Origin: Lachnospiraceae bacterium | GTDB taxonomy: Bacteria; Bacillota; Clostridia; Lachnospirales; Lachnospiraceae | Length of the DNA stretch: 52,905 nucleotides | Assembly: GCA_024681795.1 (NCBI GenBank) | Contig: JAILAD010000067.1 | Coordinates: 1 to 52,905 of the forward strand | Direction: 5' to 3' | In this document: piece after piece, positions 1 to 52,905 of the stretch | How the letters are laid out: every line of letters begins with the position of its first letter | How positions within the stretch are numbered: position 1 is the stretch's first letter | Program-made: the position numbers and the translations under genes | The notes under the pieces: model-generated | Told to the model about the DNA's origin: nothing | Databases searched by the model: none | What the model saw: only the letters and a program-made list of their open reading frames with translations

Positions 1-1524
1 CGTCCCCGGAAACATATCCACCATACACAATTCCGTCGGCAAATAACCGTTTGAAATAAACACTTCCAAATCCCTCGCCAAAGAGGTGGGTTTGCATGAC
101 ACATAAACCATACGTTCCACTCCGTAACTTAAAATTTTGGGAAGTGCCTTTGGGTGAATACCATCCCTTGGTGGGTCCAGAATAATCATATCCGGCTTAT
201 CCGTTAAATCATCCAGAACTTTTAATACATCCCCGGCTATAAATTCACAATTATCAAGTCCGTTCAATTTTGCATTTTCTTTCGCTGCCTCTACCGCTTC
301 TTCTACAATTTCCACGCCGACCGCTTTATCGGCAACAGGTGCAAGCAGCTGTGCAATTGTTCCGGTTCCGGAATAAAGATCATAAATCACTCCGGTATGT
401 TTTTCTTCATTTTCTCCTTTTTCGACATTTCCTTTTTCGACGTTAAGCAGAAAATCCCTAACCTTTCCATACAGGACTTCTGCACCGAGACTGTTCGTTT
501 GAAAGAAAGAAAATTGTGAAATCCGAAACTGCAGTCCGAGCAATTCTTCCCGGATATAAGCACGTCCGAACAAAACTTCGCTTCCTTCATCCTTCACGAT
601 ATCCGCAACGGAATCATTTACGGTATGGACAATTCCCGTAAGCGTTCCTGAAAGAGACAGGTTTTGCAATCCCGTAGCAAAACCGGCAAGCAAAATATCC
701 TGTCGGTTTGCCTCCCTGTTTATTTCGGAAAAAGAACTACTGCCGTTTTCTTCCGTGACAGATTCGGAAAACGGACCACGAACCCCGCCCCCTTGGTCCA
801 TTTCGGAGGTGGTGACAAGGGCGACGAGGATTTCGCCGTACTTCCTGCTTTTGCGGACAAGAAGATGCCTTAAATAGCCGGTATGCTGTGTTTTATGAAA
901 ATACGGAATATTGCGTTCCTTAAAATATTCAAGCGTGAACTTTAGTATTTTCCGGAAATCCTCATCTACAATCTGACAATCAAAAACCGGAACGATATCA
1001 TACATGCTTCCCTTTTTGTGGAGGCCGAGAGATAACGGACCGTCCTTATATTCGTCTCCGAAGGAAAATTCCATCTTATTGCGGTATCCGTTTAAAACAG
1101 GACTTCCGTAAATCCCTTCACAGATCTCCTCGAGCGAAACTCCTCCTGCTTCAAGAACGGGACGAAGCAAATCCTTCACCTGATTTTCCTTAAGTTTCAG
1201 TTGTTCTTCGTAAGGAAGTGTACGGTAAGAGCATCCTCCGCAAATGCCGGAATGAGGGCAGTCTGATTCCGTCTCCAGTGGACTTTTTTCAAGCACTTCG
1301 AGAAGAATTCCTTCCGGACTTCCGTGATGCATTTTTTTGATACGAAGTTTTACTTTCTGTCCCGGTAAAACTCCTTTGGTGCGAACAACACAACTATCTT
1401 TGCCGGCAGATTTTTCCGACGCTTCATTTTTTGAAGCCTCTTCCACGGGGTTCAAAAGTACCTTCGCTTTATTTGGAAAATCAAGTCCGATTCCGGTTCC
1501 GGTTACCAAATCACCTTTTTTCAT
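1..1524 (-). CDS. rlmD: 23S rRNA (uracil-C5)-methyltransferase RlmD/RumA family, C-terminus cut by window edge
   Basis: SAM-dependent enzyme that methylates C5 of a uracil in 23S rRNA. The reading frame is open over all 508 visible codons. Seen: an N-terminal TRAM-like basic stretch; iron-sulfur type cysteines in CPHSGICGGC (C89, C95, C98); HTGYLRHLLVRKS in the middle; the SAM loop YDLYSGTGTIAQL; the DPPRDGIHPKAL motif; and the catalytic cysteine in YVSCKPTSLARDLE (about C477). The visible end, CMVDMFPGT, is normally followed by about 20 more residues, so little is missing. The start at 1524 gives a typical N-terminus. A Ser/Glu-rich insertion (ESVTEENGSSSFSE) interrupts the central domain and looks lineage-specific. 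RlmCD-type dual specificity, common in Firmicutes, cannot be excluded. Confidence 0.93.
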   Translation of the reverse strand, partial: MKKGDLVTGTGIGLDFPNKAKVLLNPVEEASKNEASEKSAGKDSCVVRTKGVLPGQKVKLRIKKMHHGSPEGILLEVLEKSPLETESDCPHSGICGGCSYRTLPYEEQLKLKENQVKDLLRPVLEAGGVSLEEICEGIYGSPVLNGYRNKMEFSFGDEYKDGPLSLGLHKKGSMYDIVPVFDCQIVDEDFRKILKFTLEYFKERNIPYFHKTQHTGYLRHLLVRKSRKYGEILVALVTTSEMDQGGGVRGPFSESVTEENGSSSFSEINREANRQDILLAGFATGLQNLSLSGTLTGIVHTVNDSVADIVKDEGSEVLFGRAYIREELLGLQFRISQFSFFQTNSLGAEVLYGKVRDFLLNVEKGNVEKGENEEKHTGVIYDLYSGTGTIAQLLAPVADKAVGVEIVEEAVEAAKENAKLNGLDNCEFIAGDVLKVLDDLTDKPDMIILDPPRDGIHPKALPKILSYGVERMVYVSCKPTSLARDLEVFISNGYLPTELCMVDMFPGT

Positions 1525-1553
1525 AAATACTCCTTATTTGCCAAACACAAAAC

Positions 1554-1577
1554 AAGCCCCGAATTTCTTCGGGGCTT
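1554..1577 (-). terminator. Rho-independent terminator after the small acidic membrane protein gene
   Basis: Perfect 10-bp stem AAGCCCCGAA/TTCGGGGCTT with a 4-nt loop. Read on minus it is followed by a T-rich tail (GTTTTGTGTTTGG). It lies between the stop at 1603 and the rlmD start at 1524, so it should end transcripts from the upstream minus-strand gene. The rlmD ribosome site lies just beyond it. Confidence 0.75.
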
Positions 1578-1602
1578 ATCAAATTCATTATATAATATCG
1601 GA

Positions 1603-1905
1603 TTAATCTTCCTTCTTCTCAACTACTGCTTCTTCATCATCAAAGAAATCATCATCGAAATCATCATCAAAATCATCGTCGAAATCTTCGAGATAATCAG
1701 GAGTTAAGTAACGATATACAAGGTATGCAATTCCTGCTACGGCTGCAACAGCACCGATAATTGCAAGAATCGTAATAATAACCTGTTTACGCTTTCTTTC
1801 TTCTTCTGCTTCTTTCTCTCTCTGTTTCTTGTAAACAATATCATCAAGATGAGTTGCAGTCAGAACATCTTCCCAACTTTTTATTTTCTTGATTGCTTCT
1901 AACAT
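1603..1905 (-). CDS. Small single-pass membrane protein with acidic DDDF-repeat tail
   Basis: A 100-residue protein of unknown function. The start MLEAIKKI at 1905 is preferred over a start 19 codons upstream because AGGAGG sits 9 nt before it. Layout: an amphipathic N-terminal 25 residues, a charged Lys/Glu helix (about 27-42), one membrane segment (about 43-68, rich in I/A/V), then a short tail built from repeated DDDF units and ending EKKED. The positive residues before the membrane segment predict that the acidic tail faces outside. It lies between a chemoreceptor gene and rlmD and is closed by a terminator, so it is probably its own transcription unit. No family recognised. Confidence 0.8.
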   Translation of the reverse strand: MLEAIKKIKSWEDVLTATHLDDIVYKKQREKEAEEERKRKQVIITILAIIGAVAAVAGIAYLVYRYLTPDYLEDFDDDFDDDFDDDFFDDEEAVVEKKED

Positions 1906-2044
1906 AACTACGATCCTCCTTATATTTACTTTCCTATCGTACTTATCTTTATTTCGAATCAAAAATCGAAATCAGTACCCCACTACATAAGAATATCACA
2001 ATTTATCGGAATTGGCTACTTTTTTTTACTTTTCGCCGCCGATT

Positions 2045-3727
2045 TTACAATGTAATCTTGCCGATCATCTGTGTCAGGTTGTCAGCGATTACCTTCAGGG
2101 TTTCCGCCTGGCGCTCCACATCGTTGATGGCATCGTTAACTTTGGTCGCATTTGCAAGTGTTTCTTCGGTGCTTGCCGCATTTTCCTGCGCGATGGATGT
2201 AAGATTGTGAACAACATCAATTACACGCTCTCTGGCTTCGTTCAGACTCTTGGTCTTATCCGCAATCAGTTCGATACTTTCGATGGATGCATCAATATCT
2301 TCTTTTACCAGACGGAATGCTTTCTCCGTTTCACCCACATCACGGTTCTGTGCATCGATGATTTCCTTTACGTCATCCATAATGGCAACGGATTTCGCGG
2401 ATTCTGCGGAAAGATTCTCGATAATCTTTTCAATCTCGTTTGCAGAGCGGTTCGACTGTTCCGCAAGTTTCTGAATTTCACTTGCGACAACCGCAAATCC
2501 TCGTCCGGCTTCACCTGCTCTGGCAGCTTCAATGGAAGCATTCAGACTTAGGAGGTTTGTCTGTTCCGCAATACCGGTAATCATTTCAACCGCATTCCGG
2601 ATTTCCGCAACGGATGCATTGGTTGCATTGGTCTGTTCATAAATGGTTTCCACGCTGGCACGTGTACGGTTATTGATTTCACTCAGTTTATTTAAAATGG
2701 CAATTGCCTGGCTTCCGGCCTGATCCATATCGGCGGCATTGGCACGAAGGGACTGCACTTCTCTGGTGGTCTCCTGTACCATGTCACCCATGATGGCAAC
2801 GTTATCCATTGCGGTCTGGGATTCACCTGCCTGTGAGGATGCGCCTTCCGAAATCTCGGAAATTGCTTTTTCCACCTGTCCGACACTTTCGGAAGAATTC
2901 ACCGCACCGACCGTCATATCACCGGATGCATCGTAAAGTGTCTTAATCGCTCCGTCCAGCTCATTGGAAATATTGTGAAGCTGGTCGGTAAGTTCCAGAA
3001 CGGACCTTGACATTCCGCCGCATTCATCGGATTTGGATGTGTAATTATCAAGCGCCCTGTTTTTTCTGAAATCCAGTTTTGCAAGTTTCTGGATGGAAAA
3101 GTTGATGATGGTAATCGGACTCATCATTTTTGCAATCAGCATAATCGCAAGTGCCAGAACAACCACGATAATTCCGATACATGAAAGAATCGACCGGAAG
3201 AGATTTTTCGTAGTTATATTCTGAATTTCAGACTTGTCGGCCGTTACCGCCACAATGAAGTCACCGTCATCGGAAACATAGTAGGTCACAACTTTCTTTG
3301 TTCCCTGATAAGTGGTTTCCAGATACTCGGGAAACGGAAAGAGGCCTCGCTGCAGATTCTGAACAACACCTTTGATTGCTTCATTCTCCACCGGTTTTCC
3401 GATACGTTCCTCATTGGGATTGTAAAGAATGGTTCCGTCACTTCCGACAACATAACAATAACTGGATGAGAATTCACGAATCTTCACTCCGGAGACAATT
3501 GCTTTTAAATTTTCAGGTTCCAGGACCGATTCTCCGTGAATTTCCTTCGCCGCTTCAACGCTTTCGCCGGCAAGAATTGCCACATCAATCATATAGTCCT
3601 CAATAACATCCGATGTGATGGCGATCTGTTTCGGAATAAAAACACCACCCATAACAGCGGAAATCAAGAGAACGGACGCAATCACAATTGTAACCGCTTT
3701 TCCGCGCAGGGATTTAAAAAGCCTCAT
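2045..3727 (-). CDS. Methyl-accepting chemotaxis protein with single Cache-like sensor domain
   Basis: Transmembrane chemoreceptor that passes an extracellular signal to the CheA/CheW array. Seen in 560 residues: membrane segment about 11-31; an outside domain of about 135 residues with a Cache-like core ([18 protein letters not shown] and [16 protein letters not shown]); a second membrane segment about 178-200; a HAMP-like region; then a long coiled coil whose hairpin tip reads [20 protein letters not shown] and [18 protein letters not shown] (about 385-425), the most conserved part of all receptors. A GGGGGGTAAGG ribosome site precedes the start. Length is normal. No chemotaxis or flagellar genes are nearby, so the ligand cannot be guessed. 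Confidence 0.95.
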
Positions 3728-3753
3728 TCCCTTACCCCCCGTAAGTAAAAAAC

Positions 3754-4257
3754 TTATTGATTCTTACCGCAACATTTCTTATATTTCTTTCCGCTGCCGC
3801 AGGGACAGGGATCGTTCGGATAGATTCTCTCGCCTTTAATAATCGTGGTGGAAGATTTCTGTCTCTTATAGAGTTCTTTTCTGGTCTCCTCGTCAAAGAT
3901 GGGTTCCCACTCCTCTAACCCGTATAACCAGTCAGCTTCTGCGCCGACCATGTTCATGTAAAGCTTCTCCTTATCGAATTTCAGGGAAACTTCCGTATCG
4001 GATTCCATTGTTTCAATCGGGTTCGGTTCTACGAGGGATTCCTGAATACCGTCCAGGAAGCCGGTCATAAAGGAAATCGTGGTATTGTATTTTTCCGCAA
4101 GTTCTTTTACGGTACCCTTTACTTCCTCATCGGGATTCTTTAACAACTCCTTATAGATTTCCTTTTCTTTCAGGAAATATGCCTGCCACAGTTTGGACAT
4201 TTTAACCTTGTCCGGTTCCTGATACGCTTTTTTTCTCCATGCATCCAATAAAGCCAT
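3754..4257 (-). CDS. SEC-C motif (zinc-binding) domain protein
   Basis: A 167-residue soluble protein ending in a SEC-C motif, [19 protein letters not shown], the zinc-binding tail also found at the end of SecA. The three Cys of CPC..CC and the basic spacer are intact. The rest is helical and charged; [32 protein letters not shown] is a recognisable conserved block in related clostridial proteins, but its role is unknown. The start [12 protein letters not shown] at 4257 is chosen because GGAG lies 9 nt upstream; a longer frame beginning 32 codons earlier has no such site. It is separated by 26 nt from the downstream chemoreceptor gene. A role in protein quality control or translocation is only a guess from the zinc motif. 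Confidence 0.85.
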
Positions 4258-4405
4258 TTTCTTTTTCTCCGTTTCTTCTGATAGTTCTGAAATTAATCCT
4301 TGTTTTCTATACAAAAAATACTTGATATTGTGTTTGTAATTACAATAAACCACAATAACAAGTACATTATATACCTATTTTATTCCGTTGAAAAGGGGAT
4401 TTTGC

Positions 4406-4591
4406 CTATTTTCCCTTACGTTTCTTCACTGCTTCGGTCAGGATATATTCAATCTGACCGTTTACCGACCGGAAATCATCCTCCGCCCAGGCTGCAATCT
4501 CGGCATAGAGTTTGGAAGAAAGGCGCAGCGGGATCTGCTTTTTCTCTCCGGCAGAGCCTGTATTCTGTTTTCCTGCGTTTTGTTGTCCCAT
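4406..4591 (-). CDS. Arc-type ribbon-helix-helix DNA-binding protein
   Basis: A 61-residue protein. Residues about 18-57 (QIPLRLSSKLYAEIAAWAED then SVNGQIEYILTEAVKKR) match the Arc/MetJ/CopG pattern: a short beta strand for DNA contact followed by two helices that dimerise. Proteins of this size and pattern act as small repressors, often alone and sometimes as antitoxins; no toxin gene is adjacent. The first 16 residues are low-complexity (Gln, Asn, Gly, Lys). The ATG and its GGGGAT ribosome site lie inside a REP-like repeat (4584-4695), which is unusual. The SPFH gene ends about 110 nt upstream. Confidence 0.75.
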   Translation of the reverse strand: MGQQNAGKQNTGSAGEKKQIPLRLSSKLYAEIAAWAEDDFRSVNGQIEYILTEAVKKRKGK

Positions 4592-4695
4592 AAATATCCC
4601 CTGTTGTCCCGGGGACTGTCCCCCGTTTTTCGGGGGACAGTCCCCGGCAGTTTGTGTCCCATAAATGTCCCACGTACCGGGAGGGACTGTCCCCT
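4584..4695. repeat. REP-like GGGACAGTCCC palindrome cluster, left copy
   Basis: A roughly 110-bp block with several copies of the palindrome GGGGACNGTCCCC (about 4612-4625, 4632-4646, 4679-4693) and the phrase TGTCCCATAAATRTCCC twice, at 4584-4600 and 4654-4670. The two central palindromes can pair into a long GC-rich hairpin (CCCCCG TTTTT CGGGGG). A matching block occurs at 52686-52792, sharing the order TGTCCCAT, TGTCCC, CGTACC, GGGAC..GTCCCC. This is the layout of extragenic palindromes mobilised by REP-associated (RAYT/Y1) transposases; no such transposase is in the window. Confidence 0.8.
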
Positions 4696-4699
4696 GTTA

Positions 4700-5689
4700 T
4701 TAATAAATGCTTCCGCTGTTTACAATCGGCTGTGCCTCTTTGTTGCCGCAAAGTACAACCATGAGATTGCTTACCATCTGAGCCTTGCGCTCGTTATCAA
4801 GAGTAACCATGTCTTTCTCGGAAAGCTGCTCAATTGCCATTTCCACCATGCTGACTGCACCTTCCACAATCTTACGACGCGCTGCGATAACCGCTACCGC
4901 CTGCTGACGCTGCAGCATTGCTGCCGCAATTTCCTCGGAGTAAGCAAGATGGGTAATGCGAACCTCGATAATCTCAAGTCCTGCTCCGACCACACGACTC
5001 TGGAGTTCATCCTTCATACGTTCCGCAACTTCCTGGGAACTGGAGCGAAGGGTCTTCTCCACGATTCCGTCACCGTCCTCGTCCATGTCGTCGTAAGGAT
5101 AAAGTCTTGAAATGTTACGGATTGTGGAATCGCACTGAATCGACAGGTAGTTTCTGTAATTCTCCACCGCAAAGACCGCTCTCGTCGGATCCACAACCTT
5201 CCAGATTACAACCGCGCCGATGATAATCGGGTTTCCGAGAATATCGTTAACCTTCTGTTTCTGATTATCAAGCGTATTCACTTTGAGCGAAACCGTTTTC
5301 GGACCGATACTGGTCACCTGTCCCTGCGCGTTCATCACGCTGCTTCTCGCCGGATTGAATGCCTGCGCAAACGGATTTACGAAGAAAAATCCCGCCTTTT
5401 TCACTGTTCCGTGATATTTACCGAAAAGTGTCAGCACCAGTGCTTCATTCGGCTTAACGGTCTTTAATCCCGCAAAGAAAATGCAGAAAAGTATAATCAG
5501 GAACATTGACACAAAGATCAAAAGTACGGAAATTCCGTTTGTCAGGTCCGCGAAAACCAATCCGATAATTCCGATAATGCTTGCTGCAATAATCCCGAAA
5601 ATATTCACGAAAAGCATCAAAAATCCGGAAGGCGGATTCAGCACGCGTTCCTGAATATTCGTATTAAAACCTCTGTTTTGTCCGTCCAT
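4700..5689 (-). CDS. SPFH/band 7 (prohibitin-like) membrane protein
   Basis: A 329-residue member of the SPFH (stomatin/prohibitin/flotillin) superfamily, which forms membrane-associated scaffolds. Seen: two hydrophobic segments near the N-terminus (about 22-45 and 48-75), then the SPFH domain beginning VKPNEALVLTLFGKYHGTV and running through VNPFAQAFNP, GNPIIIGAVVIWKVVDPTRA and LSIQCDSTIRNISRLYPYDD to GLEIIEVRITHLAYSEEIAAAMLQRQQA, a classic ending. The C-terminal helical part is KIVEGAVSMVEMAIEQL. The start at 5689 is chosen because GGGAGG lies 7 nt upstream. It probably has its own promoter (5745-5773) with a palindrome beside the start point. Confidence 0.92.
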   Translation of the reverse strand: MDGQNRGFNTNIQERVLNPPSGFLMLFVNIFGIIAASIIGIIGLVFADLTNGISVLLIFVSMFLIILFCIFFAGLKTVKPNEALVLTLFGKYHGTVKKAGFFFVNPFAQAFNPARSSVMNAQGQVTSIGPKTVSLKVNTLDNQKQKVNDILGNPIIIGAVVIWKVVDPTRAVFAVENYRNYLSIQCDSTIRNISRLYPYDDMDEDGDGIVEKTLRSSSQEVAERMKDELQSRVVGAGLEIIEVRITHLAYSEEIAAAMLQRQQAVAVIAARRKIVEGAVSMVEMAIEQLSEKDMVTLDNERKAQMVSNLMVVLCGNKEAQPIVNSGSIY

Positions 5690-5723
5690 TTTCTTTCCTC
5701 CCTGATACAATTATCAATTATAT

Positions 5724-5773
5724 TGATATCTATGTGATATCATCAAAATATCATAATTCTTTTTTCAAGTCAA
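5724..5773 (-). promoter_or_regulatory. Promoter with downstream palindromic operator for the SPFH gene
   Basis: On minus: TTGACT (5768-5773), 17-bp spacer, TATTTT (5745-5750). Just downstream of the -10 is the inverted repeat TGATATC-TATGT-GATATCA (5724-5742), which covers the expected start point and could be an operator. The SPFH ATG is about 50 nt further on. Upstream, GAATTCGGTAT is exactly duplicated in tandem (5795-5816), and the repeat contains the perfect palindrome ACCGAATTCGGT. Confidence 0.5.
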
Positions 5774-5818
5774 GCAAAATTCAGCCTTCAGACCGAATTC
5801 GGTATGAATTCGGTATAA

Positions 5819-7447
5819 TTATTGCAGTTTTTGAGAATCTTCGCGATTGAACAATCCGAAAACAAGAACAGGCGCCAGAGCCAGTACCGGCAGCGCATAG
5901 CGGATAACAGCGAGCGGTCCGAGGAACAGTGTCAGCAGATAGCAGAAACAAACCGTCGGAATCACAACCGCTTTTTTCCGTTTAAATACAACGGCAAAAA
6001 ACAGCGACGCAAGCGTAATCCAGAGCGGCAGTCCTCTTGAAAGAAGCGGATTCTCCGACCGGTTTGCGACGGTTTCAAAAACGGCATTTAAGCCGGGCAG
6101 AAATCCTTTTCTTTGAAAAGAAAATTCCCCATCCTCCGTGATAAACGTCTCCACATAAGGCGAAACGCTGTATATATCAAAGGATTTCGACCGGACATAC
6201 CAGTACGGACTGTACATGGATACATAGGAAAGGAAATAGGATTCCGGATATTTTTTCCCGAGCTTAAGCCAATATGATACGAATGCCCCCGGATCTTTTT
6301 TCATTTCTTCCGTCTTAAAATTTTTCTTTAAAGGATCCGAAATATGCGGGCAGTAATAGGGCGCATATTCCAAACCGATATAGCGGTCATAACCGTCAAG
6401 TTCCTCATTTGTAAAATCGCCGGCGTGGTCCGTATATGCGCGTCCGATCTGCTGAATCGGAACGCTTAACATCTCCTTCGTATCTGCCCCGGCAAACCCC
6501 ATAATCCCGAAAAGCGCCTTATCGACAAGCAGAAAACCGATTACAATCACCGCCCCGAAAAGCAGAATTTTTTTAAAGTGTTTTCGAAACAGAACGGCAA
6601 AAACAATCCCAGATAAAACCAGTCCGTAGATAACATTATTTCGGAAAAGGCATGCAAGAAGAAGGTCCAAAGCCGTTCTGGCAAGCGTTTCTCCGGTTCT
6701 CTCCTCTTTTAAAATAAGTGCTTCATAAACATGCACCATGGAAAGCACAAAAAAAATCATGCACCAGACATCTTTCGTCGGCGAGAAAGAGAAAAGCGCA
6801 AAAGTCGGATTCAGTAAGAAAAACAGAAACGTCAGAATTACAAAGATGTCATTTCGCATCACTTTCCGAACGGAGTAAACCACTCTTCCGAACAAAAGGG
6901 ATGTGCAGATAATCTGCAGTACGCTGTAGACCACAATCGCCTGCAAATGTCCGGAAGAAGCCGTTTCGGCAAGCCGGCAGAGTGTCCAGATTAATGTATG
7001 AAGCGGCGGATGCTGCCTTGTTACCTCCACGATACCGAGCGCCATCCTGTTTTGTTCAATGATGTCATAGCACCAGGTTCCCGGAAAATAGGAAAGATAC
7101 ACCACTCCGAACCAGAGGAAATAAACAGCCGCCGGCACAAACGGATTTTGACAAAATCTTGGCAAAAAACGGAACTTTGGAATTTTCTTTTCCAAAAGCA
7201 GAAAAACAAAATACAGAATTCCCGTCACAAAAAGAAAAATCAACGGGCTTAAATAAAACACCTTCCCGCTTTCCTTTAAAAGCGTAAGGTTCGGAAGCAG
7301 ATCCCTGTCGTAAATCACTCCGCCCGTAACCAGAAAAAAAGTAAAACATAACGCAAAACAAACCGAAGCAATCAGATACTTCGGTTTGAATCCGTCAGAC
7401 AATGTTCGCGTCTTTTTTTGTTTTTTTTCACTTTCCGTTGTCCGCAT
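5819..7447 (-). CDS. DUF6020-like polytopic membrane protein (GT-C-like)
   Basis: A 542-residue membrane protein with about 12 hydrophobic segments. The motif YFPGTWCYDIIEQNRMALG followed by RQHPPLHTLIWTL matches my recollection of the DUF6020 family, whose members resemble GT-C glycosyltransferases using lipid-linked sugars; the enzyme activity is not proven. FSPTKDVWCMIFFVLSM is a second conserved-looking loop. A large outside loop (about 320-440) lies between the last membrane groups. The start MRTTESEKK at 7447 is preferred over one 34 codons earlier because the earlier part is read out of frame from the preceding gene. Even so it overlaps that gene by 20 nt, which suggests coupled translation at the end of the purB operon. 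Confidence 0.82.
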   Translation of the reverse strand: MRTTESEKKQKKTRTLSDGFKPKYLIASVCFALCFTFFLVTGGVIYDRDLLPNLTLLKESGKVFYLSPLIFLFVTGILYFVFLLLEKKIPKFRFLPRFCQNPFVPAAVYFLWFGVVYLSYFPGTWCYDIIEQNRMALGIVEVTRQHPPLHTLIWTLCRLAETASSGHLQAIVVYSVLQIICTSLLFGRVVYSVRKVMRNDIFVILTFLFFLLNPTFALFSFSPTKDVWCMIFFVLSMVHVYEALILKEERTGETLARTALDLLLACLFRNNVIYGLVLSGIVFAVLFRKHFKKILLFGAVIVIGFLLVDKALFGIMGFAGADTKEMLSVPIQQIGRAYTDHAGDFTNEELDGYDRYIGLEYAPYYCPHISDPLKKNFKTEEMKKDPGAFVSYWLKLGKKYPESYFLSYVSMYSPYWYVRSKSFDIYSVSPYVETFITEDGEFSFQRKGFLPGLNAVFETVANRSENPLLSRGLPLWITLASLFFAVVFKRKKAVVIPTVCFCYLLTLFLGPLAVIRYALPVLALAPVLVFGLFNREDSQKLQ

Positions 7448-7829
7448 CTGCTGCCTTCCCGCCGGTTTCTTTCTCTTCCATCTTTTCACGGATTTCTTCC
7501 GCCTGACGCAGAGTTTCTTCCATCTCTTTCGTTCTGAAGGAAGCCACATTTTTCCGGCCGGTTACCGCACCGTAAATCCACATTCCGATCCAGAGAAAAA
7601 TCGGAAAAATAATGCAACCGAACATGAAAAGAGGAAAAATCCGCCCCTTATTCGGAACCGGCAGAATCGCGATGGCCGCCGTTGCAAGAATCCACAGACC
7701 GATTATAGCGAGTCCGATCCAGGCCATCACACGCTTTGCTTTTCCCCCGGAGCTGCTTTCCGCACCATTCCCGTTACTATTGCTGTTATTATTGTTATTA
7801 TCTTTATTCGTATTATCCGACATTTCCAT
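7428..7829 (-). CDS. Small two-pass membrane protein with Asn/Ser/Gly-rich N-terminus
   Basis: A 133-residue protein. The first 30 residues are low-complexity (Asn, Ser, Gly), followed by two membrane segments (about 35-55 and 65-88) and a cytoplasmic coiled-coil-like tail, RTKEMEETLRQAEEIREKMEEKE. A second in-frame ATG two codons in could be the true start. It begins 12 nt after purB and overlaps the DUF6020-like gene, so it is an operon member. The short GRKNVASFRTKEMEET segment is typical of small clostridial membrane proteins of unknown role; no function is proposed. Confidence 0.72.
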   Translation of the reverse strand: MEMSDNTNKDNNNNNSNSNGNGAESSSGGKAKRVMAWIGLAIIGLWILATAAIAILPVPNKGRIFPLFMFGCIIFPIFLWIGMWIYGAVTGRKNVASFRTKEMEETLRQAEEIREKMEEKETGGKAADADNGK

Positions 7830-7841
7830 AATCCGCCGATT

Positions 7842-9278
7842 TTATACATTAATCTCTGCACTCGCGCCAAGCAGATCCGCATTTCTGTCCAGTACCGGTT
7901 TTACAACATCCTTCAAAAATCTCTCGGTCTGAACGGCTGCACGCCCGGTATATAACTCCGGTCTCAATACTTCGTTGATTTCCCCTTCACTGACACCGAA
8001 TAACGGTTCCGCAGCGATACGGGAAACCAGGTCATTGTCCTTTCCTTCCTCTTTCACAACGGCTCCCGCCTGCATGGAAAGTTCACGGATTTTTTCATGT
8101 AATTCCTGACGGTCTCCGCCTCTCTTTACGGCATCCATCATGATATTTTCGGTTGCCATAAACGGAAGTTCGGCAAGAAGATGCTTTTCAATGACCTTCG
8201 GATAAACTTTCAGACCGTCCGTTACGTTCATGCAAAGGTCTAAAATTCCGTCAATGGCAAGAAACGCTTCCGGAATCGAAAGACGCTTGTTTGCGGAATC
8301 GTCCAGTGTTCTTTCAAACCACTGGGTAGCGGATGTGATGGCGGGATTTAACGCATCAATCATCACGTATCTGGAAAGGGAAGCGATTCTTTCGCTTCGC
8401 ATCGGGTTCCGCTTGTAAGCCATTGCCGAAGAACCGATCTGCGTTTTTTCAAACGGTTCTTCCACTTCCTTCAGGTGCTGAAGCAGACGGATATCGTTAC
8501 TCATCTTGTGTGCGCTTGCCGCAATTCCCGCAAGAATATTGCAGACTCTGGTATCCGTTTTTCTGGAATAGGTCTGTCCGGAAACCGGATAGCATGCTTT
8601 AAAGCCCATCTTTTCGGCAATCATCGGATCGATTTTATCGATTGTTTCCTGATCTCCCTCGAAGAGTTCAAGGAAACTTGCCTGGGTACCGGTCGTTCCC
8701 TTGGAACCAAGCAGCTTTAACGTGGAAACCACATACTCAAGGTCTTCCAGATCCATCATAAATTCCTGCATCCAAAGAGTCGCTCTTTTTCCGACCGTGG
8801 TAGGCTGAGCCGGCTGAAAATGCGTAAATGCAAGTGTCGGAAGTTCCTTGTTTGCATCCGCAAATTTACTTAAATTCGCAATCACGTTCACAAGTTTTTT
8901 CTTAACAAGTTTCAGTGCCTCGTTCATCACGATGATATCGGTGTTGTCGCCGACGTAACAACTCGTTGCACCGAGGTGAATGATTCCCTTTGCCGTCTGG
9001 CACTGAAGACCGTATGCATAGACATGGCTCATGACATCATGGCGCACGATTTTTTCCCGTGCCTTTGCTTCCTCGTAATTGATATCGTCCTTATGTGCTT
9101 TTAACTCTTCGATCATCTCGGGAGTAATCTGCTTTAATCCCAGTTCCATCTCGGTTTCCGCAAGTGCAATCCAGAGCCTTCTCCAGGTTCTGAATTTCAT
9201 GTCCGGTGAGAAAATATACTGCATCTCCTTACTTGCATACCGCTCGGAAAGCGGGCTTACATAAACATCATTTGCCAT
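7842..9278 (-). CDS. purB: Adenylosuccinate lyase
   Basis: Cytosolic lyase of the fumarase/aspartase superfamily that acts twice in purine synthesis: SAICAR to AICAR, and adenylosuccinate to AMP, each releasing fumarate. Seen in 478 residues: VSPLSERYASKEM near the start, IIHLGATSCYVGDNTD, AFTHFQPAQPTTVGKR, and the superfamily signature GSSAMAYKRNPMRSERI (about 280-296), with its flexible catalytic loop. Length fits the 470-480 class found in clostridia. AAGGAG lies 7 nt before the ATG. It sits in line behind the DUF5717/DUF5716/TPR genes and ahead of two membrane protein genes; none of these has an evident purine role. Confidence 0.97.
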   Translation of the reverse strand: MANDVYVSPLSERYASKEMQYIFSPDMKFRTWRRLWIALAETEMELGLKQITPEMIEELKAHKDDINYEEAKAREKIVRHDVMSHVYAYGLQCQTAKGIIHLGATSCYVGDNTDIIVMNEALKLVKKKLVNVIANLSKFADANKELPTLAFTHFQPAQPTTVGKRATLWMQEFMMDLEDLEYVVSTLKLLGSKGTTGTQASFLELFEGDQETIDKIDPMIAEKMGFKACYPVSGQTYSRKTDTRVCNILAGIAASAHKMSNDIRLLQHLKEVEEPFEKTQIGSSAMAYKRNPMRSERIASLSRYVMIDALNPAITSATQWFERTLDDSANKRLSIPEAFLAIDGILDLCMNVTDGLKVYPKVIEKHLLAELPFMATENIMMDAVKRGGDRQELHEKIRELSMQAGAVVKEEGKDNDLVSRIAAEPLFGVSEGEINEVLRPELYTGRAAVQTERFLKDVVKPVLDRNADLLGASAEINV

Positions 9279-9347
9279 TTTTTAACTCCTTATTTCTTGT
9301 ATATATTTTTATATTTTTGCTTCTATCCCTATAAACCATACTGATAC

Positions 9348-10166
9348 TTATACATACCTGCGGTAATCTTCCTTAAACTCCGCCACCTTGCTCTCGACCC
9401 ACTCGCGGTATTCCACGGTGTCGCCGTCCTTCATCATATTTTTGAATTCCTCAAATTCATCGGACTGTTCCCATTCCGCAACCGCAACCCGCATATCCTC
9501 TTCCAGCCTTAAAGTATCGTCGGCATAATTAATCATCGTACTGACCTGCTGGATGTATTCACGTTCCGGAAGATACAGGCGCATTGCTGCCGCATAGCAG
9601 TAAAAATGCCTGCCGTCACCGTCTGCGAGATACGCGTTTCTGAATGCGGACGCCGCCTGCTCAAACAGAAACTGTCTTGCAAACGCAATTCCCATATTGT
9701 GGTAAAGGCTTCCCAAAAATTCGTGTTCCGTCTCGTCCACCTGCTCAATCAGTGCTTCATACTCGCGGATGGCATGTGCAAAACGTTCTTTCCGGAGATA
9801 AAAATCCGCATGCGTTTTTCTTCGCTTAATCACGTTACCGCCCGAACCCTGTCTGACGATATCCATGATGGTTTTCTTTTCTTTGTCGGTTACAAAAGAA
9901 ACATGATCGATGACCGCTTCGACATAACGGGACAGAGGCAGGGATCTTGCAATACAGCGGTTTAAATCCTGCGCCATTTCCCTTACACCGCATTCGTCTT
10001 CAAGCCACGCAATCAGTTCCGGAGTGAAAATATCGGTCTCAAGAAGCTCCGGATTCTCGCAGATACAGTATGCCAGTTCATCGGCAGAATAAATGCGGAC
10101 ACATATTTTATTTAAGTAGAACGGACGGTTTCCCTTTCGTCCGGTACACCTGTACATATTTCCCAT
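9348..10166 (-). CDS. TPR-like protein of the DUF5717/DUF5716 cluster
   Basis: A 272-residue soluble helical protein. The centre (about 125-200) contains two tetratricopeptide-like helix pairs (FYLRKERFAHAIREYEALIE and GSLYHNMGIAFARQFLFEQA then ASAFRNAYLADGD). The N-terminal part, KICVRIYSADELAYCICENP, and the C-terminal part, YREWVESKVAEFKEDYRRYV, look conserved but are not assigned to a named domain. AGGTGA lies 5 nt before the ATG. It follows the Hsp70-like gene by about 70 nt and precedes purB by 69 nt. Its place next to a giant repeat protein and an Hsp70-like protein suggests an adaptor or scaffold, but that is inference. Confidence 0.82.
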   Translation of the reverse strand: MGNMYRCTGRKGNRPFYLNKICVRIYSADELAYCICENPELLETDIFTPELIAWLEDECGVREMAQDLNRCIARSLPLSRYVEAVIDHVSFVTDKEKKTIMDIVRQGSGGNVIKRRKTHADFYLRKERFAHAIREYEALIEQVDETEHEFLGSLYHNMGIAFARQFLFEQAASAFRNAYLADGDGRHFYCYAAAMRLYLPEREYIQQVSTMINYADDTLRLEEDMRVAVAEWEQSDEFEEFKNMMKDGDTVEYREWVESKVAEFKEDYRRYV

Positions 10167-10237
10167 AAAATCACCTGCATGTGTTTAACTGTCAAACCGC
10201 AGTCGTTAACAGCATTTCCAAAACCGCTTTCCAAAAT

Positions 10238-11533
10238 CTATTCAAGTTCAAACTCTTCCGTCCACTCAAGTCCCGTAGACGGATACAGTTCCCCGAATCC
10301 GAGATCCTTTACCACAAACAAAACCGTTTTCTCGGACTTCATTTTTATCGTAAGGGAAATTCTCGTCATCCTGCCGCTCTTTACCGACAGTCCCTGCAGT
10401 TTCAAATCTGCTCCGATCCGGTTACGTTTTGAAATCAGTTCAATCCAGATCGGAATCGTATCGGTTTCGTGAAGCAGAAATTCCGCGGTTTTACCGACTT
10501 CATACCAGTGTTCGCCGGCGGTAATGAACGACACTTCCTTCGTCTCTTCCCCTTCCTTCAGAACAACTCCGACATTCGCCTGAACCCTGTCTTTTCCGAA
10601 GAAACGGATGGTCTTTTCGTATCCCGAAGGAGATGCATATTCTTTCGCAGCAAGCGCCGCGCCCTTGCTGAATAAATTATTTCCCTTAAATACACGTCTG
10701 TTTTTGCATAAGAATTTTAAGGACTCCGAGCACCAGTTATCATAGAAACCTGCACCGATTAAATATACCGTCGAGAATACTCGGTTTTCGCACAAATGAT
10801 CGACAATATTCAAAAACCGGCTGTCCATTTCAGCAGCGGATTCGCTCTCGGGGCCGAATTTAAAATCCTCGTACGGATATAAATCCACGCCCGCAATCGG
10901 CGGATTCACATAGCGGTTTTTCTCCATCCGGTAAATGTTTAAATACCCTTCGGAGCTGTCGCAGAGCATAATCTGATGATTCTGGAGTTCGCCTTTCTGA
11001 TAAAGCATATAGAAGAAAAAGCTCTCCTCATAACTTAAAAAATGCACCTTCTCTTCTTCCAGTTTCAGAAGTTCCGGAAGTTTGGTCAAAATACCGACCG
11101 TCTTCGAATCGGCCTTTCTCACGGTAATGACAACGGATGCGATTTTATCCGGAGTTGTCATAAGCGGCAGAAGATTCAATGCCCTCTTGATGAACAAAAG
11201 AAGCAGATCCTCGGCCTTGTATTCCTCGCTTCCCATACGAACCGTATCGCCTTTTAAAGCTTTCTTTAAAAGGTCGGAAACGATGTACCCTTCCTGCGCC
11301 CGGAATGCATCTTCCGCATTCTGCCCGATAACCCACTGGCTCGTTGTTTTTTTCTTTAAAATCACGGACGGAATGTTAAACTCTTCCTCGCCGGCAACAA
11401 TGCTCAGCGTATCGGGGTCACTCTGGTCAATGCGGCAGTAACTGATCTGCGCAAATTTATTGTTCAGATCGAATCCCACCACATAGCGGTCTTTATTTAT
11501 TTTTTCAAATACGTCCTTAATTTCGGAAATCAT
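10238..11533 (-). CDS. DUF5716-like protein with Hsp70/actin-type ATPase layout
   Basis: A 431-residue protein whose order of motifs follows the Hsp70 nucleotide-binding fold. RYVVGFDLNNKFAQISYC (about 16-33) replaces the phosphate-1 strand turn GIDLGTT; IPSVILKKK with WVIGQNAEDAF (about 54-77) matches the Hsp70 PSVV..VG..A block; IASVVITVRKAD, VHFLSYEESFFFYMLYQ and VYLIGAGF..NNLFSKGAALAAKE fill the remaining positions. The phosphate-2 turn DLGGGT is replaced by CDSSEGY, so ATP hydrolysis may be weak or lost. A beta-rich C-terminal segment (about 310-431) could be a substrate or partner domain. The DUF5716 name is from memory of the family. No strong ribosome site precedes the ATG, and the upstream DUF5717-like stop lies in the same frame 31 codons earlier. 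Confidence 0.8.
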   Translation of the reverse strand: MISEIKDVFEKINKDRYVVGFDLNNKFAQISYCRIDQSDPDTLSIVAGEEEFNIPSVILKKKTTSQWVIGQNAEDAFRAQEGYIVSDLLKKALKGDTVRMGSEEYKAEDLLLLFIKRALNLLPLMTTPDKIASVVITVRKADSKTVGILTKLPELLKLEEEKVHFLSYEESFFFYMLYQKGELQNHQIMLCDSSEGYLNIYRMEKNRYVNPPIAGVDLYPYEDFKFGPESESAAEMDSRFLNIVDHLCENRVFSTVYLIGAGFYDNWCSESLKFLCKNRRVFKGNNLFSKGAALAAKEYASPSGYEKTIRFFGKDRVQANVGVVLKEGEETKEVSFITAGEHWYEVGKTAEFLLHETDTIPIWIELISKRNRIGADLKLQGLSVKSGRMTRISLTIKMKSEKTVLFVVKDLGFGELYPSTGLEWTEEFELE

Positions 11534-11535
11534 TC

Positions 11536-11610
11536 TTTTTCTTTCTGACTTCTTTCTTACCGGTTTCTTTCTTCTCGGCTTCTTTCTTCTCGGCTTCTTT
11601 CTTACAGACT
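11536..11610. repeat. 15-bp tandem repeat between the DUF5717-like and DUF5716-like genes
   Basis: Four 15-bp units of the type TCTTTCTTCTCGGCT at 11551-11565, 11566-11580, 11581-11595 and 11596-11610 (two identical), with a decayed fifth at 11536-11550. On the coding strand the repeat is purine-rich and open in two frames. The DUF5717-like frame reads basic KKPRRKKP units after its stop codon; the -1 frame reads KKEAE units. Confidence 0.85.
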
Positions 11611-11626
11611 TCCTGCTTTTCGGATT

Positions 11627-14600
11627 CTATTCTTCCGCCTTGAATAACTGCTTCGTAATAAAGTCAAGCTTCGCATATTCACGAAGTTCGTCTCCGCAGG
11701 CCGCGTCATTTCCCTGCTCCCGTTTCCGGATTGCGGAATCGAGCATTTCAAATCTCCACGGTGCATGGTCGGATGCCTCCGAATCCGACTTCGTCAGCGT
11801 TGCGCTAAGCGTCAGCTGCTCACGGTTTCCCGTCTCCTCGGTAATGTAATAGGAAATCGTATCGCCGGAAAACAGGATAAAATCTTTTACGAAGAAACCG
11901 TAATAAAGATTGTCCATCTCCTCTTTGCGGTATTCCGTATTCTCGGAATTTTCCTTCTCAATCGCATAATGCATAATCACACGGCTTTCCGCAGATGCCC
12001 GGTATTCCACGAAGGAACGGTCCGTATACGGCACCACCGCCGGAATGAAGGATGCAAATTTTAAGAAGAACGGAAATACTACGTGGTTCTTTATTTCTTC
12101 CGTTACGATTTCCGTCAGGAAAACCGCCTTCATCGAAACGGTCTCGCCCATGGTTCCCTGACCGGTTACCACAAGGCTCTTCGGATCCAGATGAACGGAT
12201 GCATGCTTTGCATAGGACAGTCTGCAGATTCGGTTTAATTCCTCGCCCTCGCGAAGGAGACGCTCCATTTCCTCAAAAATACTCTCGGGAGGATTATAAT
12301 CTCCCACAAAATAACCGTATGCGCTCTCCGCAAGATATGCTTTCCTTACGGCTGTCGAACCGCCGCCCTTTACATAGCGGCTGTAGATATTTTCTCTCTC
12401 CGGGCCGGTCACTCCGACGTACATCATCTGGATTAAAATCCGTTCCGTGAGGGTATACGTGTCCACACCGAAGCCCTCGCAGGCATGGAGAAGTTCCATC
12501 ATCTCGTCCGTTGATCCGACAAATGAGGAAGACAAAAACCGAAGCAGAACCTGATCGTAACGTCCCTTTTTATATAATTCCTCGCAAAGTCCGCACATGG
12601 AAGCGTTTGAGGCAAAATCCGTACGTTCCAGGTATCTGGATAAAAGCCGCATCGCGGTCTTTTCCTGTACATGTTCCATCCCGAAACGCGACATCCAGTC
12701 AAATGCCATTTCATAGAATCCGCGCGCCACCAGAATATGGATGATTTCACCTCTGTCTTCACCGGGAAGCACCTCCGGTTTCGCCATCATTAAAATTCTG
12801 TCAAGTTCGCGGATGCGGTCCTGCTCAAAATAGTATTTGCAAAGTCTGAATAAAATCTCTTTCTTTAACGTAAACGTCACGGAATCCGATGTCAGGAGTT
12901 TTTCGTAAATTTCCACATTGGTTTCCTTCACATCTTCCGTTCCGATGTCATTTTCACAGACATTCAGAAGAATTCCGGCTCTACCCTCCACCCTGGGAAG
13001 CAGAATATCACGGAGTTCTTTGGTAAACAGTACCGGTGTCGGTTTGATTAAAGGATCGTAGACATAACGTCTTCCGGTCTCATCTTCCAAAAGAATGCTG
13101 TAATCCCTGGAATAAACCGTCGGATAGGAGGTATCGCCGTAAACGGCAAATTTGCCTTCACCCACTGCCTTGTCATGAATGATAATGACACGTTTGATGT
13201 TCGGGCGCTTGATTTTCACCTCGTGTGCAAAAAGAAGCGGCGCATAATAAGAAGCCAGCTCGTCTCCGAGGCGTTCGGGCGTCACAAAGCGTTTATACAG
13301 TTTAATGAGATTCTGATTGATTCTTCCCTTTTTAATCTGTTCCTTCAGAAAATCCCAAACGGTTTCTTCATAGGAATCCGCAACCTCCGGAACCATGGTC
13401 TTATAATCAAAGACATTGGCATATAAAAGTGCCATTTTATCGTATTCGAGGTGATTCTGATAAGCAAAATACATCATCACCATCTTCGGAAGCATATCTT
13501 TGTAATTCGTCGGAACGCTTGCCATATAGTATTCGTAAAGCTGGGTAATTCTGAGATCCTCTTTTACCGCATCCGCGTACCACTTGAGGTATTCCTCTCC
13601 CGTCCTGTTCCCGCGCATCAGAAGCAGGCAGATGCTCTGCAAAAGCTCCGGAGACGGGGAAATCTCATATGCTTTCTTAAGGACATCGAACAAAAGGTCG
13701 TCATACCCTTTTTCCCTGGAGATCAAAAACTGGACACGTTCCCCGATCTGCGCCGTAACCGCGCCGCTCTTTAAGGCAAAACGAAGAAGCATCCTCTCGT
13801 AATCGGAAAGTTTCACCATTAAGGAAGGCTGCTTGTTCAAAAGATGGACGGCTTCCGTAAAGAGAAGCGGCGAGGAGATGCCGGAATGGAACTGTTCTTC
13901 CAGAAATTCCCAGCGTTTGTCATCCCGGAAAGCCAGATCTTCCCTTAAATAAATCAGGGTCCACGCAAGAATCGGGCTCTTCGGCTCTTTATGGAAGAGT
14001 TTTTTCACTTTATGCGCCACCCTGTCCACATAGGACTGCTCCGGGTGAAGCAGGCTCGTCAGATACAGGTAATAACCGTAGACCGGTCCGGAAAGGGCCG
14101 TCTCAGGATTCTTAAGTTCTGCCTCGAGTTTCTCCATGCGTTCTTTTGCTTCATCGTCTTTGCCGGCTGCAATCAAAAGCTGGATTTCAAATAATTTCAC
14201 TCTGCTTTCGCGCTCTCCCTTTACGGTAAGCGTGGAAAGTTCCTCGGAAGAAGTTTTCACCCACTGGGCGGAATTTATTTTTCCGAGGCGGAAGGAAATA
14301 TATTCTCTCGTAAGTTTTGCAACACATCTTTTATAAATATGATTTGCCGAATGCTCCATATCAATCGGATTACATTCCACAATCACCTGAAAATCGAAAC
14401 TGTTTTCGGGAGTTTTGATATGAATCATTCCGAAATTGCGTCCGGCATGGAGTCCTTCCGGATGAATCATGTAACTGATTTCAAAACCGTCGTCAATCAG
14501 GTCGTCATTTGTATAATCACGTTTTAATAATTTGAAAAAATCCCCTGTTTTAGTGACTTCGGTGTGTACATAGCCCCAACCGTTGACTTTGAGAGTCAGC

Positions 14601-15283
14601 GTCTTTTCGAGGGTTTCCGGGACGGATCTGAACACCGCCGAGGTCGTTGGAAGCTCATAAGTATTCCGGATTTTCTTATGAACCGTAATCAGAAATTCTT
14701 CCACGCAGTGCTCATTGCCTTCTTCGGTACTTAACCCCCGGTAAGCACAACGGTACTGCTTGTCGTTTCCGGTCAGAATCTCCGCAAAACGGTTGGAATA
14801 ATAAAGACTTACCGCCTCCTGCCAGTTCGTACGGGCAAGATTGGTAAAATGAAAGAGATTTTTGATCTGTCCCATGGAACTGTACATGTAATTGCGTTCC
14901 CGGATTACCTCATAGGGCAGAAGATATTCCCCTTTATCCGAAAGAATCACAAAATTCCCGTGACATACATCACCGGGTTCCATTCCTTCCGGGCGGAACG
15001 TATAATGAATTTCCGCCTCTACGCCGTGGAATGTATTCTCCGTACAGCTCATGCGGGATTCGGAGGTATAAATAAATCCCGAAACCGGAATACCGTTCTC
15101 TCCCGTTATGGTAAAAGAACCTGTTCTGGTTTCGGAATCGTCGAATTCCATTTCCACTTTTTCCACGGAAAAATGAAGACTTCCCTTTCTGTGTGAGAAA
15201 TCATAGTCTTCCTGTGCCATTGTAAGTACGGTGTTTCTCAATGTAACCTCCGGGGTTTCCCGAAACTGCGGCAGGCGGGACAT
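11627..15283 (-). CDS. DUF5717-like giant protein: Ig-like beta domains plus helical solenoid
   Basis: A 1218-residue cytosolic-looking protein without signal peptide or clear membrane segment. The N-terminal 330 residues contain two similar beta-sandwich-like units: GSFTITGENGIPVSGFIYTS..IHYTFRPEGMEPGDVCHGNF..GEYLLPYEV, and LTLKVNGWGYVHTEV..ISYMIHPEGLHAGRNFGMIHI. The middle (about 350-1050) is a long run of amphipathic helices resembling an alpha-solenoid. The C-terminus returns to beta structure (NLYYGFFVKDFILFSGDTI). This matches my memory of DUF5717, found next to DUF5716 in Clostridia; its function is unknown. The start MSRLPQFRE at 15283 is a choice: a frame beginning at 15388 would overlap a terminator-like hairpin. 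Neighbours are mrp upstream and the Hsp70-like gene downstream. Confidence 0.82.
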   Translation of the reverse strand: MSRLPQFRETPEVTLRNTVLTMAQEDYDFSHRKGSLHFSVEKVEMEFDDSETRTGSFTITGENGIPVSGFIYTSESRMSCTENTFHGVEAEIHYTFRPEGMEPGDVCHGNFVILSDKGEYLLPYEVIRERNYMYSSMGQIKNLFHFTNLARTNWQEAVSLYYSNRFAEILTGNDKQYRCAYRGLSTEEGNEHCVEEFLITVHKKIRNTYELPTTSAVFRSVPETLEKTLTLKVNGWGYVHTEVTKTGDFFKLLKRDYTNDDLIDDGFEISYMIHPEGLHAGRNFGMIHIKTPENSFDFQVIVECNPIDMEHSANHIYKRCVAKLTREYISFRLGKINSAQWVKTSSEELSTLTVKGERESRVKLFEIQLLIAAGKDDEAKERMEKLEAELKNPETALSGPVYGYYLYLTSLLHPEQSYVDRVAHKVKKLFHKEPKSPILAWTLIYLREDLAFRDDKRWEFLEEQFHSGISSPLLFTEAVHLLNKQPSLMVKLSDYERMLLRFALKSGAVTAQIGERVQFLISREKGYDDLLFDVLKKAYEISPSPELLQSICLLLMRGNRTGEEYLKWYADAVKEDLRITQLYEYYMASVPTNYKDMLPKMVMMYFAYQNHLEYDKMALLYANVFDYKTMVPEVADSYEETVWDFLKEQIKKGRINQNLIKLYKRFVTPERLGDELASYYAPLLFAHEVKIKRPNIKRVIIIHDKAVGEGKFAVYGDTSYPTVYSRDYSILLEDETGRRYVYDPLIKPTPVLFTKELRDILLPRVEGRAGILLNVCENDIGTEDVKETNVEIYEKLLTSDSVTFTLKKEILFRLCKYYFEQDRIRELDRILMMAKPEVLPGEDRGEIIHILVARGFYEMAFDWMSRFGMEHVQEKTAMRLLSRYLERTDFASNASMCGLCEELYKKGRYDQVLLRFLSSSFVGSTDEMMELLHACEGFGVDTYTLTERILIQMMYVGVTGPERENIYSRYVKGGGSTAVRKAYLAESAYGYFVGDYNPPESIFEEMERLLREGEELNRICRLSYAKHASVHLDPKSLVVTGQGTMGETVSMKAVFLTEIVTEEIKNHVVFPFFLKFASFIPAVVPYTDRSFVEYRASAESRVIMHYAIEKENSENTEYRKEEMDNLYYGFFVKDFILFSGDTISYYITEETGNREQLTLSATLTKSDSEASDHAPWRFEMLDSAIRKREQGNDAACGDELREYAKLDFITKQLFKAEE

Positions 15284-15344
15284 CCAAAAGACTTTCTTCT
15301 GAAAAAAGGACCCGAAAACGCTCCTGCACGATATTTCCGGACAA

Positions 15345-15395
15345 TAAAAAACTGTAAGTATATGAGTAAAATACATATACTCATACACTTACAGT
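15345..15395 (-). terminator. Long inverted repeat with T-run: mrp terminator, overlapping a promoter-like -10
   Basis: Arms 15351-15368 and 15378-15395 pair over 17 of 18 positions (ACTGTAAGTATATGAGTA against its complement), with a 9-nt loop. On minus the hairpin is followed by TTTTTTATTGT, the form of a rho-independent terminator, 83 nt after the mrp stop. The stem is AT-rich, unlike most. On minus, TATACT at 15393-15398 with TTGCGC at 15417-15422 (18-bp spacer) also resembles a promoter whose start point would fall inside the repeat, so an operator or attenuator for the DUF5717-like gene is an alternative reading. Confidence 0.6.
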
Positions 15396-15477
15396 ATACC
15401 ATCAAATTGTGGTTCGGCGCAATACAAAGTACAAGATATTGCGATGATTATTTCACTTATTTCGGCTTTGGAAAAGA

Positions 15478-16311
15478 CTATTCCGCATCCCCGTTTTCCA
15501 GATTCTTTACAAATTCCTCAAGCCAGTTACCCTCAAAGAGTTCTATCATACCCCTGTCGCATGCGCCTGCAAGTTTGGAATCCATGGGAATCCTTGCAAC
15601 ATTTTTAATTTCATACTTCTTCGCGATTTCTTCGATATGGCTGTCACCGTAGATAAAATGCTTCTCATGACAGTTCGGGCACTCGAAATAGGACATGTTC
15701 TCCACAATTCCGAGCACGGGAATATTCATCATATTTGCCATTTTTACGGCCTTTTCCACAATCATGGAAACCAGTTCCTGCGGCGAGGTAACAATTACGA
15801 TTCCGTCCACGGGAATGGACTGGAATACGGTCAGGGGCACGTCGCCGGTTCCAGGAGGCATATCGATAAAGAGATAATCCTTATCGGCCCATACCACCTC
15901 TGTCCAGAACTGTTTTACGGTTCCCGCAATAATGGGACCGCGCCATACAACGGGATCGGTGTCATTTTCCAGCAAAAGATTGATGGACATGATGTCGATA
16001 TCCATTTTGGATTTTACGGGATAAATGCCGGCTTCGTTTCCGGTGGCCTTTTCCTTAATGCCGAACACCTTCGGAATGGAAGGTCCTGTAATGTCGGCAT
16101 CCAGAATGCCGACGCTTTTTTCTTCTCTCTGCATGGAAACGGCAAGCAGGGAAGTCACAAGGCTCTTTCCGACTCCGCCCTTTCCGCTGACTACCGCAAT
16201 GACTTTCTTAACGTCGGAAAGTGCATTGGGCGCCTCAATAAAGCTCTGCGGATTCTGTCTGCTTTCGCAGTCCACGCCGCAGCTGCTGCAATCGTGTGTA
16301 CACTCGCTCAT
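15478..16311 (-). CDS. mrp: Mrp/NBP35-type iron-sulfur cluster carrier ATPase
   Basis: A P-loop ATPase of the ParA/MinD group that binds and transfers [4Fe-4S] clusters to target enzymes. Seen in 277 residues: a Cys-rich N-terminus, CTHDCSSCGVDC, like that of NBP35; the deviant Walker A VVSGKGGVGKS (residues 41-50); DADITGPSIPKVFGI; DMPPGTGDVPLTVFQ; and the cluster-binding ECPNCHEKH near residues 210-218. AGGAGG lies 8 nt before the ATG. It is probably monocistronic: an extended -10 element lies about 110 nt upstream and a terminator-like hairpin follows the stop. Confidence 0.94.
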   Translation of the reverse strand: MSECTHDCSSCGVDCESRQNPQSFIEAPNALSDVKKVIAVVSGKGGVGKSLVTSLLAVSMQREEKSVGILDADITGPSIPKVFGIKEKATGNEAGIYPVKSKMDIDIMSINLLLENDTDPVVWRGPIIAGTVKQFWTEVVWADKDYLFIDMPPGTGDVPLTVFQSIPVDGIVIVTSPQELVSMIVEKAVKMANMMNIPVLGIVENMSYFECPNCHEKHFIYGDSHIEEIAKKYEIKNVARIPMDSKLAGACDRGMIELFEGNWLEEFVKNLENGDAE

Positions 16312-16421
16312 TTATATATATCCTCCTGATATGAATTATTTTCCTTAGTTTTCCCGTTCCTTTACCGGCCGGCCGGATTCGTACTTTCTCTTTCACTGAG
16401 TCCGCGTGGCTGCATTTTTCT

Positions 16422-16427
16422 ATTCTA
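16422..16427 (-). promoter_or_regulatory. Possible extended -10 element for mrp
   Basis: On minus, TGGTAGAAT reads as an extended -10 (TGN plus TAGAAT) about 110 nt before the mrp ATG. A weak TTTTCA lies 16 bp upstream. The mrp leader also holds a GC-rich stretch, ACCGGCCGGCCGG (16364-16376), with no assigned role. Confidence 0.35.
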
Positions 16428-16461
16428 CCACAAATGCCGTAAATGAAAAGGGTGTTAACCG

Positions 16462-18231
16462 TTATTTCACAGTCTCACGGATTGAAAGGACCGAAAATTC
16501 TTTTCCGCCCGGCAGTCGGATTCTGTCTGCTTCCGTGACATTCACGTTCCTGCCGTGCCCTTCGTAAAATGCCGGAATCCACTCCGTATTGACGACGGAG
16601 TCCTGCACATAGTAAATTCCGTCACCGGAAATCAAGCCCTCCCGGAGCTTTACGCCTCTTCTTGAAACCTGCGCATCATAAAGCGGGCTTCCCATAATCC
16701 AGGTTCCCATCCGCAGGAAATTGCCGCTTTCATAAGTATTTTTCCGGAATATCTTCTCTCCGTACGGTGCAAAGGAAGAAGTTTTCAGATAATAAACATT
16801 CTCCGGATGCGAGTTAAAATATTCATTACACCCGCTCCATTCGGAGGCACTTGTTTCAAATGCCTTGTATTCCGGCAAAAAAGCACCGATTCGCACTGCT
16901 CCCGCCACCATGACAACACCTGCCAGCACAGTTGCAATCAGCGTTTTTTCGGTAATAAATCGCATAATATACTCTTCCGTTTCCGTAATCAGTATCGAAG
17001 TTATGAAAACAAATACCATCAGATAAAGGCCGTAGGAAACACGTTCCGGGAATCTGGTACGGAACGTAAAATAAGTTACGACCGCCCCTTCGTACAGGAG
17101 TGACAAAAGCACCGTAACGGCCGCCTTTTTCTTTTTCAGAATAAATAGCATTACGGGCGCAAAAAGTGACAGTATCGTAAGCACAATGCCGAGCGGCTGC
17201 ACTTCCTGGTGCAGAATCCGGTTGATTACATTCTTCGCGGTATGCCGGATTTCCCATTTTTGATAATGAAGTTCTTTCCAGGTATTTCCGGTAAATTCCG
17301 CAAGTTCATGCATGGAGTCCTTTTTATAATTTTCAAAGAAGGCAAGATCCCATTCACCGAGGGGAAACATGTCCGTTTCTTCAATTCCGAGTGCTTTGTA
17401 TTCCTCCGCATGTTCCCCGTACTCCGGAAACATATAATAGTCATATACATCCGTTCTGTCCGCGTTATAGCGGTTGAACGCCTGCCATTCCGAATCCTGG
17501 TATGCCATGCGGTCGGTCAGGACGGACAAAACCGTTATGATTCCGATTACTGCCGGAAAAAGCAGCCTTTTCAGTTTGAATTTTCCGTTTGTGCGATAAA
17601 GAAACGCCAGTACAAAAAGCGGCAGGGACAGAAGAAATACCTGTTTTCTCATCCAGAGCGTCAGGATGAGAAGGATTCCCGCGACAATATTTGCAGACGG
17701 GGACTGTCCCTCTTTACGGACCTCTTTACGGATTGCTTCCGTCATCACCCAGAATAAAGCGACCGCCGCAAGCGTTGCGGCAAGGGAGGTATACTGATGC
17801 AGCACGAGGTACTTGTAATCCAGTGCTGCAAAGAAAAATCCGGCACTTAACGTAACGAAAATCCGGATGAACGGTTTCGATTTTCTGAAAAAAAATCCCG
17901 TCCGGACCATCACAAGAAAATAGGCAAGAAGATGAACCCCCGACATAAGTATGTCGTACCACGGAACCGATTTCCAAACCGTATACAGAGTCTTTAAAAT
18001 CAATCCCAGGGGAAACATGATATAAATCAGATGCGCATCCGGAACACCCGTGATTTCGCCTGATACTATCGCCTTTAACATTACGTCGTCATTAGTTGCG
18101 AAGCAGGGAAAATTGAAGAAAAAAACATACATGCCCAGTGCCGAAACAAACAAAAAAGCGGTAACCGGCACATCCGCACCTGTTCCGAATTTCTTTGCAT
18201 CTCTGTTTGTTCCGTTCTTACTCTCCGCCAT
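16462..18231 (-). CDS. Polytopic membrane protein, probable GT-C-type or glycan-modifying
   Basis: A 589-residue protein with about 11-12 membrane segments and a C-terminal outside domain of roughly 130 residues (EYKAFETSASEWSGCNEYFN onward). The first outside loop carries an acidic pair, CFATNDDVMLKAIVSGEITG, then VPDAHLIYIMFPLG. Acidic residues in the first loop are the usual metal/catalytic site of GT-C enzymes using lipid-linked donors, but I do not recognise a named family. The ATG overlaps the SGNH stop (TGATG), so translation is coupled; it is the last gene of locus A. A GGGGACTGTCCC palindrome, like the REP-like elements, lies inside the reading frame near 17700 and is translated as part of RKEGQSPSAN. 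Confidence 0.8.
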   Translation of the reverse strand: MAESKNGTNRDAKKFGTGADVPVTAFLFVSALGMYVFFFNFPCFATNDDVMLKAIVSGEITGVPDAHLIYIMFPLGLILKTLYTVWKSVPWYDILMSGVHLLAYFLVMVRTGFFFRKSKPFIRIFVTLSAGFFFAALDYKYLVLHQYTSLAATLAAVALFWVMTEAIRKEVRKEGQSPSANIVAGILLILTLWMRKQVFLLSLPLFVLAFLYRTNGKFKLKRLLFPAVIGIITVLSVLTDRMAYQDSEWQAFNRYNADRTDVYDYYMFPEYGEHAEEYKALGIEETDMFPLGEWDLAFFENYKKDSMHELAEFTGNTWKELHYQKWEIRHTAKNVINRILHQEVQPLGIVLTILSLFAPVMLFILKKKKAAVTVLLSLLYEGAVVTYFTFRTRFPERVSYGLYLMVFVFITSILITETEEYIMRFITEKTLIATVLAGVVMVAGAVRIGAFLPEYKAFETSASEWSGCNEYFNSHPENVYYLKTSSFAPYGEKIFRKNTYESGNFLRMGTWIMGSPLYDAQVSRRGVKLREGLISGDGIYYVQDSVVNTEWIPAFYEGHGRNVNVTEADRIRLPGGKEFSVLSIRETVK

Positions 18232-19652
18232 CAGAATCCCCTCTGGAATGCTACCCGCTCAAGGGTTTTGTCATATACGGTAAGTTTCAGATAATATCCG
18301 CAGTTGGAAATATCCGTTGTCGAAATCATGACATTTTCCGGCTGAAGGTCCCCGTGGAACGATGCCGAAAGTGTATCGTACCGCCCCAGCGGATATGTGG
18401 ATACCGGGGCCTCCGGATTATTGTAAGAAATCCTCTTCAATCCTCCGTTATCATACACCCAGACACCCGCCGCGGAAAATTCCGCCTCGTTCATTCCGAA
18501 AATCTTTAAATCCTCAAGGTAAGGATATTCCGCATTCTGATAGTCCAGTTCCAGGCTGACCACGGTTGCGTAATCCCTTTGATCCCGCAGCATATTCAGG
18601 GTTTCGGGAAGGCTTTCACACTGATTCAGTACGGTTTCAAAAGCAAGCTTTCCGCAATACGCATAATCCTCATCCCACTGATGATACGCGGAATCTCCCC
18701 TGTGATCGGAAAGATTATAGTTTTCTTTCAGATAAGCCGTTAAGTATGATGAGAGCTTTTCCGCACCATACCCGTTTAAATGATCGTTGTCGATAAAATC
18801 AGTGTTTACGTCAAGATTTAAAACTTCCCTTCCGCGGTTTAAATCCACCACCGGAACATTTTTCCCCTCAATATAGGAAATCGCACCGTCCAGTATGGAA
18901 AGGTCCGTATCTCCGGAATGATAGGGAATCACGATAAATACCAGCGAGAAATTTTCTTTTTCCGACAGTTCGATAAAGCGGTCAATGAGCTGCATGTTTT
19001 TGTCGGATAATTCCGCCGCCTCGCACACATAGGCGGAAGGATCAAAGTATTCGGCGGGATTTGCAACAAACATCAGGCCTTCTCCGCGGATAAAATCATT
19101 CGCGGGATTTTTCAGATAGTCATATTTTCCGAGCTCACGGTATCTTGTGTGTACAATCGGCCAGCGCAGAAAATAATTCGCGATTTTCGTCCGCTCCTCT
19201 TTCTCGGAAATATCGTAATAATCCTTAAGCTGCTCCGCGGAATTCAGACCGGTCGGAAGTGCCATCATATTTCTGTGTTCATTTCCTTCCACCGCGTGTT
19301 TCTCATAAGTAAACGGATACAGATCCACGAATACAACCTCCGGAGACTGTGTTTTTAACAGTTCCTTCAGGCTGTGGTAGGAGGAATATTTATCCTGCCC
19401 GGAAATCGCCATGTCAAAAACGGAATACCCTTCCTGCGACCAGAATGTGGCGGGTGCAATTCCGCAGTATGTGTGGGAAGAGCCGGTAAATACCACGTCG
19501 ACGGTATCCCTCGGCGTATTTTTAAGCTGCTCAATGCTGGAATTATAATCGCCCGAAGTATCCTTCCATTTAAGCACGCGGAACGCCCCTGCGATGCTGA
19601 GAACCGCAAGGGATACAAACAGTATGAATTTAATTGCGTTTTTCGTTTTCAT
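18231..19652 (-). CDS. SGNH-hydrolase-like protein, partner of the MBOAT O-acyltransferase
   Basis: A 473-residue membrane-anchored protein: an N-terminal membrane segment (about 5-25) then an outside domain. VVFTGSSHTYCGIAP (about 53-67) holds the nucleophile-position Ser of an SGNH/GDSL fold, and DFIDNDHLNGYGAEKLS (near 290) matches the Asp..His end of the triad. AlgX/AlgJ/DltD-like proteins of this kind work with MBOAT proteins to acylate exported polysaccharides. The ATG at 19652 is favoured over a TTG two codons upstream because AGG sits 6 nt before it. It lies 26 nt after the MBOAT gene and its stop overlaps the next ATG. The C-terminal 170 residues resemble a beta-rich carbohydrate-binding extension, not assigned. 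Confidence 0.85.
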   Translation of the reverse strand: MKTKNAIKFILFVSLAVLSIAGAFRVLKWKDTSGDYNSSIEQLKNTPRDTVDVVFTGSSHTYCGIAPATFWSQEGYSVFDMAISGQDKYSSYHSLKELLKTQSPEVVFVDLYPFTYEKHAVEGNEHRNMMALPTGLNSAEQLKDYYDISEKEERTKIANYFLRWPIVHTRYRELGKYDYLKNPANDFIRGEGLMFVANPAEYFDPSAYVCEAAELSDKNMQLIDRFIELSEKENFSLVFIVIPYHSGDTDLSILDGAISYIEGKNVPVVDLNRGREVLNLDVNTDFIDNDHLNGYGAEKLSSYLTAYLKENYNLSDHRGDSAYHQWDEDYAYCGKLAFETVLNQCESLPETLNMLRDQRDYATVVSLELDYQNAEYPYLEDLKIFGMNEAEFSAAGVWVYDNGGLKRISYNNPEAPVSTYPLGRYDTLSASFHGDLQPENVMISTTDISNCGYYLKLTVYDKTLERVAFQRGF

Positions 19653-19678
19653 ACCCAACCTGTCTTTTTCATCTCATC

Positions 19679-21163
19679 CTAAAAATCAAAATAAATAAAT
19701 TTGGCGGAACTGAAATCCACTCCGTAAACTCCGAAAACAATAATGACAAGAATCAATGCAATATATACAAGCCACCGGAAATACAGATTCTGTTCCGAAA
19801 GAAAAACACCGATTTCTTTCCCGAGTTTTTTGCGAATCAGAGAGACCGCAAAAAGAATTAAAATCGCAGCCGCAAGGATTCCGAACTCCCTGTGGTCAAG
19901 GCCGAGTTCGTAGATTCCTTCTCCGGATAATACCCACGGATTCGGTCTGGTAAACATCACCCGCAGATAATCCACCGCATGGGAAAGATTTTCCGCCCGG
20001 AAAAATACCCACGCGATATTTACGAAGAAAAACGTAAGTGCCACTTTCCAGAACCGGTAACTGAAGGGCGTCGTGCGTATGCCGGTATTCTTTTCGATTT
20101 TGGCAAGAAGAGGTGAAAGCAGATCCTCGAGACATCTTAACAGTCCGTGAATTGCACCCCAGATGACAAAATGCCAGGAAGCACCGTGCCATAATCCGCT
20201 TGCCAGAAAAACAAGAAAAAGGTTCAGATATTTTCTTACTTTTCCCTTCCGGTTTCCGCCGAGCGGAATGTAAAGATAATCCTTAAACCAGAGGCTTAAA
20301 GAGATATGCCAGCGGTTCCAGAAATCCTTTATTCCGGTGGAAAAATACGGTGTATTGAAATTCTCCATCAGGCGGATTCCCATGCATCTGGCAGCGCCGA
20401 TTGCGATAAAGGAATATCCTGCAAAATCCGCATAAATCTGCAGGGAAAACAGCACCATTGCCAGAACCAGTTCCACCGTACCGTAACGGTAGTAATGGTC
20501 AAAAACCTGATTGACCAGAATCGCCGCACGATCCGCAATGACCATTTTTACAAAGAGTCCCCAGAGCATGCATCCGAATCCGGAAACCAGATTTTCATAG
20601 TTGAATAAATTCTTTTCTTTCAGGGATTTAATCTGCGGAAGGAGGTTTTCGCTTTTCTCAATCGGTCCGGCGACAAGCTGCGGGAAAAAGCTTACAAAAA
20701 GCGCATAATCGACGATATTTTTTTCGGCTTTAATCGTTCCGCGGTAAACATCAATCACATACCCGATGGTCTGGAATGTATAAAACGAAATTCCAACCGG
20801 CAAAAGAAAATGAAAAGGACTTTTCAGTTCTCCTGCACCGAATAAAGAGATTCCCTTGTTCACGGTGGAAAGAAAGAAATCAAAATACTTGAAAAGAAAA
20901 AGAATTGCAAAATTGAAAAGAATGCAGCCCGTAAGGAAACCTTTACGGACATTCGTTTTTCCGGATGCATCAATAACACGGGCCGCGGCATAGGTGGTCA
21001 GCGTGGTAAGGACGATTAAAACGATATACTTCGGGTTCCAGCACATATAGAAAAAATAGCTGGCAGCGAGAAGCAAAATAGGCTTTGCCTTCTTCGGAAA
21101 AAGAAGGTAAAGCAGAAATACCGCCGGGAAAAATATAACAAATTGAATGGAATTAAAAAGCAC
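19679..21163 (-). CDS. MBOAT family membrane O-acyltransferase (AlgI/DltB-like)
   Basis: A 494-residue polytopic enzyme that moves an acyl group, usually acetyl, across the membrane to a polysaccharide. Seen: MLFNSIQFVIFFPAVFLLYL at the N-terminus, typical of AlgI; SFYTFQTIGYVIDVYRGTI; FFPQLVAGPIEKSENLLPQI; DFWNRWHISLSLWFKDYLYI, with its conserved RWHISLS; and GLWHGASWHFVIWGAIHGL (about 325-345), which contains the invariant catalytic His. The start is GTG at 21163 with GAGG 9 nt upstream. The adjacent SGNH gene completes the usual two-protein acylation unit, so locus A glycan is probably O-acetylated. Confidence 0.95.
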   Translation of the reverse strand: MLFNSIQFVIFFPAVFLLYLLFPKKAKPILLLAASYFFYMCWNPKYIVLIVLTTLTTYAAARVIDASGKTNVRKGFLTGCILFNFAILFLFKYFDFFLSTVNKGISLFGAGELKSPFHFLLPVGISFYTFQTIGYVIDVYRGTIKAEKNIVDYALFVSFFPQLVAGPIEKSENLLPQIKSLKEKNLFNYENLVSGFGCMLWGLFVKMVIADRAAILVNQVFDHYYRYGTVELVLAMVLFSLQIYADFAGYSFIAIGAARCMGIRLMENFNTPYFSTGIKDFWNRWHISLSLWFKDYLYIPLGGNRKGKVRKYLNLFLVFLASGLWHGASWHFVIWGAIHGLLRCLEDLLSPLLAKIEKNTGIRTTPFSYRFWKVALTFFFVNIAWVFFRAENLSHAVDYLRVMFTRPNPWVLSGEGIYELGLDHREFGILAAAILILFAVSLIRKKLGKEIGVFLSEQNLYFRWLVYIALILVIIVFGVYGVDFSSAKFIYFDF

Positions 21164-21216
21164 GTTTTATGTCCTCACATATTTCCTTTCATCCGGTTAC
21201 CGGACAAAGAAAACAT

Positions 21217-23337
21217 TTATTTTATCGGCCGGATGCTGATGATTTCTTCATCCTCCAGCTGGCTTCTGTCAAGCGGTCTGCCCTCAACTTCCTGCAGACC
21301 CTTTTTCCTGTGGTCTGCTTTTTCCTCAGGCAGCATGGTAACCCCGGTGCGAGGTTTTTCCTGTGTCGGTTGTTCCTCTGCAGGTTTCTCTACGGCAGGT
21401 TCTTCCGGTTGTTCTCCGGCAAAATTTTCCGCTTCTGCTGCCGGTTTCGTTTTCATCTGCTGCCCTGCATCTTTCATATCTGCAGCCTCTGCATTGTTCC
21501 CGGCCGCATCCGCAGCCTCTGCAGCTTTCTTTTCCGTATCCTCTGCAGTTTCTTCTGCAAGCTCCTCTGCGGATTTCTTCGATTTTCCGGTTTTTTGGGA
21601 AGATTTCTTCTTCGTCTTTTTCTGCTTCTTTTCCGGGTTTAAATCAACCAGAATCGGATAAAGACTTAATGCGAAGAAAAATACAAGCGGGTAGAAAATA
21701 CCGGAGCTGACATTCATCCATACCCCGAGCGTCATACCGCCGAGCAAAAGAGGAAGAAGCATTCTCTCTTTCCGTTCTTTTACAAACTTTACGATTGAAA
21801 CAATCCAGAGTCCCACATAGAAAAGAATGTTCAATCCGCCGCCGAAATATCCGAATTCATACAGCAGCTGGATATACTCATTCTTGGTCGCCATAACAAA
21901 AGAGTCCGCATTTACACCGACAAGAACATGTCCGTCCCAGTTCAGCGCACCGATTGTTTCAAAGAAGATTCCGATCCTGGAATCCATAAATACGTTCAGA
22001 TATGCGGCAAAGGTTTTCGGCTGAATAAAATCACCGTATCCGCCGGCTCCGCGGTGGAACATCTCCACTTTTCCGGTTAAGTCTTCCGCCACATTTGCAA
22101 AAAGACTGAGCGGGGATTTCATAACATTTTCCGCAAATGCCACGGTGTCAAAATCTTCCGCTGCTATCATATTTGCAAATACAATATTTCCGGCTATGAT
22201 TGCCGCAATTATGAGAAGCACGATTGCGGGGCGTACAAGCGAGAACGGAAGACGTCCCATTTTCGGTCCGAACAGAAAGATTACAAAGAACATTAAAAGC
22301 ACACCCGGAATAATTCCGGTGGTACCTTTGTTCAGAGCCATTACAACCGTTGCAATCAGCCAGACAATACTGATGAAATACGGGAAACTGAGCCGCCCGT
22401 ATTTTTTTGAAAAACGGATCAGGGCAAAGGACGCAAGCGCAAGGCAAAGCGCATAGAACTGCCCGATGTCGTCCGTAAACATGTAATAATCCCTCGGAAT
22501 AATCACCATCGGATTTCCGGTAAAGGAAAAGACCGTTACGACAACAAAGGTAAACATGCCCGAATAAAGAATGCAATCCGTCAGTTTTTCCCATTCCTTC
22601 GCACTTACCGGAATAAAGCACATAATCAGAAAATACAAAAATGCAATCGGCGCAAACCCGCCGTTTCCGTTCATAAGAGTAAAAACGGATGTGATGCATA
22701 AAAGTGCAAAAGCCGGAGAATTAAAACGCCGGTCCGGCCGGACTTTCTTCGTAACCGCAATATCCGTAAGCAGCATCAAAACCATCCAGCGGGTAATCAG
22801 CTCGACCACGATAATCATCATATTGGCCGAAGTTTTTCCCGCCATCATCGGATAAAATACCGCATACGGGACGTATGCAAGCGAAACAAAAAGCGAAGTC
22901 AGGTTAATAAGCCGCACCCTCTCCAGTGTCCAGAGAACACCCAGGAAAAAGATCATCGCAAAACGGCTGTAGAAAAATTCAAAATCGGTCGTTCTCGAAT
23001 TCCCGTATTCCGCCATACACAGCGTAATGCCCGAGAAAAAAATCATATACAGAACAAAATGCACGATTCCGAGAATTCTCTCGCGCTCTTTTTTCTGATT
23101 CTTCGCACGGATTATATCATTGACCTTTACCGTATCCGGCAGCCCGCCGGTCCAGTCGGAAATACCGAAGTAAGAAGATTTTACTTTTTCAAAATCCATA
23201 TCCTCGGGATTCGGCATGTCGTCTGCCGCATCCTCATCGTCTTCTTCGTAATCCGCGTCGTCGTCCGTATCGCTTTCAAAGAGAACATCATCGGATAAAT
23301 CCGTCATATTCAGTTTGGATTTCTTTTTTCTGCTCAT
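21217..23337 (-). CDS. O-antigen ligase/polymerase-like (Wzy/WaaL) protein with long charged tails
   Basis: A 706-residue protein with about 12 membrane segments (about 88-560). The motif ATKNEYIQLLYEFGYFGG before the last membrane group resembles the conserved end of the Wzy_C/O-antigen ligase family. NKGTTGIIPGVLLMFF and PRDYYMFTDDIGQFYALCLA fit the same family. Two unusual parts: an N-terminal cytoplasmic stretch rich in Asp/Glu (about 15-48), and a C-terminal tail of about 140 residues, first Lys-rich (KKQKKTKKKSSQKTGKSKK), then Ala/Glu/Pro-rich. Family members normally end soon after the last membrane segment. The gene follows the epimerase gene with 2 nt between stop and ATG. Confidence 0.8.
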   Translation of the reverse strand: MSRKKKSKLNMTDLSDDVLFESDTDDDADYEEDDEDAADDMPNPEDMDFEKVKSSYFGISDWTGGLPDTVKVNDIIRAKNQKKERERILGIVHFVLYMIFFSGITLCMAEYGNSRTTDFEFFYSRFAMIFFLGVLWTLERVRLINLTSLFVSLAYVPYAVFYPMMAGKTSANMMIIVVELITRWMVLMLLTDIAVTKKVRPDRRFNSPAFALLCITSVFTLMNGNGGFAPIAFLYFLIMCFIPVSAKEWEKLTDCILYSGMFTFVVVTVFSFTGNPMVIIPRDYYMFTDDIGQFYALCLALASFALIRFSKKYGRLSFPYFISIVWLIATVVMALNKGTTGIIPGVLLMFFVIFLFGPKMGRLPFSLVRPAIVLLIIAAIIAGNIVFANMIAAEDFDTVAFAENVMKSPLSLFANVAEDLTGKVEMFHRGAGGYGDFIQPKTFAAYLNVFMDSRIGIFFETIGALNWDGHVLVGVNADSFVMATKNEYIQLLYEFGYFGGGLNILFYVGLWIVSIVKFVKERKERMLLPLLLGGMTLGVWMNVSSGIFYPLVFFFALSLYPILVDLNPEKKQKKTKKKSSQKTGKSKKSAEELAEETAEDTEKKAAEAADAAGNNAEAADMKDAGQQMKTKPAAEAENFAGEQPEEPAVEKPAEEQPTQEKPRTGVTMLPEEKADHRKKGLQEVEGRPLDRSQLEDEEIISIRPIK

Positions 23338-23339
23338 AA

Positions 23340-24320
23340 TTATTTCTTTGATTTCATATCTTCCACAAGCTTAACAAACATATCTTCCAGACCGGTTTCC
23401 GCCCTCCAGCCGAGGCTTTGCAGTTTTGAGGTGTCCAGATTCATTTTCAGCGTCGGGGCAAATCCTCTTGCTTTTATTTCTTCCTCGCTGCTTTCCTGAA
23501 TGATTACTTTAACGCGGCCTGATGCATCCGTCCCGGCGGCAGTCTGTGCCATCTCGTAAACGGAACAGTACGTGTCTTCATTTGCGGCATTGTAGGCCTC
23601 ACCCGTTTCTCCTTTTAACAGAACGGTCAGAATCGCGTTTACCGCATCTTCCGTGTACAAATAACATCTCTTTGTTTCACCCTTTGTGTGAAGCACGATA
23701 TCCCTGCCTTCGATTACGCATCTTGCAAACTCCGCAAAAACACGGCCGTCATCGTAGTTCACGCCGGGACCGAAAGTCTGCGTTAAGCGGATTACCTTTG
23801 CGGGCACTCCGTACTGCGATGCGTAAGACGCACATAAACACTCACAGGCACGCTTGCTTTCGGGATAACAGGATCTGACGGACATCGTATTCAGGTTTGT
23901 TTCACGGTCTTCCGAAATTTTCTCATCCGTTCCGGGGCATCCGTACACTTCCATGGTGGATAAATAAACAAAGGAATCAACATGATTCAGTCCGGCAAGT
24001 TCAAGCATTCTCATGGTACCGGAAAAATTAACCTTCATCACGTCAACGGGTTCCGAAACAAATGCCCTGCTTGAAGTGGAAGCCGCACCGTGTATGATAT
24101 AATCAAGCCCGAAATCTTTCAGGGGAACTTCCGTGATATCGCCTGCAAGAACGGTGATATTTTCCTTTTTCCCCCAGAGTGCTTTTGCTTTTTCTTCACT
24201 TCGCGTAAGCACGTAAAGAATTGCTCCGGCATCGGCAAGCCGCTTTACCAGCGCTTTTCCGATCAGTCCGGTCGCACCGCTTATCATGATTTTTTTATTT
24301 TTCAGGATTTCTTCCATCAT
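23340..24320 (-). CDS. NAD-dependent sugar-nucleotide epimerase/dehydratase (extended SDR)
   Basis: A 326-residue Rossmann-fold enzyme of the extended short-chain dehydrogenase group that usually changes the stereochemistry or oxidation state of a nucleotide sugar. Seen: ISGATGLIGKALVKRL (NAD-binding GxxGxxG, about residues 13-28), DYIIHGAASTSS, STMEVYG, and SCYPESKRACE with the catalytic Tyr and Lys near residue 155. The substrate cannot be read from the sequence. GGAG sits 6 nt before the second of two adjacent ATGs, so the start may be 24317. It follows the cytidylyltransferase gene directly, which raises the possibility that it acts on a CDP-linked product. Confidence 0.9.
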   Translation of the reverse strand: MMEEILKNKKIMISGATGLIGKALVKRLADAGAILYVLTRSEEKAKALWGKKENITVLAGDITEVPLKDFGLDYIIHGAASTSSRAFVSEPVDVMKVNFSGTMRMLELAGLNHVDSFVYLSTMEVYGCPGTDEKISEDRETNLNTMSVRSCYPESKRACECLCASYASQYGVPAKVIRLTQTFGPGVNYDDGRVFAEFARCVIEGRDIVLHTKGETKRCYLYTEDAVNAILTVLLKGETGEAYNAANEDTYCSVYEMAQTAAGTDASGRVKVIIQESSEEEIKARGFAPTLKMNLDTSKLQSLGWRAETGLEDMFVKLVEDMKSKK

Positions 24321-25037
24321 TTACTCCGGTTTTTCATACATTCCCTTAAGCATGTAATAATCATTCGGGGTTGTGATTTTAATATTGTCGGGACTGCACT
24401 CCGTCGTATAAAGGAGGTGCCCGTACCGGCTCATCAGCATTGCGGAATCGATCATATTCGTTATTCCTTCCGCCGCAGCCTTCCGGTGCGCATCCCATAA
24501 ATCATCCAGGTAAAAGCACTGGGGGGCCTTTGCATTCCTGCAAAGGGAACGGTCTTCGATTTCCTTTAACGAACCGTCTTCATTCACCGTGATTACGGTT
24601 TCGATTGCGTGCGACGCCGCAATGCAGTTTCCGTGTTCTTTTACGCCTTTAATGCAGGCGGAAATCAGCTCACCGGTAATAATCGGTCTGACTCCGTCGT
24701 GTACCAGAACAATATCCCTGTCTTCTCCTGAAACGTTCTCTTTTGAAACATTCCGGACCAGATATTCCACACCGTTGCGGATGGACAGCTGCCCCGTTTC
24801 GCCTCCGGCAATCACATCCAGAACTCTGCCGATTCCGAATTCCTTGATATAATCCCTGCATTCATCGATATATTCTTCTTTGCAGACCACAACGATTCCG
24901 TCGATTTCGGGGTGATTCGAAAACTTTTCAAGCACATGAATGATAATCGGTTTTCCGCCGACTTTCAAAAACTGTTTCGGGGTAGTACTCCCCATTCTCA
25001 CTCCGACACCGCCGGCAAAAATCACCGTATAGTTCAT
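24321..25037 (-). CDS. IspD/TarI-like cytidylyltransferase
   Basis: A 238-residue nucleotidyltransferase that joins CMP to a phosphorylated alcohol. Seen: IFAGGVGVRMG then PKQFLKVGGKP (residues 6-30), the CTP-binding loop; VLVHDGVRPIIT; and DDLWDAHRKA near the C-terminus. The fold is shared by IspD (methylerythritol phosphate, isoprenoid route) and TarI/Bcs1-type enzymes (ribitol 5-phosphate). Its place in a glycan locus, beside an SDR and a LicD gene, favours a CDP-alditol or related donor over isoprenoid synthesis; this is inference. It overlaps the chain-length gene by ATGA. No TarJ-like reductase is in the window. Confidence 0.88.
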   Translation of the reverse strand: MNYTVIFAGGVGVRMGSTTPKQFLKVGGKPIIIHVLEKFSNHPEIDGIVVVCKEEYIDECRDYIKEFGIGRVLDVIAGGETGQLSIRNGVEYLVRNVSKENVSGEDRDIVLVHDGVRPIITGELISACIKGVKEHGNCIAASHAIETVITVNEDGSLKEIEDRSLCRNAKAPQCFYLDDLWDAHRKAAAEGITNMIDSAMLMSRYGHLLYTTECSPDNIKITTPNDYYMLKGMYEKPE

Positions 25038-26527
25038 AATACCGCTCCGCCGAGAATACTGATTTCACGATTTCTTAAAAGTTCCATTTCATCCCAGATT
25101 TCACTGTAGTTACTTTCTTTTGTTTTTACGAGAAGAATCGCCCCCTGCACGCCTTCCAGACTCTTTAATTCTTCTGCGTTCCCGGACGGTCCCGAAAGAA
25201 GAAGAACTTCCGCACCGGCATTTTTAATACTCTCACTTAATTTTCCGGCAAATTCCTCTTTTACCGTTCCGATCAGCGCAACCTTTTTTACACCTTTTGC
25301 AAGCACTTCAGAGACCGCATTGGCGGAAATGATTTCTTCCGCCTCGCTTACGGAAACCTCTTTCCTGCCCAGCCGTCTTGCTTTGCGGATTGCCCGGTCG
25401 AGCGGGGATTTCGGGCCTTCTTCACGATAGATTCTTCCGAAGGATTTTACCCCGTAAATCTCCGCAAAATCATCCGCATCCGTAAATACGGTGGAAAGTG
25501 CATATTTGTATCCGACAATTACGACATAAATAAATACGGCAATAATGAATCCCAGAAGAGACATCTTGATTACCCGTTTTACCGGAGACTCCGTTCTTGC
25601 TTCCCTTTCGGCGATATCAGCCTGGTTCTCACCGTTCTTTTCCGCCTCCAGTTTCTGCTTCTGTTTTACTTCGTAATATTCGATTCCGCTGTCCTCAATC
25701 ATTTTCTCGTCATTGTATTTTTCCAAAAGGAGCAGCTTGTAATAATAGATTTCCTCAAGCGAAAATTCCTTTAACGATGCGGTAATGCGCTTGCTGTAAT
25801 TGGAAGAATCCTCATAGGTATCGTTCTGTGCCTTTGCAATACCGGGTGCATTTCCCGTACTGAACGTCCGGTCAATCACTTCGTAGGTGTGCTTCTTCAT
25901 GGCCTTCTGGTTGCTCTCAACCTTCTGGTCAAGGTACTCCAAAAACGCATCGGCCATTTTTTCACATTCCTCTTCCGAGGTATTGTAAAACTGGAACGAC
26001 ATAATCGCACTTGCGCAGTCATCCATGACAACCAGATCGGTAAGATCCCCGGGGATATCACATTTATTTGCGATATATTCCCGCATCGCCGCAGAGTCCA
26101 TAATTCCCTTGTATTCCGTTGCGACACCGTATGCTTCGTTGTCCGCGGTTTTTAAGAATTTTATGGTTACCTTCGTCATCGGCGCCTTCGCGGAATCAAT
26201 CTGAAAAAGCGGTGAAACGGAAATGAATTCGTCATTTTTCAAAAGCAGATCCTGATTTAAAAGCGCATCCTGAACCGCTGTCTGTTCCTCGGGACCGAGT
26301 TCCTTTTTCAGGGATTCCACGGTATATTTTTCCGCAATCTCACTGACCGGATCCGCCTTTGTACGGCTTGCTTCTTTCCTTGAAATCACGAAACCGATTG
26401 CACCGAAAATCACAATTCCGATGCACGCAGCCAGAATGATTCCCCTCCAGTGGGAAAGAATCTCCAGAATCAGATCCCTGAAATTCAGTTCAGGCAATGC
26501 TTTTTTCATACTCATGTTTTCTTCCAT
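25034..26527 (-). CDS. Wzz/CpsC-like chain-length protein fused to a degenerate BY-kinase-like domain
   Basis: A 497-residue polysaccharide co-polymerase. Seen: a first membrane segment (about 30-52), a large helical outside region to about residue 320 rich in coiled coil, and a second membrane segment (VIKMSLLGFIIAVFIYVVIV). Then comes a cytoplasmic region ending VKKVALIGTVKEEFAGKLSE..GAEVLLLSGPSG..GAILLVKTKES..ELLRNREISILGGAVL. That tail follows the strand order of bacterial tyrosine kinases (CpsD/Wzc), but the Walker A GxxxxGKS/T, the Walker B Asp pair and a Tyr cluster are absent, so catalysis is unlikely. The start MEENMSMKK at 26527 (AGAGG 9 nt upstream) overlaps the polymerase gene by 38 nt. 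Confidence 0.82.
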   Translation of the reverse strand: MEENMSMKKALPELNFRDLILEILSHWRGIILAACIGIVIFGAIGFVISRKEASRTKADPVSEIAEKYTVESLKKELGPEEQTAVQDALLNQDLLLKNDEFISVSPLFQIDSAKAPMTKVTIKFLKTADNEAYGVATEYKGIMDSAAMREYIANKCDIPGDLTDLVVMDDCASAIMSFQFYNTSEEECEKMADAFLEYLDQKVESNQKAMKKHTYEVIDRTFSTGNAPGIAKAQNDTYEDSSNYSKRITASLKEFSLEEIYYYKLLLLEKYNDEKMIEDSGIEYYEVKQKQKLEAEKNGENQADIAEREARTESPVKRVIKMSLLGFIIAVFIYVVIVGYKYALSTVFTDADDFAEIYGVKSFGRIYREEGPKSPLDRAIRKARRLGRKEVSVSEAEEIISANAVSEVLAKGVKKVALIGTVKEEFAGKLSESIKNAGAEVLLLSGPSGNAEELKSLEGVQGAILLVKTKESNYSEIWDEMELLRNREISILGGAVL

Positions 26528-27842
26528 AATCCGGTTCCTCTCTTTTGAAAACAAATATCAGAAGATAAAATGCCAGAAACCACCCAAGCTCGTAAACGAT
26601 GCCGAGATGAAGCCTTCTGAAAAACTGCTCCGCAACAGTAAAATATACCACCGGATAAATCGTAAGCGCGTAAAACGCCCACATAAATCCAAAGCGGTAT
26701 CTCTTTGCAAGTACATAAAGCAGTTCAAAAAATACTCCCAAAAATCCCGAAAAAACAATCACTCCGATTAATCCGAAATCATCCGCATACGGTCTCATTG
26801 CGGAATATATATTTGCGGAATATATGAATCCGGAAGGCATTTTATAGGTGATGAATTCATCCACCACAATGCTTTCCGAAGCCCCCGTATTTCCCGGAAT
26901 TCCGAAAAACTGCAGGGTATTGTCAAGCAGTAAAAAAGTACTCTTTCCGTAGGAATACTCAGGTTCTTTTAACAGGTGGAGATTGAAATTGTATAATCCA
27001 CCGCCTCCGTAAATTCCCATCATTCTGCTGAAGTCGGACGTTGCTCTTCTCATTTTTCCGAGAGCAAAGAAAAGCAGTGCAAAAAGCACCACGCAGACCG
27101 CGGCCCGTGCAAAAATCTTCAGATTCACCTTATGAAGACTTTCCTTCCTCGTTCCGACTTCAAAGAAAATCCATAAGCACATGGTATAGATAAAAAATCT
27201 GAGAATAATGTTGCGGTCCGCCGAAAGCACCGCTCCCATCGCGGTGAAAACAAGCTGCAGAAAAATCAGGGAATATTTTTTAATCCTGTCCTTTCCCGCA
27301 CCGAGATACTTTAACAAAAACAGCTCCAGCACATTGATTTTACCGATTGCAATGACGATTTCAATCATCTGGTGCATCAAAAAACTGCTGCTGTGACGGT
27401 TCAATTCCTTGTTTGCACGGACCAGAACGGTTTCGATTCCGCCCGACAAACCGATTCTTTTAAATATAATGGCATAATAAACGGCCACGCAGACTGCCGA
27501 AATAATCAACAGAATGAGAGCCGGATATTTTTCGTGTAACTTCGGAATCCCTTTGTTTCGAAGGAATGCCCCGCCTTCTTCGCTTTGCATTCCCGGACCC
27601 GTTTTTCTGCCGAGGGTTTCAACGATAAACGCTCCGAGTGCAAAAGCCGCAACTGCGGAAAAGATATAAATGACAAACGTCAGGTTCAGGTGAACGCCCC
27701 ATTTCACGGTATTAATCGAAATAAAGAAAAAACCCATAATAAAAGAAAGCAGCAATAACGACACCGGGCTTACAAAGTTTTTCTGAAGCCTGTATTCAAT
27801 TAAAAACAGTATCAGAAATACCGCCAGTAAAATTATCGCCAT
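26490..27842 (-). CDS. O-antigen/oligosaccharide repeat-unit polymerase (Wzy-like)
   Basis: A 450-residue protein with about 10-12 membrane segments. The large loop GIYGGGGLYNFNLHLLKEPE near the middle is the kind of Gly-rich loop seen in Wzy-type repeat-unit polymerases, and RATSDFSRMMG precedes it. These enzymes join lipid-linked repeat units on the outer face of the membrane. ATG at 27842, with AAGG 6 nt upstream, is preferred to a GTG two codons earlier. The 3' end overlaps the chain-length gene, which fits a polymerase/co-polymerase pair. Confidence 0.8.
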   Translation of the reverse strand: MAIILLAVFLILFLIEYRLQKNFVSPVSLLLLSFIMGFFFISINTVKWGVHLNLTFVIYIFSAVAAFALGAFIVETLGRKTGPGMQSEEGGAFLRNKGIPKLHEKYPALILLIISAVCVAVYYAIIFKRIGLSGGIETVLVRANKELNRHSSSFLMHQMIEIVIAIGKINVLELFLLKYLGAGKDRIKKYSLIFLQLVFTAMGAVLSADRNIILRFFIYTMCLWIFFEVGTRKESLHKVNLKIFARAAVCVVLFALLFFALGKMRRATSDFSRMMGIYGGGGLYNFNLHLLKEPEYSYGKSTFLLLDNTLQFFGIPGNTGASESIVVDEFITYKMPSGFIYSANIYSAMRPYADDFGLIGVIVFSGFLGVFFELLYVLAKRYRFGFMWAFYALTIYPVVYFTVAEQFFRRLHLGIVYELGWFLAFYLLIFVFKREEPDYGRKHEYEKSIA

Positions 27843-27850
27843 AATCACCC

Positions 27851-28792
27851 TTACAACAAACGAAGCCGTATTTTGATTTTTACCGAGGCATTGCCTTCCC
27901 CGGAATATTTGGGGATATCCCCCTTTTTCAGGAGAATCCTTCGTCTTTCCTTATTCGTTTTGTATTCCGAATAATTGCGGAGCGTATCCTTTACGGATTC
28001 GTCCGGAATCACGTCGGAATAATTCTTCAGTATTTCCGCTGCCAGTGCGCTTCTCCCGTTCCGAAGAGACGGGTCGGAAATTTTGCTTTTCCAGTTTACG
28101 AAAACATTGGTACCTTTGGAACCCACCACATTGCCGCCGTGCTGCCGGTACAGAATATAAGCATTCTCATCATAAATGATTTTTCCGGTAACCGCCGCAA
28201 CCATTGCAACCCAGACATCATGAATCCGTTTTTTTAGAATTTCCGGAGCCGGTCTTCTTTGTTCTTCCGACAAAAGACGCTGTAACGACCGGTTCCATAC
28301 CATGGTACAGCCGGTTGCCTTATTGCAATTCAGAATCTGCAGATAGGAATTCTCAACAAATTCCTTATGTCTGAGTCCCGTTTCGTTGCCGTCCGCATCG
28401 ATCAGCATCTGATTGGAACAGTATAATACCGGCGAATCTTTTTCCTCTTTCCGGATTATTTCCGCCGCGGTAATCAGCTTTCCGTCAAGCCAGATATCGT
28501 CCTGGTCGCAGAATGCATAATAATCAAAATCATCCCCCGCGGAATAAACCAGTTCCATAAAGGAACAGCCGACTCCCACGTTTCCGCCCTTTATAACGGT
28601 TACGGAATCATTGTATGTTTCTTTGTATTCTTCCGCAATTTCAAGGGTTTTGTCCGAGGAACCGTCATCCCGGAGGAACAGATGCACCTTCACTCCGGTC
28701 TGTGAAAAAACGCTCTCAAGCTGTTCCTTAAGAAATCTTTCCCCGTTATATGTACTTAACAGGACTGCAACCGCAGGCTTTTGATTCTCCAT
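27851..28792 (-). CDS. GT2 family glycosyltransferase (rhamnosyltransferase-like)
   Basis: A 313-residue cytosolic glycosyltransferase with a GT-A fold. Seen: VAVLLSTYNGERFLKEQLES (residues 8-27), then LFLRDDGSSDKTLEIAEEY (nucleotide-binding Asp pair), and YYAFCDQDDIWLDGKL (about 90-105), the donor/metal site; this wording is common in rhamnosyltransferase-type GT2 proteins. The acceptor side, KATGCTMVWNRSL..RIHDVWVAMVAAVTG, also fits. Donor sugar unknown. It lies 51 nt after the LicD gene and 8 nt before the polymerase. Confidence 0.92.
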   Translation of the reverse strand: MENQKPAVAVLLSTYNGERFLKEQLESVFSQTGVKVHLFLRDDGSSDKTLEIAEEYKETYNDSVTVIKGGNVGVGCSFMELVYSAGDDFDYYAFCDQDDIWLDGKLITAAEIIRKEEKDSPVLYCSNQMLIDADGNETGLRHKEFVENSYLQILNCNKATGCTMVWNRSLQRLLSEEQRRPAPEILKKRIHDVWVAMVAAVTGKIIYDENAYILYRQHGGNVVGSKGTNVFVNWKSKISDPSLRNGRSALAAEILKNYSDVIPDESVKDTLRNYSEYKTNKERRRILLKKGDIPKYSGEGNASVKIKIRLRLL

Positions 28793-28843
28793 TTATACCC
28801 TTTTTTCCGATTCTCCCTGATTGTTGTACCGTTATAATTTGAT

Positions 28844-29656
28844 TCAAACCCGGTAGGCTTTGTATGTATGATGTGTCTGCCGCTTTTCTTCCGGCGGAAG
28901 AAGCATATAGTCTCCGTAATGCATTTTCAGGTAATCGTCGTAATCACGGATTGCCATAAAATCCCTGCCCTCAAATTCCACGGTGACAAAATTTCGGAAC
29001 ACATCCGTTTTCATGATTTCTTTTTCGCGGTAACAGCCGCATACACAGCCCGCGTATCCGGATTTTTCAAAATCAAAGCCGCGGTTTACGGCATCGATTT
29101 TTTCAAGAAGTTTCTCCGGATTTGCCATTCTGCTTAAAAGAAACATTGCAAGCCTGACCGGCTCGAGAAGGATGCTGTGCGTTTTGCTTCTCGTGAATTT
29201 CTTCCAGGAGACGGCATTTAAAACTTCCCGTTTGAAAGAGGTTTTCCGAAACCGTTTAACCGCTTCTTTTTCCGTCATTCCGAGACCGTCCAGGGGAAAT
29301 ACGTCAATATAGATTCCCGTCGGATAATCCGTCGTGTTTACCTCATCTTCAATCTTTGTCGAAGGGTCGAAAATCTTGGCAAAAAGCCCGGTATACTTCG
29401 GAGTGTCTTCATAGGAAATCAGCCTGAAAACCGTCTGATGTTCTCTTGCATACCGGATGAAATTCTCATAATCCGGGCGGGGCATCATCACGTCCACATC
29501 ATCATCCCAGGGAATAAATCCTTTATGACGGATTCCTCCGAGAAGCGTGCCGCCGCCGAGGGAATACCGGAACCCGTTCTCCCTGCAGATCCGGTCAAAC
29601 CCGATTAAAAGATTCAGTTCAATATCCTGTATTTCGTTAAGTTTCAGTTCTTCCAT
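28844..29656 (-). CDS. LicD/fukutin-like phosphotransferase
   Basis: A 270-residue member of the LicD family, nucleotidyltransferase-fold enzymes that move a phospho-alcohol (phosphocholine, ribitol phosphate or similar) from a CDP donor to a sugar. Seen: the signature YSLGGGTLLGGIRHKGFIPW then DDDVDVMMPRPDYENF (residues 31-66) with the metal-binding Asp cluster D51-D55, and YIDVFPLDGLG. The IspD/TarI-like cytidylyltransferase in the same locus could supply the donor. No choline kinase or choline importer is visible, so choline is not especially supported. The stop of the preceding GT2 gene overlaps the ribosome site. Confidence 0.92.
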   Translation of the reverse strand: MEELKLNEIQDIELNLLIGFDRICRENGFRYSLGGGTLLGGIRHKGFIPWDDDVDVMMPRPDYENFIRYAREHQTVFRLISYEDTPKYTGLFAKIFDPSTKIEDEVNTTDYPTGIYIDVFPLDGLGMTEKEAVKRFRKTSFKREVLNAVSWKKFTRSKTHSILLEPVRLAMFLLSRMANPEKLLEKIDAVNRGFDFEKSGYAGCVCGCYREKEIMKTDVFRNFVTVEFEGRDFMAIRDYDDYLKMHYGDYMLLPPEEKRQTHHTYKAYRV

Positions 29657-29662
29657 CGTGAC

Positions 29663-30649
29663 CTACTTCGAAAAGATGCCGATAATGTATCCGACGCCGT
29701 ACGAAACATGCATTACGATGTGCGTCCAAAAAAGTCCGATTTTCTCAACAAAACCATGAACCTCTTTGTTCGTGAATGAAAAAATCAGATTCGTTAACAA
29801 GTATAAAAACAAAATACCGCCGAAAACCATACCCGGAACATAGAATCCGGCAAACAGCGCAAATGCCGCGGAAGATAAGAATCCGAATAAAATAAACAGA
29901 ACAAACAAAGAAGGAATGATCTGCTTGAAGTTCGTCAGTTTTTTATGTTTTTTATTTACGGAAGGTTTGCCCTTTCCGTACCCGAAATACTGTTTTGCCA
30001 GAGCACCGTACGATTCTCTCGGATAATAAACCACCTTGATATCCGGGCTCATATAGACTTTTCCGCCTTTTTGCGCGATACGGAAATTAAATTCATCGTC
30101 CTCGTTACGCGGCATATTTTCATCATACAGTCCCATCTTTTCCGCGAAGGATTTCCGGAACGTGCCGAGGAAGACGGTATCGATAACACCCTCGTAATCT
30201 TTCCGGAAATGTTTCCCCGAGCCTACCGCAAAAACAGAGGAATACGCAGCCGCAATGCTTCTCTGCTTCCTGCTCTTTCCCTTTGTAATCTGGGGTCCGC
30301 CCACGTTGTCCATTCCGGTTTTGTTCAAAACCTCAACGGATTTGGAAATATAATCATTTGCGTATTCGGAATGAGCATCCATCCGGACAATGATTTCTCC
30401 CGCCGCCTCTTTGATTCCGATGTTCAAAGCACTCGGAATAATTCTCTTTTCGTTTTTAAGAACACGAACCCACGGATACTTCTCCTGATATCCCTTCAGA
30501 ACATCAAGTGTTCCGTCGTCCGACATTCCGTCCACAAAAAGAACTTCCATTCTGTCTTTCGGAAAATCCTGCTCCAAAATGGACTGCATGCATTTCTCTA
30601 TGTATTTCCCTTCGTTGTAAACCGGAATTACAACCGAAACTTCAATCAT
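29663..30649 (-). CDS. GT2 glycosyltransferase, ExoA-like, with C-terminal membrane segments
   Basis: A 328-residue glycosyltransferase. Seen: VSVVIPVYNEGKYIEKCMQS (residues 4-23), VLFVDGMSDDGT, GEIIVRMDAHSEY (metal-binding DxD-like site), MPRNEDDEFNFRIAQKGG (acceptor site), and two or three membrane segments from about 245 to 300. This pattern is that of ExoA-type succinoglycan glucosyltransferases, which work on lipid-linked intermediates; the sugar here is unknown. It is the first gene of locus A, about 78 nt downstream of a predicted start point. Confidence 0.92.
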   Translation of the reverse strand: MIEVSVVIPVYNEGKYIEKCMQSILEQDFPKDRMEVLFVDGMSDDGTLDVLKGYQEKYPWVRVLKNEKRIIPSALNIGIKEAAGEIIVRMDAHSEYANDYISKSVEVLNKTGMDNVGGPQITKGKSRKQRSIAAAYSSVFAVGSGKHFRKDYEGVIDTVFLGTFRKSFAEKMGLYDENMPRNEDDEFNFRIAQKGGKVYMSPDIKVVYYPRESYGALAKQYFGYGKGKPSVNKKHKKLTNFKQIIPSLFVLFILFGFLSSAAFALFAGFYVPGMVFGGILFLYLLTNLIFSFTNKEVHGFVEKIGLFWTHIVMHVSYGVGYIIGIFSK

Positions 30650-30733
30650 CAGTAAATAAAATCTCCCGTTACAGTTACTGCGTTTTATAAGTACGCAGAC
30701 ATAATCTGCCTATTATTAAACATATTCCATATT

Positions 30734-30762
30734 ATTTTACTCTTTTCAGCCCGAAATGTCTA
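30734..30762 (-). promoter_or_regulatory. Promoter of glycan locus A
   Basis: On minus: TAGACA (30757-30762), 17-bp spacer, TAAAAT (30734-30739); 10 of 12 consensus positions. Start point expected near 30727, giving a leader of about 78 nt to the first GT2 gene. Confidence 0.65.
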
Positions 30763-30882
30763 TAAAAAACACTATTTATAGGTTATTTTTACAAAAATTC
30801 ATCAAGAAATTGTGGTTAATCAAAAAAAGCGCCGAATCAAACATGACCTTTTTGTTACAGGATCTCTTTTCCGCCGGTGTAT

Positions 30883-30897
30883 GTTGTAATTTGCAAC
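30883..30897. promoter_or_regulatory. Palindromic operator site 1 upstream of the HTH-UDP-glucose dehydrogenase gene
   Basis: GTTGTAATTTGCAAC, an imperfect 15-bp palindrome. Its sequence matches the reverse complement of site 2 at 13 of 15 positions (consensus GTTGYRATTTGCAAC). It lies 15 bp upstream of the -35 hexamer, and its centre is 64 bp, about six helical turns, from that of site 2. Confidence 0.65.
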
Positions 30898-30911
30898 AAA
30901 AATATTTGATA

Positions 30912-30940
30912 TTGACCATTTTTCTTTTTTGTTCTATTAT
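30912..30940 (+). promoter_or_regulatory. Promoter of the HTH-UDP-glucose dehydrogenase gene
   Basis: TTGACC (30912-30917), 17-bp spacer, TATTAT (30935-30940); near-consensus sigma-A form. Start point expected close to 30947, which is the first base of operator site 2. The spacer is T-rich. Confidence 0.8.
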
Positions 30941-30946
30941 GATTAT

Positions 30947-30961
30947 GTTGCAAATCGCAAC
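30947..30961. promoter_or_regulatory. Palindromic operator site 2 on the transcription start
   Basis: GTTGCAAATCGCAAC, whose complement is GTTGCGATTTGCAAC. It covers the expected start point, the usual place for a repressor to block initiation, and lies 24 bp upstream of the ATG and before the AAGGAG ribosome site. Confidence 0.7.
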
Positions 30962-30985
30962 GAACGGACCGAAAGGAGAAATATT

Positions 30986-32569
30986 ATGATGGAATATGCA
31001 AAAGAAGCATTTACGGACGCTGTTTTAAAAAGCCGCAAGGCACTCGGAATTACACAGGCAGAACTTGCCGACAAGACAAAGATGAACCGTTCCACGTTAA
31101 GCAAACTGGAAAACGGTGAATATCTTCCTTCCATCGACCAGTATATGCTCTTATGCAGCGTGTTAAACCTGAATCCCGCAGATTTTTTTAAGGGTCGGGA
31201 GGACATTAAAAAAGCCGGAAAAAATACAAAGAAAACCACTGCAAAAGAAAATGAGAAATCCGGCGAGCCGGAAAAAGATGACTTTGCCGTTACCCTTCCC
31301 AAAAAAGGATATAAAATCGCGGTAGCCGGAACGGGCTATGTAGGTCTTTCGCTTGCGGTGCTTTTAGCGGGACACAATCAGGTTACGGCTGTTGATATTC
31401 TTCCGGAAAAAGTGGAAAAGATTAACCGATATGTTTCTCCCATTCAGGACGATTATATCGAAATGTATTTATCCGAGGCCAAGGAAGGAAAGCGTAAATT
31501 AAATCTGCATGCCACAACGGACGGCGCTCCGGCTTATGCGGATGCGGACTTTATCATTATTGCCGCACCCACGAATTACGATTCCGCAAAGAACTTCTTT
31601 GACTGCTCTGCGGTTGAGAATGTCATCGAAACCGTTCTCGCCGCAACAAAAAAGAAAAAGAACAAGCCCGCCATCGTCATCAAATCCACCATTCCGGTGG
31701 GATACACGGAACAGGTTCGTAAAAGATACAAAGCAGACAACATTCTCTTCAGCCCGGAATTTTTAAGGGAATCCAAAGCATTATACGACAATCTCTATCC
31801 CAGCCGTATCATTGTCGGCTGCAACGAAAACACGAAAGAAAAGGCTGCGATTTTTGCCGCTCTGTTGAAACAGGGTGCATTAAAGGAAAAGATCGACACA
31901 CTGTTTGTCGGCTATACGGAAGCGGAAGCCACAAAACTTTTTGTGAATACCTATCTCGCCCTTCGCGTTTCCTACTTCAACGAGCTTGATACCTATGCGG
32001 AAATCAAAGGCTTAAATACCGCGTCCATTATCAAGGGCGTCTGCATGGACCCGAGAGTCGGCGACTATTATAACAACCCTTCCTTCGGTTACGGCGGCTA
32101 CTGTCTCCCCAAAGATACCAAGCAGTTACTTGCAAACTATAACGACGTTCCGCAGAACATGATGTCCGCAATCGTCGAAAGCAACCGTACCAGAAAAGAT
32201 TTTATTGCGGACCGTGTCCTTGAAATAGCGGGAACTTATGAGAATTCCGAGTCCTACTCCAAAACAAAGGAATCGAAGCAGAAAGACGTGGTGGTCGGAA
32301 TTTTCCGTCTTACCATGAAAGCAAACTCCGACAACTTCCGTCAGTCCGCCATTCAGGGTGTAATGAAGCGGATCAAGGCAAAGGGTGCTACCGTCGTAAT
32401 CTACGAACCGACCCTGGAAAACGGTACCACCTTCTTCGGAAGCAAGGTTGTCAACGATTTAAAGAAATTCAAAAAGATGTGCGGCTGCATCATCGCAAAC
32501 CGCTACGACAGCGTTCTCGATGACGTGGAAGAAAAGGTATATACAAGAGATTTATTCCGCAGAGATTAA
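30986..32569 (+). CDS. XRE-type HTH domain fused to UDP-glucose 6-dehydrogenase
   Basis: A 527-residue fusion. Residues about 9-68 form an XRE/Cro-type helix-turn-helix ([20 protein letters not shown], then [20 protein letters not shown]). A Lys/Glu-rich linker (about 69-107) leads to a complete UDP-glucose dehydrogenase of about 420 residues: [20 protein letters not shown] (NAD site), [46 protein letters not shown], and the catalytic Cys in [12 protein letters not shown] (C373). The enzyme oxidises UDP-glucose to UDP-glucuronate with two NAD+. The start at 30986 has GGAG 7 nt upstream. All active-site motifs are intact, so enzyme and regulator are probably both functional; twin palindromes at its own promoter suggest autoregulation. 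Most enzymes of this family have no DNA-binding domain. Confidence 0.93.
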
Positions 32570-32599
32570 AGACAGAAATAATAACGCAGGACGGACTTT

Positions 32600-33622
32600 A
32601 TGGGGAACACGATTCAGAAAACGGCTTCAAGGCAGACGGAAATCGATATCATGCGGTGCATCTGCATCCTTTGGGTTGTTGCGTTCTCGCATCTGACAGA
32701 CTATACCCCTTACCCCGTATCCAATCCTCCCGTATTTTTTGCAACCCGGATTATGCTTGCATCCATGTTTTTCGTGTCCGGATTTTTAAACAGTAAAAAG
32801 CAGTTCTTAAACTATAAGGACTGCTTTCGTTATTATTTAACGCGTTTCTCGCATTCTTATATTCCCCTGTTCTTTGCCTGTATGGCTGCATATGCGGAGA
32901 AAATTCTGATTCACGACTGGCTGTTTCAGAACATGAAGGTTTTCATCCGGACGCTCTTCGGAGTCTCCTGTATCGTGACTCCCGCTCCGGCAACCTTATG
33001 GTTCATCTGTACGATTTTAATTTTCTATGCACTTACGCCTTTTCTCATTTGGAAATACGATTTGAAACAGATGCTTTTCAAAAGTCTCGGAGCATATGCA
33101 CTCATGCTTCTTCTGCATTTTGTTTTTCATCTTTTCGACGACAGGGTTCTTCTATACTTTCCGATTTATGTATCCGGACTGTTTTTTAACATGCTTCTGC
33201 CTGTTTTACAAAATAAAAAAATAAAAACAGCAGGCTTCATACTCTGCGCCTGCTGTGTCGTCGTCCTGACGTTAACCGGTTGGAATCACACCAAAAATTA
33301 CTTCTTTCAGTTTGCAACCGCCGCTTTCGGTATCCCTCTTGTATACCTCATTGCAAAGGGTTTCGGAAAAATCAGAGGAGTCAGTCGGTTCCTTGCTTTT
33401 TTAGGTAAAGCAGGTATGAGTTTCTACCTCTTCCACCGTCAGATTTACAGCCTTTTACAGTATTTCTTCGGAAAAACGTTTTCCCCCTGGTTTGCCTATT
33501 TGGTTGCGCTGCCGGTATGCATCCTGCTCGGAATACTGATTGATTTCCTGCTTCACCGTCTGATGAAAGCGGTTGATACTTTATTTGGTAAACTCCGCAT
33601 ACCATCCGGCAAAGTTTCTTAA
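32600..33622 (+). CDS. Acyltransferase 3 family membrane protein
   Basis: A 340-residue integral membrane protein with about 10 segments, of the family that includes OafA/NodX and transfers acyl groups, usually acetyl, to sugars. Seen: TEIDIMRCICILWVVAFSHL at the start (the R/D-x-x-R and His positions), MLASMFFVSGFL, TLWFICTILIFYALTPFLIW (with the LWF..L motif) and FLGKAGMSFYLFHRQIYSLL near the end. It follows the dehydrogenase by 30 nt and is likely co-transcribed. Its 3' end overlaps the convergent epimerase gene by 42 nt. Confidence 0.88.
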   Translation: MGNTIQKTASRQTEIDIMRCICILWVVAFSHLTDYTPYPVSNPPVFFATRIMLASMFFVSGFLNSKKQFLNYKDCFRYYLTRFSHSYIPLFFACMAAYAEKILIHDWLFQNMKVFIRTLFGVSCIVTPAPATLWFICTILIFYALTPFLIWKYDLKQMLFKSLGAYALMLLLHFVFHLFDDRVLLYFPIYVSGLFFNMLLPVLQNKKIKTAGFILCACCVVVLTLTGWNHTKNYFFQFATAAFGIPLVYLIAKGFGKIRGVSRFLAFLGKAGMSFYLFHRQIYSLLQYFFGKTFSPWFAYLVALPVCILLGILIDFLLHRLMKAVDTLFGKLRIPSGKVS

Positions 33623-34678
33623 TCCTTCGCGAATTCCGATTTGCGGTGTAAAACCATAGTCCCTTTCAAGACCGGTACTGTCCGCATATGTAATCGGAAC
33701 ATCTCCCGGCTGCATTTCCACCAGTTCCCTGTGTCCTTCAAAATCATAGTCCGCAGGTAAAATACCTGCACTTACCAGCTCTTCCTGCAGCACGGAAATA
33801 TAGTCCAGAAGATTCTCCGGCTGTCCGCCGCCGATATTGTAAACGGCATACGGGGGAACAGGAAGTCCGTCCTCTCCCGTTTCACGCACCGGTGCGCCGC
33901 CCATAACACGAACGACACCTTCCACAATATCATCCACATAAGTAAAATCACGTTTCATGTTTCCGTAATTAAACAGTTTAATCGTACCGCCTTTAACCAG
34001 TGTATTGGTTGCGGAATAATAAAACATATCCGGTCTTCCGGCAGGGCCGTAAACCGTGAAAAAGCGAAGTCCCGTACTCGGAATGTTATAAAGTTTCGAA
34101 TAGCTGTGAGCCAGCAGTTCGTTTGATTTCTTCGTCGCAGCATACAGGGATACCGGATTGTCCACCTTGTCTTCCACGCTGAACGGAACTTTTTTGTTTC
34201 CGCCGTAAACGGAAGAAGAAGATGCATAAACCAGATGCCTGACTCCTTTGTACTCTCCGTCCGCATAGGAATAGGAATTCCGGCAGGCTTCCAGAATATT
34301 GTAAAATCCGATCAGGTTGGATTCGATGTAAACATCCGGATGATCGATACTGTAACGGACTCCCGCCTGTGCCGCAAGATTCACGACAATATCAAAATGA
34401 TACTTTTCAAAAAGGCTGTCCACAAGCGCCTTGTCAGCTATGGTACCTTTTACGAAAACATGCTTCACATTCGACTTTTCCGCTGCGCTCTCCACCAGGG
34501 AAAGACGATACTCTTTCAGTTTCGGATCGTAATAATCGTTCATATTATCGAGCGAAACAATAAGTCCTCCCGTCAGATCTTTTAAAAGACGGATCACCAG
34601 ATTGGCACCGATAAATCCGGGGCATCCGGTTACCAGTATGTTTTTACCGTCAAGGTTAATTTTCTCTTTTGGCGTCAT
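33581..34678 (-). CDS. UDP-glucuronate 4-epimerase-like SDR
   Basis: A 365-residue extended SDR. Seen: ILVTGCPGFIGANLVIRLL (NAD site, residues 14-32), DNMNDYYDPKLKEYRL, NLAAQAGVRYSIDHPDVYIE (about 97-116, wording typical of UDP-glucuronate 4-epimerases), YASSSSVYGGNKKVPFS, YAATKKSNELLAHSYSKLY with catalytic Tyr/Lys, LRFFTVYGPAGRPDM, and RDFTYVDDIVEGVVRVM. It interconverts UDP-glucuronate and UDP-galacturonate, and the dehydrogenase at 30986-32569 makes its substrate. Last gene of locus B; its start overlaps the YfhO-like gene by 23 nt, and its end overlaps the convergent acyltransferase gene. Confidence 0.88.
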   Translation of the reverse strand: MTPKEKINLDGKNILVTGCPGFIGANLVIRLLKDLTGGLIVSLDNMNDYYDPKLKEYRLSLVESAAEKSNVKHVFVKGTIADKALVDSLFEKYHFDIVVNLAAQAGVRYSIDHPDVYIESNLIGFYNILEACRNSYSYADGEYKGVRHLVYASSSSVYGGNKKVPFSVEDKVDNPVSLYAATKKSNELLAHSYSKLYNIPSTGLRFFTVYGPAGRPDMFYYSATNTLVKGGTIKLFNYGNMKRDFTYVDDIVEGVVRVMGGAPVRETGEDGLPVPPYAVYNIGGGQPENLLDYISVLQEELVSAGILPADYDFEGHRELVEMQPGDVPITYADSTGLERDYGFTPQIGIREGLRNFAGWYAEFTK

Positions 34679-37349
34679 ATGATTCTCTTTCCTTTACATT
34701 TTTTACTTCTTTTTTGTCTGCCGCATAACAGGAAACGGCGAGTATTGCGGCCGCGAAAACTCCAAGGCCGCTTCCTGCGAAAAACGGAACCGGAACATAA
34801 TGCAATACAATCCTGTGTTCTCCCTTTTCAACCGGTACCGCGGAATACATGATATCCGCCTTCAGAATGTCTGCATTTTTTCCGTCCACACTGCAAAACC
34901 ATTCCCTTCGATACGGTATTGAAAAAAAGAGGTACCCGTCTTCCTTTGCGGTAATATCCGCAGATATATTATCCCACCGAATGCCGATGTTCTCAACTGT
35001 TAAATTTCGCAGTTTCGAAACATCTTCATCATACATTGACAAATCACGTCCGTAAACGTGAATGTCCGATACAACCATCCCTGTTTCACTCGGGATTTCA
35101 ATATTGATGATTCTGTCCTGTCCGGACAGTTCCCCGTAGTATCCGAGATTAAAACAGAATGTATTCTGTCGGTTTTTCCGGATATATTCTTCACCTCCGA
35201 CACTGACATCATCATACCCGTCTTCATTATAAACCCGGATCAGGTGTATTTTTTCATCAGAGATTACTGCAGTAAGTTCCACATACAGTTCCCCGTTTAT
35301 CATGGAATCTTCCGCTTCAAGAAGAATTGAGGCGTCTTTTTTCTTAATCAGGTAAGCGTCGGCATTTTTCTCCGCATTCGTGACCTTTTTTACATTGTAT
35401 GATAGTTCCCTGCTGCAAAGCTCCCCTTTTTGAGCCGGAAAATTCTTCCCCTTTTCATCCGGGAGTTCTCCTTTCTTAACGCCGGTTTCATCCTCCGTAA
35501 CAATCTTCTTAAGGAGAATTTCTTCTTTTTCGGCGATATTCAGCATTTCAAAATCTGCCCTCGGAACAGTATCCGTAAAGAACAAAAACATGGATGCGCC
35601 GTACGGATTTTCATAAATATCTGCAGCATCGGTTTCTCTTTTTAATTCAAATCCATACGGAATTTCTTTTCTGTTTTCCCGATTCCACAAATAATATTTT
35701 ACACAGGCCAGAGTATCTTCGGATATTTTACCACCCAGAGAACGGGATTTATTTATCTGGATCAGGGATGTGCTTTCCATCACTTTACAGTATTCCAGAG
35801 AATTCGGATTTAAAAGCGGTACAAATGCCCCGGACCCGTTGTATCCGTACCAGTAGTCCAGATTGCATAATTGTTCTTCCATGTAATGCGATTCATCCAT
35901 CCTGTAAAATGAGGAATCTTCCGCAATGACTGAAGCCGAAGCCGATGCCGGATATGTTTCAAGCGTATCGTTTACGGCTCCGTATGCAAGGCATTTGTTT
36001 TTTACGTCATATCCGGCCGTAAACGCATAAAAACCCGTTGCGCAGGCGGAAGCAGAAAGAATTGTGTACACACAGACCTGCCTTATCTTTTCTTTTTTCA
36101 CGAAAAGCAAAACATCGTAAAGCACGGTTGATACAAGCATTACGGACGCAAAAACAATGATTACGGCAGGGCCTTCTTTTCGTAAACAGAAAACCGAAAA
36201 CGCACAAAACAAAACCAGTATGATATGCATCACCAGAATCTGCTTTTTCGTGATTTCTTCCTTCATCTCCCGCAAAACATTCGCAAATAATACCGCGGAA
36301 ATGATTCCGAACACAAAGCTGCCCCGTTCCGAAGCCACGGTATTTCCGAAAATCTGCGAAAAAATGCTCATATTCATGAGTAAAATCATCAATAAAAGCA
36401 CATACAGATAAAATTTCTTTTTACTTTTCGAAACCGCCAGATAAAGTATGGGAAACAAAAGAAGTGTCGATACTCCGAGAAGGTCTTCGTCAACCAAAAA
36501 CATATGACTGATTTTACCCGATAATTCGCAGAAAAATTGCAAAACGGAAACAGAGATTTCCGTTCCTTCCGTTCCGAATCTCGGAGTCCCGATAAGTTCC
36601 AGAACGACCGGCAGACCGAGAGGCATTCCGAGACCGATTCCAAGCAGATAATATTTAACCGTCCTCCCGAAATAACCAAAAAACCGTTTTACGTCCGGTT
36701 TGTATTCAAGCATCAGCATCAGGAAATACATTACCATTCCGAGAGAAATAAAATAAGTTTCCCAGACACTGAGCGAAAAAAACAAACCAAGGGACAGGGA
36801 GAACAAAAGTCCTTTCTTTTCCTTCATCAGTTTTTCCAAGCCAAGCAGAATAACCGGAAGAAAAATATACATCGGGGAAAAAACCGGCTGCTTTACTTCA
36901 TTTACCAGAATAAAGCCGTAGAGGACATAAATCATACTCGCCGGAAGGATATATTCTTTAGGAACGGATTTGTAACGAAACAGAAGGGATGCACAAATCC
37001 CTGCCAGATAAGTTCTGAATACGGTCAGAAAAATATAAACCGGTTCCGCGAAACGCTTCGGAACAAAAAGCCAGACAAGATCGAACAAATCCATGCCGTT
37101 TAAGGCACTCAGTGTAAAATCCCCGAACAGATTAAAATTTGTCCAGGCACTTTTCCCTTTTAACAATGTCATCAGAACGGAGCGTTTAAACGGTTCTGCC
37201 TCATAATACGCGGAAATACAGTCATCGAAATTCAGTATTGTCTTTCCGTTAATAAATAAAACAATATGGGACAGTCCCCAGACTGCCAGGAAACAGAGCG
37301 TATATTTCAGAATATACCGGATTTCAGATTTCTTAATTCTCACTGTCAT
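34656..37349 (-). CDS. YfhO-like large membrane protein (GT-C type)
   Basis: An 897-residue protein with about 14 membrane segments, a large outside region (about 480-860) and a final membrane segment. The first loop carries NGKTILNFDDCISAYYEAEP with an Asp pair, and the end reads DGYLFFSIPYRREWFCSVDG..VPVEKGEHRIVLHYVPVPF. Both are hallmarks of the YfhO family, which is linked to glycosylation of wall polymers such as lipoteichoic acid from lipid-linked sugars. Which sugar and acceptor are used here is unknown. It overlaps the acetyltransferase gene by 17 nt at its start. Confidence 0.87.
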   Translation of the reverse strand: MTVRIKKSEIRYILKYTLCFLAVWGLSHIVLFINGKTILNFDDCISAYYEAEPFKRSVLMTLLKGKSAWTNFNLFGDFTLSALNGMDLFDLVWLFVPKRFAEPVYIFLTVFRTYLAGICASLLFRYKSVPKEYILPASMIYVLYGFILVNEVKQPVFSPMYIFLPVILLGLEKLMKEKKGLLFSLSLGLFFSLSVWETYFISLGMVMYFLMLMLEYKPDVKRFFGYFGRTVKYYLLGIGLGMPLGLPVVLELIGTPRFGTEGTEISVSVLQFFCELSGKISHMFLVDEDLLGVSTLLLFPILYLAVSKSKKKFYLYVLLLMILLMNMSIFSQIFGNTVASERGSFVFGIISAVLFANVLREMKEEITKKQILVMHIILVLFCAFSVFCLRKEGPAVIIVFASVMLVSTVLYDVLLFVKKEKIRQVCVYTILSASACATGFYAFTAGYDVKNKCLAYGAVNDTLETYPASASASVIAEDSSFYRMDESHYMEEQLCNLDYWYGYNGSGAFVPLLNPNSLEYCKVMESTSLIQINKSRSLGGKISEDTLACVKYYLWNRENRKEIPYGFELKRETDAADIYENPYGASMFLFFTDTVPRADFEMLNIAEKEEILLKKIVTEDETGVKKGELPDEKGKNFPAQKGELCSRELSYNVKKVTNAEKNADAYLIKKKDASILLEAEDSMINGELYVELTAVISDEKIHLIRVYNEDGYDDVSVGGEEYIRKNRQNTFCFNLGYYGELSGQDRIINIEIPSETGMVVSDIHVYGRDLSMYDEDVSKLRNLTVENIGIRWDNISADITAKEDGYLFFSIPYRREWFCSVDGKNADILKADIMYSAVPVEKGEHRIVLHYVPVPFFAGSGLGVFAAAILAVSCYAADKKEVKNVKERESYDAKREN

Positions 37350-37866
37350 CGTATTTCTTTTTTAAGTACTCTCTGACTTCCTCCCTTCCCATACTCTTCG
37401 TAAAGGAAAATTCATTTTTATGTTTTTCTTCATACTCTTCTATGGTTTCAATCACTCTTGCCGGAATGCCGACCGCAACGGAATTGTCGGGAATATCCTT
37501 TGTTACGATTGCACCGCTTCCGATGATGACGTTGTTTCCGATATGTACTCCCGGCATTATCATGGCATTGGTTCCCACATGAACGTTATTGCCGATTACT
37601 ACTTTTCCGAAAAGCGTCAGTTCCTCTTTATTCGGAAGGGAGGAACATTCCCGTAAAACCCACGCACCGCCGTCATGCGTTACAATCGTAACGCCCTGGT
37701 TTAACCGCACGTGATCACCGATTGTAATTAAATACGGCTCGCTGCCGAGATTAATTCCTCCGCGGAACTCGCATCTCTCCCCGATGGTTGCGCCGAGATC
37801 CCTGTAAAATTTCACGGGATTTTTGCTCTTTTTGTATCGTTTACGAAGTTCGGAAATAATACCCAT
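37333..37866 (-). CDS. Hexapeptide-repeat (left-handed beta-helix) O-acetyltransferase
   Basis: A 177-residue member of the CysE/LacA/NodL/WbbJ group. Seen: repeated hexapeptide turns (ATIGERCEFRGGINLGSEPY, ITIGDHVRLNQGVTIVTHDG, VVIGNNVHVGTNAMIMPGVH, IGNNVIIGSGAIVTKDIPDN) and the probable catalytic His in THDGG. VAVGIPARVIETIEEY is the usual C-terminal cap. It probably acetylates a sugar in the locus B repeat unit with acetyl-CoA. The ATG shares its A with the TAA of the flippase gene (TAATG). Confidence 0.93.
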   Translation of the reverse strand: MGIISELRKRYKKSKNPVKFYRDLGATIGERCEFRGGINLGSEPYLITIGDHVRLNQGVTIVTHDGGAWVLRECSSLPNKEELTLFGKVVIGNNVHVGTNAMIMPGVHIGNNVIIGSGAIVTKDIPDNSVAVGIPARVIETIEEYEEKHKNEFSFTKSMGREEVREYLKKKYDDSEN

Positions 37867-39395
37867 TACTGTTTCTCCTTCTTACCGATTTTCCGCTGGA
37901 ATACTCCGCCGATTTTCTTCCAGAAAAGGACGAAATTTTTCCGCTCGAAAATCAGAATGAAAATCATATGTACTGCAAGAACAATTGCCGCCCTCATGCA
38001 TGCGAGTATTACCCAATCGAGATAATTGCCGCACTCTCTGCTTACCAGATTGGCCAAAAGGCAGGAAATTGTCAGGCAGACTGTGCTGACTGCAATTTTA
38101 CGGACAAATACCCACATGGATCTCGGAACAATATTCTTTGACATGTAGATGGCATACTGCACGGTTCTGAAAGCCATGGCAACCACGGTTCCGATTGCCA
38201 CACCCACAAGACCGAGTTTGAATACGAGCGCAACCGATATCACGATATTGATAATCGGTTCGGCAATTGCACCGTTTCTGGTCTCCTTAAATTTGCCCGC
38301 CGCCAGAACAACGGACTGGTAGGGAATGCGGACGCACCATAACAGTTCCGCTACACACAACAGGGTTCCGAAAAGGGGACGTGCATAATCCACATCGGTA
38401 ACATCGGATGTGTAGACCAGAACAAAAGGAACGATCAAAACAATTGCACATGCAAAGCAGAAACCTCCGACATAGAGAATTACGAATTCCAGGAGTTCCA
38501 GGTTTTTCAAAAGAAGCTTGTCTTCTTTTTTTGCAATCATATTGCCGAATGCCGCTTCCATGCCCGATGCAAGCGTATTGACCAGTTTTCTGACGCCGGT
38601 AACAACCATGGCATAAACGGAATAAACCGAGATTTCCGAGTAAGTAAATGTGGAAAAGACGGTGAGGATTGCGACATCCGTATTTCCGTGTACGAAATTG
38701 GCAAGCTGATGTGCGAAAGAATCCCAGCGCTGCGCAATGGCCGAGGTATTCGCTTTTACCTTCCGGTTAATCTTATATCGATGGCGTACGTATATATTGA
38801 TAATAATCGGATTCAGTGCAAACACAACTGCGCTTCCGAGTTTCACCACATGAATGGAGCCGCCTGCTTTAATCAGAATTGCGGCAATAATCGTATTGGC
38901 AATCGTTGTGACGATCTGAATCAGGGACGAAATATACTGCCTCTGGTCGGCCTGCAAAAGCATCTGGTAGGTAATTCCGAAAAAGTACTGGGAAAACGTT
39001 CCGATTCCGAGAATCAGAACAAGGGTAAAAGAAAAGAGCCACGGAAATTCTTTCGACTTAAAGAACGGATAAAGCGCCGCGAAAACAACCAGAAATCCCG
39101 AAAAAATAAGAGCAATCTGGCGCATGAATTTCTCCGTCGCTTTTACGATGGCGCTGACACCTTCCACGTCATTTTCCTGAAGCGGCTTATACAAAGAAGC
39201 TCTCGTCACACCGCCGATTCCGGATTTCAAAAGCGCGATATATCCGAGAAACTGCGTAATGGATGAAGTAATACCGTTATATTTCGAGCCGAATGTCGAG
39301 AGAATCAGTCTGGGCAGTATAAACCCGCAGATAACGGTAACAAGCTCCAAAAGCAGAGCCGTCGTGGAATTCAGTAATGCCTTTTTGGTTCTCAT
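37866..39395 (-). CDS. Wzx-like polysaccharide flippase
   Basis: A 509-residue MOP-superfamily transporter with about 12-14 membrane segments. Seen: NSTTALLLELVTVICGFILP (first segment), RLILSTFGSKYNGITSSITQ, GIGGVTRASLYKPLQENDVE, and a C-terminal region of paired segments. This group flips lipid-linked repeat units across the membrane. It is the only flippase visible in the window, so it may serve both glycan loci. ATGA overlap with the preceding P-loop gene and TAATG overlap with the next gene indicate tight coupling. Confidence 0.88.
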   Translation of the reverse strand: MRTKKALLNSTTALLLELVTVICGFILPRLILSTFGSKYNGITSSITQFLGYIALLKSGIGGVTRASLYKPLQENDVEGVSAIVKATEKFMRQIALIFSGFLVVFAALYPFFKSKEFPWLFSFTLVLILGIGTFSQYFFGITYQMLLQADQRQYISSLIQIVTTIANTIIAAILIKAGGSIHVVKLGSAVVFALNPIIINIYVRHRYKINRKVKANTSAIAQRWDSFAHQLANFVHGNTDVAILTVFSTFTYSEISVYSVYAMVVTGVRKLVNTLASGMEAAFGNMIAKKEDKLLLKNLELLEFVILYVGGFCFACAIVLIVPFVLVYTSDVTDVDYARPLFGTLLCVAELLWCVRIPYQSVVLAAGKFKETRNGAIAEPIINIVISVALVFKLGLVGVAIGTVVAMAFRTVQYAIYMSKNIVPRSMWVFVRKIAVSTVCLTISCLLANLVSRECGNYLDWVILACMRAAIVLAVHMIFILIFERKNFVLFWKKIGGVFQRKIGKKEKQ

Positions 39396-40042
39396 TGATT
39401 CTTATCTCCGTTTGCGATAAAATCGCAGATTTTCTTCGTGTTATATTCAATATCGGCTGCCGTATCAACGGCAATCTTTAATTTGTCCGGAACCCGGTTT
39501 AAAAACGTTTCGAGATTTTTTTCATGAAGTTTAAAAAGTTCCGGTCCCGCATTCTCAATCCGCCGTCCGACTGCAGCGCTGTTGTTTTTCCTCTTCCCGA
39601 TTCTTTCGCAAAGGACCCCGTAATCACAGGAACAGGCAACAATTCTGTAATCATATCCTTCGGTCAGCATCCGGACCAGTTTTGCATACCGGTCGTTCTT
39701 TGGGGATTTCTTATAATATACGGTCTGCAGAAACTGAATCAGTCCCTGATCGATAACCCAGACGGAAGGTTTGGCTTTCTCGGACTGCAAAATCCTGATC
39801 AGTCCCGCCACATACAATGTATTTCTGAAAAACCGGGAAAGACCGTTTTCCTTTAATTCCAGGGAAACGATTGCAGAAAATATCCTGCGGGTGTCCTTCT
39901 TTGAAAGCACTTTAAAGAAAGCCTTCAGATTGTCTTTCGTTGTAAGAGAGCCTTTTTTTCTTGCATTTGGAGTATTTGCAAGAACGCTCTTTGCCAGGGT
40001 ACTTTTTCCGCATCCGGATTCCCCTACAAATTCAACTATCAT
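39392..40042 (-). CDS. Small P-loop kinase-like protein, copy 1 of the paired module
   Basis: A 216-residue protein of the thymidylate-kinase-like P-loop group. Seen: MIVEFVGESGCGKSTLAKSV (Walker A, residues 7-15), a basic region TRRIFSAIVSLELKENG, WVIDQGLIQFLQTVYY (a DxG-like Walker B position), IVACSCDYGVLCERIGKRKN (an Arg-rich lid-like helix) and GRRIENAG. The start at 40042 is chosen because GGAG lies 6 nt upstream and the ATG overlaps the preceding stop as ATGA; a longer frame starts 4 codons earlier. Together with the gene before it, it repeats the pair at 44064-46204. The substrate is unknown; a phosphorylated sugar or alditol is only a guess. Confidence 0.8.
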   Translation of the reverse strand: MIVEFVGESGCGKSTLAKSVLANTPNARKKGSLTTKDNLKAFFKVLSKKDTRRIFSAIVSLELKENGLSRFFRNTLYVAGLIRILQSEKAKPSVWVIDQGLIQFLQTVYYKKSPKNDRYAKLVRMLTEGYDYRIVACSCDYGVLCERIGKRKNNSAAVGRRIENAGPELFKLHEKNLETFLNRVPDKLKIAVDTAADIEYNTKKICDFIANGDKNQ

Positions 40043-41574
40043 ATCTGTCTCCAAAGAAGCGAAATCACTTCCCTTTTTGTTTCGTCAAGGTCTTTCGAGG
40101 AGTCAACGACATACTCCTTACTGCCCTTGTAATGAAGGAGTTCGGTAATCTCCACTTTGCGTTTTACATTTTCCAGTTCCTTGCCGCTGCAGGGTTTTCT
40201 CTGAACGGAAACCTCCACCGGGATATGTAATTTCACAATGATATCCGGATTAAAACGGCACATTTCCTCATAGAGTTTTCTCTCTTTTCGTGCAAGTTTT
40301 CTGTTGTATGCCGCAAGCAGTCCGCCGCCCGGAATTTCCTTAATGGTCATACCGTCATAGATTCCGGGAAAATCCATCTGCGGATAACGGTCCGTAATGA
40401 CGACCGTTCCGGCATTTACCAGACGGTACATATTCCGGATGGTCTTGTATTTATATTTGTCGTTGCTTAAATAGACTATGTTGGATAAAGTTCTTTTGAT
40501 TTTTCTTTTGAAAGTAAACTTTTCCTGTTTCTCCGGTGCAGTTGCATCCCCCACAGCATCTGCAGTTTGTACTACATCTGTAGTCAGATTTTTACTCTCG
40601 GATTTCTTCCCGGAAGACTTCGCTCCGATTATTTTCTTCTTAATCCGGTTTAAAAGACTTGATTTGCCGTCTCCGGTTCCGAGATAAATATACCGGCAGT
40701 CGATTTTCCAGGAAAGCCACTTGGCAAAAAATGTCGCAAGCGTTGTTTTTCCCGCGCCGTCCACACCGATGAAGGAAATCAGTTTTCCGCCGGTCGCGGT
40801 TTTCTTCTTAAGCCGTACGGGCTTTTTGATCAGTTTTCCGAACCTGTAGGCAAATGCCCTGCGGCGGTACAGACTCTCCGCTTTCGATCTGGTATTTCGC
40901 TGAAGGAATCTGAGTTCTTTTAAAAGTTCCTTCCGGAATGTCTTAAACAATTTGACGCCCTTCGGATTCTCATAGAGCCCGACAATTTTTCCGGCAACGG
41001 AAGGGGTAAACATTTCGTTTGCAAACTTCTCCACTTCCTCTTTTGTCGTGCGTTCCTTCAGATATTCATATTCCTTTTCGGTATCCTTATTCAGAACACT
41101 TTTCACATTTCCGGAGCCGCTCTTTTTCAGGGCAATTCTTGAAAAAAGAATAATCACTTCAATATTCGGATTGCATACACGGATGTCATATGTATCGTGC
41201 ATTACCGTATTCTTCAGCACGATTTCACCGAAGGAAAAATACTGGTCCTTGACGTTCTTTAGTCCCGTAAGAAGTCTGTAATGCACATGAAGATGTGTCT
41301 GCAGCATCTGCTCTTCATCAAGGCCGATCCAGTCTTCGAGCGCACTGTAGAGTTTCCACGGATGCGAGATAACCTGCTTGTAGTTATTTTTTACCATCAG
41401 TGCACAGGCCGTGCCGGCGTCGGCAGGATCGATATACACATCCAGATCCGTGTCCCCGGTAAGTCCGGGAAGAAGGTGTTCATTGCTCTTCCAGTGACAG
41501 TACCGGACATTATTTTCATTAAAATCGGCAAACAACTGCAATGCGTTTTTTGCCGGGCGTTTTTCCAAATCCAT
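40039..41574 (-). CDS. Nucleotidyltransferase-like/thymidylate-kinase-like fusion, copy 1
   Basis: A 511-residue two-domain protein. The N-terminal part (about 1-200) begins with VRYCHWKSNEHL..TGDTDLDVYID (D41, D43, D45), the look of a nucleotidyltransferase site, followed by LHVHYRLLTG. The C-terminal part (about 260-511) is a thymidylate-kinase-like P-loop domain: LISFIGVDGAGKTTLATFFA (Walker A), YIYLGTGDGKSSLLNR, VVITDRYPQMDFPGIYDG (the DR motif of dTMP kinases), and DIIVKLHIPVEVSVQRKP. The kinase active site appears intact. A Lys/Ser/Thr-rich insertion (about 315-360) is absent from the paralogue at 44735-46204. True dTMP kinase function is unlikely given its place and size. Confidence 0.85.
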   Translation of the reverse strand: MDLEKRPAKNALQLFADFNENNVRYCHWKSNEHLLPGLTGDTDLDVYIDPADAGTACALMVKNNYKQVISHPWKLYSALEDWIGLDEEQMLQTHLHVHYRLLTGLKNVKDQYFSFGEIVLKNTVMHDTYDIRVCNPNIEVIILFSRIALKKSGSGNVKSVLNKDTEKEYEYLKERTTKEEVEKFANEMFTPSVAGKIVGLYENPKGVKLFKTFRKELLKELRFLQRNTRSKAESLYRRRAFAYRFGKLIKKPVRLKKKTATGGKLISFIGVDGAGKTTLATFFAKWLSWKIDCRYIYLGTGDGKSSLLNRIKKKIIGAKSSGKKSESKNLTTDVVQTADAVGDATAPEKQEKFTFKRKIKRTLSNIVYLSNDKYKYKTIRNMYRLVNAGTVVITDRYPQMDFPGIYDGMTIKEIPGGGLLAAYNRKLARKERKLYEEMCRFNPDIIVKLHIPVEVSVQRKPCSGKELENVKRKVEITELLHYKGSKEYVVDSSKDLDETKREVISLLWRQI

Positions 41575-41612
41575 ATGATTTCCTGCTTTCCGTATTTCTT
41601 CCTGTTATCCCG

Positions 41613-42896
41613 TTAAATGCGAACCCTGTATTCCCTGTCCATAAGCGCCATGGCGACATACAGAATCACCGCTATAAAAATATAATCCCTGAATCTGCTG
41701 AATTCAAATGCCATACTGTTTCTCTGCACATAGAATGCGGCATCCATGCCGATCAACAAAAGCGTCGTTTTCGCGATGTTGGAAGAACAGAGTCTGTAGC
41801 CCCTGTATACCAGCATCAAAAGCACCAGATACAATAAAACCACCAGCGCCACTACGATATATCCGCCGTTTGCAAATGCCTCGCCGAGCATTGTGGATGC
41901 GCGGTTTGTCTCGGTAACGTACAGGATTTTCTGGTACATCTTTGTGAAACTTTCAACACCGATCATCTTCTCAATCCGTCCCGTTATCAGCGGAAACGGA
42001 TATGCCCAGAGTGCCGAATACGTGGATTTCTCAACCTGAAAATTCGAAGCTACAATCGTATTTAAATTTGTCATGATTGTATTCGGCTCCGACACAAAGA
42101 AAACCTGTTTGTAATAATCGACACTGGTAAGACGCTGAAATACCACGGCGAAATTTTTACTGAATATTGCGGACGTTATCCCTTTAATGACAAGGGTTAC
42201 CACCAAAAGTGCGCTTGCCGCTATCACCAGAAGCTTATGCTTCGCCAGATAAAAGCCCAGGCTGCAGTCCAGTTTTCTGCAGTAACGGAACATTTTATCA
42301 AATAAAATCGCAACCAGTGCAACGACCAGGTAAGAACGGTTTCCGAATAAGAACGTTGTAAAAATCGGAATCATTCCGAGCACAACCCACTTCCACGAAA
42401 ATTTCCGGTCTTCTGCAGACAATACGTAAACCGCGGAAAACGAAGCAAGGTACTTATAGTAGGTTGCGATTTTTCCGGTCTCCTCCGCCAGTTCGCTTTT
42501 CTTTAACGAACTTCTGGTAAATACGCCGTACCGGATACACATATATGCCGAAAGAAGAAAAACCGACACAATAAATACCTTCATGACGATTTCTTCCGAA
42601 GGGTGCGAATGCTTTAACACATAATCATCCGCTTCCGGCTCGATCCGGAAAATCAGAAATATCATCAGAAGGTTAATGAGCAGAACAATATATGTTCCGA
42701 AGTAAATGGGATAGGAATCCACACCGATCCGGTTCAGCTTTCCGACAAAAATTTCACCTTCGAAAGCGTTAAAATAAAAGAGCGTCGAAGAAAGAAAATA
42801 GATAAAGACAAAACTTAAATTCTTCTTTTTCATAAGTGCAAAAAGAAGAACGATTACAAATGCTGTGATATATGTAATCCGTAGGATTGTAATCAT
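41613..42896 (-). CDS. Wzy-like O-antigen polymerase of locus B
   Basis: A 427-residue protein with about 11 membrane segments and an outside loop near the middle (FQRLTSVDYYKQVFFVSEPN) followed by YVTETNRASTMLGEAFANGG, typical in position and style of Wzy polymerases. FGNRSYLVVALVAIL carries the Asn-Arg pair often seen in these enzymes. It lies between a GT4 gene and the first nucleotidyltransferase-kinase gene, and GGGG precedes its ATG by 4 nt. Primary sequence of this class is poorly conserved, so assignment rests on topology and context. Confidence 0.75.
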   Translation of the reverse strand: MITILRITYITAFVIVLLFALMKKKNLSFVFIYFLSSTLFYFNAFEGEIFVGKLNRIGVDSYPIYFGTYIVLLINLLMIFLIFRIEPEADDYVLKHSHPSEEIVMKVFIVSVFLLSAYMCIRYGVFTRSSLKKSELAEETGKIATYYKYLASFSAVYVLSAEDRKFSWKWVVLGMIPIFTTFLFGNRSYLVVALVAILFDKMFRYCRKLDCSLGFYLAKHKLLVIAASALLVVTLVIKGITSAIFSKNFAVVFQRLTSVDYYKQVFFVSEPNTIMTNLNTIVASNFQVEKSTYSALWAYPFPLITGRIEKMIGVESFTKMYQKILYVTETNRASTMLGEAFANGGYIVVALVVLLYLVLLMLVYRGYRLCSSNIAKTTLLLIGMDAAFYVQRNSMAFEFSRFRDYIFIAVILYVAMALMDREYRVRI

Positions 42897-42939
42897 CTTG
42901 CCCCTTTCCTCTTTCCGTCATTCATTCCGTTTATTACCG

Positions 42940-44022
42940 TCAGTTTGAATCCGCCGAAACCATCTCAAGCATCCCGGTCCAGTCCTCCAGAATTCTTTCG
43001 GGTCTGTATGCCTGCGCCGAACGGAATGCACCTTCCCGCATTTCCGCAAGGCGGTTTTCATCGGATAAAACCAGTTTCAGTTTCTCCGCAAAATCCTTCT
43101 CGTCACCGACTTTTGCAAGATATCCGTTTTCTCCGTCCTTTATAATCATCTTCGGTCCGCCGCACGGACAATCCGTGGAAAGTACGGGTACGGAGGATGC
43201 CATCGCTTCCAGTAAGACATTCGGCAATCCCTCGTAATTCGATGTCATAAGAAGAACCTTTGCCTCACTGTAGGCTTCCTTCATCTGCGTGGAAAATCCC
43301 ATAAAGGAAACCGACTCTTTCACGCCGAGTTCGCCTGCCAGTTCCGTAAGGTCATCCTTTAAATTTCCTTCCCCGTAAATACGGAGTTTCTCATCGGGAT
43401 ATTCTTTCAAAACTTCCGCAAAAGCTTTTAACATCATCGGGTAATTTTTCTGGTTGCTGAGTCTTCCGCAGGCAGTCAGATATTTTCCCGGTGCTGTATT
43501 TTCGTTGAAAAACCGCTCATCCACCTGATTTAAAATCACCCGGGATTTGTTTTGAATTTCAGCGGGAAATGCAAGTTTTGCATCTTCCGTCTGAAATACG
43601 ATTCCGTCAGCCCTTTTGTAGAGTGAATTTGCAAGTCGTTTCGAAAACTTTGAGGAATATTCCTTCGCCGGATCGTTTCTTACGGATACAACGGTTTTCG
43701 TGGGAAGACCTTTTGCGGCATACAGAAGACGGAAATTGTTTTCCCTCATAAATGCCACGGAAACATCCGGGTTTTCTTCTTTCAGAATCTTTTTTAATGC
43801 TTTGATACGGGAAATATTCTTTGCAAGAACATTCCCCTTATTCTCGGTCTGCTCTATGGAAAACCGTTTGATTTTGCCGCTTAATTCATATTCATGGCTG
43901 TCCGGAAAATTGGTAACAAATACGACATCGTATCCCTTCTCCGCAATTCCGTTCGCTATGTTTACCATGACTCTTGCAGCTCCGCCGCCGCGGATTGTGC
44001 TGATATAAAATAATACTTTCAT
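42940..44022 (-). CDS. GT4 family glycosyltransferase, locus B (polymerase-proximal)
   Basis: A 360-residue GT-B enzyme. Seen: MKVLFYISTIRGGGAARVMVN (Gly-rich acceptor loop), VSVRNDP, KYLTACGRLSNQKNYPMMLK (the donor-side GRLxxQKN block) and MTSNYEGLPNVLLEAMASSV (the EGxxxxLLEAMA motif with the donor-binding Glu residues). This order is typical of retaining GT4 enzymes similar to GalNAc or glucosyltransferases of capsule loci. It lies just before the polymerase and just after the second small P-loop gene. Donor unknown. Confidence 0.94.
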   Translation of the reverse strand: MKVLFYISTIRGGGAARVMVNIANGIAEKGYDVVFVTNFPDSHEYELSGKIKRFSIEQTENKGNVLAKNISRIKALKKILKEENPDVSVAFMRENNFRLLYAAKGLPTKTVVSVRNDPAKEYSSKFSKRLANSLYKRADGIVFQTEDAKLAFPAEIQNKSRVILNQVDERFFNENTAPGKYLTACGRLSNQKNYPMMLKAFAEVLKEYPDEKLRIYGEGNLKDDLTELAGELGVKESVSFMGFSTQMKEAYSEAKVLLMTSNYEGLPNVLLEAMASSVPVLSTDCPCGGPKMIIKDGENGYLAKVGDEKDFAEKLKLVLSDENRLAEMREGAFRSAQAYRPERILEDWTGMLEMVSADSN

Positions 44023-44063
44023 AGTCCTTCTGTTTTTATGTTTTGATTTGTCCTTTTGCCGGA

Positions 44064-44750
44064 TTACCGTTTTTCCGTCCCAATCGCCTTAAGAATGCGC
44101 TCTGCAACCTCTTCCGGCGCTGCATCTTCGATTACAATTCCGTCCGGAATCAAATCGCACTGCATGTGAAATTGTGCAACTGCCTTTTTTCGAAGTTCCG
44201 GATTCATCTTTTCAATCCGGGAATCATGTGCATCCCTGCCTTCCATTCGGGCAAGTGCCACGTCGGCTTTTACACGGATGTAGATTTTTTTCACATTCTC
44301 CGGTCTGCATTTGTTACCGCACAAACCGTAAAGAATCTTTTCATTTTCGGATGAAATGACTTTCCCCTCTTTTTCCTGGGAAAGAGAAATCGCGGACTGG
44401 GTCAGTCCCTCATCGAAAATCACAAACCCCGTCTCTGCCTTTTCATATGCAAGGAGCTTATTCGTAATATTCGCACACTGCTTAAGCCCGTTCTTTCCGC
44501 CGTATCCGTTACGGCTTACGAGTTTTTTTAACGCCCTGTATTTTTTCGGATGAATCAGGGCATAACGAAACAGTTTTAAAAATTTCTTAACCTTACGGAC
44601 TTTCGCGGAGGACTTGTGATCCGTATCATAGGTCGGCTCCGAAACCGTTTTGCCGCCTTCCGCAAGTTTCTTTGCAACAAGGTGGGAAACCGTACTTTTC
44701 CCGCACCCCGGCAGGCCGTAAAATTCAAGAAAAATCAGATCAGATTCCAT
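44064..44750 (-). CDS. Small P-loop kinase-like protein, copy 2 of the paired module
   Basis: A 228-residue P-loop protein. Seen: LIFLEFYGLPGCGKSTVSHL (Walker A, residues 12-20), FVIFDEGLTQSAISLSQEKE (the same D-E-G-L position as DQGL in copy 1), IYIRVKADVALARMEGRDAH (an Arg-containing lid) and a C-terminal PDGIVIEDAAPEEVAERILK resembling a nucleotide kinase end. Its start lies 16 nt inside the end of the preceding nucleotidyltransferase-kinase gene; the ribosome site is weak, so coupling is probable. Similarity to copy 1 is limited to the P-loop and the DxGL region, so the pairs diverged long ago or were assembled twice. Confidence 0.8.
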   Translation of the reverse strand: MESDLIFLEFYGLPGCGKSTVSHLVAKKLAEGGKTVSEPTYDTDHKSSAKVRKVKKFLKLFRYALIHPKKYRALKKLVSRNGYGGKNGLKQCANITNKLLAYEKAETGFVIFDEGLTQSAISLSQEKEGKVISSENEKILYGLCGNKCRPENVKKIYIRVKADVALARMEGRDAHDSRIEKMNPELRKKAVAQFHMQCDLIPDGIVIEDAAPEEVAERILKAIGTEKR

Positions 44751-46204
44751 ATCTCTCTCATCACTTCCCCGCGTGTAATTTCGAACGGACGGGAGGTGTC
44801 AATTACCGCCGTATGTTCGGAAATATCAAGACTCATTACGATATTCTTTTTATTTTCAATTTCCTCGACCGTCATTTCCGGCTTTCTTTCAATCGCCACT
44901 TCGGTCGGAACCATCAGCTTAATCGCAAGATCGGGAGCATTCGTTGCAAAACTTTTATAAATGTTATATTCCCAGTCGGAGATTTTTTTCAGTAATCCCC
45001 TGCTTTTCTGATATCTCGAAAGAAGCGGGCCGTCGCCGGCACCTGCCATATTGGTCTGGGGATAGCGGTCCGTAATGACCAGAAGACCGTTGTTTCTTGC
45101 TTTCACCATCTGGCGCTGTTTCTTTTTCTTTTCCTTTGCAAGCGTTACCGCCCAGATGATTTTTGCAAGAGAGTAGAGTCTGGATTTTAAGGATACCTTT
45201 TTCTTTTCGGCATATTCCTTCTCCACCGCGTGTCCCACACCCTTTCCGCCGACTTTGCGGGCTACGAGTTTCATGGGTTTTCGAAGCAGAGAACTGCTGC
45301 CGTCTCCGCTTCCGAGGTAGATGCTTGCAACATCCAGTTTCTTGCGGAACTCTTTTTTGATATAGGAAATCGTGGTTGACTTTCCGGCTCCGTCACAGCC
45401 CAGAATCGCGACCACCAGTCCTCCCGACGGGGAAATACGTCTGTTTGCGACATAACTTGCAAGTCCGAGTCTGCGCTTGATTCCGCCGTATAACCAGAAA
45501 ATTTCCCGGTCCGTTCTGGCTCTCCATGAGCCGTATCGTGAATAGGCGGTAAAGGGTTTGAATTCCTTTCTTAAAACCCGCTGAAGCTTCTTAAACTGCC
45601 CTTTTTTCTTAAGGTCCGCGTCATACAGGGAAAGCACGATTTTTTTGCTTTTTTCTTCCAGCATCCGGCCGGCTGCGGCAGACAGATTCTCTTTCGAAAC
45701 TCTTTCTTTTAACCATGCAAGTTCCACCCGGTCGTCTTTGCCGAGTTTTTGACCGATGTCTCTTTTCCTGAGTTTCAGGGCAATCCGGCACATCAAAAGA
45801 ACCAATTCGTCTGAAGGGTCGGAGGTCCAGATGCCCTCTTCCACCCTGATTCGGTCCTTCAGTAAAATCGGTCCCCACGGTGTAATCGTATATCCTTTTA
45901 AATGCTTTTCTCCGAGCGTCATCCGGTAATGTGTATGCACATGCCAGATTTTTGCGGTTTCCTGATCGAAACCGATATAATCCTCGATTGCGTTATACTG
46001 CATCTGAGGAGTGGCACGAAACCGTTTTAACCCGCACTCGCTGAAAATGCGTTCCAAATCGGATCTCTGAGCCGGGTCGAAAAGTACGTCCAGGTCAGTG
46101 TCGCCGTCGAGCGCCTCTCCCAGGTGTTCGTTACTCTTCCAGTGACAGTAATTAATCCCGTTCTCATCAAATGCCTTTAATAATTTTTCGATCGAAGATA
46201 TCAT
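44735..46204 (-). CDS. Nucleotidyltransferase-like/thymidylate-kinase-like fusion, copy 2
   Basis: A 489-residue paralogue of the 40039-41574 product. The N-terminus has INYCHWKSNEHLGEALDGDT and DLDVLFD (D35, D37, D39), then IWHVHTHYRMTLGEKHLKGY. The C-terminal part has VVAILGCDGAGKSTTISYIK (Walker A), ASIYLGSGDGSSSLLRKPMK, LLVITDRYPQTNMAGAGDG and DLAIKLMVPTEVAIERKPEM. All these blocks line up with copy 1, including HWKSNEHL, YLGxGDGxSSLL and ITDRYPQ. Its ATG overlaps the stop of the upstream GT4 gene (ATGA). I know of no characterised protein with this exact two-domain plan. Confidence 0.85.
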   Translation of the reverse strand: MISSIEKLLKAFDENGINYCHWKSNEHLGEALDGDTDLDVLFDPAQRSDLERIFSECGLKRFRATPQMQYNAIEDYIGFDQETAKIWHVHTHYRMTLGEKHLKGYTITPWGPILLKDRIRVEEGIWTSDPSDELVLLMCRIALKLRKRDIGQKLGKDDRVELAWLKERVSKENLSAAAGRMLEEKSKKIVLSLYDADLKKKGQFKKLQRVLRKEFKPFTAYSRYGSWRARTDREIFWLYGGIKRRLGLASYVANRRISPSGGLVVAILGCDGAGKSTTISYIKKEFRKKLDVASIYLGSGDGSSSLLRKPMKLVARKVGGKGVGHAVEKEYAEKKKVSLKSRLYSLAKIIWAVTLAKEKKKKQRQMVKARNNGLLVITDRYPQTNMAGAGDGPLLSRYQKSRGLLKKISDWEYNIYKSFATNAPDLAIKLMVPTEVAIERKPEMTVEEIENKKNIVMSLDISEHTAVIDTSRPFEITRGEVMREIWNLI

Positions 46205-47325
46205 GATTTTTCCACATCCAGTAAATCGTAAATTTTATCGTATTCCTTATGCATTCCGGCAAGCGAGAAGTGTTTGAGGACATGCTCTCTGACTGCATTC
46301 CCCGATTTTTCCCGTTCCTCTTTCGGAAGATTGGCAAGCCGGTTTAATTCTTTCGCCCATGCATTTACGTCAAACGGAAGAATTACGGTTCCGTCCCCCG
46401 CCACTTCCTTATGCTGTACTATATCCGACAAAACGCAGGGAAGGCCACAGTACATGGCTTCCAGGACGGATACCGGCAGTCCTTCCAGAGTGGAGGACGA
46501 AATATAATAATCCGCCTCTTTCAGCTTCACAAACACTTCGTTTCTGGGAATCAGACCGGTAAACGTAATTCGCTCGTCAAGCCCCGTTTCATGCGCTTTT
46601 TTGCTGATTGTTTTTTCGGAATTTTCCTCACCGACAAAAATAAAACGAATCTTTTCGTCACACTGCTTTAACACATCCAAAAGGAAGGAGTGATTTTTAA
46701 TCGGAATCAGACGGGCCACATAAATAAAATTCACGGTTTCGGAATTCCGTCCCGTCTCATCCGGGCCTGCATTGATGAAATCACGTTCCCGTAAAATCCC
46801 GTCGATACGTTCCGTGTCCACGCCGTTCTGAAGGGCTCTCATACGGTCCTTCTTGATTCCCTTTATCATCTTCGGGTAATCCGCGTAGGAAGCGTTGCTT
46901 ACGCAGGTAACATATCTTGCAAAAAAGGTATTGAAAAAACTTAAAAACTTATTGTGAAATTTATATCCGGAAAATGTGGAATGCACCGTAAACAGCGATT
47001 TTTTCCGAAAACCGGTTCCGAGCATCGCAACTTCCGCCAGAAAACCCGACTGTACCTGATGCATGTGGATCCCGTACGGAACCCCCTGCTCTTTGCATTT
47101 TGCGATTGCCTGACGGATTGTCTTCCGGATTTTCGGCAGTTTCCGGCTCGCATAAATGATTTTCAGATTTTTCGGAATTTCAACTTTGGGAAGTTCTCCC
47201 TTTTTTCCGCAGATAATCAGAATCTGCCTTTCGTCGTTATAATGATTTGCCCTGTAAAGCACAAATTCATTAAACGGCATGCTGGTTTCCGTGGTATTGT
47301 CCAGAATTGTAATAAGGGCTCGCAT
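46201..47325 (-). CDS. GT4 family glycosyltransferase, locus B (second)
   Basis: A 374-residue GT-B glycosyltransferase. Seen: VPYGIHMHQVQSGFLAEVAM and LFTVHSTFSGYKFHNKFLSF (acceptor domain), NFIYVARLIPIKNHSFLLDV (start of the donor domain) and SSSTLEGLPVSVLEAMYCGL (the donor motif EGLPxSxLEAM). Donor and linkage unknown. It starts 1 nt after the stop of the preceding GT4 gene and overlaps the nucleotidyltransferase-kinase gene by ATGA, so three genes are translated as one block. Confidence 0.93.
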   Translation of the reverse strand: MRALITILDNTTETSMPFNEFVLYRANHYNDERQILIICGKKGELPKVEIPKNLKIIYASRKLPKIRKTIRQAIAKCKEQGVPYGIHMHQVQSGFLAEVAMLGTGFRKKSLFTVHSTFSGYKFHNKFLSFFNTFFARYVTCVSNASYADYPKMIKGIKKDRMRALQNGVDTERIDGILRERDFINAGPDETGRNSETVNFIYVARLIPIKNHSFLLDVLKQCDEKIRFIFVGEENSEKTISKKAHETGLDERITFTGLIPRNEVFVKLKEADYYISSSTLEGLPVSVLEAMYCGLPCVLSDIVQHKEVAGDGTVILPFDVNAWAKELNRLANLPKEEREKSGNAVREHVLKHFSLAGMHKEYDKIYDLLDVEKS

Positions 47326-47326
47326 T

Positions 47327-48481
47327 TTATTCCTTCGTCAGTTCCTTGATTTTTCCCAGATAAGCGGAAATAACAATCTCCCTGGAAAACTCTTTTTCTA
47401 TCTTCTCACGGCCTCTCAGTCCCATCCGACGTCTTTCTTCGTTGGACAGTTCATGAACCGTTTTCTCGATTTTTTCAACCAGTTCGTCGACGTTTCCGCC
47501 GTGATAAATATAACCGCTGACACCGTCATTTACGGTTTCCATACAGCCGGGATTGTCCGTTGTGATAATCAGTCTTCCCGAGCTTGCGTTTTCCAGAAGA
47601 ACATTGCTCATGCCTTCGCCGTAAGTCGACGGATGAATGATGCCGTGCGCCCGCTTAATCCAGGGTTTTACGTCCTTCTGGGAACCGCGGTAAAAGACAA
47701 TGCCTTTTTCGCCGAGTTCCTTTAATTCACTCTCATAATGGCTTTCCGTCGGCTCTATGAAGCCGAGCATGTTGAATTCCGTATTGGGATATTTTTCCTT
47801 GATCCGGCCTGCTGCCGCAATATAATCATCCACGCCTTTATCATGTAAAATACGGCCAATGTAATTGAACACTACGGTATCGCCCGTAATGCCGTCGCCG
47901 CCTTCCGGATAATTCTGAACGGGATAGCGCTTTAAATCCACCCCGGAGCCGGGAATCAGTCTGGAATCGCCTTTGACCCAGCCGAGTTTCTTCGCAAGTT
48001 CCATATTTGTGCTGTTCTGAAACATAATGCAGGAAGAACCGCGATATGCACGTTTAAAAAGCCACATGATGAATTTTTTCTTGATTCCGCCCGTATTGAC
48101 GATGGAGCCGAGTCCCGTAACGTTGTTGATGACCGGAATATGAAGGCTGTGGGCAACCAGGGACGCATACACGTTGGGCTTCGCGGTATAGGTCAGGACA
48201 ACGGAAGGTCTGTACTGCTTAAACAGTTTCTTATAGTGCGTCATCAGTTTGAAATCTTTTCTGACGCTCGTTCCTCTTCTGTCAATCGGGGGATCGTCAT
48301 AGATAAAATCCCGGTTCTTCTTCAGACCGATTTCATCCATAACGTCGAATTTCGGTCCGTCGGGGCAGGAAATGAGCACACGATACCCTTCTTCCAGAAA
48401 AGCCCGGATTAACTCCAGCCGGAAGCAGTATACATCGTCATCATTGTTTGTCAGAAGGGCAATCAGTGCCTTTTCAGCCAT
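47327..48481 (-). CDS. GT4 glycosyltransferase, PglA-like (locus B, first after the initiating transferase)
   Basis: A 384-residue GT-B enzyme. Seen: RPSVVLTYTAKPNVYASLVA and INNVTGLGSIVNTGGIKKKF (these N-terminal blocks, including YTAKPN and NxTGLG, recall PglA-type N-acetylgalactosamine transferases), RLIPGSGVDLKRYP, VVFNYIGRILHDKGVDDYI, and HPSTYGEGMSNVLLENASSG (donor site). Being the first glycosyltransferase after the initiating enzyme, it likely adds the second sugar. It begins about 85 nt after the sugar transferase stop. Confidence 0.92.
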   Translation of the reverse strand: MAEKALIALLTNNDDDVYCFRLELIRAFLEEGYRVLISCPDGPKFDVMDEIGLKKNRDFIYDDPPIDRRGTSVRKDFKLMTHYKKLFKQYRPSVVLTYTAKPNVYASLVAHSLHIPVINNVTGLGSIVNTGGIKKKFIMWLFKRAYRGSSCIMFQNSTNMELAKKLGWVKGDSRLIPGSGVDLKRYPVQNYPEGGDGITGDTVVFNYIGRILHDKGVDDYIAAAGRIKEKYPNTEFNMLGFIEPTESHYESELKELGEKGIVFYRGSQKDVKPWIKRAHGIIHPSTYGEGMSNVLLENASSGRLIITTDNPGCMETVNDGVSGYIYHGGNVDELVEKIEKTVHELSNEERRRMGLRGREKIEKEFSREIVISAYLGKIKELTKE

Positions 48482-48566
48482 CTCTTAATTTCCTGTTTCT
48501 TTATTCCCGTAAAAATTTACTTTCGCTCTTTATTGTCAGAATATTATTACTTTCGTTTTTAATCTT

Positions 48567-49259
48567 TCAATAATCTTTCCCAAGTACCGCAAATACGGTC
48601 CGGAACATGGTCGCAATTTCTCTCAAAAAACTGAATTTCCTGACGGACTTCAGATTCCATTTCATTTTGTCCGGAAGAACCTGCTCCATATAAACCCTGT
48701 CAACATCGTCCGCCGCATCCAGAAGCTCGTTCTCGTTCTTATAGCGAATGCTCGCCTCACTCGTTACTCCTGCCGGCAGAAGAAGCGTTGCAAAATACTC
48801 CGGACGATACTGTTTCACATACTTCGAAACCTCCGGCCTGGTTCCCACGAAACTCATGGTTCCTTCCAGAATGTCGATTACCTGCGGAAGCTCGTCAAGT
48901 CTTAAATTCCGAAGTTTGGATCCGACTTTCGTGATCCTTGAATCACCGCTTACCGTCACGGAATTTCCGATCTTGTCCGCGTTGTTCACCATAGTCCGGA
49001 ATTTGTGAATTTTAAAACGTTTTCCGTACGTCGTAACACGTTCCTGTCTGTAAAATACAGGCCCCGGGCTGTCCAGCTTGATCATTACCGCAATGACCGC
49101 CATCGGCAGAGCCAGAATGCATAAAAGAATAAATGCAACAACTACATCGAACGCCCTTTTCAGTGCAAGTTCACCGCGTCTTTTATTTAACGCTTCCCAG
49201 TACGGACGAACCTCCGGAACCCTCATGAATTTAGGGAGTTCTTCCCATTTTCTCAGCAT
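48567..49259 (-). CDS. Undecaprenyl-phosphate sugar phosphotransferase (initiating transferase)
   Basis: A 230-residue membrane enzyme of the bacterial sugar transferase family that starts the repeat unit by moving a sugar phosphate from a UDP-sugar to undecaprenyl phosphate. Seen: one membrane segment (about 37-60), then KLDSPGPVFYRQERV (61-75), KIHKFRTM (83-90), LRNLRLDELPQVIDILEGTM (117-134) and SFVGTRPEV; all hallmarks. It is of the short WbaP/PglC-like form without the multi-pass N-terminal domain. The start at 49259 is chosen because GGAG lies 7 nt upstream. First gene of locus B, with a good promoter about 90 nt upstream. Confidence 0.94.
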   Translation of the reverse strand: MLRKWEELPKFMRVPEVRPYWEALNKRRGELALKRAFDVVVAFILLCILALPMAVIAVMIKLDSPGPVFYRQERVTTYGKRFKIHKFRTMVNNADKIGNSVTVSGDSRITKVGSKLRNLRLDELPQVIDILEGTMSFVGTRPEVSKYVKQYRPEYFATLLLPAGVTSEASIRYKNENELLDAADDVDRVYMEQVLPDKMKWNLKSVRKFSFLREIATMFRTVFAVLGKDY

Positions 49260-49352
49260 TTTCGCACTCCGTTTCCGACTCACTCTCGCAATGTGTTTTG
49301 GACCGTTTTATCTGCAAGAATACCCTACAAAATAGCCCAAACAGTCTATTCT

Positions 49353-49381
49353 ATTTTACTATATATAGGTATTTCCGTCAA
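49353..49381 (-). promoter_or_regulatory. Promoter of glycan locus B
   Basis: On minus: TTGACG (49376-49381), 17-bp spacer, TAAAAT (49353-49358); 10 of 12 consensus positions and the same -10 as the locus A promoter. Start point expected near 49346, leader about 87 nt. Confidence 0.7.
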
Positions 49382-49442
49382 ACATTATGGAACTTTCCTT
49401 CCGCTGTTATTCGTTTATTTTTTAAATCATCCCTGCTTACAG

Positions 49443-49473
49443 AAAAAAGCGGGGCAGGAATAATCCCGCCCCG
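49443..49473 (-). terminator. Terminator of the wall-repeat protein gene
   Basis: GC-rich hairpin 49450-49473 (CGGGGC..GGA / TCC..GCCCCG with one mismatch, ATAA loop) followed on minus by CTTTTTTCTG. It separates the surface protein gene from locus B. Between it and the stop codon, ACTTTCTGACTGCTTA occurs twice exactly 30 bp apart (49511 and 49541). Confidence 0.8.
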
Positions 49474-49553
49474 GCCTGATTTTTAAATTACTCACTTTTC
49501 AGAAGCAATTACTTTCTGACTGCTTACTCTCCGATTACTTACTTTCTGACTGC

Positions 49554-52553
49554 TTATCTGTTCTTGCAGACTCCGGTAGCTGCGAATTTGTAAGTTCTGC
49601 TTCCGATTTTCACGGTTCCGGTAACCATTCTTCCTTTGCTGTCCAGGTAATAGTACTTGGTTCCGTCTTTGAACCATCCGGTCTGTCTGTAGCCCTTGGA
49701 ACTTAAATGATACCGCTTTCCGCCCACGGTAATCCAGCGGTTCTTCTGAAGGACACCGTCCTTACCGAAATAGTAGTATTTTCCGTCATCCATTTTAATA
49801 AAGCAGTTGGTCACCATGACGCCGGTTCTTAAATCAAAGTAATAGCCTTTCTTATCAATTACATGGAAGCCCAGCATCAGGTGGCCGACGGAATCCGTAT
49901 GATACTTCTTTCCGCCGTCGCTGATCCACGCATTCATCGACATTACGCAGTTTTTCTTGAAATAATACCTGTATCCGTCTATGGATTTCCAGCCGGTTGC
50001 AAGAACACCGTCGCTCTTTGCATAAAACCAATGGGTTTTGTCATATTTAATCCACTTGGATTTCTGAAGTACACCACTCGAATTCAGATAATATTTGTTG
50101 CCGTCCACGGATATGAATCCGGTCTGCTTTCTTCCGAAATCATCCATGTAATATGTTTTTCCGCTGATTTTATTAAAGCCGCGGACTCTGATGCAGTCAT
50201 CGTCAAAATAATAATCGTCGGCATTTTCATGAAGCCATTCGTTTCTGTATAATACGCCGTCGTTCTTTGCCTGATAAGGATTGAAGCTGTTTGAGGAATA
50301 AGCCCAGTTGGTACCTTCAAAGCTGATACCCTTAATCAGCAGGCCGTTTTTGTCAAATGCGTATTTTACACCGTCAATCTCATAAATTCCGGCGCATAAA
50401 AGCCATCCGTCCTTTAAATAATAAGTTCTGTCACCAAAGGTATTCCAGCCTTCTTTTGTAGCCAAAACCGCAACACCGTTGCTGTCGCAGATATAGGTCT
50501 TATTGTCTGCAACAATAAGTCCGTCAGTAAAGAGAAGCCCGTTATTCAGGAAGATATAAGTTTCTCCGTTAATCTGATATGTTACGGCATTGCCTCTGGC
50601 TTTCACTATTCCGCTGTTGTTAATAAAATATTTTCCTGCGGAGGTTTCGACCCAGCCACACCCGGAACTTACCTGATATGCTCTTCCGTTATCGTCTACA
50701 AGATACAGCTTACTGCTGTATTCCAGGAGATCGTTTTGTAACAGATATCCGTTATAGCCAAAGAAATATCTTACATTATCAACGACCCGAACACCATAAT
50801 CCAATGCTCTTGCATCATTTCCGAAATAGTAGATCGTTCTGTTTGCGTAACTGTCGTCCGTAAACCATGAATTGCAAAGAAGATGCCCGTCCGCCTCTGC
50901 TCTGTAGAAGTGGCCGGCGCTGGTAGTAGCATAAGTAGGGTCATCCGGTGCGTAGAATACCGTGTTTTTATACATCTTCCCATCATAACCGAAGCCGAAA
51001 TACTGATCCGTTTCCTTGAAGAATTTCACGCAGTCAGTCAGCATAACTCCGTTTTCGATATAATATTTGTCTCCGTTTTCCGCGGTAAACCAACCGTCTT
51101 TTTTAATCGGCGTCAGGATTCCGTTTGCGTCTGCAAAATATGTTTTTTGGTCATAAGTAATGACTTTGTTTTTGGCCAGAGCCGTTCCATCAAAATAGTA
51201 TTGTTTTTCGCCGATAATATAAATTCCGTTTTGATATGCTCTTCCGTCCGAACCATGGTAAAGTGTAACTCCGTACTTGTTTGTACACCATTCACTTACG
51301 TAAAGTACGCCGCCCTTCTTTGCGGAATAGGTATCAGAACAATATGACTGTGTACTTTCGTCATATGAATAAAAAGAATAGGTATCATCATCAAGCATAT
51401 ACCCGTCATAGGTAAAAAGATAAAGTACCCTGTCTATCATTTTGACTCTTTCCCTCAGGAATTCACCGCTTGATATATAATACTTTCTCCCGTTAAACTC
51501 ATGCCACCCGTTTCCGACAAGTTCAGTGGCAACACCGGTATCCTCCACGATGTAATTTTTCCCGTTCCAGGAAATTGCCCTGTCTGCATGTTCGTAAGAA
51601 CTGCCATAGGTATAATAAAGAAAACACCCCTCCTGGTCAAAATAGAATGAAATGGCATTCACGGTATATACACCGTCAACATACGCAGCACCGTCAGCTC
51701 CGTAATATCTGCAGCTCCAGTAGTCCGAAACCACATACCATTCATTTACATACAATTTACCGTCTTCTTTTGCACGATATTCGCGACTTACATAAACGCC
51801 GTCGCCCTGATTAACCGACATAAAGAAATTTTGATTTTCATAGCGGTATCCGTTTTCATCGAATCCGTAATACGCACCGTCCAGCTTCTTTACGCAGTTA
51901 ACATACGGATTTCCGCTTTTTCTGATGTACATCCAGTGTCCGTCTTTTTCAACCCATCCGGTCACAGTTGCGACAGTGTCTCCCGGTACGGTTTTTCCCT
52001 TCAGTTTCTGCTTCCCTTCCGGCTCGACTTCTACGGTTTCATCCGTTTCTTCCGCGTCCTCAATTTCTTCTTCGGACTGTTCTTCGTCGTCTGCGTCATC
52101 TTCCGCATCTGCATCTTCGGTGTCTGCTTCTTCAGAATCCTCTGTGTCGGCATCATCGGTGTCCGCATCTTCAGAATCTTCTGTATCCGCTGCGTCGGCA
52201 TCGTCTTCTTCTGCATCTTCAGCATCGTCAGTGTTTTCCGCATCCGCATCGTCTGCATCGTCCGTGTTATCTTCCGTATCAGCATCCTGAATATCGGAAT
52301 CATCCTGAATATCATTGTCTTCGGAAACATCTCCCGTTTCCTCATCTCCGACATCCGGCAGGGTTACATCCGTTCCCTCGTCGATGTCCGAATAATCTTC
52401 TGTACTCCCGATTTCACCCGCAGGTGCAACCGTTTCCGTATTCTGTTCCGGGAGCTCGTTTGCATAAGCTACGGAACCGAAAGCGGACGATAACAGTGTC
52501 GAAATCGTCACTGCCACCATAATTCTGGCAATTTGCTTTCTAAACCTTCTCAT
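49554..52553 (-). CDS. Secreted wall-repeat protein with acidic linker (choline/glucan-binding-like repeats)
   Basis: A 999-residue secreted protein. A signal peptide (about 1-32, RRFRKQIARIMVAVTISTLL ending near VAYA) is followed by an acidic low-complexity segment (about 45-180) of D, E, A and T in units such as DADTED and DAEDD. The remaining 800 residues are about two dozen imperfect aromatic/Gly repeats of the cell-wall-binding type (GWKSIDGYRYYFKK, GFISVDGNKYYLNSSGV, GTVKIGSRTYKF). No enzyme domain is seen, so it may be purely structural or adhesive. The start at 52553 has AGGAGG 6 nt upstream. A paralogue ends just upstream (52852-52905). Confidence 0.92.
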   Translation of the reverse strand: MRRFRKQIARIMVAVTISTLLSSAFGSVAYANELPEQNTETVAPAGEIGSTEDYSDIDEGTDVTLPDVGDEETGDVSEDNDIQDDSDIQDADTEDNTDDADDADAENTDDAEDAEEDDADAADTEDSEDADTDDADTEDSEEADTEDADAEDDADDEEQSEEEIEDAEETDETVEVEPEGKQKLKGKTVPGDTVATVTGWVEKDGHWMYIRKSGNPYVNCVKKLDGAYYGFDENGYRYENQNFFMSVNQGDGVYVSREYRAKEDGKLYVNEWYVVSDYWSCRYYGADGAAYVDGVYTVNAISFYFDQEGCFLYYTYGSSYEHADRAISWNGKNYIVEDTGVATELVGNGWHEFNGRKYYISSGEFLRERVKMIDRVLYLFTYDGYMLDDDTYSFYSYDESTQSYCSDTYSAKKGGVLYVSEWCTNKYGVTLYHGSDGRAYQNGIYIIGEKQYYFDGTALAKNKVITYDQKTYFADANGILTPIKKDGWFTAENGDKYYIENGVMLTDCVKFFKETDQYFGFGYDGKMYKNTVFYAPDDPTYATTSAGHFYRAEADGHLLCNSWFTDDSYANRTIYYFGNDARALDYGVRVVDNVRYFFGYNGYLLQNDLLEYSSKLYLVDDNGRAYQVSSGCGWVETSAGKYFINNSGIVKARGNAVTYQINGETYIFLNNGLLFTDGLIVADNKTYICDSNGVAVLATKEGWNTFGDRTYYLKDGWLLCAGIYEIDGVKYAFDKNGLLIKGISFEGTNWAYSSNSFNPYQAKNDGVLYRNEWLHENADDYYFDDDCIRVRGFNKISGKTYYMDDFGRKQTGFISVDGNKYYLNSSGVLQKSKWIKYDKTHWFYAKSDGVLATGWKSIDGYRYYFKKNCVMSMNAWISDGGKKYHTDSVGHLMLGFHVIDKKGYYFDLRTGVMVTNCFIKMDDGKYYYFGKDGVLQKNRWITVGGKRYHLSSKGYRQTGWFKDGTKYYYLDSKGRMVTGTVKIGSRTYKFAATGVCKNR

Positions 52554-52685
52554 ACCCATCCTCCTGTGAAAAATTTGTTTGAATTTAACATTGGAATTAT
52601 ATGGTTTAATCCAAAAGAAACCCACATTATAATTTTATACTCTTTATCGGGGTGCCGCAAGGTTAAAATAGAGTTTTTTGAAGGA

Positions 52686-52792
52686 GGGGGACAGTCCCCG
52701 GGAAGGGTGGAGGGACAGTCCCCGGGCGATATTGTCCCATTAGTGTCCCTCGTACCAGCGGGGACAGTCCCCGTGAACCCCACAGTCCCCGT
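52686..52792. repeat. REP-like GGGACAGTCCC palindrome cluster, right copy
   Basis: Three GGGACAGTCCCC palindromes (about 52688-52699, 52712-52723, 52759-52772), a half site CACAGTCCCC near 52781-52790, and TGTCCCAT..TGTCCC..CGTACC between the second and third. The order and wording match the copy at 4584-4695. Located between two surface protein genes, with an expected ability to form GC-rich hairpins on either strand. Confidence 0.8.
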
Positions 52793-52799
52793 TGGTTCC

Positions 52800-52830
52800 A
52801 AAAAAGAAGACCGGGAATTTCCCGGTCTTC
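52800..52830 (-). terminator. Terminator of the upstream wall-repeat paralogue
   Basis: Palindromic hairpin GAAGACCGGGAA / TTCCCGGTCTTC (52806-52830), followed on minus by TTTTTTGG. It lies 22 nt after the stop of the partial gene at 52852-52905. Confidence 0.85.
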
Positions 52831-52851
52831 CAAGACTTTGCCAATCCGTAT

Positions 52852-52905
52852 TTACTTGTTGGTGCACACTCCGTTTTTATCGAACTTATACTTCTTACCG
52901 TCGAT
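52852..52905 (-). CDS. C-terminal end of a second wall-repeat protein, cut by window edge
   Basis: Seventeen codons and a TAA are visible. IDGKKYKFDKNGVCTNK closely resembles the end of the neighbouring protein (IGSRTYKFAATGVCKNR), including the Gly-Val-Cys near the C-terminus, so the two are tandem paralogues. Transcribed toward the first copy and closed by the hairpin at 52806-52830. Confidence 0.75.
   Translation of the reverse strand: MDGKKYKFDKNGVCTNK

Follow-up and report, generated by a model that had tools for sequence, protein, structure and literature searches.

Several enzymes, among them PutA, NadR and BirA, also act as regulators, with the enzyme and a DNA-binding regulator joined in one chain that controls the pathway served by the enzyme. 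To our knowledge, few enzymes are known that combine a working DNA-binding domain with retained catalysis. UDP-glucose dehydrogenase, as represented by the Streptococcus pyogenes and Klebsiella enzymes, is a dimer. The stand-alone short-type enzymes of known structure (K. pneumoniae 3phl and 3plr, and 1dli, which we take to be the S. pyogenes enzyme) carry no DNA-binding domain. The nearest studied protein that joins an XRE domain to an enzyme fold is BzdR of Azoarcus, which consists of an XRE domain and a shikimate-kinase-like domain (PMC3602430). In that report, loss of enzyme activity is presented as essential to the origin of BzdR, and a bifunctional chimera, Q1, showed no in vivo response to the inducer, unlike the catalytically inactive chimera Q2 (PMC3602430).

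The locus described here encodes a UDP-glucose dehydrogenase (Ugd) with its own XRE-type helix-turn-helix (HTH) domain. It resembles BzdR in having an XRE head, a linker and an enzyme-derived body; in BzdR, this body is reported to bind a small molecule and the protein to control transcription (PMC3602430). The fused Ugd differs from BzdR as described there in being built on another enzyme, in its intact active site, in its occurrence in many natural genomes and in the predicted sites at its own gene. It differs from PutA, NadR and BirA in both the enzyme and the DNA-binding domain, none of the three being a nucleotide-sugar dehydrogenase.

Architecture and distribution of the fusion

The window, a 52,905-nucleotide stretch of DNA (contig JAILAD010000067.1) from a Lachnospiraceae bacterium, contains the fused gene with the following parts.

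30986–32569, plus strand: ugd–HTH fusion gene, encoding an HTH (residues ~11–68), a linker (~70–106) and UDP-glucose 6-dehydrogenase (109–527)
31016–31189, plus strand: XRE HTH domain, residues 11–68, supported by Pfam, AlphaFold2 and conservation over 90 fused proteins
31310–32566, plus strand: UDP-glucose dehydrogenase part, residues 109–527, supported by Pfam, structure matches and the invariant C373, K376 and D377

The open reading frame specifies 527 residues, in which an XRE (HTH_3) domain is connected to the dehydrogenase by a linker predicted to be disordered. A domain search confirmed the sequence-only reading of an XRE HTH and a complete UDP-glucose dehydrogenase in one chain: Pfam HTH_3 matches residues 17–67 (E 7e-13), and the N-terminal (UDPG_MGDP_dh_N, 110–286), central (312–401) and C-terminal (439–515) enzyme domains are all present, each of the four above its cut-off. 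AlphaFold2 predicts an N-terminal helical bundle with block means of pLDDT of 83–97 over residues 1–70, so that both the HTH_3 domain and the fold of XRE (Cro/C1-type) DNA-binding proteins are found. The linker residues 73–100 and parts of the central region of the enzyme have pLDDT values below 50, and the whole model has a mean pLDDT of 76 and a pTM of 0.55. The best-scoring NCBIfam model is PRK15057 (Ugd), at 508 bits against an equivalog cut-off of 757, whereas the protein clears the cut-off of the subfamily model TIGR03026 (299 against 190). The nearest solved structures are the Klebsiella and Streptococcus UDP-glucose dehydrogenases (3phl/3plr and 1dli), which have the three domains and the catalytic motif in common with it and, in the best matches, are 53–55% identical. 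The catalytic Cys373 and the neighboring Lys376/Asp377 motif are invariant in the 90 fused proteins that exceed 400 residues, out of 93 fused loci. Over the same 90 proteins, the mean share of the majority residue is 0.66 in the HTH, compared with 0.09 in the linker. By these residues and domains, the fused protein is a UDP-glucose dehydrogenase that retains its active site and is predicted to be active. It is the sole ugd match in the genome (2.75 Mb, 93% complete, 88 contigs). The sequence AAAGGAG lies approximately 8 nt 5′ of the first of two adjoining ATG codons. None of ATG, GTG and TTG occurs in codons 69–112, the stretch between the HTH and the enzyme, and therefore no usual start codon separates the two.

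A count of the architecture across Lachnospiraceae, proposed in the sequence-only reading, identified the fusion in at least 38 of 397 sampled genomes, including that of the window. This sample yielded at least ~150 Ugd matches, from which 110 ugd loci were fetched (38 fused and 72 stand-alone); the remaining 40 have open frames of length 452 or less and are hence not fused, save G001 and G194:C10, which are cut by contig edges. In the genus of the window, 3 of 31 genomes carry the fusion, and 14 of the 31 have a Ugd match at E ≤ 1e-100. In the order sample, 14 of 392 genomes encode a close HTH within an open frame no shorter than 497 codons, and all 14 were confirmed as fused. Ugd matches at E ≤ 1e-150 occur in 40 of 398 genomes drawn evenly from the phylum, and the only fused one is the window's genome; a further candidate, G465, was rejected because its long frame reflects an upstream overlap. 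When named genomes were scanned with the HTH, the best 80 of 98 relatives comprised 72 Ugd fusions, seven separate HTH proteins and one relative masked within the frame. Carriers include Claveliimonas bilis, Blautia parvula, Ruminococcus albus 8, Acetitomaculum ruminis, [Eubacterium] cellulosolvens, four Anaerococcus species, Enterococcus nangangensis and a Christensenella MAG. The fused protein of E. nangangensis (L160), which lies outside the clostridial groups, has 446 residues, about 45 fewer than most others, and its gene is preceded by two operator sites of the type described below. In one of the 38 loci (L146/L055; G278, [Clostridium] polysaccharolyticum DSM 1801), a stop after 171 codons interrupts the fused frame and the enzyme sequence continues 3′ of it, owing to either a sequence error or decay.

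In a tree of 116 enzymes, the distribution of the fusion requires 11 changes, compared with 38.5 when the labels are shuffled, and the window's enzyme falls within a clade of 15 rows, all fused (SH-aLRT 99). This pattern would fit either a single old origin followed by losses or several gains. Since the architecture recurs with a similar HTH in many genomes, it is neither an assembly artefact nor a one-off. In line with the earlier statement that no described example was known, a literature search covering no preprints and few subscription papers listed no paper on such a fusion, but in genomes the fusion recurs many times.

Predicted operators at the fused promoter

In the relatives, no near-perfect copy of the window-type operator was found outside the window, and an unbiased motif search was therefore run upstream of the 38 fused genes. 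This search returned a 17-bp palindrome, TGTTatTtaaAatAACA, with a palindromic log-likelihood ratio of 204.7, compared with 32.4 for shuffled sequences; 38 stand-alone upstream regions gave 71.4, from a different, GC-rich pattern. At a threshold of 9 bits, sites were present at 34 of the 38 fused training loci and at 4 of the 72 stand-alone ugd loci, and a single stand-alone locus (1/72) reached 12 bits. The held-out set was assembled from 72 fused loci by removing two with short upstream sequence (L156 and L206) and 15 near-identical to training loci. In the resulting 55 loci, sites were detected in 52 at ≥9 bits and in 50 at ≥12 bits, whereas the reversed sequences gave 4 and 0, and shuffled upstreams at ≥9 bits averaged 1.95 with a maximum of 5. 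Two or more sites occur in 38 of the 55. Over all 93 fused loci at ≥9 bits, at least two sites are present in 63, a single site in 23 and no site in 7, the last comprising three held-out and four training loci, of which the window is one. In the 37 other fused genomes, the strict consensus occurs 10 times in 8 genomes: by their coordinates, nine sites directly precede the fused ugd, and the tenth lies inside pnp. A backwards-pattern control yielded 3 sites. A test of independent fusion–operator pairs had just one pair on supported branches of the tree. The motif is best described as a predicted operator at the fused gene's own promoter, with dyads tied to the fusion and nearly exclusive to the fused promoter.

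The corresponding region of the window contains two dyads flanking a candidate promoter.

30882–30898, no strand assigned: upstream operator dyad TGTTGTAATTTGCAACA, in a layout common to two congeners and with a family-matrix score of 7.8 bits
30912–30940, plus strand: sigma-70-like promoter, TTGACC-17-TATTAT, between the dyads, in a layout common to the congeners
30946–30962, no strand assigned: downstream operator dyad TGTTGCAAATCGCAACG, with a family-matrix score below 7 bits, positioned over the expected start of transcription

These dyads represent a divergent variant in which the outer arms of the family motif, TGTT and AAC, are retained and the inner bases differ. As both score below 9 bits, the case for them rests on their dyad form, their position and the congeners. 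The order dyad, −35, −10, dyad is common to the window and two fused congeners, with the dyads 64, 64 and 63 bp apart, the weaker upstream dyads of the congeners having been picked by eye. Promoter matches in this region are at chance level (3 found, 3.5 expected). Both dyads are contained in the 30870–30970 region that had been proposed for a footprint.

The positions of the sites relative to predicted promoters follow the DNA helix. In this analysis and in those of site-to-site phasing and operator–HTH distance, the two dyads of the window were entered by hand, as were those of L008 in the last. Site centers keep one helical phase to the predicted promoter with a period of ~10.7 bp in the 59 of 93 loci that have both a predicted promoter and a site, the other 34 lacking one or both. 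The phasing strength R was 0.57 (111 sites), above every one of 5000 permutations in which promoters were shuffled among loci (maximum 0.365). Kinship of the loci may inflate this value, but the phasing was no weaker after the loci were thinned at 80% identity (R 0.588, 86 sites, 48 loci; maximum of 5000 permutations 0.395). Positions counted from the ATG gave R of at most 0.19. The steps of the site centers include −114, −102, −91, −69, −59, −49, −39, −27 and −17, with a cluster at +35 to +38, the commonest position. Overlap with the core promoter is seen in 21 of 58 cases, below the permuted mean of 28.6, and such overlap was rejected as a general rule. Since most sites spare the core promoter, a simple block of polymerase binding is ill-suited to most relatives, and the dyad over the start in the window is not the rule. 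The mode of repression, if repression occurs at all, may thus differ among relatives.

Sites occur both upstream and downstream in 34 loci. In these, the phase of the upstream sites is tighter with respect to the promoter (R 0.75) than from one site to the other (R 0.45, p 0.04; after thinning, R 0.44, p 0.10). As the spacing phase is weaker than the promoter phase, DNA looping between the two sites is not claimed, and room is left for activation. In such a scheme, the phase-locked upstream dyads would activate transcription by contacting RNA polymerase, either alone or, as dual control, alongside repression by the downstream dyad. The tighter promoter phase and the spared core promoters are consistent with it. 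However, the commonest site position, near +35 to +38, suits repression, and the upstream centers span ~−8 to −149, which is wide for an activator. Activation is accordingly regarded as an unlikely, though not negligible, account.

The operators also vary with the HTH domains. In a set of 84 loci, the distance between operators is more strongly correlated with that between HTHs (r 0.41 for residues 24–45 and 0.39 for the rest of the HTH) than with enzyme distance (r 0.26). Given enzyme distance, the partial correlations are 0.35 and 0.33, respectively (permutation p 0.001 each). Within these 84 loci, the turn-recognition part of the HTH covaries with the operator no more strongly than the rest of the domain. 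Among the fetched loci, the separate HTH proteins nearest to the Ugd HTH are XRE proteins of 115–119 residues. A neighboring M78 (ImmA/IrrE-type) peptidase was confirmed in L205 and L211, and M78-like frames follow the XRE protein in L204, L207, L209, L241 and L242. These XRE–M78 modules (for example L205, L211 and L241) resemble the fusion in their HTH and differ from it in that the HTH is a separate protein with a peptidase partner and no sugar enzyme. A third frame containing FLDANxxIPPDR occurs in L204, L207, L208, L209, L211, L212 and L242 and is absent from L205 and L241; the third protein of L211 has no match in Pfam or NCBIfam. Eight scored modules (L204, L205, L207–L209, L211, L212 and L241) have upstream dyads like the Ugd operator, L241 carrying TGTTATTTTAAGCAACA at 21.3 bits and the other separate-HTH loci scoring 10.0–16.2 bits. 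We infer that an HTH and its operator were captured by the enzyme as a repressor head.

The same relatives bear on whether another regulator binds the dyads, leaving the enzyme's HTH with another role or none. Dyad binding is a prediction from sequence, and close HTH relatives do exist elsewhere as separate proteins with similar upstream dyads. Against this, stand-alone ugd genes seldom have dyads at ≥12 bits, strict sites are nearly confined to the fused promoter, and operator and HTH diverge together. Binding by a different regulator is therefore considered improbable.

Neighboring genes and the predicted reach of control

The fused gene lies amid a glycan gene cluster on the minus strand (27851–37866), which encodes LicD, two family-2 glycosyltransferases, an SDR epimerase, a YfhO-like protein and a hexapeptide transferase. 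Two genes downstream are relevant here.

32600–33622, plus strand: acyltransferase-3 membrane protein, 30 bp 3′ of the fused gene and on the same strand
33581–34678, minus strand: SDR-family sugar-nucleotide epimerase, whose homologs lie directly behind the fused ugd in some relatives

The acyltransferase gene is probably co-transcribed with ugd. The epimerase is presumably a UDP-glucuronate 4-epimerase; its best solved relative is labeled dTDP-glucose 4,6-dehydratase, and no NCBIfam equivalog reached its cut-off for this protein. A homolog with at least 60% identity follows the fused ugd on the same strand in 18 of the 58 loci with enough downstream sequence (17 within ~112 bp and one at ~536 bp), and on the other strand in 3 of the 58. 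By visual inspection, a galactokinase-like protein is encoded directly downstream in L145, L168, L171 and L202. That of L171 matches galactokinase models below their cut-offs, and the substrate could be a uronic acid instead of galactose. In L164, L173 and L181, the fused gene is immediately followed by one for a second Ugd-type dehydrogenase that lacks an HTH, and the L181 protein passes the nucleotide-sugar dehydrogenase model TIGR03026. In G081 and G073, a stand-alone ugd adjoins the fused one. The downstream genes at fused loci fit a control of UDP-uronate supply.

The position within a glycan cluster invites the idea of a wider regulator, acting on other loci or on the flanking glycan genes, the latter having been raised as a possibility in the sequence-only reading. 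Yet a search of the window and its genome with the window-type pattern at up to one mismatch found no intergenic copy besides the two ugd sites; the three other genomic matches all lie inside long open frames, by eye those of a FabD-like and two GGDEF-type proteins. The strict sites of the 37 other genomes, nine of ten at ugd and the tenth inside pnp, likewise offer no intergenic site elsewhere. At these stringencies, which weaker sites would escape, a wider regulon was rejected, the suggested control of flanking loci found no support, and a broader regulator appears very unlikely. Control would instead extend to the genes co-transcribed with ugd: probably that of the acyltransferase in the window, and one for an epimerase-like protein in 18 of 58 relatives.

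Probable autoregulation and possible metabolite sensing

The proposal that the fused protein regulates its own gene withstood the analysis. Autoregulation is strongly supported by comparative sequence data: the upstream dyads are conserved, rare at stand-alone ugd and helically phased with predicted promoters, and the dyad pair of the window shares its layout with two congeners. We consider it highly probable that the protein is an autoregulatory enzyme whose XRE heads bind dyads around its own promoter and thereby lower the transcription of ugd and co-transcribed genes, although repression as the direction of the effect is what we infer. The enzyme dimer would bring two XRE heads together, and the paired heads would bind the 17-bp dyads. 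Bound protein would then reduce transcription, from a downstream dyad placed over the expected start in the window and centered at ~+35 to +38, inside the transcript, in many relatives. Occupancy of the active site by UDP-glucose, UDP-glucuronate or NAD+/NADH may change DNA binding, and such ligand dependence could match UDP-uronate supply to demand.

Sensing of UDP-glucose, UDP-glucuronate or NAD(H), the remaining part of the earlier proposal, is plausible. A narrower version of the autoregulatory account, whose probability overlaps with that of the broader one, holds that repression depends simply on the amount of protein, with the enzyme supplying only the dimer and no metabolite being sensed. 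It draws on the same operator evidence and additionally on the linker, which is poorly conserved and predicted to be disordered and therefore offers no obvious path for allostery. On the other side, many genera keep the HTH attached to an enzyme whose active site is intact, not as a separate regulator, and some of the regulated operons contain an epimerase-like next step; neither point is decisive. Such amount-dependent control has close to, but somewhat below, an even chance of being correct. The alternative extension of the autoregulatory account is held tentatively, as slightly the less favored possibility: the active dehydrogenase would serve as a metabolite gate, and its progress through catalysis, with UDP-glucose or UDP-glucuronate bound and with NAD+ or NADH, would set the binding at its phase-locked operators, the HTH and operator having been captured from an XRE/ImmA-type module. 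BzdR exemplifies an enzyme body without catalysis, whereas the active-site residues of the fused Ugd are intact. Given that catalysis was lost in BzdR and that the active chimera was unresponsive in vivo (PMC3602430), the retained active site suggests that, if sensing occurs, the product or cofactor would be favored over the substrate.

Enzyme-regulators as such are already known; new here is a predicted operator for a recurring HTH–Ugd fusion. The fused Ugd is a candidate enzyme-regulator spread across many genera, in which the step from enzyme to regulator could be studied in nature and not in engineered chimeras. If the proposed autoregulation is correct, the fusion would place transcriptional control directly at the step by which anaerobic Bacillota enter the route to UDP-uronic acids, and it may possibly serve as a natural biosensor for UDP-glucose or UDP-glucuronate. 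If the metabolite gate also proves true, a single protein would constitute a feedback loop on the supply of UDP-uronates.
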